From the NCBI GenBank assembly GCA_011523505.1, contig WTGP01000018.1:59777-123776 (forward strand): a stretch of DNA of 64,000 nucleotides. The letters are read 5' to 3'. Source of the DNA: Gammaproteobacteria bacterium (GTDB lineage: Bacteria > Pseudomonadota > Gammaproteobacteria > Steroidobacterales > Foliamicaceae). The notes below the pieces were generated by a model that saw only the letters and a list, made by a program, of their open reading frames with translations, was not told where the DNA came from and ran no database searches. This document shows, piece by piece, positions 1 to 64,000 of this stretch (its first letter is position 1; the number at the start of each line of letters is the position of its first letter). The position numbers were made by a program, and so were the translations under genes.

Positions 1-622
1 CGTCTCCCCGGCCGTCAGCGTCGGCGCGGAGGGCGCGTCGGGAGCCTCGACCGCCACGTCCGTCCGCCCGGACGCCGCAGGCGACCAGTCCCCCGCGCCC
101 TCGGAATTCGATGCCCGCACGCGCACCTGGTACGCCGTGTCGGCGGTAAGCCCAGTAATGCGTTTTGTCGTGCCCGTGCCTGTGTGGTTCGCGTCCGTCC
201 AGTTGCCACCCGTCTCGCGGTAATGGACGTCGTAACTGGTGATCGCCGCACCGTTGTCGGCCGGCGCCGTCCACGACACGTCGAGCCACGTCTCCCCGGC
301 CGTCAGCGTCGGCGCGGAGGGCGCGTCGGGAGCCTCGACCGCCTCGTCCGTCCGCCCGGACGCCGCCGGCGACCAGTCGCCCGCGCCCTCGGAATTCGAT
401 GCCCGCACTCGCACCTGATAGGCCGTGTCGGCGGTAAGCCCGGTGATGCGCTTCGTCGTCCCCGTGCCGGTGTGGTTCGCGTTCTGCCAATTGCCTCCCG
501 TTTCGCGGTAGTGGACGTCGTATCCGGTGATCGCCGCACCGTTGTCCGCCGGTGCCGTCCACGACGCCTCAAGCCAAGTCTCACCGGCCGTCAGCGTCGG
601 CGCCGAGGGCGCGTCCGGCGCC
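1..622 (-). repeat. Tandem 288-bp repeats encoding fibronectin III domains
   Basis: The same sequence recurs at 1, 289 and about 577, a period of 288 bp or exactly 96 codons. The copies at 1-288 and 289-576 differ at scattered positions, many at third codon positions, which suggests recent in-frame duplication. The third junction at 577-622 has diverged more. Copy number could vary by recombination and could be mis-assembled. Confidence 0.9.
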
Positions 623-2517
623 TCGGCAACCGGCTCCGGCACGATCACTTCGGCGGCAGCCCGCGTCACGACCACCGTGTACGTCTGGGTGGTCTCGCCG
701 TCGCTGGCCGCCACCTTCGCCTTGATCGTATTTGCGCCGACTCCGAGGTCGACCTGGAAGCCGTTCGCGTTACCGTCGGCGTCGGTCAGCGCCGAGTCGG
801 CGCCATCGAAGTAGTCCACCCTGGCGCCGCTGTCGCTCTTGGTGCCCGCGATCGTGATCTGGTCCACGCCGTTGGCCACACTCGCGGTGTAGGCGGTCGT
901 CGACGCGTCGAACACCGGATCGAGCGCGATGTCTGTAGCGGTGCCGCCATCGTTCCAAGTCAGGCCGAGGCCGGTCAGCGCGGCGTCGCTGGAGGGCACG
1001 AAGGCATGTCCGGCGACATCGACGAACGGCACCTCGTCGGCCGTTTCCCAGACACCGGTGTCCCGGATCCCGGTATGCCGATAGTCGTTCATGCTCCAGC
1101 CGTCCGCGAGCTTGCTGATTTCGTCCGACTTCGTCCCGAAGACCTTGTAAAACCTGTACATCTGCGAGGCTCTGGAATCGAGCACCACGAAGTACTTGGT
1201 GTTGCTCTCGAGGATGGTGTTTGCCGGCGCCTCGAACGTACTGGCCGGGGAGTCTTCCCCCGCCGACGCGTCCGGATCGGTGGGGAGGACGACCGAGCCG
1301 CTCAGGGTGTACAGACTGCTGCCCGGGTTTCCCTGGGCCGTGCTGCTGAATATCCTCACCCGCACGCCGGCCGAACGCGTGATCTCCCAGATGAGAATCT
1401 TGACCGAGGTGAGGACGTACCCTGCTTCGTTGTCGCCGGTCTCGAATCCCAGTGCCTGGGCGCGCAGGATCTTGCCGGGCTCGAGATTGCCGATGTAGAA
1501 CCTCTTGCTGAAGTGCTCGTCCAGATTGCTGGCCAGCGCATTCGCCGACGTCCTCGACGCCTCCCGCGTCACCACCATGGTGTAGGTCCGCGTTGTGGCG
1601 CCGTCCTCGGCCGTCACCCGTACATTGATCGTGTTCGGGCCGACTTCCAGATCGACCTGGAAGCCGTCCGTGTCGGCGTCGGCGTCGGTCAGCAGTTGGT
1701 CGTCCTCGTCGAGGTAGTCCACCGTGGCGCCATCTTCGTTGCTCGCGGTCGTCTGGATGGTGATCCGGTCCACCTTCGTGGACGTGCTTGTGGCGTAGGA
1801 GGTGATCGACGAATCGAAGTACGGGGAGTAGGTGACAATCTTGCCGTTCCCGTCCCGCATTCGCAGGGCGCGCAGGTTCGCATCGGTGGCCTGGACGACG
1901 GCATCGCCATTGATCTCGATCAGCGGAACCGCGCTGCCGGTTTTCCAGTAATTCGAATTCCCGTTCCTGGAATGCCGATTCGCATTCAGGCTCCAGCCGT
2001 CCGCCACGGTGTTGAGGGAATCCGACTCCGTCCCCCGGATTTCGTAGTCGTTGCCCGCGTCCGATGCCGTTGAGTCGAACACCACGAAATACCCCGCGTC
2101 CTTCCGCAGGGTGGCGCTCGCCGGCGGGGTAAAGGTCATGGTCCCGTCGGCGATGACCGGGTTGGTGAGCGTGTAGAAGCTGATGTACGGCGTTCCGTTG
2201 CTCCTCGCGCCGAAGATCCGGACCCGGACACCGTCCGAATCCGAGGCGTTGGCGAGAACGGCCTTGACCGAAGTGAGGTTGTATCCCCGCTCGTTGCTGC
2301 CCGTCTGGAATCGAATCGCCTGGGTGGTCCTGACCGTCGGGGTATCGGCAGTGGCGCCGACGACGAAGCCGACGTCGTTGTCTTCATCGAGATTGCTGAG
2401 CAGCGCATCGGCCGACGCCGATTCATCTCCGTCGGCAACGGCGGCGGCAGAGCAAAGCAGGGCTGCGAGCGACAGGGCCGGCACGGCCCGCGGAAACACG
2501 TCCCTGTTGGCGCACAT
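1..2517 (-). CDS. Exported multi-domain surface protein with cadherin-like and fibronectin III repeats (C-terminus cut by window edge)
   Basis: The frame is open from the ATG at 2517 to the window edge (839 codons), so only the N-terminal part is present. Residues 1-28 form a signal peptide ending AVA before DGD. Two copies follow of a unit made of a roughly 150-residue beta-rich module (about 36-185 and 324-475, each starting near SNLDE) and a cadherin-like beta-sandwich domain (about 215-318 and 511-621, ending TYTMVVTRE and TYTVVVTRA). From about residue 628 near-identical fibronectin type III repeats of 96 residues begin; two are complete and a third runs off the edge. The first module resembles the 'choice-of-anchor' modules of bacterial exported proteins; that is recall, not a search. 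The role is probably extracellular adhesion or carbohydrate or protein binding. No catalytic domain is visible. It is divergent from a LuxR-type gene that could control it. Confidence 0.8.
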   Translation of the reverse strand, partial: MCANRDVFPRAVPALSLAALLCSAAAVADGDESASADALLSNLDEDNDVGFVVGATADTPTVRTTQAIRFQTGSNERGYNLTSVKAVLANASDSDGVRVRIFGARSNGTPYISFYTLTNPVIADGTMTFTPPASATLRKDAGYFVVFDSTASDAGNDYEIRGTESDSLNTVADGWSLNANRHSRNGNSNYWKTGSAVPLIEINGDAVVQATDANLRALRMRDGNGKIVTYSPYFDSSITSYATSTSTKVDRITIQTTASNEDGATVDYLDEDDQLLTDADADTDGFQVDLEVGPNTINVRVTAEDGATTRTYTMVVTREASRTSANALASNLDEHFSKRFYIGNLEPGKILRAQALGFETGDNEAGYVLTSVKILIWEITRSAGVRVRIFSSTAQGNPGSSLYTLSGSVVLPTDPDASAGEDSPASTFEAPANTILESNTKYFVVLDSRASQMYRFYKVFGTKSDEISKLADGWSMNDYRHTGIRDTGVWETADEVPFVDVAGHAFVPSSDAALTGLGLTWNDGGTATDIALDPVFDASTTAYTASVANGVDQITIAGTKSDSGARVDYFDGADSALTDADGNANGFQVDLGVGANTIKAKVAASDGETTQTYTVVVTRAAAEVIVPEPVAEAPDAPSAPTLTAGETWLEASWTAPADNGAAITGYDVHYRETGGNWQNANHTGTGTTKRITGLTADTAYQVRVRASNSEGAGDWSPAASGRTDEAVEAPDAPSAPTLTAGETWLDVSWTAPADNGAAITSYDVHYRETGGNWTDANHTGTGTTKRITGLTADTAYQVRVRASNSEGAGDWSPAASGRTDVAVEAPDAPSAPTLTAGET

Positions 2518-2551
2518 GCCCGCATTCTAGGAAGGACTTGCTCGATCCGCG

Positions 2552-2567
2552 TCCCCAAAATTGGGGA
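2552..2567. promoter_or_regulatory. Inverted repeat between divergent genes, candidate regulator operator
   Basis: TCCCCAA and TTGGGGA form 7-bp arms around an AA centre, midway between the surface-protein start (2517) and the LuxR-type start (2623). The half-site TTGGGG recurs at 2614-2619, just ahead of the regulator ATG. A site near both starts is typical of autoregulated divergent pairs. Binding by the adjacent regulator is inferred from position only. Confidence 0.4.
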
Positions 2568-2622
2568 TATTCCTTGTCACGCAGCCGAACTACTATTGAC
2601 CCGTTACCCGATATTGGGGGTG

Positions 2623-3822
2623 ATGAGGATTGCTTTACATGAAGGCACGCTCGTGAGCGATGGGGACGCGTTCGGGCGGATACTCGCCGCGATGCACGAG
2701 GCGGCGTTCGAACCGGCCCAATGGCCTCGCGCCGTCGCGCTGATCGAAGAGTCCCTGGGTGTGCACGGCAGCTCCCTGGCGTGCGGCGAGGGAGAATCGG
2801 ACCACGACTATCAGATCCACTTCCTTTGGACCTGCATTCACGGGGAACGGCGCCCGGACCTGGAGCGCCTGTGGCTGGAAACCGGCTTCCCCGAGGACCG
2901 ATCGATATCCCGCTACGGGCGCTTCCCCTTTGACCGGACGATCCACATCAGCGAGGTTTATACCGGGGAGGAGTTGAAAACCTCCCTGGGTTACCACATC
3001 CTGCGGAGCCGGGCCCACGCAGGGAATGCGATCAACGTTCGCCTGAAGGGGCCGGGGGCTTCGCGCGTCCTGTGGCAAATCAACGATCCGATGGACCGGG
3101 ACGGCTGGTCGTCCGAGCGACTCAATCGGGTCGGGCGGCTCCAGCCGCATGTCCGTCAAACCGTGCACGTCGGACAAGCGCTGGCCGGCGCCGGCGCCCT
3201 GGGCTCGACGCTGACGCAGCTGCTCGACGCTACCGGCGTGGGCGTCATCCAACTCGACGCGCGCGGGCGGATCGTAGAGGCCAACGACCGGGCCTTGTCC
3301 CTGCTGCAAGCCGGTGACGCCTTGCTCGACAAGGACGGTTTTCTGTTTACGAAGACCCAGACGGACGACGAAGCGCTACAGGCCGCGCTGGCGCGCGCCC
3401 TCCCGCCATTCGGCAATCCGGGAGAGGGCGGCTCGCTGGCGATCAGGCGTACCGCGCCAATGCCGCCGCTGGTGCTGCATGTGCATCCGTTACCCGGTGC
3501 GGAGGCGACGTTCAGAGGCTGGCCGGTGGCGGCGCTCGTGCTGCTCGCCGAACCCGCGCGAGGAGTCGGGATCGATCCGGTCCTGGCTGCCGCCGTTCTG
3601 GGCCTCACCCCTACCGAAAGCCGCGTGGCGGTGATGCTGGCCGAAGGGATTAGCGTCCGCGAGATCGCCACCGCGTTGAAACGGAAGGAAAGCACAATCC
3701 GCTATCACGTCAAACAAATCTACGCCAAGCACGGACTCAGGCGCGAAGCGGAACTTGTGCGGCTGGTTCAGTCCCTGGCCGGGGCCGCCACGCCCAGTGA
3801 TACGAACGCCTCCAGCAATTGA
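2623..3822 (+). CDS. LuxR-family transcriptional regulator with PAS-like sensor region
   Basis: This 399-residue protein has a C-terminal LuxR/GerE helix-turn-helix at about residues 325-385 (LTPTESRVAVMLAEG, then STIRYHVKQIYAKHG). A PAS-like segment lies at about 205-310 (GVIQLDARGRIVEAND). The N-terminal 200 residues have no family I recognise. It lacks a receiver domain with a phospho-acceptor Asp, so it is more likely a ligand- or self-regulated activator than a two-component partner. ATG 2623 was chosen over the in-frame TTG at 2596 because a GGGGG run lies directly upstream. It diverges from the fibronectin-repeat surface protein across a gap of about 100 bp holding an inverted repeat. 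Confidence 0.8.
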   Translation: MRIALHEGTLVSDGDAFGRILAAMHEAAFEPAQWPRAVALIEESLGVHGSSLACGEGESDHDYQIHFLWTCIHGERRPDLERLWLETGFPEDRSISRYGRFPFDRTIHISEVYTGEELKTSLGYHILRSRAHAGNAINVRLKGPGASRVLWQINDPMDRDGWSSERLNRVGRLQPHVRQTVHVGQALAGAGALGSTLTQLLDATGVGVIQLDARGRIVEANDRALSLLQAGDALLDKDGFLFTKTQTDDEALQAALARALPPFGNPGEGGSLAIRRTAPMPPLVLHVHPLPGAEATFRGWPVAALVLLAEPARGVGIDPVLAAAVLGLTPTESRVAVMLAEGISVREIATALKRKESTIRYHVKQIYAKHGLRREAELVRLVQSLAGAATPSDTNASSN

Positions 3823-4046
3823 GACGCACCAGCCTCCTAAAACGGAGAGCTAGGCGACCCGCCTGTTGATGTAAGCCACACCGCCAAGGGTTGCAATGAC
3901 TGACATAATTGAAGAAATTAACATGGCACCAAGACAACAAAATGGTGGTTCGCGCCGACAAGGACTTTCGCGGTCACCTAGCGTAACCGAGTTCACAAGC
4001 ATAGCCCCCAAATTCCTAGAAATAGACTTCAGCATTCAAGAACGAG

Positions 4047-4982
4047 CTATTTTTCAACAACATGAATTACATTCTCAGCGAGTTCCTGTGTCTTACACCG
4101 AGATAGAAGCGTTTTGCCCAAGTGGGTGAGCACGAACCGACATTCAGGGAGTGACTTTAGCAAGGGATTTCGTGACAAAAGTAGACGTCGCTTGTAGGTT
4201 CCTGTCCCGCTACCGGCCATAATCAGGGACTCGAGATAGTCTGCAACCTTGGCGAAAGTCTCGTAAGTCGGCGCTGCATCACTACCCAGGACTCCAATAG
4301 GCAGCCCGGCGCGAGTCTGGTATTCACTCAAGTTGCGTCCTGTACTCAATCCGATGCAACGGAGCCGGAATAGATTTTGAATGGCAATATCCTTTTGGCT
4401 TTCTGAAAAGCGCCGATAAATACGATCGGCAAGTGCAGCCAATTCAATCGTCCATTTCTCTCGATCCTCATGCACCTGCTGACGGATATCGGTTATTTCT
4501 TCTGGGCTTGCGTTCTTCAAGTCCGAACGACTAGGTTCTTTTGGGGGATGGCTAATCTGAAAAAGAACCAACAGCAATCCAGCTTCTACTGGACCTATCG
4601 CCTGGAGAATTTCTACGAACGCTCGGGTCGAAACCGCTTCCTTCGCTGGATCCATTGCGCTGGCAATTAAGCCTGCCCACAGTTCCTGTACCAACTCGTC
4701 GTCTTCAAATGAACAGGCTTCCGCGAGGCGATACGCTTCGCCTTCAGGCAGAGATTTCAAGGATTCGTCGGAAATGCCCCTAGCAGTTTTCTCCCTTTCG
4801 TACCGTTCAGCTATTTTTGCGAAGTTGTCTTGTCTCCAACGCCACTGCCGTAATCTCTCTGCAAGGTATTCGCCCATTTCATCGGAAGCAGGCCCAAAAA
4901 GTCTTTCAATGAGTTTTCCCACCGAGGCGCTCAATGATGACGGTTGGGACACCGGTGAGCTCCCTCCATCATTATTGTTCAT
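4047..4982 (-). CDS. Uncharacterised lower-GC protein, weakly Abi-alpha/DUF4393-like
   Basis: The protein has 311 residues from the ATG at 4982, which is preceded by AAGGTGAC; an in-frame start 14 codons upstream is less likely. It is predominantly helical and soluble with no transmembrane segment. The stretch LWAGLIASAMDP followed by RAFVEILQAIGP resembles the core of DUF4393 (Abi-alpha) and DUF2806 proteins, where the same 'LWA.LLA...P' and 'FVEIL..L.P' pattern occurs. I rate this resemblance as weak. The coding sequence is visibly more AT-rich than its neighbours and stands alone, both signs of horizontal acquisition. A role in phage exclusion is possible only by analogy. Confidence 0.55.
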   Translation of the reverse strand: MNNNDGGSSPVSQPSSLSASVGKLIERLFGPASDEMGEYLAERLRQWRWRQDNFAKIAERYEREKTARGISDESLKSLPEGEAYRLAEACSFEDDELVQELWAGLIASAMDPAKEAVSTRAFVEILQAIGPVEAGLLLVLFQISHPPKEPSRSDLKNASPEEITDIRQQVHEDREKWTIELAALADRIYRRFSESQKDIAIQNLFRLRCIGLSTGRNLSEYQTRAGLPIGVLGSDAAPTYETFAKVADYLESLIMAGSGTGTYKRRLLLSRNPLLKSLPECRFVLTHLGKTLLSRCKTQELAENVIHVVEK

Positions 4983-5296
4983 GTCACCTTGTCCTTGATT
5001 TATCTCAACTCGCCTAAACGGCAATATGACTTGCCCAATCTGTTCGGCGAGCGCGGCTCGAATCCAGTGGAACGGTCAGTAAGAAAGCTGTTCCTAAATT
5101 GTAAGCGTGCAAGCGCTCAACTACCGCATCAAATTGGACCGGTTTATGGGGGAAGTTCAGACCCTCGTCCGGAGTCCGACGGGCCGCCTCCTGATCGACA
5201 TGACGACGACGCACCTGCGCGCAGGCTGAACCCCCATGCGAGTTGCCGAACTCTACCACTTCGCGGGCCTTGCTGAACCGCGCGCGGAGGTCGCGA
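4983..5296. other. Intergenic stretch with one possible 40-codon ORF
   Basis: No convincing gene. On the plus strand a GTG at 5107 opens a 40-codon frame ending at TGA 5227-5229, with G/C-rich third positions (it starts VQALNYRIKLDRF and ends HLRAG). There is no clear ribosome binding site and I recognise no family; it may be the tail of a decayed gene. The rest shows no promoter, terminator or repeat that I can support. Confidence 0.3.
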
Positions 5297-6694
5297 TCAG
5301 ACCCGAACCGAGGCTAAGAATTCGGCAAGCGAGTCGATCTCGCGCTCGCTGGTTCTTCCGTTCGTGACGCAAGCGCGCAGCACCGGTCGGCCCTCGAAGC
5401 TCGCTTCTGACACCCAGTACCGACCGTCCTCGAGGACGGCGTCGATGTAGCGTCGAACCGCCCCGTGCCCTTGCGGAGGCACCAAGCAGGCGACGGCCAT
5501 GGGAGAAGCATTGACGAGCGACCATCCGTGACGCTGCAGGTGCCGGGCGAGTCGCCCGGTCAGACGAATGGAGCGCGCGACATGTCCCGCGAATCCATCC
5601 CACCCGGCCGCGCCAAGAGCGAGGAACAAACGCAAGCCGACAAACCGCCGCGACCACTGGTTGGAATTGGCGTAGAAGTCCTTGCCGGCCTCGCCGGCAG
5701 GCATGTAGCTCGTGTAGACGCGGAAGACCTGGGCGGGGACTTCTGGCCGGGCGGTGAGGAACATCCCCGCCCCCATGGTGGTGGCGAACCACTTGTGCGC
5801 GTCGATCGTTACCGAGTCCGCGCGCTCGATACCGTCGAGGGCTTTGCGGTGGACCGCGCTCGCGACCAGCGCGCCGCCCCAGGCTGCATCGACATGGAAC
5901 CACACGCCGTGGCGTCGAGCCAGTTCGCCGCAGGGTGTCAGCGGGTCGATCATTCCAGCGTTCGTGGTGCCCGCGGTCGCCGCGATCATGACCGGCACAC
6001 AGCCCTTGCCGATGTCCGCTGCGACGGCTTCCTGCAAAGCCCTCGGGTTCATGCGCCCGTGGCCGTCCGTCGCGATCAGGCGAACGGCGTTGCGACCAAT
6101 CCCAGTCGCGTGGGCGATCTTCAGCCATGCCAGATGGCTTTCCTTCGATACGTAGACCGACGGTGGCCCGGCGAACGCCGACACCCCGCGCTCGCCGTAG
6201 GCGGGGCAGTTCGCCTGGAGCGCGCAGAGCGTCGCCGCATGGTTCGCCTCGGCCCCGCCGCTCGTGAAATGCCCGCCCGATCCTTCCGGCAGCCCCGCGC
6301 GCAGCGCGACTTCCCGGATCACGTGCAACTCAATCTCTACGGCAGCGGTAGCATGGGAGTAGACGCAGATCTGGGGATTTAACGCCGCGGCGATGCGGTC
6401 CGCGCACTCGGCGGCGAACGTCGGTGCGGGATTGAACAGGCCGAGATAGCCGGGATGCGTCATGTGCACCATTCCGCTTTCGAGGCCGTCGATCACCCAG
6501 TCCATCAAACCCGGCAGTTCCCTCGGCCCGTCGAAACGGGTATCCCGCAGTTCCTGAAGCCAGGCGGCTGACGGAACGCCGGCGACCGCCAACTTGCGCG
6601 AAACCAAGGCGCGGCGCACGGCATCGAGCTTCTCGGTGAGGTCGTTCTCGGCTGACGTCAGGGCAGCGTGGTCCGGAAACAGGGGATCGATCAT
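5297..6694 (-). CDS. PLP-dependent group II decarboxylase (aromatic-L-amino-acid decarboxylase family)
   Basis: This 465-residue protein fits the usual length of aromatic amino acid, tyrosine and glutamate decarboxylases. The PLP lysine is Lys301 in DAHKWF, preceded by the DAAWGG motif that contacts the cofactor, and by SGGAEAN in the N-terminal half. The family removes the carboxylate of an amino acid to give an amine and CO2 in the cytoplasm. The substrate cannot be read from the sequence. A GGAG lies about 9 nt before the ATG. It stands alone between a lower-GC region and ada, in the same direction as ada with an 87-bp gap, so the two could be co-transcribed. Confidence 0.85.
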   Translation of the reverse strand: MIDPLFPDHAALTSAENDLTEKLDAVRRALVSRKLAVAGVPSAAWLQELRDTRFDGPRELPGLMDWVIDGLESGMVHMTHPGYLGLFNPAPTFAAECADRIAAALNPQICVYSHATAAVEIELHVIREVALRAGLPEGSGGHFTSGGAEANHAATLCALQANCPAYGERGVSAFAGPPSVYVSKESHLAWLKIAHATGIGRNAVRLIATDGHGRMNPRALQEAVAADIGKGCVPVMIAATAGTTNAGMIDPLTPCGELARRHGVWFHVDAAWGGALVASAVHRKALDGIERADSVTIDAHKWFATTMGAGMFLTARPEVPAQVFRVYTSYMPAGEAGKDFYANSNQWSRRFVGLRLFLALGAAGWDGFAGHVARSIRLTGRLARHLQRHGWSLVNASPMAVACLVPPQGHGAVRRYIDAVLEDGRYWVSEASFEGRPVLRACVTNGRTSEREIDSLAEFLASVRV

Positions 6695-6781
6695 AGTGGG
6701 CTCCGGTCTATGTGGCTTGGTGTCGCGGGCCGCGAGACAGAGTCCCGATCTCGACTTGACATCGCGCCGGCGGGCCGGGTC

Positions 6782-7867
6782 TCAGGATAGGGCCTCGAGG
6801 GCGAGCAGAGCCCGCTTGCGTTCCACTCCCCAGCGGTAGCCGCCGAGCGTGCCGTCGTTCCGGACGACCCGGTGGCAAGGAATCGCGATGGCCAGCGGGT
6901 TCGCGGCGCACGCCCGCGCAACGGCTCGGGCAGCATTCGGCGAGCCGATGCGATCGGCGATGACGCCGTAGCTGGCTGTCGTACCTGCGGAAATCGCCCT
7001 CAGCGCCTCCCAGACCCGTCGCTGGAACGCCGTCCCGCGGATGTCGAGCGGCAGGTCATGTCCGAGCGCGGGGGCTTCGACGAGGCCCACGACTCCCGCC
7101 ACGACGGATTCGAACTCCCCGTCTCCGCCAACGAGCTCGGCACGCGGGAAACGGTCCTCCAATTCCCGCACCAAACAGGCCGGGTCGTCGCCGAGTAGGA
7201 TCGTGCAAACCCCTTTGGCTGTCGCAGCCACCAGGATCGAGCCGAGCGAGCACTCGCCAGCGGCGAACCGGATGGTCTCGCCTACGCCGCCGTCCCGGAA
7301 GGTCCTCGGGGCCATCCCTAGCATCCCCGGCGCCGCCGCGTAGAAGCTTGCGCTCGAATCGAAACCAGCGTCGTACATGGCTTCGGTGACCGTCCGCGAT
7401 GCCTGCAGAGCCGTGCGCGCCCGTTCCGCGCGGTACGCGGTTACATAGGCGCGCGGCGTGAGGCCGGTGACGTCCTTGAACACCCGGTGGAAGTGGAACC
7501 GGCTCATGCCGGCGGCTTGCGCAAGCTCGTCGAGTGTTGGCACCCCCTCCGCCGTCTCGACCATACGGCTCGCGGCAGCCACCGACCGCGCGCGGCGTTC
7601 AGCGAGTGGCGGCTCGTTCGGGCGGCAGCGGCGGCAGGGCCGGAAGCCCGCATTCTCGGCGTCCTCGCAGGAAATGTGGAAGCGTACGTTCTCGCGACGT
7701 GGGAGCCGCGCCGCACACCCGGGGCGGCAATAAATACCGGTCGTCGTGACGCAGTACAGGAACTGCCCGTCCGCCGAAGGATCGCGACTCAGGATCGCCG
7801 ACCAGCGTTCGTCGTCGTTCCGGAATCGAGCCGCAATCAATTCTGATGGTGCGGGCCCCTTGGCCAT
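6782..7867 (-). CDS. ada: Bifunctional Ada: DNA alkylation-repair methyltransferase and AraC-type regulator
   Basis: The protein has 361 residues from ATG 7867, chosen for the GGAGGGGAGG directly upstream; an in-frame start 38 codons further out lacks support. The N-terminal Ada zinc domain has the expected cysteines (YCRPGC, then PCRRCRP), with the first serving as methylphosphotriester acceptor. An AraC-type helix-turn-helix follows at about 95-190. The C-terminal methyltransferase domain carries PCHRVV with acceptor Cys331. It demethylates O6-methylguanine and phosphotriesters and, once methylated, activates its own and other repair genes. No clear Ada box was found upstream, though the 326-bp leader could hold one. 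Confidence 0.93.
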   Translation of the reverse strand: MAKGPAPSELIAARFRNDDERWSAILSRDPSADGQFLYCVTTTGIYCRPGCAARLPRRENVRFHISCEDAENAGFRPCRRCRPNEPPLAERRARSVAAASRMVETAEGVPTLDELAQAAGMSRFHFHRVFKDVTGLTPRAYVTAYRAERARTALQASRTVTEAMYDAGFDSSASFYAAAPGMLGMAPRTFRDGGVGETIRFAAGECSLGSILVAATAKGVCTILLGDDPACLVRELEDRFPRAELVGGDGEFESVVAGVVGLVEAPALGHDLPLDIRGTAFQRRVWEALRAISAGTTASYGVIADRIGSPNAARAVARACAANPLAIAIPCHRVVRNDGTLGGYRWGVERKRALLALEALS

Positions 7868-8193
7868 CCTCCCCTCCGTTTGTCGATGTGCTCTTCGCGT
7901 TGGCGCCAATGGCAATTGATTCTGACACTTCGCCCACGCTGTCTGCATCTCGATTCTTGCTCGCAAAGACCTCGCATCCACGAGATTCTTGGGTGGAGCC
8001 TGGAACGATCACCCACTCGCAATCTAGTCGGTTGCAGTTTTGGGTTATCAGGCACGAACCTAAACGCAACCTATTGATCTATAAAGAACACATACAGGCA
8101 TGCAACTTTCTTAGAAATGAAATATCGGTATCTCAATGCTGCCGTGTTTGCGGCCTGCCCTAGTTGGCCGCAGATTCAATTGTAAATGGGAAA
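7868..8193. other. Non-coding gap between ada and tRNA-Ser
   Basis: No supported gene. The segment around 8060-8140 is AT-rich relative to the surroundings. A 7-bp-arm hairpin lies at 8149-8172. The GGAGGGGAGG before ada is the only other recognisable signal. Short frames on both strands here lack start signals and conserved features. Confidence 0.5.
8149..8172 (-). terminator. Hairpin downstream of tRNA-Ser
   Basis: Arms TGCGGCC and GGCCGCA pair perfectly around a 10-nt loop, about 20 nt past the tRNA 3' end. There is no U-tract, so intrinsic termination is uncertain; it could also protect the 3' end. Confidence 0.35.
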
Positions 8194-8280
8194 CGGAGAG
8201 GGTGGGATTCGAACCCACGGACGGCGTAAACCGTCAGAGGTTTTCAAGACCTCCGCATTCGACCACTCTGCCACCTCTCC
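8194..8280 (-). tRNA. tRNA-Ser (anticodon TGA)
   Basis: On the minus strand GGAGAGG at the 5' end pairs with CCTCTCC at the 3' end, with G as discriminator. The anticodon loop CTTGAAA gives anticodon TGA. There is a long variable arm, as expected for serine, and a T-loop reading GGTTCGAATCCC. The length is 87 nt. The 3' CCA is not encoded, since the next bases read TTT. It sits 12 nt after the end of serS, so the cognate synthetase and tRNA are adjacent and probably co-transcribed. Confidence 0.97.
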
Positions 8281-8292
8281 GATGATCGAGGA

Positions 8293-9564
8293 TCAGGCTG
8301 AGATTCTATCCGCGCCGCCCATCCAGGGGCGCAGGGCGTCGGGGATGACGATGCTGCCGTCGGGCTGCTGGTAGTTTTCGATCACGGCGATCAGCGCGCG
8401 GCCGGCGGCAACGCCGGAGCCGTTTAAGGTGTGCACGAAGCCGCGAGCGTCCCTGCCCTTCCAGCGGGCGCTCATGCGCCGGGCCTGGAAGTCCCTGCAG
8501 TTGCTGCACGACGAGATTTCGCGGTAGCGGTCCTGGCCGGGCAGCCAGACTTCGAGGTCGTAGGTGATGGCCGACGAGAAGCCGGTGTCGCCGGACGACA
8601 GGACCACCCGGCGGTACGGCAGCTCCAGGCGCTCCAGCACGATTTCGGCGTGATGGGTCAGCTCTTCCAGGGCCTCGTCGGAGTGATCGGGGTGGGTGAT
8701 CTGCACCAGCTCGACCTTCTCGAACTGGTGCTGGCGCAGCATGCCGCGGGTGTCCTTGCCGTAGGCGCCGGCCTCGGAGCGGAAACAGGGCGTGTGCGCG
8801 GTGAACTTCAGCGGCAGTTCGTCTTCGTTGACGGTCTGCCCGGCGACCAGGTTGGTGAGCGGGACTTCGCCGGTGGGGACCAGGTAGCCGGAGCGTTCGC
8901 TTTCGATGCCGAAGAGGTCCTGCTTGAACTTGGGCAGCTGGCCGGTGCCGACCAGCGATTCGGGGTTGACGATGAAGGGGACATAGGCTTCGGTGTAGCC
9001 GTGTTCGCGCACGTGCAGGTCCAGCATGAACTGGATCAGGGCACGGTGCATGATCGCGAGGTCGCCGGTCAGGACGGTGTATCGCGCTCCTGCCAGGCGC
9101 GCTGCGGCGCCGAAGTCCATCTGGCCCAGCGCTTCGCCGAGGGCCACGTGGTCTTGCACATCGTCGCCGGCGGGACGCGGATCGCCCCAGCGTTTCAGTT
9201 CGCGGTTGGCGCTTTCGTCGTTGCCGTCCGGCACGGCTTCATCGAGAAGGTTGGGCAGGTCCAGCTCGATCTTGCGCAGGCTGGCCTGGACGGACTTGAG
9301 CTCGCCGCCGGCGTCGCTCAGACCATAAGTGGCCTTCTCGACCTGGCGCTTGAGCGCGTCCACGTCGCCGCCTTCGCGGGCGGCCACGCCGATCTGCCTG
9401 GAGAGCTTGTTGCGCTCCGCGCGCAGTTGCTCCACGCGCACCTGCCACTTCTTGCGGCGCGCTTCCAGCTCCGCGTAGGCGGCCGTGTCGAAGGCGGCCT
9501 CGCGCCGTGCGAGGTTGGCCGCCACGGCGTCGGGCTGCTCGCGCAGTAGTTTGGGATCGATCAC
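8293..9564 (-). CDS. serS: Seryl-tRNA synthetase
   Basis: This 423-residue class II synthetase is of normal length. The N-terminal 110 residues form the long coiled-coil arm that grips the tRNA-Ser variable arm. Class II motif 2 is visible around TPCFRSEAGAYGKDTRG and motif 3 around GSGVAAGRALIAVIENYQ. It charges tRNA-Ser with serine in the cytoplasm. The start overlaps the end of lolA by 4 nt, placing it in a ftsK-lolA-serS operon. Many gammaproteobacteria have rarA between lolA and serS; it is absent here. Confidence 0.97.
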   Translation of the reverse strand: MIDPKLLREQPDAVAANLARREAAFDTAAYAELEARRKKWQVRVEQLRAERNKLSRQIGVAAREGGDVDALKRQVEKATYGLSDAGGELKSVQASLRKIELDLPNLLDEAVPDGNDESANRELKRWGDPRPAGDDVQDHVALGEALGQMDFGAAARLAGARYTVLTGDLAIMHRALIQFMLDLHVREHGYTEAYVPFIVNPESLVGTGQLPKFKQDLFGIESERSGYLVPTGEVPLTNLVAGQTVNEDELPLKFTAHTPCFRSEAGAYGKDTRGMLRQHQFEKVELVQITHPDHSDEALEELTHHAEIVLERLELPYRRVVLSSGDTGFSSAITYDLEVWLPGQDRYREISSCSNCRDFQARRMSARWKGRDARGFVHTLNGSGVAAGRALIAVIENYQQPDGSIVIPDALRPWMGGADRISA

Positions 9565-10187
9565 GATTCGGCCGCCTCGAAAATGTCCACGCCGGGCGGA
9601 ATTGTCGGGGCAAAAACGTCGTCGTCAAGTTCGCTGTCGAGGTCCAGGCGGAACAGCAGCATGCGCACGCGGCTGCCGAGGTCGTCGGCGAACTCAAGCA
9701 CCGCGGGCACGCTTCCGCGAAGGGCCAGGCGCAGGTTGCCCTCTTCCGCGTCCGCTCCGGTCAGGTCGAACCATTGCAGGCCGTCGTCGAACTCGGCCTC
9801 CTTGACTTCGTAGCTTTCCAGGACCGAGGCATCGCCGGCCAGCAGGGCGGCGGCGGATTCGCGTAACTGCTCGGTCTGCTTGTAGACGGTGACCTGCTCC
9901 AGTTCCTTGTCGAACATCGAGAGGTTCTCGCCATCGGCCCAGATCATCAATTCGTCGGGTTCCAGGTAGTCGAGACGGAAGCGGCCGGGGCGGGAGAGGT
10001 AGAGGCGGCCGGTGCTTTCCTTCTGGAAGATGCCGTCGGCGTCGTATTCGAGTTGGGTGAAGTCGGCCTGGAGGTGCTGGGTGTTGGCGAAAAAGCGTTT
10101 GAGAGCTCCATCGTCGCCGGCTTCCTGCGCCAGTCCGGGGACCGCCGGCAACAGCACCGCCAGCGCAATCCACTTCTTGACGTGCAT
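9561..10187 (-). CDS. lolA: Outer-membrane lipoprotein carrier protein LolA
   Basis: The product has 208 residues with a signal peptide at about 1-20 (ending GLAQ), so it is periplasmic. The LolA-type beta-barrel half-shell follows, with the FTQLEYD and GRFRLDYLEPDE segments typical of the family. It receives lipoproteins from LolCDE at the inner membrane and passes them to LolB. The ATG overlaps the ftsK stop as TAATG, which implies translational coupling. Gene order ftsK-lolA supports the call. Confidence 0.95.
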   Translation of the reverse strand: MHVKKWIALAVLLPAVPGLAQEAGDDGALKRFFANTQHLQADFTQLEYDADGIFQKESTGRLYLSRPGRFRLDYLEPDELMIWADGENLSMFDKELEQVTVYKQTEQLRESAAALLAGDASVLESYEVKEAEFDDGLQWFDLTGADAEEGNLRLALRGSVPAVLEFADDLGSRVRMLLFRLDLDSELDDDVFAPTIPPGVDIFEAAES

Positions 10188-12427
10188 TATTCGGGGCCGC
10201 CTACCACGCGGCGTTCGCCGCGGCCGTCGGGGGCGGAGACTACGCCGGCGCGTTCGAGTTCCTCCACGAGGCGGGCGGCGCGGTTGTAGCCTACGCGCAG
10301 GCGGCGCTGGACGTAGGAGATCGAGGCGCGGCCGGTCTCGGTGACGATTTCCTTTGCCTGCGGATAGAGTTCGTCCACTTCGCCGCCGTCGGCGCCGGCC
10401 GCATCGGCTTCTTCAGACTCCACCGGGCCCTGCGTGACCTGCTCGTCGTAGCTGGGACCGCCGGTGCGCTTCAGTTCCGCGACCACTTTCAGCACTTCGC
10501 CGTCTTCCACGAACGCGCCGTGCACGCGCAGCAGGTCGCCGGAGCCGGGCGGCAGGTAGAGCATGTCGCCCTTGCCGAGCAGCGTCTCGGCGCCCACCTG
10601 GTCGAGTATCGTGCGCGAATCGACCTGGGACGCCACGCGAAACCCGATGCGCGCGGGGATATTGGCCTTGATCAGCCCGGTGATCACGTCCACCGACGGG
10701 CGCTGCGTGGCGACGATTAGGTGCAGGCCGGCGGCGCGGGCCTTCTGCGTGAGGCGCGCGATCAGCGTCTCGAGTTTCTTGCCGACCACCATCATCAGGT
10801 CGGCCAGCTCGTCGATCACGACCACGATGCGGGGCAACGGCTCCAGTTCCGGGCCGGGCTCGGGGTCGTCCTCGCCGCCCTCCGGCGGGCCGAGCAACGG
10901 TGCGCCCGACTCCCGGGCGACTTCCAGGCGATTGTTGAAGCCCTCCACGCTGCGCGTCTTCACCCAGGACATCAGCCGGTAGCGGCGGTCCATCTCGGCC
11001 ACACACCAGCGAAGCGCGTTGGCCGCCTCGCTGACGTCGGTGACCACCGGGCACAGCAGGTGCGGGATGCCCTCGTAAACCGAGAGCTCCAGCATCTTGG
11101 GGTCGATCATGATCATCCGCACCGCTTCCGGCGAGGACTTGTAGAGCAGGCTCAGGACCATGGCGTTGATCGCCACCGACTTGCCCGAGCCGGTGGCGCC
11201 GGCCACGAGCAGGTGCGGCATCTTCTGCAGGTCGTCCACGACCGGGTTGCCGGCGATGTCCTTGCCAAGACCCAGCGTGAGGTTCGAATTCGCCCTGGCG
11301 TAGGTTTGCGAGCGGAGGATTTCGCCCAGCGTGACCAGCATCCGTTCGTTGTTGGCGATCTCCAGGCCCACGGTGGACTTGCCCGGCATGGACTCGACCA
11401 CGCGCACGCTGTGCGCCATCAGCGAGCGCGCAAGGTCGCTGGCGAGGCTGGTGATGCGGCTGGCGCGGATGCCCGCGGCCGGCTGCACCTCGAACAGCGT
11501 CACGACCGGACCGGGGGAAACAGCCACCACGGTGGCGCCCACGCCGAACTCCTGCAGCTTCTCCTCCAGGCGCCGGGCCTGGTCGCGCAACACGCTTTCG
11601 GACTGCAACGAGGTTTCCGGCGGCGGGTCGGACAGCAGACTGAGCGACGGCAGGTCCCCGCCGGTTGCAGGCTTGACGGGCATGTCCGGCTCGATCTTTC
11701 TCGGCCGCTTGGGTTCGGCAGCGGCGCGGCGTCTGCGCGCGGGACCGGCAATCTTCGTCTTGCGCGGTTTGCGGGTTGGCGATCGCTCGCGGCGGCCGAC
11801 CAGCGAAAACAGCGCGACGAGGCCGGAATACACGCCGTTCCACAGCCAACCGAGACCACGCAGCGTCAGGTGCCCGGTGGCCTGCGTCAGGCCCACCCAG
11901 GAAAGGCCGGTCACGAGCGTGATGCCGGTCATCCACAGAGCCAGCAGGACCACCCAGGCGCCCATGTCGCCCAGCACCGGCGCCAGGATTTCGTCGAGCC
12001 AGACGCCGATTTCGCCCCCGCCGAGCCCTCCGCGCGCGGATATTTCCAGAATGCCGCAGCCGCAGACGACCACCAGCACCAGGCCGGCGGCGCGAACGCC
12101 GGCGTCCGGCCAGGACCAGTCGTCGCGGGCCCTCGACGGCGCGAGGTACCAGGCGCTGAAACCGATCACGGCGGCGGGAAACAGGTAGGAGGCGCTGCCG
12201 GCCAGCGCGAACGCCAGGCCAGCGAAGGCCGCGCCGGCGATGCCGACCAGGTTGGAACCTGCAAGTCCCGCTTCGGCGGCGTCCGGAACATGGCTGATCA
12301 ATGCCGCGAACATCAGCAGGCCCAGACCCAGGCAGAGCCACAATCCGCCTTCGCGCAGCGCGCGCTCCAACCAGGTTCGTTCCTTCGCCTTCACTTGGCG
12401 GCTAATCTTATTCTGGTGGTGGCCCAA
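10187..12427 (-). CDS. ftsK: DNA translocase FtsK
   Basis: The protein has 746 residues: an N-terminal membrane domain with several transmembrane helices (about 25-200), a short basic linker (about 215-250), and a RecA-like motor with Walker A GATGSGKS and Walker B VVVIDELADLM. A C-terminal gamma winged-helix domain (SYVQRRLRVGYNRAARL) reads KOPS sites. It couples septation to chromosome dimer resolution by pumping DNA toward dif at the division site. It is much shorter than E. coli FtsK because the long Pro/Gln-rich linker is missing, which is common outside the enterics. It diverges from trxB with only 25 bp between starts. Confidence 0.95.
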   Translation of the reverse strand: MGHHQNKISRQVKAKERTWLERALREGGLWLCLGLGLLMFAALISHVPDAAEAGLAGSNLVGIAGAAFAGLAFALAGSASYLFPAAVIGFSAWYLAPSRARDDWSWPDAGVRAAGLVLVVVCGCGILEISARGGLGGGEIGVWLDEILAPVLGDMGAWVVLLALWMTGITLVTGLSWVGLTQATGHLTLRGLGWLWNGVYSGLVALFSLVGRRERSPTRKPRKTKIAGPARRRRAAAEPKRPRKIEPDMPVKPATGGDLPSLSLLSDPPPETSLQSESVLRDQARRLEEKLQEFGVGATVVAVSPGPVVTLFEVQPAAGIRASRITSLASDLARSLMAHSVRVVESMPGKSTVGLEIANNERMLVTLGEILRSQTYARANSNLTLGLGKDIAGNPVVDDLQKMPHLLVAGATGSGKSVAINAMVLSLLYKSSPEAVRMIMIDPKMLELSVYEGIPHLLCPVVTDVSEAANALRWCVAEMDRRYRLMSWVKTRSVEGFNNRLEVARESGAPLLGPPEGGEDDPEPGPELEPLPRIVVVIDELADLMMVVGKKLETLIARLTQKARAAGLHLIVATQRPSVDVITGLIKANIPARIGFRVASQVDSRTILDQVGAETLLGKGDMLYLPPGSGDLLRVHGAFVEDGEVLKVVAELKRTGGPSYDEQVTQGPVESEEADAAGADGGEVDELYPQAKEIVTETGRASISYVQRRLRVGYNRAARLVEELERAGVVSAPDGRGERRVVGGPE

Positions 12428-12452
12428 TAGAAACCCGGATAAACTTTCCGCC

Positions 12453-13412
12453 GTGCCGAATTCCGTCCACCGACTGCTGATTCTGGGCTCCGGTCCCGCC
12501 GGCTATTCCGCGGCGGTGTACGGGGCCCGCGCGAACATGTCGCCGGTGCTGATCACGGGCAACGAACCGGGCGGCCAGTTGATGACCACCACCGACGTCG
12601 AGAACTGGCCGGGCGGCCGCGAGGGATTGATGGGGCCGCACCTGATGGAGGAGCTGGAGCAGCACGCCAAGCGGCTGGGCACGAAGATCGTCTACGACCA
12701 TATCGACGAGGCGGACCTGTCGAGCCGGCCGTTCACGCTGAAGGGCGCACTGGAGGAGTACCGAACCGAGTCGCTGATCATCGCCACCGGCGCCACCGCG
12801 CGCTACCTGGGGCTGGAGAGCGAGCAGACCTACCTGGGCAAGGGCGTGTCGGCCTGCGCCACCTGCGACGGGTTCTTTTTCCGCGACCAGCCGGTTGCGG
12901 TCGTGGGCGGCGGGAACACGGCGGTCGAGGAAACGCTGTATTTGTCCAACATCTGCTCGCGCGTGACGCTGATCCATCGCCGCGACGCGCTGCGTGCCGA
13001 GAAGATGATGCAGCAGCAGCTCTTCGAGCGCGCCGGGCCGGACGGTCCGGTGGACATTCGCTGGGACCGCGTCCTGACGGAAGTGCTGGGCGACGGCAAC
13101 CAGGTTTCAGGCATCCGGATCCAGAGCACGAAGGAAGACGGCGTGGTCGAGGAGGTCGAGGTGGCCGGCGTGTTCATCGCGATCGGCCACGACCCCAACA
13201 CGTCGCTGTTCGTGGATTCGCTCCAGCACAAGGGCGGCTACCTGGTCACGCGCGGCGGCGACGAGGGCGGCTTCACGGCCACCAGCGTGCCGGGCGTGTT
13301 CGCGGCCGGCGACGTGGCCGATTCGGTCTATCGCCAGGCGATCACCTCCGCCGGCACCGGCTGCATGGCCGCGCTCGACGCCGAGAAGTTCTGCGACGCG
13401 AATCCGCTTTAG
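12453..13412 (+). CDS. trxB: Thioredoxin reductase
   Basis: This 319-residue flavoprotein matches the bacterial enzyme length. It has an N-terminal FAD-binding GSGPAGYSAAVY, the redox pair CATC within SACATCDGFF, an NADPH-binding GGGNTAVEE, and a C-terminal FAD contact (GVFAAGDVAD). It reduces thioredoxin with NADPH in the cytoplasm. GTG 12453 was chosen because it gives the family length and places the FAD motif near the N-terminus; the in-frame ATG 71 codons upstream lies inside ftsK. The promoters of trxB and ftsK must overlap, since the starts are about 25 bp apart. Confidence 0.96.
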   Translation: MPNSVHRLLILGSGPAGYSAAVYGARANMSPVLITGNEPGGQLMTTTDVENWPGGREGLMGPHLMEELEQHAKRLGTKIVYDHIDEADLSSRPFTLKGALEEYRTESLIIATGATARYLGLESEQTYLGKGVSACATCDGFFFRDQPVAVVGGGNTAVEETLYLSNICSRVTLIHRRDALRAEKMMQQQLFERAGPDGPVDIRWDRVLTEVLGDGNQVSGIRIQSTKEDGVVEEVEVAGVFIAIGHDPNTSLFVDSLQHKGGYLVTRGGDEGGFTATSVPGVFAAGDVADSVYRQAITSAGTGCMAALDAEKFCDANPL

Positions 13413-13430
13413 CCTGGGAGCATCCCCAGG
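13413..13430 (+). terminator. Hairpin after trxB
   Basis: CCTGGG and CCCAGG form a stem with a 6-nt loop immediately after the trxB stop. There is no T-run, so it may attenuate rather than fully terminate before the next same-strand gene. Confidence 0.4.
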
Positions 13431-13448
13431 GCTGCTAACCTTCTACCC

Positions 13449-14597
13449 GTGCGAATACGGGTGCTCGACAACATCAGCGAGGTCGCGGCGGGCGAATGGA
13501 ACGCGCTGGCCGGCGGCTCGCATCCGTTTCTGCGCCACGAGTTTCTGAACGCGCTGGAAGTGTCCGGGTGTGTTTCCGCGGAAACAGGCTGGCAGCCTTG
13601 CCACCTGGTACTGCTCGACGACAAGGACAAGACGGTCGGCGCCATGCCGCTTTATCTCAAGAGCCACTCGCGCGGCGAGTTCGTGTTCGACTGGGCCTGG
13701 GCGTCCGCTTACCAGCGCGCGGGCTACGACTACTACCCCAAGCTGCTCAACGCCATACCGTTCACGCCCGTGGCCGGCCGTCGGTTCCTGTGCGCGGATG
13801 CGGATTCCGGGGCTGACGATGCCGAGCCCCCTGCCCTGCTGCTGGCCGGCGCGGTCGAGCTGGCCCATCGCCTGGAAGCCAGCTCGCTGCATTGCCTGTT
13901 CCCCACGCCCGAGGACGCCGGGTGGATGAAGGAAAAAGGCATGATGCTGCGCACCGACTGCCAGTTCCATTGGCAGGACGACGGTTACGCGGATTTTTCG
14001 GACTACCTCAAGACCTTCAGTTCCGCAAAGCGCAAGAAGGTCAACCGCGAGCGGCGGCGCGTGCGCGAAGCCGGAATCCGTTTCGAGACGCTAAGCGGCG
14101 ATGCGCTCACGCCGGAACTCTGGGAGACGCTGTACCCGCTGTACGCCGCGAGCTACCTGAAGCGCGGCCAGTATCCCTACCTGAACCACCGGTTCTTCGA
14201 GCGGGTCACGCGCGAGATGCCGGAATCGCTGGTCGTGTTCCTGGCGCGGCTTGACGGCGAGGCGGTCGCGCTGGCCATCTGTTTCCGCAGCGACACCGCC
14301 CTCTACGGCCGTTACTGGGGCAGCCGCGGCTACTACCACAGCCTGCACTTCGAGACCTGCTACTACCAGGGCATCGAATACTGCATCCGCGAGGGGCTGA
14401 AACTCTTCGACCCGGGCGTGCAAGGCGAGCACAAGCTCGCACGCGGCTTTATGCCGGTCACGTCATACTCGACGCACTGGGTGCGCCACGAAGGGTTCGC
14501 CGACGCGCTGACCGGCTACCTGGACCGGGAACGCGAACAGGTCGCTCACTACATCGAGATCGCCGGCGAACACACGCCGTTCAAGAAGGCCTCCTAG
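13449..14597 (+). CDS. GNAT/FemAB-like acyltransferase (PF04339 type)
   Basis: The protein has 382 residues from a GTG at 13449. It resembles the 'peptidogalycan biosynthesis' family of FemAB-like GNAT proteins: AGEWNALAGG near the start, PFLRHEFLNALE, a middle KRKKVNRERRRVREAG segment, and a C-terminal GNAT fold with FDPGVQGEHKLARGF. That last motif is diagnostic of the family as I know it. The presumed activity is aminoacyl or acyl transfer to a cell-envelope substrate, but no member's substrate can be inferred here. It follows trxB on the same strand and converges on a small membrane gene. Confidence 0.75.
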   Translation: MRIRVLDNISEVAAGEWNALAGGSHPFLRHEFLNALEVSGCVSAETGWQPCHLVLLDDKDKTVGAMPLYLKSHSRGEFVFDWAWASAYQRAGYDYYPKLLNAIPFTPVAGRRFLCADADSGADDAEPPALLLAGAVELAHRLEASSLHCLFPTPEDAGWMKEKGMMLRTDCQFHWQDDGYADFSDYLKTFSSAKRKKVNRERRRVREAGIRFETLSGDALTPELWETLYPLYAASYLKRGQYPYLNHRFFERVTREMPESLVVFLARLDGEAVALAICFRSDTALYGRYWGSRGYYHSLHFETCYYQGIEYCIREGLKLFDPGVQGEHKLARGFMPVTSYSTHWVRHEGFADALTGYLDREREQVAHYIEIAGEHTPFKKAS

Positions 14598-14610
14598 CGT
14601 TTCGGCTAGG
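14593..14610. terminator. Bidirectional hairpin containing both convergent stop codons
   Basis: CCTAGC and GCTAGG form 6-bp arms around GTTTCG. The TAG of the upstream plus-strand gene (14595-14597) lies in the left arm. The TAG of the minus-strand gene (14606-14608 read as CTA) lies in the right arm. It would form in both transcripts. Confidence 0.45.
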
Positions 14611-14872
14611 CTTTGAGGCTTCTGAGAATCTCGGTGACGATTAGGTACAGCCCCACGGCGCCGAGCAGGGAACCGAGGACATCAACGCCCATGCCGGTGA
14701 ACGAACCCGCCACCATGTCGCCGCCGCACACGGCCCCCACGTAGCAAAGCGCGATCCGGCCGAGCGTCGTCCAGATGTCGCCGTCGCGGGTTACCACCTT
14801 GAACCCCTTCGACATGACAAGTGCGACGACCACGGCGATTACGATATCAATGAATGGTCCGGACATTTCCAC
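14606..14872 (-). CDS. Small hypothetical inner-membrane protein
   Basis: The protein has 88 residues with three hydrophobic stretches, at about 8-22, 36-52 and 62-84, separated by a short charged loop (SKGFKVVTRDGD). Two glycine-rich segments (GGDMVAGSF, LGSLLGAVGLYL) could pack helices. No enzymatic motif is seen and I recognise no family; it is not a clear member of the YeaQ/YmgE group. A start two codons later (MSGPF) is equally possible. The frame is open, GC-rich at third positions and convergent with its neighbour through a shared hairpin, which supports it being real. Confidence 0.6.
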   Translation of the reverse strand: MEMSGPFIDIVIAVVVALVMSKGFKVVTRDGDIWTTLGRIALCYVGAVCGGDMVAGSFTGMGVDVLGSLLGAVGLYLIVTEILRSLKA

Positions 14873-14958
14873 AACTGTTTCCTCCCAAGGAAAAAGGTAT
14901 TCCCGATCATACGCCCGTGCGTCCCGCGCGGGTAATTACGTGGCAATGAGATACGATT

Positions 14959-14976
14959 ACCTGTTGAATAACAGGT
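14959..14976. repeat. Inverted repeat in an AT-rich intergenic segment
   Basis: ACCTGTT and AACAGGT are perfect 7-bp arms around GAAT. The site lies in an AT-rich 230-bp gap, upstream of the small membrane gene and downstream of the cytochrome gene on the minus strand. It could be an operator; no matching regulator is adjacent. Confidence 0.3.
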
Positions 14977-15059
14977 AGATAGAACCTTTACCTAGAATAT
15001 AAGGAAAGATAGATAGCCGCAGCAGCCAGATCCGCGCTACGGCTCGTTGATGCCTGCAA

Positions 15060-15086
15060 GTAACACGCCCGCGATGGGCGTGTTAC
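15060..15086 (-). terminator. Strong hairpin after diheme cytochrome gene
   Basis: GTAACACGCCC and GGGCGTGTTAC pair over 11 bp with a GCGAT loop, 18 nt past the cytochrome stop. No T-tract follows on the minus strand, but the stem is the strongest seen in the window. Confidence 0.6.
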
Positions 15087-15104
15087 GCGCGGGATTCAAG
15101 GGTG

Positions 15105-15875
15105 CTACTCGGCGGCCGTGAACGTGTTGATGTAGGCGGTTACGTTCTTTACGGCTTCGGGCGTAATCAAGACTTGAGCCATGGGCCGCATCTGCATGTC
15201 CGTTATGTTCTGGGGGTTCGTTCCCCGAACGCCTGACATGTAATTCATCAGCTGTCTTTGCGTGTACCAGTCATGCTGTCCGGCAACCGCGGGAGCGTTC
15301 AGTGCCTGGATGCCTTCGCCGTTCGCCCCGTGGCAGGCAATGCACGTTGCGTAGCCCATCGTGCCGGCAGTGACGTCGCCTTCGACTGTCACCGGTGGCA
15401 AGGGCGGCGTCAGGGAGGTGGCGTAGGCGGCCAGGTCTTGAACCAACTGGTCGTCTTCCAGCGTCAGGGCGATCGCCCGCATCAACGACCCATGCACGTC
15501 CGCCGATGGCTGACTGCAGGCGCCGCCGGAGGGCAGCCCGCCCTCGAAATGGGTCGCCAGTTCGGCCTCGATCTCCGCGTAGTCGGGCGACTCCGCCTTG
15601 GCGCGTTCCAACGTTCCGGCCACGTCCGCTACGTCGCAGTTGTCCCTGGCACGCGCGCCGGCGCGAAAGTTCGTCAGCGAGAGGACGATGTACCAATCTT
15701 CCTGGCCCCCGATCTTCGGGGCGCCGTATTTCTCGAAGCCCTCGCCCTGCTCGCCGTGACACACGGCGCAGACGGCGAATTCGGCCTCACCGCGGGCCGC
15801 GTCGCCCGCGGCCATGGCGGTTCCCGCCGCGACCATGGCGGCGGTGCTGATCATCAAACAGGCAAAGCGCTTCAT
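15105..15875 (-). CDS. Periplasmic diheme c-type cytochrome (c4-like)
   Basis: The protein has 256 residues from ATG 15875, chosen for GAGGAA upstream and because it opens a clean signal peptide (MKRFACLMISTAAMVAAG, cut after AMA). Two heme-attachment sites are present: CAVCHGEQGEG near the N-terminus and CIACHGANGEG in the C-terminal half. Each half has the GG..DWYI segment that precedes the distal Met ligand region in c4 cytochromes. An insertion of about 40 residues with two further cysteines (CDVADVAG, GACSQPSADVHG) interrupts the first domain and is unusual. It would carry electrons between the bc1 complex and terminal oxidases. A strong hairpin follows. Confidence 0.85.
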   Translation of the reverse strand: MKRFACLMISTAAMVAAGTAMAAGDAARGEAEFAVCAVCHGEQGEGFEKYGAPKIGGQEDWYIVLSLTNFRAGARARDNCDVADVAGTLERAKAESPDYAEIEAELATHFEGGLPSGGACSQPSADVHGSLMRAIALTLEDDQLVQDLAAYATSLTPPLPPVTVEGDVTAGTMGYATCIACHGANGEGIQALNAPAVAGQHDWYTQRQLMNYMSGVRGTNPQNITDMQMRPMAQVLITPEAVKNVTAYINTFTAAE

Positions 15876-15994
15876 ACTGTTCCTCTGCTTCTCTGGCAAA
15901 CCGGCGCGAAAGGTATCCGATTCCGTAAATTGATACAAGACTCGCACGCTCTCAACCTGCGTATTTTACGCTGAATGGTGGGTACACTGCACAC

Positions 15995-16402
15995 ATGGAG
16001 TGCGCACTTTTTTTCTGCCACCGGGCCGGATCCGACGAATCCGGGCAGCTTGAGATCCGCGGTATTTTTGACGAGCTTCGCGCGCCGTCGTTTCCCGCGC
16101 GCCAGCCGCGCATGCGGCTTGCCGGCCTGGTGAGCTGGAACGACGGCGAGCGCGGGCGCGTGCCGTTTCTGATCGAGCTGCTGGACCCCGGCGACAAGGC
16201 CGTGTTCACTATCCAGGGCTTCAGCGAGGTCGAGGAATCGCCCGGTTCGGCGGCCCCGCCGAGGACCCAGCTCAACCTGCCGCTGGAAGACGTGACCTTT
16301 CCCGAGCCGGGCCGCTATCGGATCCGGCTGGATGTCGAGGGGACGCAGGTCTATGGACCATCGCTCTACCTCGGCAAGGCGCACGACGCCGACGCGGAAT
16401 GA
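15995..16402 (+). CDS. DUF6941-like protein of unknown function
   Basis: The product has 135 residues, soluble, rich in predicted beta strands, with no signal peptide. The opening ECALFFCHRAGSDESGQLEIRG and the internal PFLIELLDPGD and YRIRLDVEGTQV segments match the plan of DUF6941 beta-sandwich proteins as I recall them. No function is known to me. Its stop overlaps the start of the next gene as ATGA, so it is translationally coupled to the ornithine cyclodeaminase-family enzyme. Confidence 0.6.
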   Translation: MECALFFCHRAGSDESGQLEIRGIFDELRAPSFPARQPRMRLAGLVSWNDGERGRVPFLIELLDPGDKAVFTIQGFSEVEESPGSAAPPRTQLNLPLEDVTFPEPGRYRIRLDVEGTQVYGPSLYLGKAHDADAE

Positions 16403-17349
16403 CGGACATTCCGTTCTTCGATGCCGACACCGTGCGGCGCGTGCTGCGGATGGACGCGTGCATCGACCTGATGGCGGACACCCAGGCGGCGATCAGCCGG
16501 GGCGAAATCACACCGCCGCTCAGGTTCTTCGTCCCCGTTGCCGGCGGCAAGGGCGGCATGGGGATCATGCCCGGCGACACGCCATCCGCGTTCGGCGCGA
16601 AGCTCGTGAGCATCTATGCCGGGAACCCGGCCCGGGGATTGCCGATGATCCAGGGCTGCATCCTGGTGTTCGACCGCGAGTCGGGCGCGCCGACGGCCCT
16701 GATTGAAGGCGCTTCGGTGACGGGGATCCGCACGGCCGCGGCCAGCGGGGCCGCCACCCGCTCGCTGGCCCGCGAGGACGCTTCCGTGCTGGCGCTTCTG
16801 GGCTACGGCGTGCAGGCGGAAACGCACCTTGAAGCGATGCGCTGCGTGCGGCCGGTGCGCGAGGTCCGCGTGTGGGGGCCGAGCCTGGAGAAGGCCGAAC
16901 GCTTCGCCGCCGCGCATACCGATGGCGAGATGGCGGTGAGTGCCGTCGAAACGGCGGGCGAAGCGGTGAGCGGCGCGGACATCGTCTGCGCGGTCAGCGC
17001 CGCCAGCGAGCCGGTCATCAAGGGCCGCCGGCTGGCAGACGGATGTCACGTCAACCTTGTGGGATCGCACTCGCCCACGACCCGGGAGGCCGACGGCGAA
17101 ACAATGGGCCGCGCGCGCGTGTTCACGGAGATCACGGACTTCGCGATGAAGGAGGCCGGCGACATCCTGCTGGCGATCGAGGAAGGGTTTCTGACTCAGG
17201 ACGACCTTGCCGGAGAAATCGGCGCGGTGTTCGACGGGTCCGTCGAGGGACGCCGCAGCGAAGACGATATTACGCTCTACAAGAGCCTGGGCAACGTCGC
17301 CCAGGACCTGGCCGCCGCGAGCTATATCGCCGGGCAATCCCGGGAGTGA
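16399..17349 (+). CDS. Ornithine cyclodeaminase/mu-crystallin family NAD(P)-dependent enzyme
   Basis: The protein has 316 residues, typical of the family. N-terminal substrate-domain segments (GGKGGMGIMPGDTP, FGAKLVSIYAGNP) precede a Rossmann domain with LLGYGVQAETHLEAM and ADIVCAVSAASEPVI. Members include ornithine cyclodeaminase, alanine dehydrogenase and ketimine reductases, so the substrate is open. The ATGA overlap with the upstream DUF6941-like gene suggests a two-gene operon. It ends at a hairpin shared with the convergent cytochrome gene. Confidence 0.85.
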   Translation: MTDIPFFDADTVRRVLRMDACIDLMADTQAAISRGEITPPLRFFVPVAGGKGGMGIMPGDTPSAFGAKLVSIYAGNPARGLPMIQGCILVFDRESGAPTALIEGASVTGIRTAAASGAATRSLAREDASVLALLGYGVQAETHLEAMRCVRPVREVRVWGPSLEKAERFAAAHTDGEMAVSAVETAGEAVSGADIVCAVSAASEPVIKGRRLADGCHVNLVGSHSPTTREADGETMGRARVFTEITDFAMKEAGDILLAIEEGFLTQDDLAGEIGAVFDGSVEGRRSEDDITLYKSLGNVAQDLAAASYIAGQSRE

Positions 17350-17364
17350 GGGCGTCTCGCCCTC
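17348..17364. terminator. Bidirectional hairpin between convergent genes
   Basis: GAGGGCG and CGCCCTC form 7-bp arms around TCT. The element starts within the stop region of the cyclodeaminase-family gene and lies 7 nt beyond the cytochrome stop on the other strand. Confidence 0.55.
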
Positions 17365-17371
17365 GATCTAA

Positions 17372-18025
17372 TCAGTCGGGCTGTTCCGTGAACTGGAAGG
17401 TGGCGATGTAGGAGACAACGTCCTTGCGCTTCTGCTCGGTGTCGAGCACCTGCGCCATGTAGCGCATCTGCGTCCCGAAGATGTCATCGGGCTGCTGGCC
17501 GCGCGCGCCGCTCAGAAAGTCGTCGAGCTGCCGAAGCAGATACCAGTCGAACTGGTTGGAGATCCGCGGCGAGCCCAACAACGTCGAGCCCTCTCCGTTC
17601 GGCCCGTGACAGGCGATGCAGGTCTCCTCGTAAATTTTGCGGCCTTCCTCCGGGTCGCCGTCCACTGTTATGGGCAGCGTCGGCGGCTCCAGGGAATGCA
17701 TGAAGGCCGCCATGTCGATGATCGCCTGCTCGTCCGGCACCTGCGCGATCGCCATGTTCTTCATCTGGTTGCCGTAGATGTCCTCCAGCGGACCCCAGTA
17801 GCCGCGCAAATTGGCTCTGTAATTGACCATCTGCCGCTCGATGTACCAGGTGTCCTGCTTGCCGGCCGCGGGCGTGTTGAGCAGCGCATTGCCCTCCCCC
17901 GCCTGGCCGTGGCAGGTGCCGCAGAAGAAATACAACTGCGCGCCGCGTTCGAGGTCCGGCTCGTCGGCGGAGTACGCAAGTGGAGCGGCGCAGGTCAGCA
18001 GGCAAATCAGCAGGAATCTTTTCAT
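17372..18025 (-). CDS. Periplasmic diheme c-type cytochrome (c4-like)
   Basis: The protein has 217 residues from ATG 18025, which opens a signal peptide MKRFLLICLLTCAAPLAYS. Two CxxCH sites, CGTCHGQAGEG and CIACHGPNGEG, each precede a W/DWY segment (DTWYIERQMVNYR, FDWYLLRQLDDF). Conserved NMAIAQVPDEQA and YMAQVLDTEQ segments supply candidate axial methionines. It is probably an electron carrier to a terminal oxidase. It is a paralog of the diheme cytochromes at 15105-15875 and 25818-26420 and lacks the insertion seen in the former. Confidence 0.88.
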   Translation of the reverse strand: MKRFLLICLLTCAAPLAYSADEPDLERGAQLYFFCGTCHGQAGEGNALLNTPAAGKQDTWYIERQMVNYRANLRGYWGPLEDIYGNQMKNMAIAQVPDEQAIIDMAAFMHSLEPPTLPITVDGDPEEGRKIYEETCIACHGPNGEGSTLLGSPRISNQFDWYLLRQLDDFLSGARGQQPDDIFGTQMRYMAQVLDTEQKRKDVVSYIATFQFTEQPD

Positions 18026-18131
18026 CGTCGGACAGCAGTTTTCGAGCGCTTCGGGCAACAGGCGTGAACTGTACCAAATGCCGCGCGCGATGCAAAGCGT
18101 TTGGGCCGGCGGAACATACAATTTTGAGGCA

Positions 18132-19091
18132 ATGAATTCCGGCGATCGCGTTCCTTCCATAGAGCAAATTCGGCGCGCCGCCGAACGCATCGGGCCGTAT
18201 GTTCATCGCACACCGGTGCTGACCAGCAACGTGATCAACGAACTTGCGGGCGCCGAAGTCTTCTTCAAGTGCGAGAACCTGCAGAGAGCCGGCGCGTTCA
18301 AGGCGCGCGGCGCCACAAACGCGGTTTTTTCCCTGACCGACGACGAGGCCCTGCGCGGCGTGGCCACGCAGTCGTCGGGCAACCATGGGGCCGCGCTGGC
18401 CAGGGCCGCCGGCTTGCGGGGCATCCCGGTCACGGTCGTGATGCCCGGGAATGCGCTGGCGATCAAGAAGCGGGCTGTGGCCGGCCATGGAGCCAGAATC
18501 GTCTATTGCGAGCCGACGCCGCAGGCGCGCGACGAAGCGCTGGCTGAGGTCGCGGCAAGGACGAAGGCCGTGGTCATTCACCCGTTTGACGACCCCCGGG
18601 TCATCGCCGGTCAGGGGACCGCCGCGCTGGAGCTGTTCGAGCAGGTCGGCGATATCGATACGGTGATCGCGCCCGTGGGCGGTGGCGGACTGCTGAGCGG
18701 CACGGCCCTTGCGGCAAGGAGTCTGCGCCCGGACGCACGCGTGTTCGGGGCGGAGCCGCGCAACGTGGATGATGCCTGGCAGTCCCTGAAAACCGGCCGG
18801 ATCATGCCTTCCACCGGCAAGGCGTCGATCGCGGACGGACTGCTGAGCACGCTCGGGAAACTCACGTTTCCGATCATCCGGGACCACGCGACCGGAATCA
18901 TCACGGTCGGCGAAGAATCGATCGTGGGCGCGATGAGGCTGGTATGGGAGCACCTGAAACTGATCATCGAGCCGTCGGCCGCCGTCGCGGTGGCCGCGCT
19001 GCTCGCGCGGCACGACGAGTTTCAGGGCAGGCGCGTCGGGATCATCCTGTCGGGCGGCAACGTCGATCCCGACAAACTGCCCTGGGCGTGA
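18132..19091 (+). CDS. PLP-dependent serine/threonine dehydratase or racemase
   Basis: The protein has 319 residues of fold-type II. The PLP lysine is Lys57 in FKARGA. The phosphate-binding GGGGLLSG loop and the QSSGNHG substrate loop are present. There is no C-terminal ACT-like regulatory domain, so it is the short catabolic form: threonine/serine dehydratase, serine racemase or hydroxyaspartate ammonia-lyase cannot be separated. The ATG at 18132 gives the family's normal N-terminus; the frame is open upstream but that part overlaps the divergent cytochrome gene. It converges on the S9 peptidase 9 bp downstream. Confidence 0.85.
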   Translation: MNSGDRVPSIEQIRRAAERIGPYVHRTPVLTSNVINELAGAEVFFKCENLQRAGAFKARGATNAVFSLTDDEALRGVATQSSGNHGAALARAAGLRGIPVTVVMPGNALAIKKRAVAGHGARIVYCEPTPQARDEALAEVAARTKAVVIHPFDDPRVIAGQGTAALELFEQVGDIDTVIAPVGGGGLLSGTALAARSLRPDARVFGAEPRNVDDAWQSLKTGRIMPSTGKASIADGLLSTLGKLTFPIIRDHATGIITVGEESIVGAMRLVWEHLKLIIEPSAAVAVAALLARHDEFQGRRVGIILSGGNVDPDKLPWA

Positions 19092-19100
19092 GGGCGTAGC

Positions 19101-21137
19101 CTAGTCGTCCGAGTCGGCCTCGCCACCGTGGCGCTTGAACCACTCCAGGATCGCGCTGACCTTGGCCAACAGCTGGCTGGGCCGCGCGGCGATGCTGTGC
19201 GAAGCGCCCGGAACGCGCACCAGCGCCGTTTCCACGCCGCGCAGCTTCAGCGCCTGGTAGTACTGCTCCGACTCCCACATGGGCGTGCGCCAGTCCTCTT
19301 CGCCGGTCAGGAGCATCGTCGGCGTTGAGACCTGGCCTGCAAGCGACAGCGGCGAGCGCTCCCAGTAGCCCATGGGATCGTCCCAGGGCAGCGCCGGGAA
19401 CCAGTACTTGGAGAACACCGGCGCGTAGTCGGCGCTCAGGGCGAAACTGATCCAGTTGATCACGGGCTTGGCCACCACCGCGGCCGCGAAGCGGTCGGTC
19501 TTGCCGACGATCCAGGCTGTCAGCACGCCGCCGCCGCTTCCGCCCGTCACATAGAGCCGGTCGGTGTCGATCGCGCCGCGGTCGATGATCGCGTCCACCG
19601 CCGACATCAGGTCGTCGTAGTCCTCGCTCGGATAGTTGTGGTGGATGTAGCCGCCGAAGGCATCGCCGTAACTCGAACTGCCCCTGGGGTTGGCGTAGAC
19701 CACGACGTAGCCGGCGGCGGCGAAAAGCTGCACTTCCACGGAGAAATGCGGGCCGTAGGCGGCGTGCGGACCGCCGTGGATTTCGAGCAGCAGCGGGTAT
19801 TTCTTCGACGCATCGAAGCCCGGCGGCCACACTACCCAGGCCTGGATGTCCTTGCCGTCGAAACTCGACGGGTACCAAAACTCCTCGACCTGCCCCAGCT
19901 CGCGATAGTCGAGCAGGTTCGCGTTCAGCCGGGTCAGCCGGCGGGGCCCGTCCGTGCCGCGGCCGACCGCGATATCGGCGGGCGAATGGGCGTCGCCGCG
20001 CGTAATCGCGTAAGTGTCGTTGCCGCCCACCGAAAACTGCGCGCCGGTGTAGGGACGGGTCAGCGCCAGGCCGCCCAGCTCGCCGGTCACGTCGGTGAGC
20101 CTGCCGCGCAGGTCCACGTAGGCCAGGCGGGTGAGACCCTGGTCTTCGTAGGCGAAATAAATTCCCTCGCCGTCGGCGGACCAGTGCGGGCGGGACACCT
20201 CGCGGTCAAGTTCCGGCAACAGTTGGCGGCGCTCGCTGCCGTCGCTGTTCATCACGTAGAGGTGCGTGATCTGATAGCTGCGCACCCGGTCGTCATAGCC
20301 GGTCCAGGCCAGCATCGTCCCGTCGGGCGAAACGGTCACCGAACTGTCCGGGCCGTCGCGGTCCGTGACGGCCTCGACATCGCCGCCGCCCAGGCCGACC
20401 CGGTAGATCTCGGAGTTGTTCGGGTTGAGCTCGGCGTCTTCATTGCGGTTGCCGCTGAAATAGAGGCTTGCGCTGTCGGGCGACCAGGCGATGGAACCGC
20501 CGTGGTTGTAGTCGCCCGAGGTCAGTTGCCTTGGCGCGCCGCCGTCGGCGGAGACCACGAACAGGTGCGTGTAACCGTACGGCAGACGCCCTGCCCCGTC
20601 GGCGCGGAACACGGCGCGCTGCACCACTTCCGGCGGCTTGGCCCAGTTGGCGCCCTGGGGCTTGGCCGGCAGCGAGCCCATCGTGGGCGGCTTGGAGGGC
20701 ACCAGCAGCGCGAACGCCAGCCAGCGGCCGTCCGGCGACCAGGCGAGATTGCGCGGCGCACGGTCCAGCCGCGTGACCTGCAGCGTCTCGCCGCTGGACA
20801 TCCAGCGCACGAAGATCTGCACGCCGCGGCCGTCGCTGGACAGATAGGCCACGCGATCGTTGTCCGGCGCGATCCGCGCGCCCCTGTCGTTCACCGCGCC
20901 GGTCGTGAGCGGCCGCGCGTTGCCGCCGTCGATGTCGATGCGCCACAGGTTGGAGCGGCGGCGGTCCTCCATGATGTCCATGAAGTTGCGGGTATAGACC
21001 ACGAATGAGCCGTCGGGACTCACCTGCGGGTCGCTGGCGTAGGCCAGCGAGAACACGTCCTCGGGCGCGAAGTGGGGCTTGCCTGCATGCAGCGCGGGGG
21101 CGATGAACAGCAGGAGCAGAGCAATACGTAGTTTCAT
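19101..21137 (-). CDS. Exported S9-family peptidase (acylaminoacyl/dipeptidyl peptidase type)
   Basis: The protein has 678 residues from ATG 21137, which opens a signal peptide (MKLRIALLLLFIAPALHA). Residues about 30-400 form a WD40-like/TolB-type beta propeller with repeated strands (SPDGRWLAFALL, SPDSASLYFSG). The C-terminal alpha/beta hydrolase domain has nucleophile Ser534 in GGSGGG, an Asp in TGEEDWRTPM and a His in PGASHSIA, forming the catalytic triad. It probably trims peptides in the periplasm. It is monocistronic; a repeated hairpin element lies just upstream. Confidence 0.92.
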   Translation of the reverse strand: MKLRIALLLLFIAPALHAGKPHFAPEDVFSLAYASDPQVSPDGSFVVYTRNFMDIMEDRRRSNLWRIDIDGGNARPLTTGAVNDRGARIAPDNDRVAYLSSDGRGVQIFVRWMSSGETLQVTRLDRAPRNLAWSPDGRWLAFALLVPSKPPTMGSLPAKPQGANWAKPPEVVQRAVFRADGAGRLPYGYTHLFVVSADGGAPRQLTSGDYNHGGSIAWSPDSASLYFSGNRNEDAELNPNNSEIYRVGLGGGDVEAVTDRDGPDSSVTVSPDGTMLAWTGYDDRVRSYQITHLYVMNSDGSERRQLLPELDREVSRPHWSADGEGIYFAYEDQGLTRLAYVDLRGRLTDVTGELGGLALTRPYTGAQFSVGGNDTYAITRGDAHSPADIAVGRGTDGPRRLTRLNANLLDYRELGQVEEFWYPSSFDGKDIQAWVVWPPGFDASKKYPLLLEIHGGPHAAYGPHFSVEVQLFAAAGYVVVYANPRGSSSYGDAFGGYIHHNYPSEDYDDLMSAVDAIIDRGAIDTDRLYVTGGSGGGVLTAWIVGKTDRFAAAVVAKPVINWISFALSADYAPVFSKYWFPALPWDDPMGYWERSPLSLAGQVSTPTMLLTGEEDWRTPMWESEQYYQALKLRGVETALVRVPGASHSIAARPSQLLAKVSAILEWFKRHGGEADSDD

Positions 21138-21192
21138 GTTCGTTCTTCGTTCGTAGGAGGGGCCGCTAGGATAGTGCAAATGGACGGAAGGC

Positions 21193-21226
21193 GGGACGCC
21201 GCGAGGGCCATGCCCTCCCCCCGGGA
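21193..21226 (+). repeat. REP-like hairpin repeat, copy A
   Basis: This 34-nt intergenic element begins GGGACGCCGCGAGGG and contains a GAGGGC/GCCCTC stem around CAT. It matches copies at 31667-31700 (same strand) and 30167-30195 (opposite strand). Confidence 0.7.
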
Positions 21227-21255
21227 AACTCCCTCCCAGGTAGAATTGGGACTCG

Positions 21256-21735
21256 ATGAAGACTGGTGATTCCGCTCCCCGAATCGTAATCCGCCCCAAC
21301 TGCAATTTCACCGGCCGCGGCGCGTTCTGGCTGTTCGTCGGCATGACGCTTCCGGTGCTGGGGGTGGCGGTGGCCTGGGCGCTTCGCGGCTACTGGCTGA
21401 TCCTGCCGTTCGCCGGCCTGGAACTGGCCGTTCTGGGCATCGCGCTGGCTATTACCGTGCATCGCGGGCGCTATCGCGAAACCGTCCGATTCGGCCAACG
21501 CTTCGTACGCGTGCGCAGGGGTTATGCGGGCCGTCAGGAACATGTAGAATTCCCCCGGCCCTGGACCCGTGCCTGGATCGAACCGGGCGCGAGTCCTGCC
21601 TTGCCTGGGCGCCTTTTTTTGGGAGCGGGCGGCGCGTCTTGCGAACTGGCCGCCTGTCTCACGGAGGAAGAAAGGCAATCGTTGTGCCGGCGTCTGCGCG
21701 AGTTGACGCGCGTGCCGGCTACCGCGCAAAAGTAG
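21256..21735 (+). CDS. DUF2244 membrane protein of the cytochrome oxidase locus
   Basis: The protein has 159 residues with an N-terminal soluble segment, two adjacent transmembrane helices (about 27-45 and 49-68), and a cytoplasmic beta-rich domain with the family's GRYRETVRFG and RQEHVEFPRPW stretches. DUF2244 genes commonly sit directly upstream of coxB, as here (31 bp), and the family is presumed to help oxidase assembly; no activity is established. It probably heads the cox operon. Confidence 0.8.
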   Translation: MKTGDSAPRIVIRPNCNFTGRGAFWLFVGMTLPVLGVAVAWALRGYWLILPFAGLELAVLGIALAITVHRGRYRETVRFGQRFVRVRRGYAGRQEHVEFPRPWTRAWIEPGASPALPGRLFLGAGGASCELAACLTEEERQSLCRRLRELTRVPATAQK

Positions 21736-21766
21736 AAAGCAGCAAGTAGTAAGGAGCAACCGTTTG

Positions 21767-22648
21767 ATGTATCGCAGCAAGGCACACGGCCGCTGGCTGT
21801 TTATCGGAATCGCCGCGGCCGCGCTGGCCATCGCCACGCCGGCGGCAGCGGATTGGGCCCTGGACTTTCCCGCCAGCGCCACGGAACTCGGAGACGAGAT
21901 ACGCAACCTGCACCACGCGGCCCTGATTATTTGCGTCGTCATGGGCATCATCGTGTTCGGCGCGCTCGGCTACTCGCTGGTCAAGTTCCGCAAGTCGCAG
22001 GGCGCGCAGGCGGCGAAGTTCAGCCACAGCACCAAGGCCGAAATCGTCTGGACCGTTATCCCGGTCCTGATCCTTGTCGGCCTGGCCATCCCCACCGCCC
22101 GCGTGCTGATGGAAATGGAGGACACGCAGGCGGCCGATCTGAGGATCAAGGTCACGGGCTACCAGTGGAAGTGGCGCTACGAGTACCTGGACCACGGCAT
22201 CAGCTTCTTCAGCAACATCGACGACGCCAGCAACGCTGCGTCGATGGTGGGCGCGGGGCTTGAACTGCACGAACACTACCTGCGCGACGTGGACAAGCCG
22301 ATGGTGGTGCCGGTGGGCAAGAAGGTGAAGCTGCAGCTCACCTCCAACGACGTCATCCACGCCTGGTGGGTGCCGGAGTTCTACGTCAAGCGCGACGCGG
22401 TGCCTGGCACGATCAACGAAACCTGGTTCAAGGCCGAGAAGACTGGCACCTACCGCGGCCAGTGCGCGGAGCTGTGCGGGCGCGGACACGGGTTCATGCC
22501 CATCGTCGTGGAGGTCCTGGAGCAGGATGAATATGACGCATGGGTGGCCGGGCTCACGGCGCCGGCCGAACCCGACGAATCCGCAGAAACCGAAGCCGTA
22601 GTAAGCCAGACAGCGGCCGCCGCGGCCGGCGGCGCGTCCTCCCGATAA
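21767..22648 (+). CDS. coxB: Cytochrome c oxidase subunit II
   Basis: The product has 293 residues from ATG 21767 with AAGGAG 10 nt upstream; an adjacent TTG is less likely. An N-terminal signal/anchor (about 11-28) is followed by two transmembrane helices (about 45-66 and 87-108) and a periplasmic cupredoxin domain. The CuA site is complete: Cys233, Cys237, His241 and Met244 in QCAELCGRGHGFM, with an upstream His in NDVIHAWW. The aromatic WKWRYEY patch that receives electrons from cytochrome c is present. No cytochrome c domain is fused. The C-terminus ends in an Ala-rich tail. Confidence 0.97.
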   Translation: MYRSKAHGRWLFIGIAAAALAIATPAAADWALDFPASATELGDEIRNLHHAALIICVVMGIIVFGALGYSLVKFRKSQGAQAAKFSHSTKAEIVWTVIPVLILVGLAIPTARVLMEMEDTQAADLRIKVTGYQWKWRYEYLDHGISFFSNIDDASNAASMVGAGLELHEHYLRDVDKPMVVPVGKKVKLQLTSNDVIHAWWVPEFYVKRDAVPGTINETWFKAEKTGTYRGQCAELCGRGHGFMPIVVEVLEQDEYDAWVAGLTAPAEPDESAETEAVVSQTAAAAAGGASSR

Positions 22649-22664
22649 TCCGGGGTAATCGAAT

Positions 22665-24236
22665 ATGAGCGACAACACACACGCAGAACATCACGACGGC
22701 CCGCACGCCTCGGGAATGTGGCGGTGGCTGACCACCACCAACCACAAGGACATCGGCACGCTGTACCTGGTGTTCAGCCTGATCATGTTCCTGGTGGGCG
22801 GCACGATGGCGCTGATCATCCGCACCGAGCTGTTCCAGCCGGGCCTGCAACTGGTGGATCCGCATTTCTTCAACCAGATGACCACCATGCACGCGCTGGT
22901 GATGATCTTCGGCGCGCTGATGCCGGCCTTCGTGGGCCTGGCCAACTGGCAGATCCCGCTGATGGTGGGCGCGCCGGACATGGCGCTGCCGCGCATGAAC
23001 AACTGGAGTTTCTGGATCCTGCCGCCGGCCTTTTTGCTGCTGCTGGCCACGCTGTTCATGCCGGGCGGGGCCCCGGCGGGCGGCTGGACGCTGTATCCGC
23101 CGCTGATCCTGCAGACCGGCGACGCCTTCCCGTTCGTGGTGTTCTCGCTGCACATGCTGGGCGCGTCCTCGATCCTGGGCGCGATCAACATCATCGTGAC
23201 CATCACCAACATGCGCGCGCCCGGCATGGGCTTCATGAAGATGCCGCTGTTCGTCTGGACCTGGCTGATCACCGCCTACCTGCTGATCGGCGCGATGCCG
23301 GTGCTGGCCGGCGCCATCACGATGCTGCTCACCGACCGCTACTTCGACACCAGTTTCTTCCTGGCGGCCGGCGGCGGCGATCCAGTGATGTTCCAGCACA
23401 TCTTCTGGTTCTTCGGGCATCCCGAGGTCTATATCCTGATCCTGCCCGCCTTCGGGATCATTTCGCAGGTCATTCCGACGTTCTCGCGCAAGCCGCTGTT
23501 CGGCTACGTGTCGATGGTGATCGCGACATCGGCGATTGCGTTTTTGTCGTACGTCGTCTGGGCGCACCACATGTTCACGGTGGGCATGCCGGCGGCCGGA
23601 ATGCTGTTCTTCATGATCACGACCATGTTCATCGCCGTGCCTACCGGGGTGAAGATCTTCAACTGGCTGGCGACGATGTGGCGCGGCTCGATCAGCTTCG
23701 AGACGCCGATGCTGTTCGCGATCGCGTTCGTGATCCTGTTCACCATCGGCGGATTCTCCGGACTGATGCTGGCGCTGGTGCCCGCGGACATCGAGTACCA
23801 CGACACCTACTTCGTTGTGGCGCATTTCCACTACGTGCTGGTGCCGGGCGCCATATTCGGCGTGATTGCCGGCGTCTATTACTGGCTGCCCAAGTGGACC
23901 GGCCACATGTACAACGAAACGCTGGGCAAGTGGCACTTCTGGCTGTCGACGATCTTCGTCAACATCCTGTTCTTCCCGCAGCACTTCCTGGGACTGGCCA
24001 GCATGCCGCGGCGGATCCCGGACTACTCGATCCAGTTCACCGAGTTCAACATGATCTCGACCGTGGGCGCGTTCGGGTTCGGCCTCTCGCAACTGCTGTT
24101 CGTCTGGATGCTGATCAAGTGCGTGAAGGGCGGGGAGCCGGCCAGCACCAAGGTCTGGGACGAGCCGGAGGGGCTGGAATGGACCGTGCCCTCGCCGGCG
24201 CCGTACCACACGTTCGAGACGGCGCCCAAGGTATAG
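22665..24236 (+). CDS. ctaD: Cytochrome c oxidase subunit I
   Basis: This 523-residue, 12-helix heme-copper oxidase subunit carries the heme a ligand in [11 protein letters not shown], the CuB/His-Tyr site [10 protein letters not shown], the CuB HH pair in VWAHHMF, and the heme a3/a ligands in VVAHFHYVL. The HPEVYI glutamate marks the A1 type with a K and D channel. It reduces O2 to water and pumps protons in the inner membrane. It follows coxB by 16 bp. Confidence 0.98.
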
Positions 24237-24258
24237 GCAGGCGCTTCCCGGCACGCCC

Positions 24259-24366
24259 ATGTTCCAGAAGTCCCGAAGACGCATCCACGCCGCCCTGCTG
24301 GTCCTGCTGGCGATGGCGTTCTACGGCGGCTTCATCCTGGCGCAGTGGATAAGGAGCGGTACATGA
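24259..24366 (+). CDS. Cytochrome oxidase small assembly-type membrane peptide
   Basis: This 35-residue frame starts MFQKSRRRIHAALLVLLAM and has a basic N-terminus and one transmembrane helix (about 10-30). It lies between ctaD (22 bp) and cox11, whose ATG overlaps its TGA as ATGA. Short one-helix proteins at this exact position are known in proteobacterial cox operons and annotated as small assembly proteins. It is too short for most gene callers; the overlap and composition support it being translated. Confidence 0.65.
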   Translation: MFQKSRRRIHAALLVLLAMAFYGGFILAQWIRSGT

Positions 24367-24923
24367 AGCCGGACAAGCGCAGGAGCGGAAACCGGCGCCT
24401 GGTGCTGACGCTGGGCGGCGCGGTGGCGGGCATGTTCGCCTTCGCGTTCCTGCTGACGCCGCTCTACGAGGTCTTCTGCGAACTCACGGGACTGGACTCG
24501 GAGCGGCTCACGCGCGCGACCCAGCCTTCCGGCGCCGCCGTCGCCTCGGAAATCGACGAAAACCGCAAGGTGACCGTCGAGTTTCTGACCAACACCATGA
24601 ACCCGGCGGCCTGGGAGTTCCAGCCCGGCGAGCTCAGCATCGAGGTCACGCCCGGGCGCACGGCCGAGACCGTGTTTTACGCCGAAAACCTGCTCCCGCA
24701 TGACGTCATTTCCGTCACCCGGCCCAGCGTGCGGCCGCTGGAGGCGGTGAGCTACGTTTCCAAGCAGGTCTGCTTCTGCTTCGAGGAGCAGGCGTTCGCG
24801 GCCGGCGAGCGGCGCGAACTGCCGATGCGCTTCACGATTGATTCCGAACTGCCGGCGCACGTCGAGACCGTGACGCTGGCCTACACCCTGTTTACCGCCG
24901 AACCCGGTTTAGGAGGAAGTTGA
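24363..24923 (+). CDS. ctaG: Cytochrome oxidase assembly copper chaperone Cox11/CtaG
   Basis: The protein has 186 residues from ATG 24363, with AAGGAG 9 nt upstream. A single N-terminal transmembrane helix (about 14-34) precedes a periplasmic immunoglobulin-like domain. The copper-binding CFCFEEQ motif is intact, as is LTPLYEVFCELTG just after the helix. It delivers copper to the CuB site of subunit I. Stop and start overlap with coxC as TGATG. Confidence 0.95.
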   Translation: MKPDKRRSGNRRLVLTLGGAVAGMFAFAFLLTPLYEVFCELTGLDSERLTRATQPSGAAVASEIDENRKVTVEFLTNTMNPAAWEFQPGELSIEVTPGRTAETVFYAENLLPHDVISVTRPSVRPLEAVSYVSKQVCFCFEEQAFAAGERRELPMRFTIDSELPAHVETVTLAYTLFTAEPGLGGS

Positions 24924-25801
24924 TGGCCGACACGAAATCGGACTATTTCGTACCGCATGGCAGTCCCTGGCCCATCGTGGCCTCGGTGTCCATGTTCGCC
25001 ATGGCGCTCGGGGGAGCGCTGTGGCTGAACGGTTCGGACGCCGGAAGGACGGTGCTGCTGCTGGGCCTGGCCGGACTCACGTTCATGATGTTCGGCTGGT
25101 TCGGGACCGTGATCAGGGAGAACATCGCCGGGCTCTACAGCGGCTGGGTTGACCGCTCCTTCCGCCAGGGAATGGCGTGGTTCATCTTCTCCGAAGTCAT
25201 GTTCTTCTTCGGCTTTTTCGGCGCGCTGTTCTACGCCCGCGTGCTGGCGGTGCCCTGGCTGGGCGGCGACGGCATCGGCGAGGCCACCAACAGCCTGCTG
25301 TGGTCCGGGTTCGAGTCGGAATGGCCCACCAACGGCCCGGGCGAGATCGGCGGCGACGCCGAAGGCAACTTCCAGACCATCGGCTGGGGCGGCCTGCCGC
25401 TTCTGAACACGGCCCTGCTGCTCACGTCCAGCGTCACGATCACGATCGCGCATCACGCGCTGAAGAACAACAACCGCAGGCTGCTGAACATCGGCACCCT
25501 GCTGACGATCGTTCTGGGCGCCGTGTTCCTGTACGTCCAGGCCTATGAATACGTGCACGCGTACCAGGACCTCGGCCTCCGGCTCAGCACCGGAATCTAT
25601 GGTTCCACGTTCTTCATGCTGACCGGATTCCACGGCGCGCACGTCACGCTTGGCGTGATCATGCTGATCGTTACCTACATACGCATCCTGCGAGGGCATT
25701 TCACGCCCCACGAACACTTCGGTTTCCAGGCCGTGTCCTGGTACTGGCACTTCGTTGACGTGGTGTGGGTGTGCCTGTTCATCTTCGTTTACGTGCTGTA
25801 G
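24923..25801 (+). CDS. coxC: Cytochrome c oxidase subunit III
   Basis: The protein has 292 residues with seven predicted transmembrane helices. The family's YFVPHGSPWPI start, SEVMFFFGFFGA and the C-terminal GFHGAHVTLG and SWYWHFVDVVWVCLF stretches are all visible. ATG 24923 overlaps the cox11 stop, which argues for coupled translation. It stabilises subunit I and shapes proton uptake. Confidence 0.97.
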   Translation: MADTKSDYFVPHGSPWPIVASVSMFAMALGGALWLNGSDAGRTVLLLGLAGLTFMMFGWFGTVIRENIAGLYSGWVDRSFRQGMAWFIFSEVMFFFGFFGALFYARVLAVPWLGGDGIGEATNSLLWSGFESEWPTNGPGEIGGDAEGNFQTIGWGGLPLLNTALLLTSSVTITIAHHALKNNNRRLLNIGTLLTIVLGAVFLYVQAYEYVHAYQDLGLRLSTGIYGSTFFMLTGFHGAHVTLGVIMLIVTYIRILRGHFTPHEHFGFQAVSWYWHFVDVVWVCLFIFVYVL

Positions 25802-25817
25802 CAGAGGCTTTGTACGA

Positions 25818-26420
25818 ATGAGTAAGAAACTGCAACTGGCGGCCTTCCTGGTGACGGCGGCCCTGTCTTCGCAACTGGCGGCCCAGGACGACCCGAATGC
25901 GGGCGATCCCGAACGCGGGCGCATACTCGCCGAGCCCTGCCTCGGCTGTCACGGCATCGAAGGCAACATGACCACCTATCCGCCGTACCACGTGCCGCGG
26001 CTGGGCGGGCAGAACCCCAACTACATCGTCAAGGCGCTGCAGGGTTACGCTGGCGACGATCGCGAACATGACGGGATGCACGCGCAGGCCGCAGACCTGA
26101 CCGAACAGGAACTCAGGGACATCGGCGCGTACTTCGGAGCGGAGGCCGCCGTTGAGGCGAACACCGAGGTCACGCCTCCGGAATCGGGGATCTTTTGCGT
26201 GTCCTGCCACGGCGTCAACGGCGTGAGCATCACGACGGAGTTCCCGCACCTGGCCGGCCAGCATGCCGACTATCTGAACGAGACCATCCGTCAGTACCTG
26301 GAAGGCGAGCGCAGCGACATTTCGATGAACGCCTTCCTCAACATGCTCACTGCAGAGCAGTTGAACGAGCTGTCGGAGTTCTACGAGAGCCAGCCGGGCC
26401 TGGTTACGGCCAAGCGCTGA
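25818..26420 (+). CDS. Periplasmic diheme c-type cytochrome (c4-like) of the cox operon
   Basis: The product has 200 residues from ATG 25818 with a signal peptide (MSKKLQLAAFLVTAALSS, cut near LAAQ). Heme sites CLGCHGIEGN and CVSCHGVNGV are each followed by a RLGGQ/HLAGQ and a later methionine-containing segment (HDGMHAQA, ISMNAFLNML). The position 16 bp after coxC suggests it is the electron donor to the oxidase. It is the third diheme cytochrome in 11 kb. Its stop is immediately reused by the apparent nth start. Confidence 0.9.
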   Translation: MSKKLQLAAFLVTAALSSQLAAQDDPNAGDPERGRILAEPCLGCHGIEGNMTTYPPYHVPRLGGQNPNYIVKALQGYAGDDREHDGMHAQAADLTEQELRDIGAYFGAEAAVEANTEVTPPESGIFCVSCHGVNGVSITTEFPHLAGQHADYLNETIRQYLEGERSDISMNAFLNMLTAEQLNELSEFYESQPGLVTAKR

Positions 26421-27058
26421 ACGCCGAAAAGCGAGCGGAGATCTTCCGGCGGCTTAGCCGGACGAACCCGCGCCCCACCACGGAGCTTTCCTACGGCTCG
26501 CCGTTCGAGCTGCTGGTGGCCGTGGTGCTGTCGGCCCAGGCCACCGACGTCGGCGTGAACAAAGCCACGAAGACGCTCTTTGCCGAAGCGAATACGCCGG
26601 ACGCGATGCTGAAGCTGGGCGAGGCGGGCATTCGCAGGCATATCCGGACAATCGGGCTGTTCAACGCCAAGGCGGCCAACATCGTTTCCTTGAGCCGGAT
26701 CCTGCTGGAGGAGCACGGCGGCGAGGTGCCGAGCCAGCGCGAGGCGCTCGAAGCCCTGCCCGGAGTGGGCCGCAAGACCGCCAACGTGATCCTCAACACG
26801 GCCTTCGGCGTGCCGGTTATCGCCGTGGACACCCACGTCTTCCGCCTTTCCAACCGCACCCGGATCGCACCGGGCAAGAACGTGCTGGAAGTGGAGAAGC
26901 GGCTGATGCGCCTGACGCCGAAGGAATACCTGATGCACGCCCACCACTGGCTGATCCTGCACGGCCGCTACGTGTGCCAGGCCCGCAAGCCCCGCTGCCC
27001 CGATTGCGCGATCGCCGACCTCTGCGAATATCCGAAGCGCCTGCGCCCCAAAGAGTAG
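26417..27058 (+). CDS. nth: Endonuclease III, apparently with a CTG start codon
   Basis: The protein has 213 residues, matching E. coli Nth along its whole length including the first residues ([13 protein letters not shown] against MNKAKRLEIL). It has the helix-hairpin-helix with catalytic Lys ([11 protein letters not shown]), catalytic Asp in AVDTHVFR, and the C-terminal 4Fe-4S ligands C-x6-C-x2-C-x5-C ([17 protein letters not shown]). It removes oxidised pyrimidines from DNA. No ATG, GTG or TTG lies in frame between the middle of the upstream cytochrome gene (TTG 26195) and residue 29, so the homologous start falls on CTG 26417, overlapping the cytochrome TGA as CTGA. Confidence 0.9.
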
Positions 27059-27071
27059 AATCCCGGGGGCA

Positions 27072-27899
27072 ATGACCCCCGTAATCGAAGGAATCTCCGG
27101 CGCCGGCCTCGGCCTCCGCCGCCCGTATCTCAAGCCGTTCACGGAAGAACCGCCCGAAGAGGTTGATTTCTTCGAGCTGGCGCCGGAAAACTGGATCGGC
27201 GTGGGCGGCGCGCTCGGCAGCCGGCTCGGGTTCTTCACCGAACGCTGGCCGGTCATCGCCCACGGCCTGTCGCTGTCGATCGGCGGCCCCCACCCGCTCA
27301 ATGAAGCGCTGGTGCGCGACGTCGGCGCCTGGATGGACGAATACGGCGTGCGGCTTTACTCCGAGCACCTGAGCTACACGAGCGACGACGGCCAGCTTTA
27401 CGACCTTCTGCCTATTCCGTGCACGGCGGAGGCGGTGCGTTACGTCGCCGGGCGGATCCGGCAGGTGCAGGACATCCTGGGCCGGCGGATCGCGGTTGAA
27501 AACGTATCCTACTACGCTTCCATGGGCGCGGAAATGAGTGATGCCGAGTTTCTGGCCGCGGTCCTGGAGGAAGCGGACTGCGGGCTGCTGCTGGACGTGA
27601 ACAACGTGTACGTCAACAGCGTCAACCACGGCTACGACCCGCGCGCCTTCCTGGACGCGATTCCGGCCGACCGCGTGCTTTACCTGCACACGGCGGGGCA
27701 CTACGACGAGGCGCCCGACCTGCTGATCGATACCCACGGCGCAACCGTCAAGGAGGAAGTCTGGGACCTGCTGGCATACGCGTACAAGCGCCTGGGCCCG
27801 AGGCCGACCGTCCTCGAGCGCGACTTCAACCAGCCGCCGCTGCCGGAACTGCTCGCCGAAGTCACCCGCATCCGCGACGTCCAGCGCAGCTGCGCATGA
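27072..27899 (+). CDS. DUF692 multinuclear iron-dependent oxidase (MNIO, BufB-like)
   Basis: The protein has 275 residues with the TIM-barrel metal ligands of the MNIO family: [25 protein letters not shown] then [16 protein letters not shown] and LERD. Characterised members use an iron cluster to modify cysteines or other residues of small precursor peptides (bufferins, methanobactin-like and TglA peptides), guided by a partner. The gene overlaps the following DUF2063 gene as ATGA, the usual bufB-bufC pairing. No Cys-rich precursor ORF is visible upstream, where nth ends 13 bp away, or between the genes. The peptide substrate must be elsewhere or absent. Confidence 0.88.
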
Positions 27900-28654
27900 C
27901 CGACGACTTCCAGGCCCTGCAGCGGCAACTCACCGCCCACCTGCGCGACCCCCAATCCAACCCGGCGCCGGATGGTCCGGAAGACCGGCGCATCGGCATC
28001 TACCGCCGGCTCGTGTTCGGCAACGTGTCGCGCCTGCTGGCGGCGAACTTTCCCATCGCGCGCAAACAGCTCGGCCAGGAAGCGTTTTCCGCCCTGATCC
28101 GGGACTTCCTGCGCGAACATCGCGCCGAGACACCGTATTTCCCGCGGTTGGCCGGCGAACTGCAGGCCTGGTACCAGAAGGTCCAGCACCGCCGCGAGTA
28201 CGACCCGGCTTGGCTGCGGGAGCTGCTCCTGTTCGAATCGGAAAAGCGCAGACTAAGGAACTGCGCGGACCCGGCGCCGGCGCCGGAGATCGATCCGGAC
28301 GGCGACGTCATTTCCGGCGTACCGGCGCCTTCCCCCCTGTTGCGGCTGCTGACGCTGCGCTACCCGGTGCACAAGGGGAAATCCATAAAGCTCGACGATG
28401 CGCCTCCCGACGTGCCGTCCTTCCTGCTCCTGAGGCGCGACAGCGCCGGGCGGATGCGAACCGAGGAACTGGGCGTCCTCTCCGCGGGGCTGCTGGCGAT
28501 GATCCTGGACGGCTCGACTCAGACCGGCGCCGAATTGCTGGAAGGCATGATGCAGCAGGCGCCGGCCGACGCCCGCCCCCCCTTGATCAGGCAGGGCAAG
28601 GAACACCTCCGCCGCTTCCGCCGCATCGGCGTGCTCCTGGGCGTCTACCGCTAA
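27896..28654 (+). CDS. DUF2063 putative DNA-binding/partner protein (BufC-like)
   Basis: The protein has 252 residues. The N-terminal helical DUF2063 domain is recognisable from [35 protein letters not shown] and [19 protein letters not shown]. The C-terminal part (about 140-250) is a separate alpha/beta domain ending in a helical bundle. In bufferin and related clusters this family is the partner that presents the precursor to the MNIO enzyme; the 'DNA-binding' name is historical. The overlap with the DUF692 gene implies a complex. Confidence 0.85.
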
Positions 28655-28671
28655 CCCCACGCTCCCGGGAG

Positions 28672-29454
28672 TCAATACCGGCGGGGCGTCGCCTTCAGTT
28701 GCTCCAGGCGCGGCTTCAAAGCGAGGGCCAGGACGCCTGCAGCCACGGCCAGCGCGACGAGCAGCACCCAGCCCGGCGGCCTGCCGCTCGCGCTGCTGTG
28801 GATGGCCCAGGCAATCACCCACAGCCCCGAGGTGCTGACCAGCGCCACGCAGCCGTGCAGCGACTGGGCGCGCGTCTTGAGCAACAGCGCGAAGAAGTAC
28901 AGGGTGAGCTGCCCGGTGACCAGCTGCAGGAACACGATGGGATTGTCGAAAGTGAGGAAGAGCGCAAGCGTGGAGAGGAAGCCGAGCACCCCGAACGCGG
29001 TGAAAGGCGGCCGCCCGGTCAGGTAAAGAAACGCGAAGACGCCGGCTACCAGCACACAGAGCGCCAGGAGCCACCAGATGACGCCAATGCAGGCGGTGAT
29101 CAATGCCAGCATGCTTAGCGCGTTGCACATGTAGAACAGGAAATCCGCAAGCGCCGAGTGTGTGGTGCTGCCCATTCCCGAGCGCAGGTACCAGCGGTCC
29201 GCCGTGTTCTGGGCGAACTCAAAGGCGCCCGACGCCATCATGAACGCCACGGCCACGTAGAAGAGCCCGGGCGCGTTGGCCTGTCCCGCCACGTAATACC
29301 AGTTGGCATGCACCGCCCAGAGCAGCACCAACGGCGAAAGCAGCGCTATTGCATGCGCCGCGAACACCCACACCGCCACCGGCGCGGGCAGGTCGATCTG
29401 CGCCCTCAGGCCGGCCGGGGCCGGCTGCGCTCCTGCCTGGTTTTCCTCGCTCAT
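28672..29454 (-). CDS. Uncharacterised polytopic membrane protein
   Basis: The protein has 260 residues from ATG 29454; a TTG three codons upstream is less likely. Seven or eight hydrophobic segments span about 25-245, and both ends are polar. A conserved-looking polar insertion between helices reads FEFAQNTADRWYLRSG. I recognise no family and see no transporter or enzyme motif. It is convergent with the DUF2063 gene (17 bp) and divergent from the DoxX gene, so it sits within what is elsewhere a continuous bufferin-type cluster. Confidence 0.7.
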   Translation of the reverse strand: MSEENQAGAQPAPAGLRAQIDLPAPVAVWVFAAHAIALLSPLVLLWAVHANWYYVAGQANAPGLFYVAVAFMMASGAFEFAQNTADRWYLRSGMGSTTHSALADFLFYMCNALSMLALITACIGVIWWLLALCVLVAGVFAFLYLTGRPPFTAFGVLGFLSTLALFLTFDNPIVFLQLVTGQLTLYFFALLLKTRAQSLHGCVALVSTSGLWVIAWAIHSSASGRPPGWVLLVALAVAAGVLALALKPRLEQLKATPRRY

Positions 29455-29517
29455 TCCGGCCAACTCATACGGTCGAAAAAGATCTTACCCGCCACACGCG
29501 TGATAATCTGCCGGGTC

Positions 29518-30144
29518 ATGATGAATTGGCTGAACTCTCTTGTCCGGTTCGGTTGCGGCGGAATGAAGCGCCTGCGCACCGTGGATTGGCTGGCGCCGCT
29601 GGCGATTCGTTTGTACCTGGTGCCCGTGTTCTGGGTTGCGGGAACGAACAAGTGGCACCCGGAACGGGGGCTGGAATTCACGGCGCGGTATTTCGACCGG
29701 CTGGGCTATCCGCTACCCGAACTGATGGCGTTTCTGGCCTGTGCGACTGAAGTCGTGGGCGCGGTCGCGCTCCTGCTGGGACTGGCCACCCGCCTTGCGT
29801 GCATTCCGCTGATGTTCGTGATGACCATCGCGGTGACGACCGTGCACTGGCAGAACGGCTGGCAGATCACCGCCGACCCGCGCAGCCCCTTCCCAGGTGA
29901 GGACATCGGTGAGGCGCGCGAACGCCTGAGCGAGGCGCGGCGCATCCTGCGCGAACAGGGCGAGACGCTTCACGACGACAGAGGCTGGTTTACGGAATTC
30001 GGCAACATCGTCATCCTGAACAACGGCGTGGCGCTCGGGGTGACCTACTTCGTGATGCTGCTGGCCCTGTTCTACCTGGGCGGCGGCCGCTTCGTCAGCC
30101 TCGACCACTACATCGCCCAGGCCTGGCGCCGCCGCGGACAATAG
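29518..30144 (+). CDS. DoxX-family membrane protein
   Basis: The protein has 208 residues and four transmembrane helices. The DoxX signature is visible in LAIRLYLVPVFWVAGTNKW, YPLPELMAFLACATEVVGA and LLLGLATRLACIPLMFVM. It is longer than the usual 130-150 residues owing to a charged insertion (about 125-165, GEDIGEARERLSEARRILRE) before the last helix. DoxX proteins (BufD-like) commonly accompany DUF692/DUF2063 pairs, which makes its position interesting. The start is uncertain: ATG 29518, ATG 29521 and GTG 29500 are in frame and none has a strong ribosome site. Confidence 0.8.
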   Translation: MMNWLNSLVRFGCGGMKRLRTVDWLAPLAIRLYLVPVFWVAGTNKWHPERGLEFTARYFDRLGYPLPELMAFLACATEVVGAVALLLGLATRLACIPLMFVMTIAVTTVHWQNGWQITADPRSPFPGEDIGEARERLSEARRILREQGETLHDDRGWFTEFGNIVILNNGVALGVTYFVMLLALFYLGGGRFVSLDHYIAQAWRRRGQ

Positions 30145-30166
30145 CCCGGTAACGACGGCGCGCCCT

Positions 30167-30195
30167 GGGGTGCGAGAGCATGTCCCTCGCGGCGT
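30167..30195 (-). repeat. REP-like hairpin repeat, copy C (partial)
   Basis: On the minus strand ACGCCGCGAGGGACATGC matches copy B exactly, then diverges. GCGAGGG and CTCTCGC retain most of the hairpin. It lies in the 197-bp gap between the DoxX and DUF6249 genes. Confidence 0.6.
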
Positions 30196-30341
30196 TCTGC
30201 CCGCACGGCGGCCGCTGGAAACGATGGAGTCCCGTCCTCACAGTTTCCGTGCAGGACGCAGTCCGTCTGAATCCCGCGCATCCAAATGCGACCGAAATAG
30301 CATCTTTACTCTATGAACGCTCATGAACCCGGGAGATTCTT

Positions 30342-30734
30342 ATGAATGAGGGAACCCTAGCCCTGATGATTCCGATTTTTTCGGTCACGATGCCCTTTCT
30401 GTTGGCCGGCGGGATCGTTGGGTTCGTTACGTACTTCAGGTTTCGCAGGCGACGCGAAGTGCAGGAAACGATCCGGATAGCGATCGAAAAAGGCCAGGAA
30501 CTGCCCACGGAGTTCCTTGAGACGATCAGCAGCCCAAAACAGGAGCCCAAGAAAGACCAGGACCTGCGCCGTGGCGTTGTCCTGATCGCGGTGGGACTGG
30601 GGATCGGAGCCTTTGGCTTCCTTGTCGGGGAAGCCGACGCCGTGGGGCCGCTGATGGGAATCGGATCCATTCCGCTATTGATCGGATTGGCATTGACTGC
30701 CTTGTGGATATTGCGTACGCGCCACAACCAGTAA
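30342..30734 (+). CDS. DUF6249 small membrane protein
   Basis: The protein has 130 residues with an N-terminal helix (about 8-28), a basic loop (RFRRRREVQETIRIAIEKGQELPTE), and two C-terminal helices (about 79-93 and 100-125). The QETIRIAIEKGQ and DLRRGVVLIAVGLG stretches match DUF6249 proteins as I know them. These often precede an ECF sigma factor gene, as here (18 bp). It may tether or sense for that regulator; no function is established. Confidence 0.75.
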   Translation: MNEGTLALMIPIFSVTMPFLLAGGIVGFVTYFRFRRRREVQETIRIAIEKGQELPTEFLETISSPKQEPKKDQDLRRGVVLIAVGLGIGAFGFLVGEADAVGPLMGIGSIPLLIGLALTALWILRTRHNQ

Positions 30735-30752
30735 GCCTGCGCGGAGCGTGTC

Positions 30753-31289
30753 ATGCGGGAAAGCGACCGGCAGTGCGTGCTGCGGGCGCGGGCCGGCGAC
30801 CACGCGGCGTACGGCGAGCTGGTCGCGCGGCATCAGGGACGCGTGCGGGGCTGGCTGCGGCATCTTTGCGGCAATCACGCCGAGGCGGACGACCTGGCGC
30901 AGGAAGCGTTCGTGCGCGCATGGACGCGGCTCGGCGATCTCAAGGACGTGACACGCTTCTCCTCCTGGCTCATGAGGATTGCCTACAACGAGTTCCTGCA
31001 AAGCCGGCGCCGGGCGCAGAAACGGCAACGGCTGGCGGAGCGGCTGACGACGGAACAGGATGTGCACGGGACCACGGCGCCCGGAATGCAGCCCGAACAC
31101 GCCATCGAACTGGAGCGCGTGCTATCGATTCTTTCGGAGCGCGAGCGCGCGGTCGTGGTCCTGAATTATGCTTACGGTTACTCGCACGGCGAGGTGAGCG
31201 AGTTGACCGGCCTGGCGCTGGGCACGGTGAAGTCGCTGATCCAGCGAGGAAACAAGAAGGTTAGGGAGAGACTTGATGAACGAGCCTGA
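30753..31289 (+). CDS. ECF-type RNA polymerase sigma factor
   Basis: The protein has 178 residues. Region 2 is visible as DDLAQEAFVRAWTRLGDL and region 4 as LNYAYGYSHGEVSELTGLALGTVKSLIQRG. There is no extra C-terminal domain. It probably directs transcription of an envelope or stress regulon. It is sandwiched between a DUF6249 gene and a small membrane gene whose start overlaps its 3' end by 14 nt, the usual position of an anti-sigma factor. Confidence 0.93.
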   Translation: MRESDRQCVLRARAGDHAAYGELVARHQGRVRGWLRHLCGNHAEADDLAQEAFVRAWTRLGDLKDVTRFSSWLMRIAYNEFLQSRRRAQKRQRLAERLTTEQDVHGTTAPGMQPEHAIELERVLSILSERERAVVVLNYAYGYSHGEVSELTGLALGTVKSLIQRGNKKVRERLDERA

Positions 31290-31656
31290 AACCGGCAGAG
31301 AGATTGACCGCGAAATGGCGGCACTGTTCTCCGCGGCCGAAACGCCGCCGGAATCGGACGAACAATTCGTGGCGGGAGTCATGAGGCAGATCCACCGCCG
31401 CGAGCGGATGCGGTGGTGGGTGCTGGGCGGTGCCGCGCTGATCGCGTCCGTGTTCGCCCTGCCCGCCGCGTGGGAGTTGCTCGCCGCATGGGGCGGCGTG
31501 GCCCCCAATCTGCTGGACGGCCTGGGCGGCAGGATGGATCAGGCCGTTTCGCTAACCGGCGATTTCCTGAACACGGCCGTGCGCTCCATCACTTTCCTGA
31601 CGGCCGCCGCGCTGGCTGTTGCCATCTTTCCGCTGCTTCGCTGGCTCGCGGACTGA
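31276..31656 (+). CDS. Probable anti-sigma factor, short two-helix membrane protein
   Basis: The protein has 126 residues from ATG 31276. A soluble N-terminal segment (about 1-45, REIDREMAALFSAAETPPESDEQFVAGVMRQI) precedes two transmembrane helices (about 48-70 and 98-122). The size, topology and 14-nt overlap with the ECF sigma gene fit an anti-sigma factor that holds sigma at the membrane, but no zinc-binding anti-sigma motif (HxxxCxxC) is present. The call is from context. Confidence 0.6.
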   Translation: MNEPETGREIDREMAALFSAAETPPESDEQFVAGVMRQIHRRERMRWWVLGGAALIASVFALPAAWELLAAWGGVAPNLLDGLGGRMDQAVSLTGDFLNTAVRSITFLTAAALAVAIFPLLRWLAD

Positions 31657-31666
31657 TCCAGAGGTC

Positions 31667-31700
31667 GGGACGCCGCGAGGGACATGCCCTCGCTCCCGGG
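31667..31700 (+). repeat. REP-like hairpin repeat, copy B
   Basis: This 34-nt element begins GGGACGCCGCGAGGG and ends CTCGCTCCCGGG. A GCGAGGG/CCCTCGC stem with an ACATG loop is flanked by an outer GGGA/TCCC pairing. It fills the gap between the anti-sigma gene and lpd, where it could act as a bidirectional terminator. Confidence 0.7.
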
Positions 31701-31701
31701 G

Positions 31702-33111
31702 TCACTTTGCGGCGCGGCGGGGAAGGTAGAGGTCGGTGATGGTGCCGAGGTAGGCTTCGGCGGCCATGCCGACGGACTCGGAGAGCGTGGGGTGCGGGTG
31801 GATGGTGAGGGCAAGGTCTTCGGCGTCGGCGCCCATTTCGATAGCGAGGGCCACTTCCGATATCAGGTCGCCGGCGTTCACGCCCACGATGCCGCCGCCG
31901 ATGATGCGGCCGTCCTTGGCGTCGAACAGCAGCTTGGTCATGCCTTCGGAGCGCTGCATCGAGATGGCGCGGCCGCTGGCGGCCCAGGGGAACGCGCCCT
32001 TGCCGTAGTCCACTCCCTGCTCTTTCGCCTCGGCCTCGGTCAGGCCCACCCAGGCGACTTCGGGGTCGGTGTAAGCGACTGACGGCACCACGCGGGCGTC
32101 GAAGGCCACTTTCATGCCGGACGCGGCTTCGGCCGCGACCTTGCCTTCGTGAGTGGCTTTGTGGGCGAGCATCGGGTGTCCGATGATGTCGCCGATCGCG
32201 AAGATGTGCGGCTGGTTGGTGCGGAGCTGCCTGTCGGCCGGGATGAAGCCTTGTTCGTTCACGGTCACGGCGGCTTTCTCAGCATCGATCCTGGCGCCAT
32301 TGGGCACGCGGCCCACGGACACCAGCACCCGGTCGAACACGTCCGGCCCGGGGGCTTTTTCGCCCTCGAACGCAACCTCTATGCCCTTATCGGTCGCCTC
32401 GGCCGACCCCACCATCACGCCCGTATGAATCGCCGCGTACTGCTTGCGGATGCGCCGCTCCAGCGGCTTGAGCAGGTCCGCGTCCGGCCCCGGCATCAGC
32501 CGGTCCAGCGCCTCGACTACCGTGATCTCGCTGCCCAGCGCCGCATACACGGTGGCCATCTCCAGGCCGATGATGCCGCCACCGATCACCAGCAGTCGCT
32601 CGGGAATATCGTCCAGCAGCAGCGCGTCGGTCGAATCCATGATCCGCGGGTCGTCGGGCAGGTTGGGCAGCGGACGACTTTGCGAGCCGGCGGCGATGAT
32701 GCATTGCTCGAATTCCAGCGTTTCGACGCCATCGGCCGTTTCCACGGCCAGTTCGTTGGGGCCGGCAAACCGCCCCGTGCCCTCGAGCACGGTCACCTTG
32801 CGCTTCTTGGCCATGCCGGACAGCCCGCCGGTCAGACGGCCCACCACGCCCTCGACCCAGGCGCGCGTCTCGGCCGGCTCCAGCGTCGGCGCGGCATAGC
32901 GGATGCCCGCTTCCGCGACATGCTCGGCCTCATCCATGACCCGCGCCAAATGCAGCAGCGCCTTCGACGGAATGCAGCCGACGTTCAGGCACACGCCGCC
33001 CAGCGTGGGATAGCGCTCCACGAGCGTGACTTCCATACCCAGATCGGCGGCCCGAAAAGCCGCCGTGTAACCTCCGGGGCCGGAGCCCAGCACCGCCAGT
33101 TGCGTCTTCAC
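31702..33111 (-). CDS. lpdA: Dihydrolipoyl dehydrogenase (E3)
   Basis: The product has 469 residues with FAD-binding GSGPGGYTAAFRA, redox cysteines Cys41 and Cys46 in GGVCLNVGC, NAD-binding GGGIIGLEMATVYAALG, and the C-terminal His-Glu pair in HPHPTLSE. There is no fused lipoyl domain. It reoxidises the lipoyl arm of E2. It overlaps the end of aceF by 4 nt and is the last gene of the aceE-aceF-lpd operon. Confidence 0.96.
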   Translation of the reverse strand: MKTQLAVLGSGPGGYTAAFRAADLGMEVTLVERYPTLGGVCLNVGCIPSKALLHLARVMDEAEHVAEAGIRYAAPTLEPAETRAWVEGVVGRLTGGLSGMAKKRKVTVLEGTGRFAGPNELAVETADGVETLEFEQCIIAAGSQSRPLPNLPDDPRIMDSTDALLLDDIPERLLVIGGGIIGLEMATVYAALGSEITVVEALDRLMPGPDADLLKPLERRIRKQYAAIHTGVMVGSAEATDKGIEVAFEGEKAPGPDVFDRVLVSVGRVPNGARIDAEKAAVTVNEQGFIPADRQLRTNQPHIFAIGDIIGHPMLAHKATHEGKVAAEAASGMKVAFDARVVPSVAYTDPEVAWVGLTEAEAKEQGVDYGKGAFPWAASGRAISMQRSEGMTKLLFDAKDGRIIGGGIVGVNAGDLISEVALAIEMGADAEDLALTIHPHPTLSESVGMAAEAYLGTITDLYLPRRAAK

Positions 33112-34454
33112 TCGGCGTTCTCCGTTTCGCCTTCGTCGTCAACCGGCGCGAGCAGCCGGTCCGCGTTCGCCAGCAGCGCGCACAGGCGGGTCGTGAACCG
33201 CACCGCCGTGGCCCCGTCGATCACGCGGTGGTCGTAGGACAGCGACAACGGCGCCATCAGCCGCGGCCGGAACCCGACATCGCCGAAAACGGGCATCATG
33301 CGGGCACGCGATACGCCCAGGATCGCCACTTCCGGCGCATTGATGATCGGCGTGAACGCAGTGCCGCCGATGCCGCCCAGGCTCGAGATCGTGAACGAGC
33401 CGCCCTGCATCTCGTCCGGCGCCAGCTTGCCGTCACGGGCCTTGCCGGACAGCTCCTGGAAGGCCCGCGCCAGACCGGCGATATCGAGCCTGTCGGCGTC
33501 GCGTATGACCGGAACCAGCAAACCGCGCTCGGTGTCGGCTGCAAAGCCCAGGTGCACGAACTTCTTGAGCGCCAGCACCGCGCCGCCGTCGGTCAGCGAG
33601 GCGTTCACCGTCGGGAACTCCTTCAGGCACAGCACGGTGGCGCGGGCCACGAAGGCCAGCAGCGTCAGGCGCACGCCGTCGGCGGCCAGTTCGGCCTTCA
33701 TCGCCTTGCGTCTCGCCTCGACGTCGGTGATGTCGGCCTCGTCGTGCTGGGTTACGTGCGGGATGTTGACCCAGCTGGCCCAGAGCCGCGGCCCCGAAAT
33801 CTTCTGGACCCGGCCCAGCGGGACCACTTCGATCTCTCCGTGCGCGGAAAAATCGACTTCCGGGACCTCCGGCAACCCGGCGCCGGGCGCGCCGCGCTCC
33901 AGCGCCAGCTTGACCCAGGCCTTGACATCGGCCTTGCGGATCCGGCCCTTGACGCCCGATCCCGTGACCGCGGCCAGGTTCACGCCCAGCTCCCGCGCGA
34001 ACTTGCGCACGGCCGGCGAGGCGTGCGCCCTGGAGAAGCCTTCCTCGTCGATGGGCGGCAAGGTCCCGGGCGTGGAAGGAAGCTGCTGGGCCGCCGCGGG
34101 CGCGGACGGCGCAACCGTGGCTTGCGGCGCGGAAGGAGCCGCGGCCTGGGCGGGAGCGGCGGGCGCATCGGCTGCCGCCGGCGCGGATTCGTCCGGTCCC
34201 GCCGCCGCCGGGGCCTCGCCTTCCAGCTCGGCGATCACGTCGCCCTCGTTGACCTTGTCGCCCACCCCCACCTTCAGGCTCACCACGCGCCCGTCGAACG
34301 GCGCGGGCACGTCCATGGCCGCCTTTTCCGTTTCCAGCGTGATCAGCGGGTCGTTGGCGGCGACCTCCTCGCCGGCGGCCACAGTGATTTCCACGACTTC
34401 CACATCGGTGAACTCGCCCAGGCCGGGCACGCGAACTTGGGTAACTTCGGGCAT
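33108..34454 (-). CDS. aceF: Pyruvate dehydrogenase E2, dihydrolipoyl acetyltransferase
   Basis: The protein has 448 residues from ATG 34454; the open frame upstream overlaps aceE. There is a single N-terminal lipoyl domain with the modified lysine Lys44 (ETEKAAM). An Ala/Pro-rich linker (about 80-145) follows, then a peripheral subunit-binding domain (about 155-190, ASPAVRKFARELGV) and a catalytic domain ending in DHRVIDGATAVRF with the active His. E. coli AceF has three lipoyl domains, so this is a short form. It lies 13 bp after aceE. Confidence 0.95.
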   Translation of the reverse strand: MPEVTQVRVPGLGEFTDVEVVEITVAAGEEVAANDPLITLETEKAAMDVPAPFDGRVVSLKVGVGDKVNEGDVIAELEGEAPAAAGPDESAPAAADAPAAPAQAAAPSAPQATVAPSAPAAAQQLPSTPGTLPPIDEEGFSRAHASPAVRKFARELGVNLAAVTGSGVKGRIRKADVKAWVKLALERGAPGAGLPEVPEVDFSAHGEIEVVPLGRVQKISGPRLWASWVNIPHVTQHDEADITDVEARRKAMKAELAADGVRLTLLAFVARATVLCLKEFPTVNASLTDGGAVLALKKFVHLGFAADTERGLLVPVIRDADRLDIAGLARAFQELSGKARDGKLAPDEMQGGSFTISSLGGIGGTAFTPIINAPEVAILGVSRARMMPVFGDVGFRPRLMAPLSLSYDHRVIDGATAVRFTTRLCALLANADRLLAPVDDEGETENAE

Positions 34455-34467
34455 GATTCCGGGGAAA

Positions 34468-37161
<2,694 letters not shown>

Positions 37162-37223
37162 ACAATCAGGCCGACAAGAATAATATTTTCGTGTAGTTGA
37201 TTCGGCCTTTAACGGCTCTTCCC

Positions 37224-37847
37224 ATGCAAGCTCCCTGGAACCTGAAAGATCGTTTTCGCGGCTTCATGCCGGTCGCGGTGGATGTCGAGACCAGCGGCAT
37301 CGACCCGGAAGCGCACGCGTTGCTGGAAATCTCCGCGGTGCTGTTCACGGTGGGCGACGACGGCCAGCTTGCGCCGTCCGAACACGTCTGGCTGCACGTG
37401 CTGCCCTTCGAGGGCGCCGAAATCGACGAAGAGGCGCTGCGCATCAACCGCATCAAGCCGAACCACCCCTTGCGGCCCGCCGTGCCGGAGCGCGAAGCCT
37501 TGCGGCGCGTGTTCCGCGTCGTGCGCCGGGAACTGAAGGCCACGGGCTGTTCACGCGCAATACTCGTGGGTCATAACGCGCACTTCGACCTGTCCGTTCT
37601 AAACGCGGCGATCAGGCGCAGCGGCATCAAGCGCAACCCGTTTCACCGGTTCAGCGTGTTCGACACCTGCACGCTGGGCGGAGCGATGTTCGGCCAGACC
37701 GTCATGAGCCTGGCTGCCCGGGCCGCCGGCCTGGACTGGAACGAGGAACGCGCCCATTCCGCTCTCTACGATGCCCAGTGCTGCGCGCAATTGTTCTGTA
37801 AGGCCGTCAACCGGATCAACGAGCAGTCCAACCCGGCGCTACGCTAG
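37224..37847 (+). CDS. rnt: Ribonuclease T
   Basis: The product has 207 residues, a DEDDh 3'-5' exonuclease: Asp20 and Glu22 in VDVETSG, HNAHFDLSVL in the middle and HSALYDA at the C-terminus give all acidic and His residues. It trims the 3' ends of tRNAs and other stable RNAs. ATG 37224 matches E. coli RNase T length; an upstream TTG in frame is unlikely. It converges with grxD, its neighbour in many gammaproteobacteria, with both stops in one hairpin. Confidence 0.95.
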   Translation: MQAPWNLKDRFRGFMPVAVDVETSGIDPEAHALLEISAVLFTVGDDGQLAPSEHVWLHVLPFEGAEIDEEALRINRIKPNHPLRPAVPEREALRRVFRVVRRELKATGCSRAILVGHNAHFDLSVLNAAIRRSGIKRNPFHRFSVFDTCTLGGAMFGQTVMSLAARAAGLDWNEERAHSALYDAQCCAQLFCKAVNRINEQSNPALR

Positions 37848-37860
37848 GCGACGCGCCTAG
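37844..37860. terminator. Bidirectional hairpin containing the rnt and grxD stop codons
   Basis: CTAGGCG and CGCCTAG are perfect 7-bp arms around ACG. The rnt TAG (37845-37847) lies in the left arm and the grxD TAG (37857-37859 read as CTA) in the right arm. Confidence 0.6.
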
Positions 37861-38177
37861 TCCAGGTCCTGAACCAGTTCCCGCAGCTCGCCGGTGCGAG
37901 CCATCTGCGTGACGATGTCGGCGCCGCCCACCAGTTCGCCCTGCACGTACAACTGCGGAAATGTGGGCCAGTTCGAGTATTCCTTCAGACCCTGGCGCAG
38001 GTCCTGATCCTGCAGAATGTCCACATAGGCGAAACGCTTGCCGCACTGGCGCAACGCCGCCACGACCTGCGCCGAAAACCCGCACTGGGGAAAATCCGGC
38101 GACCCCTTCATGTACAGCAACAGCGGAAATTCCTCGATCTGCTTGCTGATTCGCTGCTCTAATTGCTTGTCCTGCAT
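37857..38177 (-). CDS. grxD: Monothiol glutaredoxin
   Basis: The protein has 106 residues with the monothiol motif CGFS (Cys32 in FPQCGFSAQ) and the glutathione-binding NWPTFPQLYV and GGADIV segments. Grx4-type proteins carry and deliver 2Fe-2S clusters with glutathione and BolA. It is monocistronic and converges with rnt. Confidence 0.95.
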   Translation of the reverse strand: MQDKQLEQRISKQIEEFPLLLYMKGSPDFPQCGFSAQVVAALRQCGKRFAYVDILQDQDLRQGLKEYSNWPTFPQLYVQGELVGGADIVTQMARTGELRELVQDLD

Positions 38178-38242
38178 GGCCTTGGAATAAATTTCAAACG
38201 AATCCGATAATTATAGGCTACCGGCCGCCTCCCGGCTGTTCG

Positions 38243-39640
38243 CTACGCTGCCTTGCGCCACGGCTTGCGCGTGAATCGGCGGCCGAGGCCGCGTTCGATC
38301 TCCCGCCATTTCGATTCTTCATCCGGCGTGATGAATGTCACCGCCTCCCCGGCGCGGCCCATGCGGCCCGTGCGCCCGACCCGGTGGGTGAAATACTGCT
38401 GCGATTCCGGCAGGTCGTAGTTGATGATCTGATCAACGCCTTTCACATCCAGGCCGCGCGCAGCGACATTGGTTGCCACCAGGATCGGCGTGGCGCCGGA
38501 ACGGAACGCCGTCATCACACGCTCGCGCGCGTTTTGACTCAGATTGCCTTGCAGCGCTCCCACGGGATAGCCCAGCGCATCGAGCTGGCGCGCCAGCTTC
38601 CTGACGCCGTGCTTGGTCCTGCCGAAGACGATTACCGGCTCGCCGTCGCGCTGGTTCAGCAGCGTTTGAAGCGCCTGGGGCTTGTCGCCCTTCTTGATCG
38701 TATAGACCAGGTGCTGCACGGAGGGCAGTGATTTGACGTCGGCGTCCACCGCCACGATGACCGGGTCGCGCTGGTGTTTTTTGGCCGTTTTCGCTACCCA
38801 TGCCGGAACGGTTGCGGAAAACAGCGCGGTGGTCCGGTCGGCAGAGGTTCGGCGCAGGATGGCTTCGACATCCGGTGCGAACCCCTTGTCCAGCATCTCG
38901 TCGGCTTCGTCGAGCACGAGGAATCGCACCGATCGAAGATCCAGCACACCTTGCCGAAGATGGTCCAGCGTGCGGCCCGGCGTTCCAATGACGATCTGCG
39001 GGCCGCGGCGCAACCGGGCCTGCTGCGCGCGCGCCGACCGGCCGCCGTACAACAGCGTTACCTTGAGCCCTTGCTCCGAAGCCAGCGCCTCGGTAACCGA
39101 AGCCACCTGGATCGCCAATTCGCGGGTGGGCGCGAGCACCAGTGCCTGCACCTTGCGAACGGAGGGATCGCAACATTCCGCCATGGGCACGGCAAACGCC
39201 AGCGTCTTGCCGGATCCGGTGCGCGCCTGGCCGATCACGTCTCGGCCCGCCAGCAGTTGGGGAATGCACCGCTCCTGAATGGGTGTCGGCTCGGCGATAC
39301 CCATGGCGGCAATCGCCGCCCGGCTGGCGGGCTTCAGCTCGATGCCGGGAAATGCGGTCGCGCGATCGGCGGCATGACCGGCGGGTGGATGGATCGAGGC
39401 AGGCAAGTCGTTGGCAGCTGAATCGTTGGCCGGTGCGTCATTGCCCGCGGACTTGCCGGCACGAATGTCATCAAAGCAGGGACGGCAGTACACCGGCCGG
39501 CCCGGCTTGGGCCGAAACGGGACGACGGTTGCGGTATCGCAGTTGGTGCACACGACATCGAAGCGCTGCTTGCGGCCGGACGGCCGGCGTTTCGACCCGC
39601 GGCCGGAAGACCTGCGGGTCGAGCGGGGTTGAAAAGGCAT
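38243..39640 (-). CDS. DEAD-box RNA helicase with N-terminal zinc ribbon
   Basis: The protein has 465 residues. The helicase core carries the Q motif (PTPIQERCIPQL), Walker A ARTGSGKT, PTRELA, DEAD (VLDEADEMLD), SAT and HRVGRTGRMGRAG, all intact. The N-terminal 60 residues hold a basic tract then a CxxC-x17-CxxC zinc ribbon (Cys31, 34, 52, 55), not typical of RhlE/RhlB/DbpA-type enzymes. The C-terminus is short and basic. It is probably an RNA-remodelling helicase in ribosome assembly or RNA decay; the subfamily is unclear. Confidence 0.9.
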   Translation of the reverse strand: MPFQPRSTRRSSGRGSKRRPSGRKQRFDVVCTNCDTATVVPFRPKPGRPVYCRPCFDDIRAGKSAGNDAPANDSAANDLPASIHPPAGHAADRATAFPGIELKPASRAAIAAMGIAEPTPIQERCIPQLLAGRDVIGQARTGSGKTLAFAVPMAECCDPSVRKVQALVLAPTRELAIQVASVTEALASEQGLKVTLLYGGRSARAQQARLRRGPQIVIGTPGRTLDHLRQGVLDLRSVRFLVLDEADEMLDKGFAPDVEAILRRTSADRTTALFSATVPAWVAKTAKKHQRDPVIVAVDADVKSLPSVQHLVYTIKKGDKPQALQTLLNQRDGEPVIVFGRTKHGVRKLARQLDALGYPVGALQGNLSQNARERVMTAFRSGATPILVATNVAARGLDVKGVDQIINYDLPESQQYFTHRVGRTGRMGRAGEAVTFITPDEESKWREIERGLGRRFTRKPWRKAA

Positions 39641-39797
39641 GAGGGTAGGACTCCTCGGTCCAGGAATGAGATGAGACAGGTGTTCAGCGCGGGGAAGTGC
39701 AGGGGAGGACCGATTCAGTCACCTGCTGCGAGAAAACATGGCGCGGCTAATCTGCGCGTTCGCGGGCGCATTATGACAGATTACGAGGCTCTTGTTG

Positions 39798-40208
39798 TTA
39801 CCCGGAACCGGCGGAGCGCCAGAGGCGCACGCCGCAGGCGCCGGTCACGGCCACGTAGAGGGGGTCGATGAAGGACCAGAGCAACGGGACTTCCCGGCCG
39901 ACCATGTCGCCGAACCAGTTCGAGAGATACCACAGGGCCAGCACCAGCGCACTGTAGAAGAGCGTGTTGACTTCGATGGAACGTCTGAGGTCGCCGGCGC
40001 CTGCGTCGCCCTTGCCGAGTCCCAGCTTCCACGAGAAACTCGCCGCCAGGGCGATCAGCACGGCCGGCGCCATGAACCAGTTGACGACCACCCAGGTGGG
40101 ATAGCCGGTGCTGCCGTCGTCATAGACGGGAGTCATGAAGAACAACACGCCGACGACGGCGGCCATGGCCACGGAATACGCCCCGAGAATGCGTTGAACG
40201 ATGCTCAC
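39798..40208 (-). CDS. Hypothetical four-helix membrane protein
   Basis: The protein has 136 residues with hydrophobic segments at about 8-25, 42-60, 82-98 and 108-128. The short basic loop KLGLGKGDAGAGDLRRS separates helices 2 and 3. No family or catalytic motif is recognised. It is divergent from the PuuD-like gene across 100 bp and could share its regulation. Confidence 0.65.
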   Translation of the reverse strand: MSIVQRILGAYSVAMAAVVGVLFFMTPVYDDGSTGYPTWVVVNWFMAPAVLIALAASFSWKLGLGKGDAGAGDLRRSIEVNTLFYSALVLALWYLSNWFGDMVGREVPLLWSFIDPLYVAVTGACGVRLWRSAGSG

Positions 40209-40310
40209 GATGCACTGCCTCCTCTCGACAGGAACCCGAGGCCACGGAATTTACCGGCAAACCGTTTGTGGCACAATCGGCGCTTCGGAATTTGACGTAG
40301 AGGGGACGTT

Positions 40311-40934
40311 ATGAACCCATTGAACACCCTTACAGGCACGCTCGTAGGCGGCCTCGTACTCTCACTCATCATCATGGCGATCGCTGCGGGCGCCGGCAGT
40401 TCGATGGGCGGGATCAACGCAGTCAACGCTTTCCTGATCTGGCTGCATGTGTTTGCCGGCATTACCTGGATCGGCCTGCTCTACTACTTCAATTTCGTAC
40501 AGGTCCAGGCACTTTCGGACGCGGCTTCGGACGACGAGGGTCCGAGTGGCGCCGCCATTACCCGCTATGTCGCGCCCCGCGCGCTGTGGTGGTTCCGCTG
40601 GGCCGCGCTGGTCACCTGGCTGGCCGGGTTTACCTTCCTGCTGCACACGCAAAACACGATCAACGTGTTTACTCTCGGCCTGGTGCCGGGCGGAGGGGAC
40701 GCCATGTACGGGCTGACACTCGGCGTCGGCGCCTGGCTGGGCTCGATCATGCTGTTCAACGTCTGGATGGTCATCTGGCCCAACCAGAAGAAGGTGCTCG
40801 GCATGGTGGAAGCCAGCGCCGAGGAAATCAACAAGGCGCGCAGAACCGCTTTCGTGTTCTCGCGCACCAACACGCTTCTTTCGATTCCGATGCTGGCCAG
40901 CATGGTCGGCGCCGGCCACGGAATGATGTTCTAA
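40311..40934 (+). CDS. Membrane protein of the urate hydroxylase PuuD N-terminal family (PF06181-like), without cytochrome domain
   Basis: The protein has 207 residues with four or more transmembrane helices. LHVFAGITWIGLLYYFNFVQ, ALWWFRWAALVTWLAG and VWMVIWPNQKKVLG, then ARRTAFVFSRTNTLLSIPML, match the N-terminal membrane domain of PuuD. Full PuuD has a C-terminal cytochrome c domain of about 150-200 residues; here the protein stops after the membrane domain. No purine gene lies nearby, so urate oxidation should not be assumed. Confidence 0.75.
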   Translation: MNPLNTLTGTLVGGLVLSLIIMAIAAGAGSSMGGINAVNAFLIWLHVFAGITWIGLLYYFNFVQVQALSDAASDDEGPSGAAITRYVAPRALWWFRWAALVTWLAGFTFLLHTQNTINVFTLGLVPGGGDAMYGLTLGVGAWLGSIMLFNVWMVIWPNQKKVLGMVEASAEEINKARRTAFVFSRTNTLLSIPMLASMVGAGHGMMF

Positions 40935-40940
40935 GGACCG

Positions 40941-41885
40941 CTAATTTTCGGGCTGTTTGCCGCTGCCCTTGAGGATGGCGGTTGCGAGCGTGAACATCGA
41001 GGCCATGTTGCCCATGTCGGCGGGCACGATGAACGTATTGCCCTCCTGACCCAGCCGTCCGAACTGCTCCACGTACTGCTCGGCCACGCGCAGGCGCATG
41101 GCGCTCTCGCCGCCCTCCGCATTGACCGCTTCGGCCACTCGCCGCAAACCCTCGGCGGTGGCCGTGGCGACCGCCAGGATCGCCTCCGCCTCACCCTCGG
41201 CCTCGTTGATCTGCTTCTGCTTGGCCGCCTCCGACTCCTTGATGACGCGCTGCTTGTCGCCCTCGGCGTTATTGATCTGCGCATCGCGCTCGCCCTCGGA
41301 CGTCAGCACCACGGCGCGCTTCTCACGCTCGGCGCGCATCTGCTTCTCCATTGCGGCGAGCACGTCCCTGGGCGGATTGATGTTCTTGATCTCGTATCGG
41401 AGAACCTTGATGCCCCAGGCGCTGGTGGCCTTGTCCAGTTCCGAAACGACCGATGAATTGATGGAGGCCCGTTCCTCGAACGTGCGGTCCAGGTCGAGCT
41501 TTCCGACCTCGCTTCGCAGGGTGGTCTGGGCCAGTTGCGAAATGGCGAACAGGTAGTCCGTAATGCCGTAGGAGGCGTCCTTGGCATCAAGAACCTGAAG
41601 GTACAGAACGCCGTCCACGCCCACCTGCACATTGTCGCGGGTAATGCAAATCTGCTCGGGAATATCGGCCGCCTGCTCCTTTAGCGTGTGCTTGTAGGCC
41701 ACTCGCTGAATGAACGGCATGAGAATGTGGAATCCGGCCCGCATGGTGTTGCTATAGCGCCCGAGCGTCTCCACCACGTAGGCGGACTGCTGCGGCACCA
41801 CCACAGCGGTCTTGGCGATGACCACAATGATCAGGATGGCCAGGGCGCCGGCCACGATCAGGCCGAAAATCGTTGTTGCTTCCAT
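40941..41885 (-). CDS. SPFH/stomatin-like membrane scaffold protein (QmcA type)
   Basis: The protein has 314 residues with an N-terminal membrane helix (about 5-26), the SPFH/band 7 domain (about 30-190, ending VLRYEIKNINPPRDVLAAMEKQM) and a long Ala/Glu-rich coiled coil. It forms large membrane oligomers; partners are normally NfeD proteins, and an nfeD-like gene lies 32 bp upstream in the same operon. The last 60 residues are more hydrophobic, as in the QmcA group. Confidence 0.92.
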   Translation of the reverse strand: MEATTIFGLIVAGALAILIIVVIAKTAVVVPQQSAYVVETLGRYSNTMRAGFHILMPFIQRVAYKHTLKEQAADIPEQICITRDNVQVGVDGVLYLQVLDAKDASYGITDYLFAISQLAQTTLRSEVGKLDLDRTFEERASINSSVVSELDKATSAWGIKVLRYEIKNINPPRDVLAAMEKQMRAEREKRAVVLTSEGERDAQINNAEGDKQRVIKESEAAKQKQINEAEGEAEAILAVATATAEGLRRVAEAVNAEGGESAMRLRVAEQYVEQFGRLGQEGNTFIVPADMGNMASMFTLATAILKGSGKQPEN

Positions 41886-41917
41886 AAATCCGTGCTCGAA
41901 GAATCAGTAAATTGTGG

Positions 41918-42346
41918 CTAGTCCTGCGTCAGTTCAAGAACCAGTTGGTTAACGCGCGCCACGCGCACTCGCGCACCCTGGGGTATTTCCGCGGAACCGA
42001 CGTTGCGGGCATCCCACTCGGCGCCGCGCAGCATTGCCTTGCCGTGGGCGCCCGCGGCAATGGACGATACGGCAATGGCGTCTTCCCCGACCACCGCGTC
42101 GACGGACGCGCCCTTGCGGCGCAGGGCGGCGGCCCGCAAACGGCCACGGAAGAAATAAAGCAGCACAAGCGAGAGACCGCCAAACAGCAGCCATTGCGTC
42201 ACGAGGTCGCCGGTCAGGCCGAACAAGCCAAGGAGGCCCACCAGGACGGCGCTCAATCCGATGAAAAGCAGCCAGAACGCCGCGTCCACGGTGACCTCGG
42301 CCACCAGCAGCACAACTCCGAATACGATCCACAACCACCAGGACAT
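41918..42346 (-). CDS. NfeD-like membrane protein (YbbJ type)
   Basis: The product has 142 residues with two or three N-terminal hydrophobic segments (about 5-75) and a C-terminal OB-fold (about 85-142: GEDAIAVSSIAAGAHGKAML, RVRVARVNQLVLEL). This short form lacks the ClpP-like protease domain of long NfeD. It pairs with the downstream stomatin-like gene, as ybbJ does with qmcA. Confidence 0.9.
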   Translation of the reverse strand: MSWWLWIVFGVVLLVAEVTVDAAFWLLFIGLSAVLVGLLGLFGLTGDLVTQWLLFGGLSLVLLYFFRGRLRAAALRRKGASVDAVVGEDAIAVSSIAAGAHGKAMLRGAEWDARNVGSAEIPQGARVRVARVNQLVLELTQD

Positions 42347-42430
42347 ACAGGCAACCTTGAAGACGCAGGACTGGCGATCGATTTTATAGGAATCCGGCGT
42401 CCGTAGCCGGGCGATGCAGTGTTTCCCGGG

Positions 42431-43294
42431 TCAGGCCGTGATCCGCATGGAGAAATCGCAGGCCCGGACGTTCTTGGTCAACGCGCCGCAGGAGATACGG
42501 TCAACGCCGGTAGCAGCGACTTCGGCGACGTTGTCCGGCCCGATTCCGCCCGAAGCTTCCAGTATCACTTCCAATCCACGGCGATCGCGTTCCCCGACGG
42601 CCTCGGTCATTTGATCCACGGAGAAGTTGTCCAGCATTACCCAACTCGCACCGGCGTCCAGCGCCTCGCCGAACTCCTCGAGGTCCTGCACTTCCACCAT
42701 GACCGGAAAGTTCGCCTCGGCGCCCGATGCGGCCCTGAGCGCTGCGCCAACGCCTCCCGCGGCGGCAATGTGGTTCTCCTTGAGCAGGACCGCGTCGTAC
42801 AGGCCCATGCGGTGATTGCTTCCGCCGCCCACGCGCACCGCGTATTTCTGCGCCTGGCGCAGGCCGGGCAGGGTCTTGCGGGTGTCCAGCAGGACCGCAC
42901 GGCTGCCTTCCAGCGCCTTGACCATGGCGCGCGCCTGCGTCGCCACGGCCGACAGCAGTTGCAGGAAGTTCAGGGCCGAGCGCTCACCGCTGAGCAGCCC
43001 ACGCACCGGTCCCTCCAGCTCGCAGACGGGCTCGTCCGCCGTGGTCGTGCCGCCCTCGGCAACCCGCCAGCGGATCGCGATCCGCTCGTCGCAGGCCCGG
43101 AACACCTCGTCGAACCAGTCGCGCCCGCACAGCACGCACTCCTCGCGCGCGACGACCACCGCCGCGGCATGGGAATCCCCGGGCAGCAACCCGGCAGACA
43201 CGTCGCCGTCGCCCACGTCCTCGCGCAGCGCCCGGCGCACGTCCTCGCGCACAGCTCCCACTGGCGCGGCGGGTTGTTCCGGCTTCCCCATCAA
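42431..43294 (-). CDS. nadC: Nicotinate-nucleotide pyrophosphorylase (carboxylating)
   Basis: The protein has 287 residues, normal for NadC. DTRKTLPGLRQAQKYAV, GGGSNHRMGLYDAVLLKENH and EASGGIGPDNV are the quinolinate and PRPP binding segments. It converts quinolinate and PRPP to nicotinate mononucleotide in NAD synthesis. It is followed by nfeD on the same strand at 84 bp and sits downstream of the thioesterase gene by 21 bp. Confidence 0.95.
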   Translation of the reverse strand: MMGKPEQPAAPVGAVREDVRRALREDVGDGDVSAGLLPGDSHAAAVVVAREECVLCGRDWFDEVFRACDERIAIRWRVAEGGTTTADEPVCELEGPVRGLLSGERSALNFLQLLSAVATQARAMVKALEGSRAVLLDTRKTLPGLRQAQKYAVRVGGGSNHRMGLYDAVLLKENHIAAAGGVGAALRAASGAEANFPVMVEVQDLEEFGEALDAGASWVMLDNFSVDQMTEAVGERDRRGLEVILEASGGIGPDNVAEVAATGVDRISCGALTKNVRACDFSMRITA

Positions 43295-43315
43295 CTCAAG
43301 GGCGCTAGCCGCACC

Positions 43316-43723
43316 CTATTCCAGGAATACGTTCGTCACCGTGGCCCGGACCAGCACGGCGCCGTCCTTCTCGCGCCTGAGTTCCGCCTCGACCACGGAC
43401 TGGCGGCGGCCGTTGTGCACGATCCGGCCCTCCCCCAGCAGTGGTTCGCCCATCGGCACGGCCTTGAGGAAGTTGGCGGAGATCTGCGCCGTCGTGAACG
43501 GGCGCCCGCCGCCGCCGAACCAGGTCGTGGAGCCGCTCACATCGTCGAGCATCGCAAGCGCGTAGCCGCCCTGCAGCGAACCGATCGGGTTGGCCAGCTC
43601 CTGCGGGGGGCGGTAGGACGCGGTTACGACGCCCGCCTCGGCGTCCACCGAGACCAGTTCGCCGCCGACTGCGTCGCGGCTGGTCAGCCGCGGAAGTTTC
43701 GAGAGGTCGACCGGCTCCGCCAT
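43316..43723 (-). CDS. PaaI-family hot-dog thioesterase
   Basis: The protein has 135 residues with a single hot-dog domain. NPIGSLQGGYALAMLDDVSG is the acyl-CoA thioesterase core, with a QGG in place of the more common HGG, and the late strand segment VVEAELRREKDGAVLVRAT follows. It probably hydrolyses an acyl-CoA or aryl-CoA. It lies 17 bp after the UbiD-family gene on the same strand, so its substrate may be related to the product of that decarboxylase and the divergent CoA ligase. Confidence 0.85.
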   Translation of the reverse strand: MAEPVDLSKLPRLTSRDAVGGELVSVDAEAGVVTASYRPPQELANPIGSLQGGYALAMLDDVSGSTTWFGGGGRPFTTAQISANFLKAVPMGEPLLGEGRIVHNGRRQSVVEAELRREKDGAVLVRATVTNVFLE

Positions 43724-43740
43724 GCTGGAACCCGCTGGCC

Positions 43741-45237
43741 CTAATCCAGCGCGTCGCCCAGGCGCTTGGCCAGCGCCGCCACGTCCGCGGGATCGGCCTG
43801 GCTGACTTCCGGGTACTCGGTAAAGCGCTCGGGAATCTTCACCGTGGCGTCGATGCCCATCTGCTCGGACTGCACCGGCACGCCCTGGGCCGACTTAGGC
43901 GCCGAGGGGTCCAGCACGAAAGCCTGGCCGGACGGATTCATGATGATGTCCGATACGGGCTGCACCCGCGTCATGATCGCCCACTCCACCGAAGCCAGGT
44001 CGTAGGGATTGACGTCCGGTCCCACCACAATCACCAGCTTGGCCGTGCGTCCCCAGCGGCCGGCCGCGCCCCAGACGGCGTGCAGCACGTACTTGCCGAA
44101 CTCCGGATGCGGCTTGGTGGCGCCGTCCACGGCGAGCTGCACGATATAGGTCATGTTGGGCGTGACGACCACGTCCTTGACCTCGGGAATCTTGCGCCCC
44201 AGGTCGCTCAGGACTTCGCCCTCCACCGGCAGCAGCGCCAGGTAGTTGTGATCGAACGGAGGCACCATCTCCATCGTCGAGTGCCAGATCGGGTTCTTGC
44301 GGTGGGTGATGTGGTTGACCTGCATCAGCGGAAACACCTGCACCGCGTCGTAGTAGCCCAGCGGGTTGGAGTGCCAGCCGATCTGCTCCTGCTGGCCGGG
44401 CAGGAACTCGCCCTCCAGCACGTATTCGGCGGTGGCGGGAACTTCGATGTCCACCGTGTCGCATTTCACGAGATCGAGCGGCGCGCCGCGCAGGCCGCCG
44501 GCGAAGTCGTACTCGTCCTGGCCGAACGGCAGGCCGGTGGCGGACGCCAGGTGCAGCGCCGGGTCGCAGTTGCAGGCGATCGCGATTTCCAGGGTCTTGC
44601 CGGCGGCTATGGCCTTGGCCAGGTGCAGGCCGCCGTGATTCATCGGCGGGTTCCAATAGACGAACACCGCCAGGCAGCGGTCCTGGTTGTGCTGCGAATA
44701 CTCGCCGCCGGCCGGATGCTGGGCGTTCCAGAGCTGAGTATGGCGGTACCAGCCCACGTTGCGGGCGCCGGTTTCGGGATCCTTGGTGATCGCGATGCCG
44801 TTGGTGATGTAGCCGGGCCCCTCCTTTCCGAACCACACGTGCGGAATCTGCTTGCCAAGCGACACTTCGTTTTCGGGAATCACGACCTCCTTGCACGGTG
44901 CATTCTCCCGATCGACCATCACCGGCTTGTGCCAGCTTGCTGGGTCGGCGAGTACGCGCGCCAGCTTGCGCTTGGCTTCGAGCACGTCCTCCTCGTCGAT
45001 GCACAGCGCGGTGCGCTCGCGCGAGCCGTACGGATTGAACGCGACGGGGACGTCCGGCGTGTTGTAGCCGGTCAGGTTCTCCAGGATCAGGGCACGATTG
45101 GGGCCGCTGTGCAGAAGCGCCATAAGCGGCTGCAGATCGGACTCGTTCAGCCCCACCGAAAGCGGTTCCTTGATGCGGCGCAGGTCGTCGCGCTCCTCCA
45201 GCAGATCAAGAAATGCCCGAAAATCCTCGTATGCCAT
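43741..45237 (-). CDS. UbiD-family prenyl-FMN-dependent decarboxylase
   Basis: The protein has 498 residues from ATG 45237, with GGGAGG 8 nt upstream. It is of UbiD family length and fold. MAYEDFRAFLDLLEE opens the family N-terminus, and DVNPYDLASVEWAIMTRVQP carries the Glu and Arg of the catalytic region. The presence of a thioesterase, a CoA ligase and a short-chain dehydrogenase nearby, and no ubiquinone genes, suggests a catabolic (de)carboxylase rather than UbiD proper. UbiX, which makes its cofactor, is encoded 7 kb away. The substrate cannot be inferred. Confidence 0.88.
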   Translation of the reverse strand: MAYEDFRAFLDLLEERDDLRRIKEPLSVGLNESDLQPLMALLHSGPNRALILENLTGYNTPDVPVAFNPYGSRERTALCIDEEDVLEAKRKLARVLADPASWHKPVMVDRENAPCKEVVIPENEVSLGKQIPHVWFGKEGPGYITNGIAITKDPETGARNVGWYRHTQLWNAQHPAGGEYSQHNQDRCLAVFVYWNPPMNHGGLHLAKAIAAGKTLEIAIACNCDPALHLASATGLPFGQDEYDFAGGLRGAPLDLVKCDTVDIEVPATAEYVLEGEFLPGQQEQIGWHSNPLGYYDAVQVFPLMQVNHITHRKNPIWHSTMEMVPPFDHNYLALLPVEGEVLSDLGRKIPEVKDVVVTPNMTYIVQLAVDGATKPHPEFGKYVLHAVWGAAGRWGRTAKLVIVVGPDVNPYDLASVEWAIMTRVQPVSDIIMNPSGQAFVLDPSAPKSAQGVPVQSEQMGIDATVKIPERFTEYPEVSQADPADVAALAKRLGDALD

Positions 45238-45336
45238 GAACAAACCTCCCACCGGCACTTGCGTAAACGCGCAGCCTAATGCAATTTACGGTTTCTTTCC
45301 ACGGGCAGGGACCGGCCAGCGCATGCGGAGCGCCAA

Positions 45337-46857
45337 TTGAGCAGCGACAGGGTCTACGACTGGCTGGCCTACCACGCCCGCTACAACGCCGATTCTCTCG
45401 CCTGCGTGGATCTCGGCACCGGCCGGCGATTCACCTACGGCGAGTTCAACGAACGAAGCACGCGCCTGGCCACGGGGCTGGCAGCCGGGCACGGCGTCGG
45501 AAAGGGCGACCGGGTGGCCATCATCGCCGCCAACAGCACCGACTTCTACGAACTCATGTTCGCATGCTGGAAGCTGGGCGCGCTGTTCATGCCGCTGAAC
45601 TGGCGGCTGCACCCGGTGGAGATCGCGGAGCTTCTTTCGCACGGCGAGCCGAAGGCCGTGTTCTGCGACGAGGAATACGCGCCGCTGGCCGAGGGCTGGA
45701 ATGAGGGGGCGCTGCTGATCCGCCGAGACGGCGGCGGCTCGGACCACGAGCGGCTGATTGCCGGTCACGAGCCGGAAGCGGTCATGCCGCAGCTCAGCGG
45801 CGACGACCTGAACTGCCTTCTCTACACCTCCGGCACCACCGGAAGGCCCAAGGGGGTCATGTACAACTACCGCATGGTGCACAACACCGTGCTGTGCGGC
45901 GCACTGCACGCGGGCCTGTCGCGGGATTCGGTAAGCCTCACGTACGCCCCGATGTTTCACACGGCCGGATTGAACGCGGCGGGCACGTCGCTGTTCCACT
46001 ACGGCGGCTGTGTGAACGTGATGCCCCGCTGGGACGCGCGCAAGTGCCTCGGCTACCTGACCGACGCCGAAATGGGCATTACCCATTGCATCGGCGTGCC
46101 CACGCATTACCTGATGATGAGCGAGCTGCCGGAATTCGAAAGCGCGGAATTCCCGGCGCTGGCCTGCCTGGGCGTGGGCAGCGCCCCCGCGTCCATGCAA
46201 CTGCTGCGCACCTGGGAGGCCAAGGGCGTGGCCCTGGCGCAGTCCTACGGGCTGACGGAGTGTTTCAGCGTAACGATGACCCCGCCGCACCGCGCCCGCG
46301 AAATGCTGGGCTCGGCGGGCCACGCGATGATGCACGTGGAGGTGCAGGTCGGGGACGGCGAAGGCCGTGAGCTGCCGCGCGGCGAGGTGGGCGAGATCCA
46401 GTTGCGGGGCCCGGGCGTTACGCCCGGATACTGGCGCGACCCGGAGCTCACGGCCGCGTCGCGGGTGAACGGCTGGTTCCGCACCGGCGACGCGGCCCGC
46501 ATGGACGAAGAAGGCATTCTCACGATCGTGGACCGGCTCAAGGACATGTTCATATCCGGCGGCGAGAACATCTACCCGGTGGAGATCGAGAACGTGGTCG
46601 TACGGATGCCGGCGGTCAGCATGGTGGGCGTGATCGGCGTGCCCGATCCGAAGTGGGGCGAAGTGGGCATGGCGCTGGTGCTGCCGCGCAAGGGCATGCG
46701 GGTGACCGAAGAGGAGGTGCTGGAGCAATGCCGGAACCACCTGGCCCGCTATAAGATTCCCAGGCAGGTGAAGATCGTGAACGAGCTGCCGATCAGTCCG
46801 CAGGGCAAGCTTCTGAAGACGGAACTGCGCCGCCTCTACGGAGGGCGGGATGAGTAA
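45337..46857 (+). CDS. AMP-forming acyl-CoA synthetase/ligase
   Basis: The protein has 506 residues from TTG 45337, which has GGAG 7 nt upstream; the nearby ATG at 45323 runs into a stop. The adenylate-forming motifs are intact: YTSGTTGRPKGVMYNY, YGLTECF and GWFRTGDAARMDEEG, followed by DRLKDMFISGGENIYPVEIE and the late catalytic Lys region (PQGKLLKTEL). It activates a carboxylic acid to a CoA thioester. It is divergent from the UbiD-family gene, and the following MFS gene overlaps its stop. Confidence 0.92.
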   Translation: MSSDRVYDWLAYHARYNADSLACVDLGTGRRFTYGEFNERSTRLATGLAAGHGVGKGDRVAIIAANSTDFYELMFACWKLGALFMPLNWRLHPVEIAELLSHGEPKAVFCDEEYAPLAEGWNEGALLIRRDGGGSDHERLIAGHEPEAVMPQLSGDDLNCLLYTSGTTGRPKGVMYNYRMVHNTVLCGALHAGLSRDSVSLTYAPMFHTAGLNAAGTSLFHYGGCVNVMPRWDARKCLGYLTDAEMGITHCIGVPTHYLMMSELPEFESAEFPALACLGVGSAPASMQLLRTWEAKGVALAQSYGLTECFSVTMTPPHRAREMLGSAGHAMMHVEVQVGDGEGRELPRGEVGEIQLRGPGVTPGYWRDPELTAASRVNGWFRTGDAARMDEEGILTIVDRLKDMFISGGENIYPVEIENVVVRMPAVSMVGVIGVPDPKWGEVGMALVLPRKGMRVTEEEVLEQCRNHLARYKIPRQVKIVNELPISPQGKLLKTELRRLYGGRDE

Positions 46858-48250
46858 GGAATCCCTCCCGATGCGGGACAACCCGTTCCGCTACGCGGGT
46901 TTCCGGCGGCTGTTCGCGGCCCAGGTCATCGCGCTGGTCGGAACGGGCCTGAGTACCGTGGGCCTGCAACTGCTGGCCTACCGGCTGACCGGCGGCCAGG
47001 CGGCGCCGGTGCTGGCCACGGCCCTTTCGATCAAGATGGTCGCCTACGTGTTCCTGGCGCCGATCTGCGGCGGGCTGGCGCATCGGACCTCGCGCAAGGG
47101 CATCCTCGTAACCAGCGACGTGCTGCGGGCGGGGCTGGTGCTGCTGCTGCCGTTCGTGACCACTGAATGGCAGATCTACGTGCTGATCTTCGCGGTGCAG
47201 GCGCTGTCGGCGGCGTTCAAGCCGGTGTTCCAGGCGATCATTCCGACCGTGCTGCCGGACCAGGCCACCTACACGCGGGCGCTTTCCTGGACCCGCCTGG
47301 CCTACGATCTGGAGACGGTCGGCAGCATGATGCTCGCCATTGTGCTCATGGCCGCCGGCAGCGGGTTCGAGCTGCTGTTCGAACTGAACTCCGCCGCGTT
47401 CCTGATTTCGGCGCTGCTGATCGTCGTGACCCGCCTGCCGAAGATCGCCCCCGTCGAGCGCACGGGACGGGTGCTCGACGACGTGACCTTCGGCGTGCGG
47501 TCGTACATGGCCACGCCGCGGCTACGGGCGCTGCTGGTGCTCTATTTCGGCGCCGCCATGGTCAGCGGCGCGGTGCTGGTGAACAACGTCGATTACGTGC
47601 GCACAGAACTCGGCGGAGCGGACTACCTGGTGGCCGTGACCATGCTGGCCTACGGCGCCGGTTCGATGGCCGCAGCCCTCACCACGCCATTAATCCTGCG
47701 CCGCATCAAGAGCCGCCAGCTGATGTCGCGCGGCGCGCTGCTGGCCGGATTCGCGGCGCTGTTCATGATTCTTTCGCCCGGCCTGGCGCCGGTACTGGTG
47801 ATGTGGACGATCATGGGCGCCGGCGGCTCCTGGGTCTATACGCCTTCGGGAAGGGTCATCAACCGGTCTTCCAGCCCGGCCGACCTGCCGGCGTATTTCT
47901 CCGCGCACTTCTCTCTTTCCCATAGCGCGTGGCTGGTCAGCTATCCCCTGGCGGGTTGGCTGGGAACCACGCTGGGGCTATCGACGGCCGGCCTTATCCT
48001 GGGGCTGATCTGCATCGTGCTGGCGCTAGCGGGCACGCGGCTGTGGCCGCGCCAGGACCACGAGGAAATCCTGCACGAGCATGAGGCGGTGGAGCACACC
48101 CACAAGCACTTCCACGACCGCCATCACCAGCACGCTCACGAGGGAGGCGAAGGCGAGGAGCCGCACAGTCATCCGCACCGCCACGAGCCGCTGCGCCACA
48201 CGCACGACTACGTGATCGACCTGCATCACACCCGCTGGCCCACGGGGTAG
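46850..48250 (+). CDS. MFS transporter with histidine-rich C-terminal tail
   Basis: The protein has 466 residues with 12 predicted helices over about 15-400 and a cytoplasmic tail of about 65 residues with some 20 histidines (HEHEAVEHTHKHFHDRHH, HSHPHRHEPLRHTH). Tails of this kind occur in nickel or zinc efflux MFS proteins such as NreB and also in a wider set of uncharacterised MFS exporters. The start overlaps the acyl-CoA synthetase by 8 nt, so the two are co-translated. The substrate could be a metal or an organic acid handled by the adjacent ligase. Confidence 0.85.
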   Translation: MSKESLPMRDNPFRYAGFRRLFAAQVIALVGTGLSTVGLQLLAYRLTGGQAAPVLATALSIKMVAYVFLAPICGGLAHRTSRKGILVTSDVLRAGLVLLLPFVTTEWQIYVLIFAVQALSAAFKPVFQAIIPTVLPDQATYTRALSWTRLAYDLETVGSMMLAIVLMAAGSGFELLFELNSAAFLISALLIVVTRLPKIAPVERTGRVLDDVTFGVRSYMATPRLRALLVLYFGAAMVSGAVLVNNVDYVRTELGGADYLVAVTMLAYGAGSMAAALTTPLILRRIKSRQLMSRGALLAGFAALFMILSPGLAPVLVMWTIMGAGGSWVYTPSGRVINRSSSPADLPAYFSAHFSLSHSAWLVSYPLAGWLGTTLGLSTAGLILGLICIVLALAGTRLWPRQDHEEILHEHEAVEHTHKHFHDRHHQHAHEGGEGEEPHSHPHRHEPLRHTHDYVIDLHHTRWPTG

Positions 48251-48285
48251 TATCGAGTCCCGAGACACGGTCCAGGAAAAAGGAA

Positions 48286-49524
48286 ATGAACCGAATCTAC
48301 AGTCTGATCTTTGCCCTCCCGCTTTTCCTGGCTGCCTGCGGGAGCGGTGAAATGGATACTGCGGTCGATCCGCAATCCGCCGATCGGCAATCAGCCGATC
48401 CGGGTCCCGTGGTTACCTACGTCACCACGGAAACCTTCGATGAGGAGGTCCTTCGGTCGGACATTCCGGTGCTGGTCGATTTCACCGCGACCTGGTGTGT
48501 GCCCTGCAAGGTCGTGGACCCGATCATAATGAGCCTGTACCCGGAAATGGCGGGACGCGCGAAAGTCTTCAAGCTGGACATCGACGAGGACCCGGAAATC
48601 TATCAGCGGCTGGGCGTAAACGGCGTGCCGCACATCCTGTTCTTCAACAAGGGCGAGGAGCAAGACCGGATCGTCAGCCCGCAGCCGAGAGAAATCTACG
48701 TGCAATATCTCGAGGCCCTGATCGAAGGGCGATCCACGCTGGAGGTTTCGCTGCAACTCCTGGAGGAAGACTCGTTTCGCCGCCATTTCATCATGACCCG
48801 GCGCACCGAGGACCTTGAGTCGGCGATGGAAGCCTTTCCGGGGCTGATGTCCGATCCGCTCGAGAACGGCCAGACACCCCTGTCGATGATCCTCAACAGC
48901 CCGAATTACCGGCAAGACGAGCAGATCGAATTTGCCCTGGCCAATGGCGCGCAGCCAACGACGCGGGACCTGGTGGGCCTGGGCAGATGCGACGAATTCC
49001 TTGCCGCATTGGCCGGCGATCCGGAGGCGCTGGACCGGCCGGACCCGGACGGTGCATCAGCGCTGTACGTGGCGATCGCCCGATCGTACCGGCTTGAGAA
49101 CGGCGGCTGCGTTCGCGCCGTACTTGAAGCGGGCGCGGACCCGGGAGCGAACACGAGCCAACGCTACGCTCTGGGCCGCAGCGTTGTGCTGCTTGACGAT
49201 CCCGCCTTGATCGCTGAATTTCTCGATCGCGGCATGGATCCCCGGCAAACGGACGAAAACGGCTGGAACATGCTGCATTGGGCGGCGAATTACGGTTACG
49301 CCGATGTCGTATCGTTGCTCGTCGATCGCGATCTGGACCTGAAGGCTACCAACCACAAGGGCGAAACGGCAGCGGACATGGTGCGCGAACGGCGCGACCG
49401 CTCGGCGAAGGCGCTGGAAGACGGCGTGGATTCGTACGGGCGGGAGGTGGACGAGGCGGCACGCCCCTATTACCGGGAACGGATTGCCAGGAGCGACGAA
49501 ATCCTCGCAATTCTCGGCGCGTAA
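48286..49524 (+). CDS. Lipoprotein fusing a thioredoxin domain to ankyrin repeats
   Basis: The protein has 412 residues. The lipobox LAAC puts the lipidated Cys at 18, so it is membrane-anchored and faces the periplasm. A thioredoxin domain (about 45-150) has the WCVPCK active site (Cys71, Cys74) and the cis-proline segment GVNGVPHILFF. Residues about 175-410 form ankyrin-like repeats; the last is canonical (DENGWNMLHWAANYGYADVV), the earlier ones degenerate. The combination is unusual in bacteria. It may reduce or hold a specific periplasmic partner through the ankyrin surface. It is on the same strand as the MFS gene at 35 bp. Confidence 0.85.
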   Translation: MNRIYSLIFALPLFLAACGSGEMDTAVDPQSADRQSADPGPVVTYVTTETFDEEVLRSDIPVLVDFTATWCVPCKVVDPIIMSLYPEMAGRAKVFKLDIDEDPEIYQRLGVNGVPHILFFNKGEEQDRIVSPQPREIYVQYLEALIEGRSTLEVSLQLLEEDSFRRHFIMTRRTEDLESAMEAFPGLMSDPLENGQTPLSMILNSPNYRQDEQIEFALANGAQPTTRDLVGLGRCDEFLAALAGDPEALDRPDPDGASALYVAIARSYRLENGGCVRAVLEAGADPGANTSQRYALGRSVVLLDDPALIAEFLDRGMDPRQTDENGWNMLHWAANYGYADVVSLLVDRDLDLKATNHKGETAADMVRERRDRSAKALEDGVDSYGREVDEAARPYYRERIARSDEILAILGA

Positions 49525-49534
49525 GGCGTACCCA

Positions 49535-50536
49535 CTACATCGCGGAACAAGCCCCGGCGGCAGTGGCCCGTAACCTGTCCACCGCCTCGCGGTAGCCGTC
49601 TTCGAGTTCGGCGACGAGTTCGGCAGTGGTGAGAACGCTCTCGACCGAGCCCACGCCCTGCCCCGCCGACCAGATGTCGCGCCAGGCATTTGCGCGCTTC
49701 TCCTCGTTATTGAACTGGATTTCCGGATTGGCCTTGCCCAGATCTTCCGGGTCGATCCCGGCCTTCTCGACGCTCGCCTTGAGGAAATTGGCCGGCACCC
49801 CGGTGAAGTAGGGAGTCAGCACCAGGTCGTCGGCGCCGCTGTCCACGAGCATCTGCTTGTAGCCGTCCGACGCCAGGCTTTCACGAGCGGCAATGAACCG
49901 GGTTCCGACGTAGGCGAAATCCGCGCCCATCGCGATAGCCGCGGCAATGTCGGCGCCCGAGGAGATTCCTCCGGCCAGCACGATGGCGCCGTCGAAGAAC
50001 TTGCGCACCTCGGCCACGAACGCGAACGGCGTGATCATGCCCGTATGTCCGCCGGCGCCGGCGGCCACCAGGATCAGGCCGTCGACGCCCGCGTCGGCAG
50101 CCTTGTGCGCGTAGAACAGGCTGTTGACGTCGCAGTAGAGCAAGCCGCCGTAGGAATGCACTTCCTCGCGCACCAGCCTGGGGCTGCCCAGCGAGCTGAT
50201 GACCATCGGGGCCTGGTATTTGACCGTGAGGTCGAGGTCGGCGGCGAGCCGCTTGTTGGTGCGATGAACGATCAGGTTCACGGCCCAGGGAGCGGTCGTG
50301 CCGGGACTGGCCCGCTCTTCTTCATCCAGCGTCGTCGAAATCCGCTTCAGCCAGTCCTCCAGCGTCTCGAGAGGCCGGGCGTTGAGCGAGGGGAATGCGC
50401 CGATCAGGCCGCCCCGGCAGGCCTCGATCACGAGATCGGGCCCCGACACGAGGAACATGGGCGCGGCGAACGCCGGCAGCTTCAGCCGCGCCTTGAGTTG
50501 CGCCAGACTTGCGCTTGAATCCGCGCCTTCAGCCAC
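49535..50536 (-). CDS. Nitronate monooxygenase (2-nitropropane dioxygenase family)
   Basis: The protein has 333 residues forming an FMN TIM barrel. The family landmarks LVAAGAGGHTGM and LAGGISSGADIAAAIAMGADFAYVG are both visible. Family members oxidise alkyl nitronates or, in some subgroups, act as FMN-dependent enoyl reductases; which applies is unknown. It converges on the thioredoxin-ankyrin gene (10 bp) and follows the SDR gene by 22 bp on the same strand. Confidence 0.9.
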   Translation of the reverse strand: MAEGADSSASLAQLKARLKLPAFAAPMFLVSGPDLVIEACRGGLIGAFPSLNARPLETLEDWLKRISTTLDEEERASPGTTAPWAVNLIVHRTNKRLAADLDLTVKYQAPMVISSLGSPRLVREEVHSYGGLLYCDVNSLFYAHKAADAGVDGLILVAAGAGGHTGMITPFAFVAEVRKFFDGAIVLAGGISSGADIAAAIAMGADFAYVGTRFIAARESLASDGYKQMLVDSGADDLVLTPYFTGVPANFLKASVEKAGIDPEDLGKANPEIQFNNEEKRANAWRDIWSAGQGVGSVESVLTTAELVAELEDGYREAVDRLRATAAGACSAM

Positions 50537-50558
50537 CGCGTTGAGGTTGTCTTGCCTG

Positions 50559-51353
50559 CTAGTCGGAGTCGCCGCTGGCCAGGGGCGGCAACTGGCCTAT
50601 ATGCACGCCGCTGTCGGCGATCAGTGTCTCGCCGGTAACCAGCGGGGCGCCTTCCAGGAACCAGACAAGGACCTCGGCGACGTGGCGCGGCTCGGCGACC
50701 TGCTTCAGCGGCAGCGCCTGGCTGGCCATGTCCAGCATCGCCTGGTAGGCCTCGTCGCCCATGCCGCCCTGCAGCCAGCGCGTCTGGATCATGCCGGGCG
50801 CGACGCTGTTGATGCGGATTTCGGGCCCCAGCACGTGCGCCAGCGACTTGGTCATCAGGTTAAGGGCGGCCTTGGACGCAGCGTAGGGGATCGAGGACGC
50901 AATGCCCGTCACGCCTCCGATCGAAGAGTTGTTGACCACGGCGCCGCTGCCCAGCGTCCGCATGTGCGGCTCCACGGCGCGGATCATCTGGTAGGTGCCC
51001 ACTACGTTGACCGCGTAGATGTCGAGGAAGTCCTGCTTGTCGATGCCGTGAAGATTGGCGAAGGGGTTGAACTTGGTCCGCCCGGCGTTGTTGACCAGGT
51101 AGTCGATCCGCCCCCAGGCATCCATGGCCGCCGCCGCCAGCTTCAGGCAGTCGTCGTCCTCGGAAACGTCGGCCTGCACGACTCGCGTCTCCGCGCCTGC
51201 AGCCTCGCAGCGCGCGGCGGTCTCGTGCGCCTCTTTCTCGCTGCGCGTGTAGTTCACGACGACGTTGCAGCCGCGTTCCGACAGCAACTCCGCCGCGGCC
51301 GCGCCGACACCCGTGGCCGATCCCGTTACGATGGCCGTCTTCCGCTCGTTCAT
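50559..51353 (-). CDS. Short-chain dehydrogenase/reductase
   Basis: The protein has 264 residues from ATG 51353; a TTG three codons upstream is an alternative. It has NAD(P)-binding TGSATGVGAAAAE, the NNAG motif, and the catalytic Ser with Tyr-x3-Lys (PYAASKAAL). It is a classical SDR. The cofactor preference and substrate cannot be called. It is in the same operon as the nitronate monooxygenase. Confidence 0.93.
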   Translation of the reverse strand: MNERKTAIVTGSATGVGAAAAELLSERGCNVVVNYTRSEKEAHETAARCEAAGAETRVVQADVSEDDDCLKLAAAAMDAWGRIDYLVNNAGRTKFNPFANLHGIDKQDFLDIYAVNVVGTYQMIRAVEPHMRTLGSGAVVNNSSIGGVTGIASSIPYAASKAALNLMTKSLAHVLGPEIRINSVAPGMIQTRWLQGGMGDEAYQAMLDMASQALPLKQVAEPRHVAEVLVWFLEGAPLVTGETLIADSGVHIGQLPPLASGDSD

Positions 51354-51428
51354 GGCGCGCAATTCTAGCCGGTACGCCGAGTCTGCGGTAAAGTTGATAC
51401 CGGTTCACGAACAACAGGAGACATCGTC

Positions 51429-51911
51429 ATGGCCGCACCAGGTGGAAGACAAATGCCGGCATGGGTGACGCGCCCCTTGTCCGACATGCCCGTGCTCGGC
51501 CCCGCGGAATCCCTGAGCGGAGTGGAACGCGAACTGCAGGAATTGCTGGACCGTTACGCGAAGGGCGTCGAGGCCGCGGAGCTTTCCGAAGTCGAGGCCT
51601 GCATGCGCACGGACGAGGCGTTTCTGAGCGTCGAATCCAGCTATCCCAACTACGGCTGGGCGGACTATGACAAGAACCACTTGAGCCTTGAACTGGGAGT
51701 GCTGAAGGACATGGAATACAAGGCGGAACTGGTGCACGCGTTCGGCAACGGCGACCTTTCCTACGGCGTGTTCGTATTCACGGCATCCGCCGAACGGGAC
51801 GGGCAGCGGCGAACCAAGCAAGGCATGGGCACGCTGGTGGCCGAGAAAATGGACGGCGACTGGCGCATCCGCCACTGGACCACCTGCGCGAGGCGCCCGC
51901 CTACCACCTAG
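51429..51911 (+). CDS. SnoaL/NTF2-like protein
   Basis: The protein has 160 residues with a cone-shaped SnoaL/DUF4440-type domain: an N-terminal helix pair (about 30-60), then strands including YGVFVFTASAERDGQRRTKQ and WRIRHWTTCARRP. These proteins are catalytically diverse or scaffold-like. The gene is divergent from the SDR gene and converges on ubiX with the stops overlapping as CTAG. Confidence 0.75.
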   Translation: MAAPGGRQMPAWVTRPLSDMPVLGPAESLSGVERELQELLDRYAKGVEAAELSEVEACMRTDEAFLSVESSYPNYGWADYDKNHLSLELGVLKDMEYKAELVHAFGNGDLSYGVFVFTASAERDGQRRTKQGMGTLVAEKMDGDWRIRHWTTCARRPPTT

Positions 51912-52486
51912 TTCTTCGCGGCTTCCTTCCCGCCCGGCCAGCGGCGCACGAGGTCCGTTTCCAGGCCGAACAGGTCCATCAGCCTGCCGACGGTGTGGTT
52001 GACGATGTCTTCCACGCTGGTGGGCTTGGCGTAGAAACCCGGGACCGGCGGCGCCACCACCGCGCCCATCAGCGCCGCTTCATGCATCAGCCGCAGGTGG
52101 CCGGCATGCAGCGGCGTCTCGCGCGGCGCCAGCACCAGCTTCCGGCCCTCCTTCAGCGTGACGTCCGCCGCGCGCACCAGGAGGTTGGCCGCGTAGGAAT
52201 TCACGATGGCGCCCAGGGTCTTCATCGAACAGGGCGCCACGATCATCCCGCCGGTCCGGAACGAACCGCTGGCGATCGTGGCCGCCACGTCGCTGTCGGA
52301 ATAAACGACGTCCGCCAGCGCCTCCACGTCGCGGACCTTCCAGTCGGTCTCCAGCGCAATATTGACCTTGCCCCCGTTGCTGACAATGAGGTGAGTCTCC
52401 ACTTCCGGAGCCTCGCGCAGCGCCTCCAGCAGCCGGATGCCGTAAATCACGCCGCTGGCGCCGGAAATTCCAATAATGAGTCGCAT
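51908..52486 (-). CDS. ubiX: Flavin prenyltransferase UbiX
   Basis: The product has 192 residues, the normal length. IIGISGASGVIYGIRLLEAL is the N-terminal FMN-binding motif, and PCSMKTLGAIVNSYAANLL and LAPRETPLHAGHLRLM complete the family. It makes prenyl-FMN, the cofactor of UbiD-type decarboxylases such as the one at 43741-45237. It stands downstream of the tRNA-Thr on the same strand. Confidence 0.95.
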   Translation of the reverse strand: MRLIIGISGASGVIYGIRLLEALREAPEVETHLIVSNGGKVNIALETDWKVRDVEALADVVYSDSDVAATIASGSFRTGGMIVAPCSMKTLGAIVNSYAANLLVRAADVTLKEGRKLVLAPRETPLHAGHLRLMHEAALMGAVVAPPVPGFYAKPTSVEDIVNHTVGRLMDLFGLETDLVRRWPGGKEAAKN

Positions 52487-52498
52487 GCGATTCTTGTG

Positions 52499-52574
<76 letters not shown>

Positions 52575-52773
52575 CGGGTGGTCCAGCGCCAGCCGCTTTC
52601 GCGCATTTCCCCGTGCGCGAGCGTCTTTCGCCGCTCCAGAAAGGCCGGATTGTATCGCAAACCCCGTTTTGGGGATTTGTCGGCGAACGCGCGCAATTGG
52701 CGTCTTCAGCGGCCTACGTGAGGCGCGTATTTTCCCTTTTGCGCCCGCGGGATCGGCGCTTGCAAGGGATCGC

Positions 52774-53298
52774 ATGATGCGTGGCTTTTCGCTTTTGGAA
52801 CTTCTGATCGCTCTGACTGTCAGCTCCATTGCTGTCCTCCTGGCCCAGCCCGTTATCGCTACCGGAATGCTCAATCTGCAGCGGAGCACAACGATCAACG
52901 GATTGATCCGCAGCCTGCACTTCGCGCGCCGCACGGCCGCCGAGAACGGCCGGGACACGACTGTGTGTTCCAGCCCGGACGGACGGCGGTGCGGGGCCGC
53001 GGAGGATTGGGACGCCGGCTGGATTGTCCACGACGGCCCAACGGGTTCGACGGCGCCCGCGCCGCCGCCGGGTTCGATCCTCTACCGATCGCGAGGCCAG
53101 GCCGGATTGTCCATTCGCTCGAATCGCACCCGGTTCGTGTTCCGGCCGTTCCGCGGGCGCTCCACCAACGGCACCCTGATCGTTTGCGACCGGCGCGGAA
53201 GCAGCGCGGCGCGCGCGATCGTCATCAACAATATCGGCAGGCCGCGGCTTGCCGATACCGCCAGCGATGGCGACCCTCTTGCCTGCCCACCCGGCTGA
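52774..53298 (+). CDS. fimT: Type IV minor pilin, FimT/GspH type
   Basis: The protein has 174 residues from ATG 52774 (the adjacent ATG 52777 is equally possible), with AAGGGA upstream. The prepilin leader is very short (MMRG before FSLLELLIALT) with Glu at +5, followed by a hydrophobic helix. The GspH/FimT fold is indicated by FARRTAAENGRDTTVCSSPDG and the late C-terminal WD..W type segment. It is the first gene of the minor-pilin operon and primes pilus assembly. Confidence 0.88.
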   Translation: MMRGFSLLELLIALTVSSIAVLLAQPVIATGMLNLQRSTTINGLIRSLHFARRTAAENGRDTTVCSSPDGRRCGAAEDWDAGWIVHDGPTGSTAPAPPPGSILYRSRGQAGLSIRSNRTRFVFRPFRGRSTNGTLIVCDRRGSSAARAIVINNIGRPRLADTASDGDPLACPPG

Positions 53299-53653
53299 GC
53301 CGGCAAGCGGCTTCAGTCTGGTCGAGTGCCTGATCGCGGTCGCCATCTTCAGCCTGGGCCTGCTCGGGGCCGGTGCGCTGATCAGCGAGCGGCTGAAGGA
53401 AAGCCGCGCCGCGCACAGTTACTTTCTCGCCGAGATGCTGGCGCAGGACCTGGTCGCCCGGATCGGCGCCAACCCGTCGGCGGCCGGCGGGGAGGAGTTG
53501 CGGTCTTGGCAACGGCAGGCGGCGTCCGCCCTGCCGGGCCTGCAATGCGAGATGACGGCGCTGGGCGGTGCGCCGCCGGCATATCGGGTCGAAATGCGCT
53601 GGCCCGCGGGCGCCGACGACGACGGCCGGCTGGTGCTTTGGGTCGGCCGATAG
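53267..53653 (+). CDS. pilV: Type IV pilus minor pilin PilV
   Basis: The protein has 128 residues from ATG 53267. The cleavage site is G before FSLVECLIAVAIFSLGLLG with Glu at +5, matching PilV. It overlaps fimT by 32 nt in another frame. PilV helps prime the pilus and incorporates PilW/PilX. Confidence 0.85.
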   Translation: MATLLPAHPAEPASGFSLVECLIAVAIFSLGLLGAGALISERLKESRAAHSYFLAEMLAQDLVARIGANPSAAGGEELRSWQRQAASALPGLQCEMTALGGAPPAYRVEMRWPAGADDDGRLVLWVGR

Positions 53654-54564
53654 ACCCCGGCCGGCAAGGCCAGCGGGGCGGCAGTCTGGCCGAAATGCTC
53701 GTGTCGCTCGCCGTCTCAAGCCTGTTGCTGCTGGGGGTCTTCGGCGCAGCGCAGTCCATGCGCCAATCCGCCCGGGCGGCGGACAATCTGCACAGTCTTG
53801 AGGAGAAAGCGCGTTTCGCGCTGGATCTGCTGCGTGCCGACATCCGTTCGGCCGGATTCTGGGGACTCAATTCGGACGCCGCGGCGCTGCGCCTGGCGGC
53901 AGGGGCGTCGGTGCGCTGCGCCGGTACGGATGCTAGCGACTGGGCCTTCCGGTTTGAGGAATACGTGGCGGCGGCCGATGCGTGGCCACTGCCCTGCTCC
54001 CCGTACCGGAACCGCCGCCAGCCGGGAACCGACGTGCTGGAAATTCGCCGGGCGGGCCAGGCCACTGCCGGCGTGGATTCGAGGAGGTTGCAGGTTCATA
54101 CGTCGCGCCGCGAAGGAATCGTGTTCTCCGCCGGTTCACCGCCTTCCCTGGAGGGCGAAACCGAGATCCGCGATCTCGTCGTGCACGCCTGGTATGTTTC
54201 CGCCCGGTCGAGTCACGACTCGGGGGAGCCGTCGCTGCGGCGCAAGACGCTGGTCAGGGGCGGACTGCTCCGCGACGAGGAGATCTTGGCGGGCGTGGAA
54301 GACTTCCAGGTCCGCCTGGCGCTCGATAGCAACCGCGACGGGGTGGCGGACCGGGTGGTCGATCCTTCGGCGTCCGCGCCGTCCGGTGCGCGCGTCGTGG
54401 CGGTCCGGTTCTGGCTGCTGCTGCGCCACGACAGCCCCGAGACCGGGCATGTGGACGGCAGGTCCTACACCTACGCGGACCGCGCGGCGCGCAGTTTCGA
54501 CGATGCAAGGCGACGCCTGCTTGTGAGCGCGAGCGAAGTGGTGGCGAATGCGCGCCGGAGTTGA
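53638..54564 (+). CDS. pilW: Type IV pilus minor pilin PilW, start uncertain
   Basis: About 308 residues. The frame is open upstream into pilV; TTG 53638 gives a short leader ending QRG. The mature start would be GSLAEMLVSLAVSSLLLLG with Glu at +5 but Gly rather than Phe at +1. PilW features follow: LEEKARFALDLLRADIRSAGFWG and a late VVAVRFWLLLRHDSPE with a C-terminal YADRAARSFDDARRR. There is no ATG or GTG near a ribosome site. Confidence 0.85.
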   Translation: MGRPIDPGRQGQRGGSLAEMLVSLAVSSLLLLGVFGAAQSMRQSARAADNLHSLEEKARFALDLLRADIRSAGFWGLNSDAAALRLAAGASVRCAGTDASDWAFRFEEYVAAADAWPLPCSPYRNRRQPGTDVLEIRRAGQATAGVDSRRLQVHTSRREGIVFSAGSPPSLEGETEIRDLVVHAWYVSARSSHDSGEPSLRRKTLVRGGLLRDEEILAGVEDFQVRLALDSNRDGVADRVVDPSASAPSGARVVAVRFWLLLRHDSPETGHVDGRSYTYADRAARSFDDARRRLLVSASEVVANARRS

Positions 54565-55081
54565 GGGCCCGGAGAGCGGAGTCGTCCTGGCCGTCGTGCT
54601 CATGGTGCTTGCGGCCCTGTCGCTGCTGGCCGTGGCCGGCAAGGGCGACGTTGCGCTGCAGTGGCTGCAGGTCCGCAATGCACGGGAATACGCCGAGGCG
54701 GTCCGGCTGGCGGAAACCGGCGTCGGAATGGCGCTGTCCGCCGAGCGTTTCCGGCTGGATGCGCCGCAGAGCGGCCGTTACTGCCGAATCGCTTCCCGCT
54801 GCGTGGAGTGGACCGTGCGCCATGTGGAAACGACCGCTCCTCCGGCCGGATTTGAAGAAGCGGAGACGCCGAAACGTGCGCTGCACTTCGAGATCGGCGC
54901 GTTGGGGACTGCCGGGCCGCGGGCGCGGGCGCCGGTCGTGGTGGGCTTCATGCTGCTGGCGCACGGGGAGCCGGACGCGGAACTGCCCGATGATGTCGAA
55001 GTTTGCCGTGCCGAAGAAGACTGCCCGGAGGATGCCGCGGAACCGCCGGTTCGGCGCTATTGGCGCGAGGACGTGGAATGA
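54548..55081 (+). CDS. pilX: Type IV pilus minor pilin PilX
   Basis: The protein has 177 residues from ATG 54548 overlapping pilW by 17 nt. SGVVLAVVLMVLAALSLLAV is the PilX-type N-terminal helix, which lacks the +5 Glu as is usual for PilX/GspK-like proteins. WLQVRNAREYAEAVRLAETGV follows. It caps the initiation complex. Confidence 0.82.
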   Translation: MRAGVEGPESGVVLAVVLMVLAALSLLAVAGKGDVALQWLQVRNAREYAEAVRLAETGVGMALSAERFRLDAPQSGRYCRIASRCVEWTVRHVETTAPPAGFEEAETPKRALHFEIGALGTAGPRARAPVVVGFMLLAHGEPDAELPDDVEVCRAEEDCPEDAAEPPVRRYWREDVE

Positions 55082-55521
55082 GAGACGCCCGGGGATTCAG
55101 TTTGACGGAACTGCTGGTGACGCTGGCGATCCTGGCGTTGCTGGCCGCGGCGGCCACGCCTTTGTGGATCAAACAGCTTGAGCGCGCGCGGCGGCTGGAC
55201 GCCACCGACGCGCTGGTGCGCGTAGCGGTCCTGCAGGAGCGCTTCTATTTCGAAAACGGACGCTATGCACGCGCGGGCGAACTGGCGGTGCCTCCGCCCG
55301 CGGGACTGGGCGTCGCCGGCACCGAGCGCGGCTACTACGAACTTCGCCTGCGGGCGCCTGAGAGCGCAGCGTCCGAAGGGTTCGCCGTAGAGGCGGTTGC
55401 CGTTCCGGAGGGCCCGCAAGCCGGGGACACGCAGTGTCGCGTAATGTCCGTCGATTCCACCGGCCGGCGCGCATCCGAAAGCGCCGATGGCGAGGACAGC
55501 ACGGACGCCTGCTGGCCCTAA
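55078..55521 (+). CDS. pilE: Type IV pilus minor pilin PilE
   Basis: The protein has 147 residues from ATG 55078, which overlaps the pilX TGA as ATGA. The site is G before FSLTELLVTLAILALLAA with Glu at +5. ERFYFENGRYARAGEL and RGYYELRLRA match PilE-like minor pilins. pilY1, normally between pilX and pilE, is missing. Its stop overlaps that of the convergent lspA. Confidence 0.85.
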   Translation: MRDARGFSLTELLVTLAILALLAAAATPLWIKQLERARRLDATDALVRVAVLQERFYFENGRYARAGELAVPPPAGLGVAGTERGYYELRLRAPESAASEGFAVEAVAVPEGPQAGDTQCRVMSVDSTGRRASESADGEDSTDACWP

Positions 55522-56006
55522 TTGGAGGTGGTGCGGGTTTGTCGGATGAGGTACAGGAGCACCAGCGATACGCCCACGGTGATCGCCGAATCGGCGACGT
55601 TGAAGGCCGGGAAGCGCCAGCCGCCGTAGTGCAACGAGATGAAGTCCAGGACGTAGCCGCGCGCAACGCGGTCGATCAGATTGCCCACCGCTCCGCCGGT
55701 CATCAGCGCCAGCCCCAGTCCCCAGAGCGCATCTCCGTCCTTTGAGGCGCCGCGCATCATCGATCCCAGGAACGCCACCAGCACCAGTCCAAGCACCAGG
55801 AACAGCCAGTTCTGCCAACCCGACGCGCCGGACAACAGGCCGAAGGCGGCGCCGGTGTTGTGCCAGCGCACGAGGTCGAAGAACGGCATCACCACGATGC
55901 GCTGCAACTCGTCCAGGCGCGCGGCGACGATCCACTTCACGATCTGGTCCAAGACCGCCACGCCGGCGGACACCGAAAGCAACACACTGAAACGCGGCGC
56001 CTTCAT
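55518..56006 (-). CDS. lspA: Lipoprotein signal peptidase
   Basis: The protein has 162 residues from ATG 56006 with four transmembrane helices. The catalytic Asp residues are in [10 protein letters not shown] and FNVADSAIT. It cleaves the signal peptide of diacylated prolipoproteins. It overlaps ileS by 4 nt (ATGA) and is the last gene of the murJ-ribF-ileS-lspA operon. Confidence 0.96.
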
Positions 56007-58777
56007 GCCCAGACCCGCGCCTCGCCCTCGCCTTCGACGTTCACGACGCAACGTTCGCACAGACCCGCATGCTCTTCGCCGTCCGGGCGCACCGGCACGC
56101 GGTGCCAGCATCGTTCGCATTTCGGGTGCGCGCTCGCCCGGCAAACGGGCGCCTGACCCGCTTCGCCAGGCTCAAGCTCAACCGCCGCCGAAATAAAGAC
56201 GAAGCGCAACTCGTCGCCCAGCTGCTTCAACGTGTTCAGCGTGGCCTCATCGGCGGGCACGACAAGCTCAGCCTCCAGCGACGAGCCCACTTCGCCGGCC
56301 TTGCGCGATTCCTCCATCACGCCGAGTACCTGCGTGCGCGCTTCGCGCAGCGTGTCCCAGTCGGCCCGGCATTCGGGCAGGTCCGGCAGTTCGTGCGGCG
56401 CGCACATGAATACCGATTCGGGGCGGTCGCCGGGAAATTCCTTCCAGAACTCCTCGATGGTGAAGCTGAGCACCGGGGCCAGCCAGCGCGCCAGGCATTC
56501 GCCGATATGCCAGAGCGTGGTCTGCGCCGAGCGCCTGCCGTGGCTGTCCGCCGGCATCGTGTAGAGGCGGTCCTTGATCACGTCCAGGTAGAAATTGCCC
56601 ATATCGACGACACAGAAGTTGTGTACCTGCTGGAATATCGGGTGGAACTCGTAGTTGCGATAGTGCTTCCAGACCGCATCGTCGAGTTCGCGGGCCCGCC
56701 GCAATGCCCAGAGATCCAGGTCCACGGCGTCTTCGGGCGCCACCGCATGCCGTTCGGGGTCGAAATCGCTGAGGTTGCCGAGCAGGAACCGGGCCGTGTT
56801 TCGCAGACGGCGATAAGCGTCGGATACGCGCGTGAGGATGTCCGGAGAGATGCTCATTTCGCGCCGGTAGTCGGTGGTCATGACCCACAGCCTGAGCACG
56901 TCCGCGCCCAGCTTGTCGACCACGTCGCGAGGGTCCACGACGTTGCCGAGCGACTTCGACTGCTTGCGCCCCTGCTCGTCCACCGCGAAACCGTGCGTCA
57001 ACACCGCGCGGTACGGTGCGCGGCCGTCGATGGCCACCGAGGTGAGCAGGGACGACTGGAACCAGCCGCGGTGCTGGTCGGAGCCTTCCACGTAAAGGTC
57101 GGCGGGGTAGTCGATCTCCGGGTGCTCGGCGCCCACGCAGCGATGCACGAGGCCGGAGTCCATCCACACGTCCATCACGTCCGTCACCTTGCGGTAGCGC
57201 TGCGCCTCGTCTCCAAGCAGTTCGGCCGGGTCCAGCGCAAACCAAGCCTCGATGCCCTTCTCGTCCATCCGTTCGGCGATTTCCGCCATCAGCCGCGCCG
57301 ACTCCGGGTGCGGCTCGCCGCTTTCCCTGTCCACCAGCAGCGGCAGCGGCACGCCCCAGGCGCGGCTGCGCGAAATGCACCAGTCCGGGCGCGTCTCGAC
57401 CATTCCCGCGATGCGCTGTTCGGCCCAGCCGGGATACCAGTCCACCGCCCCGATGGCCCCGGCGGCCTGCTCGCGCAGACCCTCGCGGTCCAGCCCCACG
57501 AACCACTGCGGGGTCGAAGTGAACAGGAGCGGCCGATGGTGCCGCCAGCAGTGCGGATAGCTGTGCCGGTAGCTCTCCCGGCAAAGCAGCATGCCGCGCT
57601 CCGCCAGCAGGTCGGGAATCCGCTTGTCGGCCTCCTCGACGTGCAGCCCGCCCACCAGGCCGGTGTCTTTCCGGAAGTGGCCGTCGATACCCAGCGGATT
57701 GTCTGCCGGCAGTCCCGCCTTGCGGCCGGTCGCAAAGTCGTCCAGCCCGTGCGCAGGCGCGGTGTGCACGGCGCCGGTGCCGGCCTCCAGCGTGACGTAA
57801 TCGGCGATCAGCACGGGCGCCAGGCGATCGTAAAAGGGATGACGCAGGTTTACGCCGGCGAGTTGCGCGCCTGTCAGCGACGCCAGTTCGCGCGCGCCCG
57901 TCGCGCCGTAACGCTCCAGGGCGTCGTCGGCGAGACCGCGCGCCAGCACCAGGCGCTCGGTCCGCCCGTCTATTTCCGCCTCCATGAGCACGTAGTCGAA
58001 CGTGTCGCTGAGCACCACCGCGCGATTGGCCGGCAGGGTCCATGGCGTGGTGGTCCAGATCGGGACGTAAAGCGGCGCGTCGCTTGCTTCCACGCCGGGG
58101 ACGCGGGACAGGAAATCGGCGGGATCGTCGGCGAGGAAGCGCACGTCGACGGCAATCGAGATCTTGTCTTCGTATTCGACTTCCGCTTCCGCCAGGGCGG
58201 ACCCGCAGTCCAGGCACCAGTGGACCGGCTTCTGGCCGCGATAGACGTGCCCGCGGGCAAAGATCTCGGCGAACGCCCGGATCTGGTTGGCCTCGTAGCG
58301 GGCCGCCATGGTCAGGTACGGCCGCTCCCACTCGCCCAGCACGCCGAGCCGCCGGAAGTCCTCGCGCTGGCCTTCGACCTGGCTGGCCGCATAGCGTCGG
58401 CAGGCTTCGCGGAAGGCCGCGCCGTCCAGCGCGGCGGCCTCGTGCCCCAGTTCGCGCTCGACGCGCACTTCGATCGGCAGGCCGTGGCAATCCCACCCCG
58501 GAACGTAGGGCGCGTCGTAGCCGTCGAGGATCTTCGACTTCACGATGAGGTCCTTGAGCACCTTGTTGTAGGCGTGGCCGATGTGGATCGAACCGTTGGC
58601 GTACGGCGGTCCGTCGAGCAGCGTGAACTTCTCGCGCCCGGCCATGTGCTCGCGGATGCGCCCGTAGCGCCCGCTGCTCTCCCACTCGCGCAGCATTTCC
58701 GGCTCGCGGCGCGCCAGGTTGGCGCGCATCGGAAAAGCCGTACGCGGCAGGTTCAGGGTGTCGCGGTAGTCGGGCAT
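56003..58777 (-). CDS. ileS: Isoleucyl-tRNA synthetase
   Basis: The product has 924 residues, a class I synthetase with HIGH in [11 protein letters not shown] and KMSKS as KQSKS in [10 protein letters not shown] (Gln for Met). The editing domain is present (about 190-410), as are the anticodon-binding domain and a C-terminal zinc site CERCWHRV...CERCVVNV. It follows ribF by 41 bp. Confidence 0.97.
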
Positions 58778-58818
58778 GTCGGTGCGAAGTGTGCCTGAAG
58801 CGGAAGTGTGTCGAACGA

Positions 58819-59754
58819 CTAAGCCGCGCGCAAGAGTTCGCGGGCCTGGACGGCGTCGCGATCCATCTGCACGCGTAGTTCCTCGAGGTTACTGAAGTGC
58901 ACTTCGTCGCGCAGCTTCGCAACCGGCTCGATGTCCAGGAATCGTCCGTACAGATCGCCGCTGAAATCGAAGATGTGCGCCTCCAGGATCTTCTCCGTGC
59001 CGCCCACCGTGGGCCGGTAGCCGATGCTGGCCACGCCCGCAAGCGGCTCGTCCTCCACCCCATGCACGCGCACGGCGAAGATGCCGTCAATGGGACTGAC
59101 GCGGCCTTTCAGGGCAATGTTGGCCGTGGGATAGCCCAGCTTTGCGGCGCCGATCTTCAAGCCGTGAATGACGCGCCCGCCCATGCAGTAGCGACGGCCC
59201 AGGAGCCTCGCGGCCTGCGCCAGGTCCGAAGCCGCCAGCGCCCGCCGAACGCCGGTGCTCGATACGCGCTCGCCGTCGACGCTCACGGGCGGGGCCTGCT
59301 CCACGCTGAAGCCGAGACTCCTTCCCCCCGCCGCGAGTTCGTCCATGCCGCCGCTGCGCCTGTAGCCGAAACGGAAGTCCGGGCCCTGGATCACGTGCCG
59401 TGCCTTGAGCAGTCCGGCCAGCAGCTTGCGCATGAAATCGTCGGGCGAAAGCGTGCGGATCGCGTCGTTGAACGGCGGGCAGTAGAAGGCGTCGACGCCG
59501 GCGGCGTTGAGCGCGGCGCATTTCTCGCGCAGCGTCATCAGTCGGGGCGGCGGCGTTCCGCGCGCCATGAATTCCTTCGGAGACGGCTCGAAACTGAACA
59601 CGACCGACGCCAGCTTGCGTTCGCGGGCAGCCGTGAGGACCCGGTTCAGGACCTCCTGGTGACCGACGTGCATGCCGTCGAAACCGCCGATGGTAACGGC
59701 GCATCCGCGGTCGATGGAGGCCGGCAAGCGGGAAATTCGGCGTAGGAGAAGCAT
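58819..59754 (-). CDS. ribF: Bifunctional riboflavin kinase/FAD synthetase
   Basis: The protein has 311 residues from ATG 59754, matching RibF length; the open frame continues upstream into murJ. The N-terminal FMN adenylyltransferase has [13 protein letters not shown] and the STGVRRALA segment. The C-terminal riboflavin kinase has [12 protein letters not shown] and GIFAVRVHG. It produces FMN and FAD. It starts 11 nt after murJ. Confidence 0.95.
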
Positions 59755-59765
59755 CGCTTGCGAGT

Positions 59766-61334
59766 CTATCCGGTGTCGCGCCAGCGGTGGCCGGTCAGGA
59801 ACAGGCAGAGGAAATAGGCCGCCGCGGCGCCGCCCACGCATGCCAGTATCCACAGCACCCGGACGATTCGCGAAACCTCCGGCCAGAGCGCCGGCGCCGG
59901 CGCGAATTCGATCAGCAGCATCGACAGCAGGCCCACCGCGACCGCGATCCTGAGCAGCGGCTTGAACATCGCGCCCCGCTTGCCCTCGGGATCCTGGCGC
60001 CTGAACAGCAGCCACAGGACCGCCGCATTGATCGTCGCGCCAAGCGCCGTGCCGCCCGCCAGCACCGCGTGGGGCGCGTGCAGATCCTGCGCCACCCAGT
60101 ACCAGAGCAACGGCAGCGTCACCGCGAACTTGCAGGCCAGCGCCGCCACCGCCACCTTGACCGGCGTCTTCATGTCCTGGCGGGCGAAGAACGAAGGCAC
60201 CAGCGTCTTGATCCCGATCAGTCCGGGCAGTCCCAGGGCGTAGGCCTGGAGGCTCACGGCCGCCATTTCGACATCCTGGAGACTGAACTTTCCGCCGAGG
60301 AACAGGGTCGCCATGATCGGCTCCGCGATGATGAACAGCCCCGCGGCGCAGGGCAGCGAAATGGCCAGGCCCGAACGGATCGCCCAGCCCGTGGACGCCA
60401 GGTACTCGTCCCGCTCTCCGGCGGCGTGCAGGCGCGACAGCCTGGGCAGCGCCACCGTGGCCAGGGCCACGCCGAACACGCCCAGCGGAAACTCCATCAG
60501 TCGCTGGGAGAAGTTGAGCCAGCTGATGCTCCCGGATACGAGAAAGCTGGCCAGGATCGTGTCCAGAACCACACCCACCTGGGCCGCCGACGAACCGACG
60601 ATGACCGGCACCATCAAGACAAGGATCCGCCGCACTTTCGAGTCGCGCCAGCCCCATTGCGGCCGGAACGGGCCGCAGGTGGAGCGGGCGAAAAACAGCA
60701 GGAACACCATTTGCGCCAGTCCCGCGACGAACACGCCCCAGCCGAGTACCGCGCCCTGCGGCTCCGATTGCATTGCGTAAAGGGCGGCCGCCGCAATCAG
60801 GCAGATGTTCATCAGGACGGGGGTGAAGGCCGCCGCGGCAAACTTGCGGTGGGCGTTCAGTACCGCGGCCAGCATGGCCGTGATCGAGATGAAGAACAGG
60901 TACGCAAACGTGCGGCGCAGCATCGTGACCGCCAGTTCGTAGGACTCGCCGCCTTCCAGTGCGAACCCGGGGGCGCACAACCAAACGAAGAGCGGCGCGA
61001 ATATCACCCCGAGGAGCGACACCACGGCCACGACCGCGCCCAGGGTGCCCATGACCCGGCCCAGCAGGTCCGCGAGTTCTTCCCTGTTGTCTCCCGCCTC
61101 CATGCGCTCCGAGTAAACCGGCACGAAGCTCTGCGACAGCGCCCCCTCGGCGAAGAAATGCCGGAACAGGCTCGGAATCCGGAAGGCGACGATGAACGCG
61201 TCCATGACCACGCCGGCGCCGATAAACCACGCGAACGCGATCTCGCGCGCCAGGCCCAGCACGCGGGACACCGTCGTCAGCCCCGCCACCAGCGACCAGG
61301 ACCCAAGGAGTCCTTTCTTCTTGATGTCGTCCAT
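59766..61334 (-). CDS. murJ: Lipid II flippase MurJ
   Basis: The protein has 522 residues with 14 predicted helices. The N-terminal TTVSRVLGLAREI and SLFRHFFAEGALSQSFVPVYSE, then the later SFFARQDMKTPVKVA, are MurJ/MviN signatures. It moves lipid II across the inner membrane for peptidoglycan synthesis. It is the first gene of the murJ-ribF-ileS-lspA operon. Confidence 0.96.
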   Translation of the reverse strand: MDDIKKKGLLGSWSLVAGLTTVSRVLGLAREIAFAWFIGAGVVMDAFIVAFRIPSLFRHFFAEGALSQSFVPVYSERMEAGDNREELADLLGRVMGTLGAVVAVVSLLGVIFAPLFVWLCAPGFALEGGESYELAVTMLRRTFAYLFFISITAMLAAVLNAHRKFAAAAFTPVLMNICLIAAAALYAMQSEPQGAVLGWGVFVAGLAQMVFLLFFARSTCGPFRPQWGWRDSKVRRILVLMVPVIVGSSAAQVGVVLDTILASFLVSGSISWLNFSQRLMEFPLGVFGVALATVALPRLSRLHAAGERDEYLASTGWAIRSGLAISLPCAAGLFIIAEPIMATLFLGGKFSLQDVEMAAVSLQAYALGLPGLIGIKTLVPSFFARQDMKTPVKVAVAALACKFAVTLPLLWYWVAQDLHAPHAVLAGGTALGATINAAVLWLLFRRQDPEGKRGAMFKPLLRIAVAVGLLSMLLIEFAPAPALWPEVSRIVRVLWILACVGGAAAAYFLCLFLTGHRWRDTG

Positions 61335-61400
61335 CCCAGCGGGCAGTTTAACGGCGGGCGCTATGCGCGTGAGGGCTGCCCTGGCCGGCAGTTAGGGCAC

Positions 61401-62282
61401 TCAGCCGCGCTCCTTGTTCAGCATCTCGACGAATTCGCGGTCGACCTCGGCGACGCCGCGCTCCTTGGCCTGCTTGATGATTCCCTTTAGCGCCGTCTTG
61501 ATGAAGGGCTTGGGTATGCCGGTCAGTTGCTTGCAGGCTTCGCGCGTGAACCTGACTTCCGGGTCGATGCGGTTGGCTTCGTAGAGCACCGATTCCTCCC
61601 TGGCGCCCTTGTCGGTGGGCGTCGGGAACCAGAAGGCGTTCTTTCTTTCGGCGAACCAGAACTTCTCGCCGTCCCGGAACCCGAACGTGATGGGCATGTT
61701 CGGCATGCGCCGGGTGCCGTTCTCGATGTTCTTCGCCCAGGTTTCCTTCAACAGGATGTTCTCAAGCCTCAGCACCAGGTATTCGGGCGTCCTGCCGTCG
61801 TCCTTGATCCGGAACGACTCGTCCCAGTGCGCTTCGTACACCTGAAACGCTTCCTTGATGATCAGCGGGCAACCGTCCGCCGTTCCGCGTCCGGGCGTGG
61901 GGCTTTCGATCAGCGTAAACGGGCTGTCCGCCATCTTTTCCCCGGTGGTCTGTCCCGGATAGCCCAAACCGACGATCTTCTTCAACTGCTTGCGGTTGAA
62001 CTCGATGAAGTGCACCGCGCACTTTGGATTGCGATGCAGGTTCGTCTCGGTGTTCGATCCCTTGCGGCTGCAGACCAGGAATGAACGCTCCCTGATGACC
62101 TCGAACGGAAGAGTGAGCTGATACGGACCGATATTGGTCGATCCATCTTCGCTGACGGTCGTGATCAACGAAAAGGACGACGGCCAGTACGAACTGGCCT
62201 GGTACCAGTTGTCGCGCATGGGGCTGTCGACGAACTTCTCGTCGATCGTCTTCGGGCCGAATACGCGGTCCAGCAAACCCAT
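61401..62282 (-). CDS. Flavin-reductase-like protein with C-terminal PCP_red-like domain
   Basis: The protein has 293 residues. About 20-180 form a flavin-reductase-like (FMN-binding split-barrel) domain, with SYWPSSFSLITTVSEDGSTN opening it and CAVHFIEFNRKQLK further on. The last 50 residues (about 243-293) are helical and read FTREACKQLTGIPKPFIKTA then KERGVAEVDREFVEML, a pattern like the PCP_red domain of light-independent protochlorophyllide reductase subunit B. The neighbouring divergent gene has the same plan. Function unknown; FMN or a related ligand is expected. Confidence 0.75.
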   Translation of the reverse strand: MGLLDRVFGPKTIDEKFVDSPMRDNWYQASSYWPSSFSLITTVSEDGSTNIGPYQLTLPFEVIRERSFLVCSRKGSNTETNLHRNPKCAVHFIEFNRKQLKKIVGLGYPGQTTGEKMADSPFTLIESPTPGRGTADGCPLIIKEAFQVYEAHWDESFRIKDDGRTPEYLVLRLENILLKETWAKNIENGTRRMPNMPITFGFRDGEKFWFAERKNAFWFPTPTDKGAREESVLYEANRIDPEVRFTREACKQLTGIPKPFIKTALKGIIKQAKERGVAEVDREFVEMLNKERG

Positions 62283-62408
62283 GGAATATGCCCGCCTGTC
62301 GGATTCGATGTCGCGCCGGTCGGCCGCCCTGCCGATGCGACGCGGCGCGAGTCTAGCAGATCGAAAAATTACCCGCCGGATCAGGCATGGCGGCTATACT
62401 TCCGCGAC

Positions 62409-63299
62409 ATGGACGCACAAGCAAAGAAACTGCCCGAGAAGGAGGAAGTGCGGATCCGGCCGTTCTGGTATTCGGATTACTGGATCTTCCCCAAGCTCAT
62501 CACCATCGTCACCACGCTGGACAAGCATGGCCGCGTGAACGCCGGCGCCTTTTCGCACATCATGCAGTACGACGTGATGCACAAGAAACCGCGCATACTG
62601 CTGGGCGGCCGCAACACCGCCCACACCTTCATCAACATGAGGGACACCGGCGAGTTCGTCATCAACTGCCCGAAGTACGACACGCTGGAAGACATGATGG
62701 AGACCGGCCGTTTCTATCCCGATGGCGCCAACGAACTGGATTACACCGGCTACACGATGATCCCGTCGCGCAAGGTGAAACCGCCGAGCATCGCCGAGTG
62801 CCCGCAGATCATGGAATGCACGGTCGACAAGTTCTACGAACTCGACCGCACCCAGGCCCACGTGATCGGCAATATCGAAGCCATCGTGATGGACAAGGGC
62901 CTGGCCGCCCTGCCCCGCGCCGAGCGCCTGCCGGCCATGAACCTGCCGGTGGGGCTGGGCGACGAGAAACGCAAGGACTACTTCCATACCTCCACGCGCG
63001 ACGTGGTCATGCACGTACTGGGCGATCCGCCGGACGTGTACGTGCCGCCCGTGGAGACGGAAGAAGCGGAGGAAACCGCGGAAGCGGACGCGATGGAGTG
63101 GGACGCCCAGGCGCTGGAAATGCTCGACGGGGTACCCAAGGCCCTGCAGAAGATGGTCAGGGGCCAGGTCGAAGGCGCCCTGCTCGACCGGGGCGAGAAA
63201 GCCGTGACCGGCGCGCTGTTCAAGGGACTGGCCCGCGAATTCGGCCTCAGCGAGGAACTGCTGGACAGATATCGCACCGATGCGGACACGACGGCTTAG
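62409..63299 (+). CDS. Flavin-reductase-like protein with C-terminal PCP_red-like domain (paralog)
   Basis: The protein has 296 residues. The FMN-binding split-barrel domain (about 18-190) includes YWIFPKLITIVTTLDKHGRVN and GEFVINCPKYDTLEDM. An acidic linker (about 215-228, TEEAEETAEADAME) leads to a helical tail reading WDAQALEMLDGVPKALQKMV then RGEKAVTGALFKGL, similar to a PCP_red domain. Its start is 126 bp from the divergent paralog. The stop overlaps the downstream dehydrogenase gene by 20 nt, so the two are probably coupled. Confidence 0.75.
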   Translation: MDAQAKKLPEKEEVRIRPFWYSDYWIFPKLITIVTTLDKHGRVNAGAFSHIMQYDVMHKKPRILLGGRNTAHTFINMRDTGEFVINCPKYDTLEDMMETGRFYPDGANELDYTGYTMIPSRKVKPPSIAECPQIMECTVDKFYELDRTQAHVIGNIEAIVMDKGLAALPRAERLPAMNLPVGLGDEKRKDYFHTSTRDVVMHVLGDPPDVYVPPVETEEAEETAEADAMEWDAQALEMLDGVPKALQKMVRGQVEGALLDRGEKAVTGALFKGLAREFGLSEELLDRYRTDADTTA

Positions 63300-64000
63300 G
63301 TTCGACGAAAACGGCGAACCGGCCGACGTGGTGCGGCTGGAGGAGGTTGAACTCGGCGATCCGGGACCGGGCGAGGTCGTCGCCAGACTGGAAGCCAGCG
63401 CGATGCACATCGCCGACATCAAGCTGGTGCAGGGCATCGACGCGCTTCGCCGTCCCCTGCCCGTCACGCCGGGCTTCGAGGGCGTGGGAGAAGTTGTCGA
63501 GACCGGCGCCGATTCGGGCTACGAGGTCGGCGACCGCGTGTTTCTTCCGCTGGGCTGCGGCACGTTTTCCGAGTACGTGCGGGTCCACCGGAACGACATG
63601 GGCATGCGGCGCGCGCCGGCCGGCGATGCGGAACAGCTCGTGCTTTCGAACATCAACGGCGCAACCGCCTGGACCCTGCTGCAGGACTTCGTGGATCTCG
63701 AGCAGGGCGAGTGGGTGCTGCAGGACGCGGCCAATTCCAACGTCGGGCGGTATCTGATCGTCCTGGCGGCCAGGTGGGGCTATCGAACGGTCAATCTCGT
63801 GCGCCGGGAAGAAGTCGTTCAGGAACTCAAGGACCTGGGCGCCGATGCCGTGGTCCTCGACGGACCGGACCTGGCGGGGCGCATACGCGAAGCGACCGGC
63901 GGGGCCGATATTCGCCTCGGAATCGACGCCATCGCCGGCGACGGCGTGATGCGCATGGCCGATTGGTTGGCCGACGGTGGGCTGATCGTGAATTACGGCA
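63280..64000 (+). CDS. Medium-chain dehydrogenase/reductase, quinone or enoyl reductase type (C-terminus cut by window edge)
   Basis: 240 codons are present before the edge. The GroES-like N-terminal half reads RLEASAMHIADIKLVQG and PVTPGFEGVGEVVETGADS. The Rossmann half begins around QDAANSNVGRYLIVLAARWG. Catalytic zinc ligands of alcohol dehydrogenases are absent, so it resembles the MECR (2-enoyl thioester reductase) and quinone oxidoreductase branch. It is coupled to the upstream flavin-reductase-like gene by a 20-nt overlap. Confidence 0.85.
   Translation, partial: MRTRRLRFDENGEPADVVRLEEVELGDPGPGEVVARLEASAMHIADIKLVQGIDALRRPLPVTPGFEGVGEVVETGADSGYEVGDRVFLPLGCGTFSEYVRVHRNDMGMRRAPAGDAEQLVLSNINGATAWTLLQDFVDLEQGEWVLQDAANSNVGRYLIVLAARWGYRTVNLVRREEVVQELKDLGADAVVLDGPDLAGRIREATGGADIRLGIDAIAGDGVMRMADWLADGGLIVNYG

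Follow-up and report, generated by a model that had tools for sequence, protein, structure and literature searches.

Probable split Hvf pathway in a gammaproteobacterial genus, with maturase genes at one locus and an HvfA-like precursor gene at another

Introduction

Which peptide does an MNIO enzyme modify when no precursor gene lies beside it? The question is raised by a 64-kb stretch of DNA (G000:C13:59777-123776, hereafter the window) from the gammaproteobacterial genome G000. Here hvfB (27072-27899, plus strand), encoding an MNIO (DUF692) maturase of 275 aa, overlaps by 4 nt with hvfC (27896-28654, plus strand), which encodes the 252-aa DUF2063/RRE partner protein of the MNIO. The gene hvfX (29518-30144, plus strand), encoding a DoxX-family membrane protein of 208 aa, starts approximately 0.9 kb past hvfC, and an uncharacterised gene for a 260-aa membrane protein (28672-29454, minus strand) lies between the two. 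A preliminary description of this DNA had given the overlap, the distance to the DoxX-family gene and the insertion of an opposite-strand gene with 7–8 helices, all of which we confirm. It had also noted the absence of a DUF2282 precursor, and had proposed that the MNIO acts on a distant peptide, on its DoxX or membrane partner, or on a new type of substrate.

An Hvf-type maturase set

The MNIO matched PF05114 with 336 bits and passed the HvfB model NF003818 (403 bits, cut-off 360), whereas it fell below the cut-off of the BufB model NF050167 (268 bits, cut-off 310). HvfC matched PF09836 (79 bits) and passed NF050145 (183 bits, cut-off 142); HvfX matched PF07681 (72 bits) and passed NF050144 (184 bits, cut-off 80). 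Solved relatives are available for HvfB (PDB 3bww) and HvfC (PDB 3dee). Because the HvfB, HvfC and HvfX cut-offs were passed and that of BufB was missed, we assign the locus, from its sequence, to the oxazolin/captophorin type, as an hvfB-hvfC-(insert)-hvfX set rather than a bufferin set.

The enzyme also carries residues that bear on its substrate. In FonB, two adjacent arginines (R15 R16) and an Asp-Phe pair (D249 F250) are tied to EGKCG-type substrates (PMC13097082), and motif comparison placed R16 R17 and D251 F252 of HvfB at the corresponding positions. Both pairs are kept in the HvfB proteins of the order (the L011 row of the comparison begins at an internal start and lacks the N-terminus), while the second arginine and the phenylalanine were absent from 10/10 other MNIOs fetched from the order. 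This signature fits an EGxCG substrate and speaks against a DUF2282 or protein substrate.

These observations bear directly on the idea that the locus is a bufferin cluster which has lost its DUF2282 precursor. Like the bufferin systems (DUF2282 or Buf2 clusters; PMC12452194), for which stand-alone precursor genes are also known, it has an MNIO, a DUF2063 partner and a DoxX protein, and the gene order is bufferin-like. However, the BufB model was not reached, the three Hvf models were passed, and HvfB shows the EGxCG signature, which is missing from bufferin-type MNIOs; a search of the genome with PF10048 (DUF2282) at E values up to 10 gave no match. The model scores and residues refute the bufferin reading, and we give it virtually no weight. 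The preliminary description was thus right that DUF2282 is missing, which holds for the whole genome, but DUF2282 was the wrong type of precursor to expect, given 403 bits for HvfB against 268 for BufB.

The nth gene for endonuclease III (26417-27058, plus strand; TIGR01083, 278 bits) ends 13 bp upstream of hvfB, and genes for a DUF6249 protein, an ECF sigma factor and a putative anti-sigma factor (30342-31656, plus strand) lie downstream of hvfX. With gaps of 13, −4, 17, 66 and 197 bp along the locus, none fits a precursor gene, and EGxCG is encoded in no frame of the 64-kb window. An hvfA gene directly before hvfB, a common but not required arrangement, is not seen across the 13 bp between nth and hvfB; hvfA lies on contig C19, as described below. 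In window 21764-27058, genes for coxII, coxI, a cytochrome oxidase assembly protein, coxIII and a cytochrome c lead directly into nth-hvfB-hvfC, and in the genus the copper-peptide maturase set thus stands behind a copper-enzyme operon. The group of DUF6249, ECF sigma and putative anti-sigma genes stands behind hvfX across the genus; in other families of the order, DUF6249 genes are also found apart from hvf.

The HvfX profile aligns with residues 24-199 of the window protein. This span covers a charged stretch between the third and fourth helices (..ARERLSEARRILREQG.. / ..AMVRLDKAKDILQEHG..), which the preliminary description had taken for an unusual added insertion. The stretch also occurs in HvfX proteins from several further families of the order and therefore does not point to a special role. 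HvfX is a usual, though not universal, partner with a family-typical insertion, which leaves little reason to regard it as the substrate of the MNIO.

A distant HvfA-like precursor

HvfB is the sole MNIO in genome G000. A genome-wide search with the HvfA-domain profile gave a match at G000:C19:234778-234834, within an ORF that we name hvfA (G000:C19:234763-234993, minus strand; translation MTSPERKLLALALSAALAAGVAGPAAAAVDGSQAPELPSLMDGHGGDDDDGDDDDDGDDDEGSCGEGSCGDDSEEE). It encodes a 76-residue Sec-type peptide in which a Sec-type signal region is followed by an Asp-rich stretch and two EGSCG units (MTSPERKLLALALSAALAAGVAGPAAAA then VDGSQAPELPSLMDGHGGDDDDGDDDDDGDDDEGSCGEGSCGDDSEEE; C-terminal end DDDEGSCGEGSCGDDSEEE). 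Nearly half of the mature part of this two-cysteine HvfA is Asp and Glu (DDDDGDDDDDGDDDEGSCGEGSCG). The peptide scores 17–17.6 bits against the HvfA-domain model NF050137, just under the cut-off of 19.5, and misses the narrow HvfA model NF050188 by a wide margin. Two orthologues exceed the NF050137 cut-off: that of G004, with four units, at 20.0 bits, and that of G008, with five, at 25.4 bits. A scan of the G000 genome for DNA patterns encoding EGKCG gave no match, because the motif here is EGSCG; the HvfA profile search did find the gene. The genome-wide precursor search proposed in the preliminary description therefore yields no DUF2282 peptide and one HvfA-like EGSCG peptide on another contig.

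The setting of hvfA is conserved. The gene adjoins aroE in G000 and in 7/8 other genomes of the genus, and adjoins tag in G000 and in 6/7 of those others, the exception being G006, in which tag was not found. We did not find hvfA in G002, a genome that is 66% complete. Upstream, ACAAACTGGAGGCATTT before the ATG, the ribosome-binding stretch, is invariant in the genus, and a promoter-like GTGTGCTAGACTTC is nearly so; no promoter motif shared by hvfA and the DUF6249 gene behind hvfX was seen. In G000 no maturase set lies at hvfA, and this placement is conserved across the genus.

Could HvfB and HvfC act on some other, unrecognised substrate, such as a small cysteine-containing peptide, HvfX or the membrane protein, with the distant HvfA an unmodified relic? 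The HvfA of G000 has two EGSCG units against 5–14 EGxCG units in most relatives of the order, together with its long acidic stretch, and it may be undergoing decay or function chiefly as an acidic peptide. New MNIO precursors are, moreover, known to come from small unannotated ORFs (PMC12452194). On the other side, HvfA is conserved across eight genomes of the genus in its reading frame, its start and signal regions and its EGSCGEGSCG end, HvfB retains the residues tied to EGxCG substrates, and no further precursor candidate was found locally. Since EGxCG occurs in no frame of the window, it occurs neither in HvfX nor in the membrane protein. We regard another substrate as improbable. The distant-peptide proposal of the preliminary description is borne out as far as gene content goes, with one MNIO, no DUF2282 and one HvfA-like precursor held in place on another contig, whilst its suggestion of a new substrate type is not supported.

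Separation of precursor and maturases across the order

The separation extends well beyond the genus. Among 20 further HvfB stretches from the order, just three (G022, G048 and G056) encoded EGxCG peptides within the DNA fetched, and hvfA was on a different contig from hvfB in most of the remaining genomes. In most genomes of the order that we examined, hvfB(CX) follows nth, and a DUF1841 gene usually separates them. The two halves nevertheless occur together. Counting HvfB over its cut-off against any HvfA match in 58 genomes, 35 had both, 18 had neither and 3 + 2 were discordant, an agreement of 53/58; HvfB without a detected HvfA was seen in G002 (the 66% complete genome), G025 and G057. 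The association has a Fisher p value of 5e-10, or 6e-7 with both cut-offs applied, although the genomes are related and both values overstate independence. The precursor/maturase split is old.

The surroundings of hvfA are also recurrent. Among 11 hvfA stretches from other families, tag adjoined in 10 and ECF sigma and DUF3379 genes were present in nine; the DUF3379 Pfam match was checked on one protein, similarity to which is the basis of the other assignments. Across many families of the order the sigma and DUF3379 genes flank hvfA, often with tag on the other side (L062, L063, L066-L070, L073, L074, L077-L080, L091-L096, L098-L100). The DUF3379 protein looks like the matching anti-sigma factor of the hvfA-linked ECF sigma factor; we found no mention of DUF3379 in the MNIO literature searched. 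The sigma/DUF3379/hvfA/tag arrangement suggests that precursor and maturases are regulated separately. The ECF sigma gene in the window is the best match in genome G000 to the hvfA-linked sigma factor, and was considered as a relocated form of it. As the two are only 27% identical and other families carry DUF6249 genes apart from hvf, this was not accepted.

The inserted membrane gene

The protein encoded between hvfC and hvfX has eight long predicted helices. It had no match over the cut-off in Pfam or NCBIfam, no relative in a PDB profile search and no match in a plasmid collection, and an AlphaFold2 model built with five close sequences (mean pLDDT 52) was too poor for a fold search. The family was present in 28/296 genomes sampled from the order and hardly anywhere in the rest of the class. 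Its relatives come from uncultured Gammaproteobacteria, presumably from sponge metagenomes, to judge by the isolate names.

Next to the gene, at 29451-29498 (minus strand), are the last 15 codons and the stop of a FAD-enzyme gene (RVAGKIFFDRMSWPE before the stop). This relic matches the C-terminal codons of a FAD enzyme gene that is whole in relatives: in G001, G005, G006 and G007 the membrane gene overlaps the end of a gene for a geranylgeranyl-reductase-like FAD enzyme, and in G003 a mobile mystery protein A gene and a Fic-like gene separate the two. No full-length geranylgeranyl-reductase-like gene was found in the G000 genome. VapBC-like pairs are present in the spacer between the membrane gene and hvfX in G005 and G007, as are the mystery protein A and Fic-like genes in G003 (L034 10428-11514; L036 5201-5895; L038 5110-5804). 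Relatives have additional DNA between the membrane gene and hvfX, which was ruled out as the site of a precursor gene because it holds the geranylgeranyl-reductase-like enzyme and toxin-antitoxin or mobile mystery genes.

One could suppose that in this genus the membrane protein, originally together with the FAD reductase, serves the hvf pathway as an added component, for instance in peptide export or further processing. In seven genomes of the genus it has kept its place between hvfC and hvfX, at 84–90% identity, and it was retained in the window after loss of the FAD gene. Against this, the gene is on the opposite strand and is absent from G004 and G008 despite the presence of hvfB in both; in G004, hvfC and hvfX are contiguous, about 90 bp apart. 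Outside the genus no member of the family was found beside hvf genes in the stretches examined; the relatives there have other surroundings, in several cases with FAD oxidoreductases adjacent. The spacer also gathers toxin-antitoxin type genes, as expected of an insertion site. A function in the pathway therefore seems improbable to us. The neighbourhood comparison suggested in the preliminary description supports linkage to hvf within the genus, in seven genomes, but not in G004 or G008 nor, in the stretches examined, beyond the genus, and the same pattern counts against the membrane protein as the substrate of the MNIO.

Given its patchy presence in the genus, the other contexts outside it, the FAD-enzyme relic and the toxin-antitoxin genes in the spacer, the membrane gene most plausibly belongs to a later insertion, which also brought in the FAD reductase of which the relic remains, and it probably stands outside the pathway. 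HvfA has two or three EGSCG units where the membrane gene is present and four or five in G004 and G008 (L081 8764-8994; L084 8159-8497; L088 8176-8442), a contrast seen in few genomes that shared ancestry may explain. The family has invariant polar residues (H33, E78, Q81, N82, D85, D103, Q196 and H199 in alignment numbering) and may be a new family of redox or lipid-modifying membrane enzymes (window 28672-29454; L112-L124).

Discussion

We consider it likely, with a probability of about 0.86, that the window holds one half, the maturases, of a split Hvf (oxazolin/captophorin) pathway that acts in trans on the distant HvfA, and that the membrane gene was inserted later. Characterised relatives (PMC13419390, PMC13097082) lead us to infer that HvfC would recognise the Sec signal region of HvfA as a leader and that the HvfA product would be exported and bind copper. 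HvfB and HvfC together would convert the EGSCG cysteines, by oxidation, into 5-thiooxazoles, and HvfX would assist the pathway in some manner. It is conceivable, though we think it unlikely, that the HvfBC of this genus makes a chelator in which one or two 5-thiooxazoles are combined with an acidic metal-binding stretch, with a role beyond plain copper sequestration.

The nearest known systems are the oxazolin pathway encoded by hvfABCX in Haemophilus influenzae (PMC13419390) and the captophorins such as fontiphorin (PMC13097082). The set described here resembles them in its HvfB, HvfC and HvfX, all over the curated cut-offs, in the Arg-Arg and Asp-Phe signature and, with the HvfA-like peptide as candidate, in a Sec-type precursor with EGxCG units. 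In contrast to these, the precursor gene described here is on another contig, the motif is EGSCG rather than EGKCG, and an unrelated membrane gene is inserted before hvfX; where H. influenzae HvfA has six cysteines, the peptide here has two units behind an Asp-rich stretch. The mmrABC system of marine bacteria (Microbulbifer; PMC12538549) is alike in its MNIO, DUF2063 partner and EGKCG precursor, and MmrA is reported to lose approximately 4 Da per cysteine (PMC12538549). However, mmrA adjoins mmrBC and its product has five to eight cysteines, whereas hvfA here is unlinked and encodes two.

Stand-alone precursors have already been reported, and the modification of precursors encoded away from any MNIO gene was left open (PMC12452194). 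What differs here is the separation of precursor and maturases over most of the examined families of the order, together with the minimal EGSCG core in the genus. For genome mining there is a warning: when a short EGSCG precursor falls under the present cut-off, its cluster looks substrate-less. In genome G000 a single MNIO and a single HvfA-like precursor are encoded at two separate places, both of them conserved, and the same split runs through most of the examined families of the order; modification in trans is therefore directly testable.
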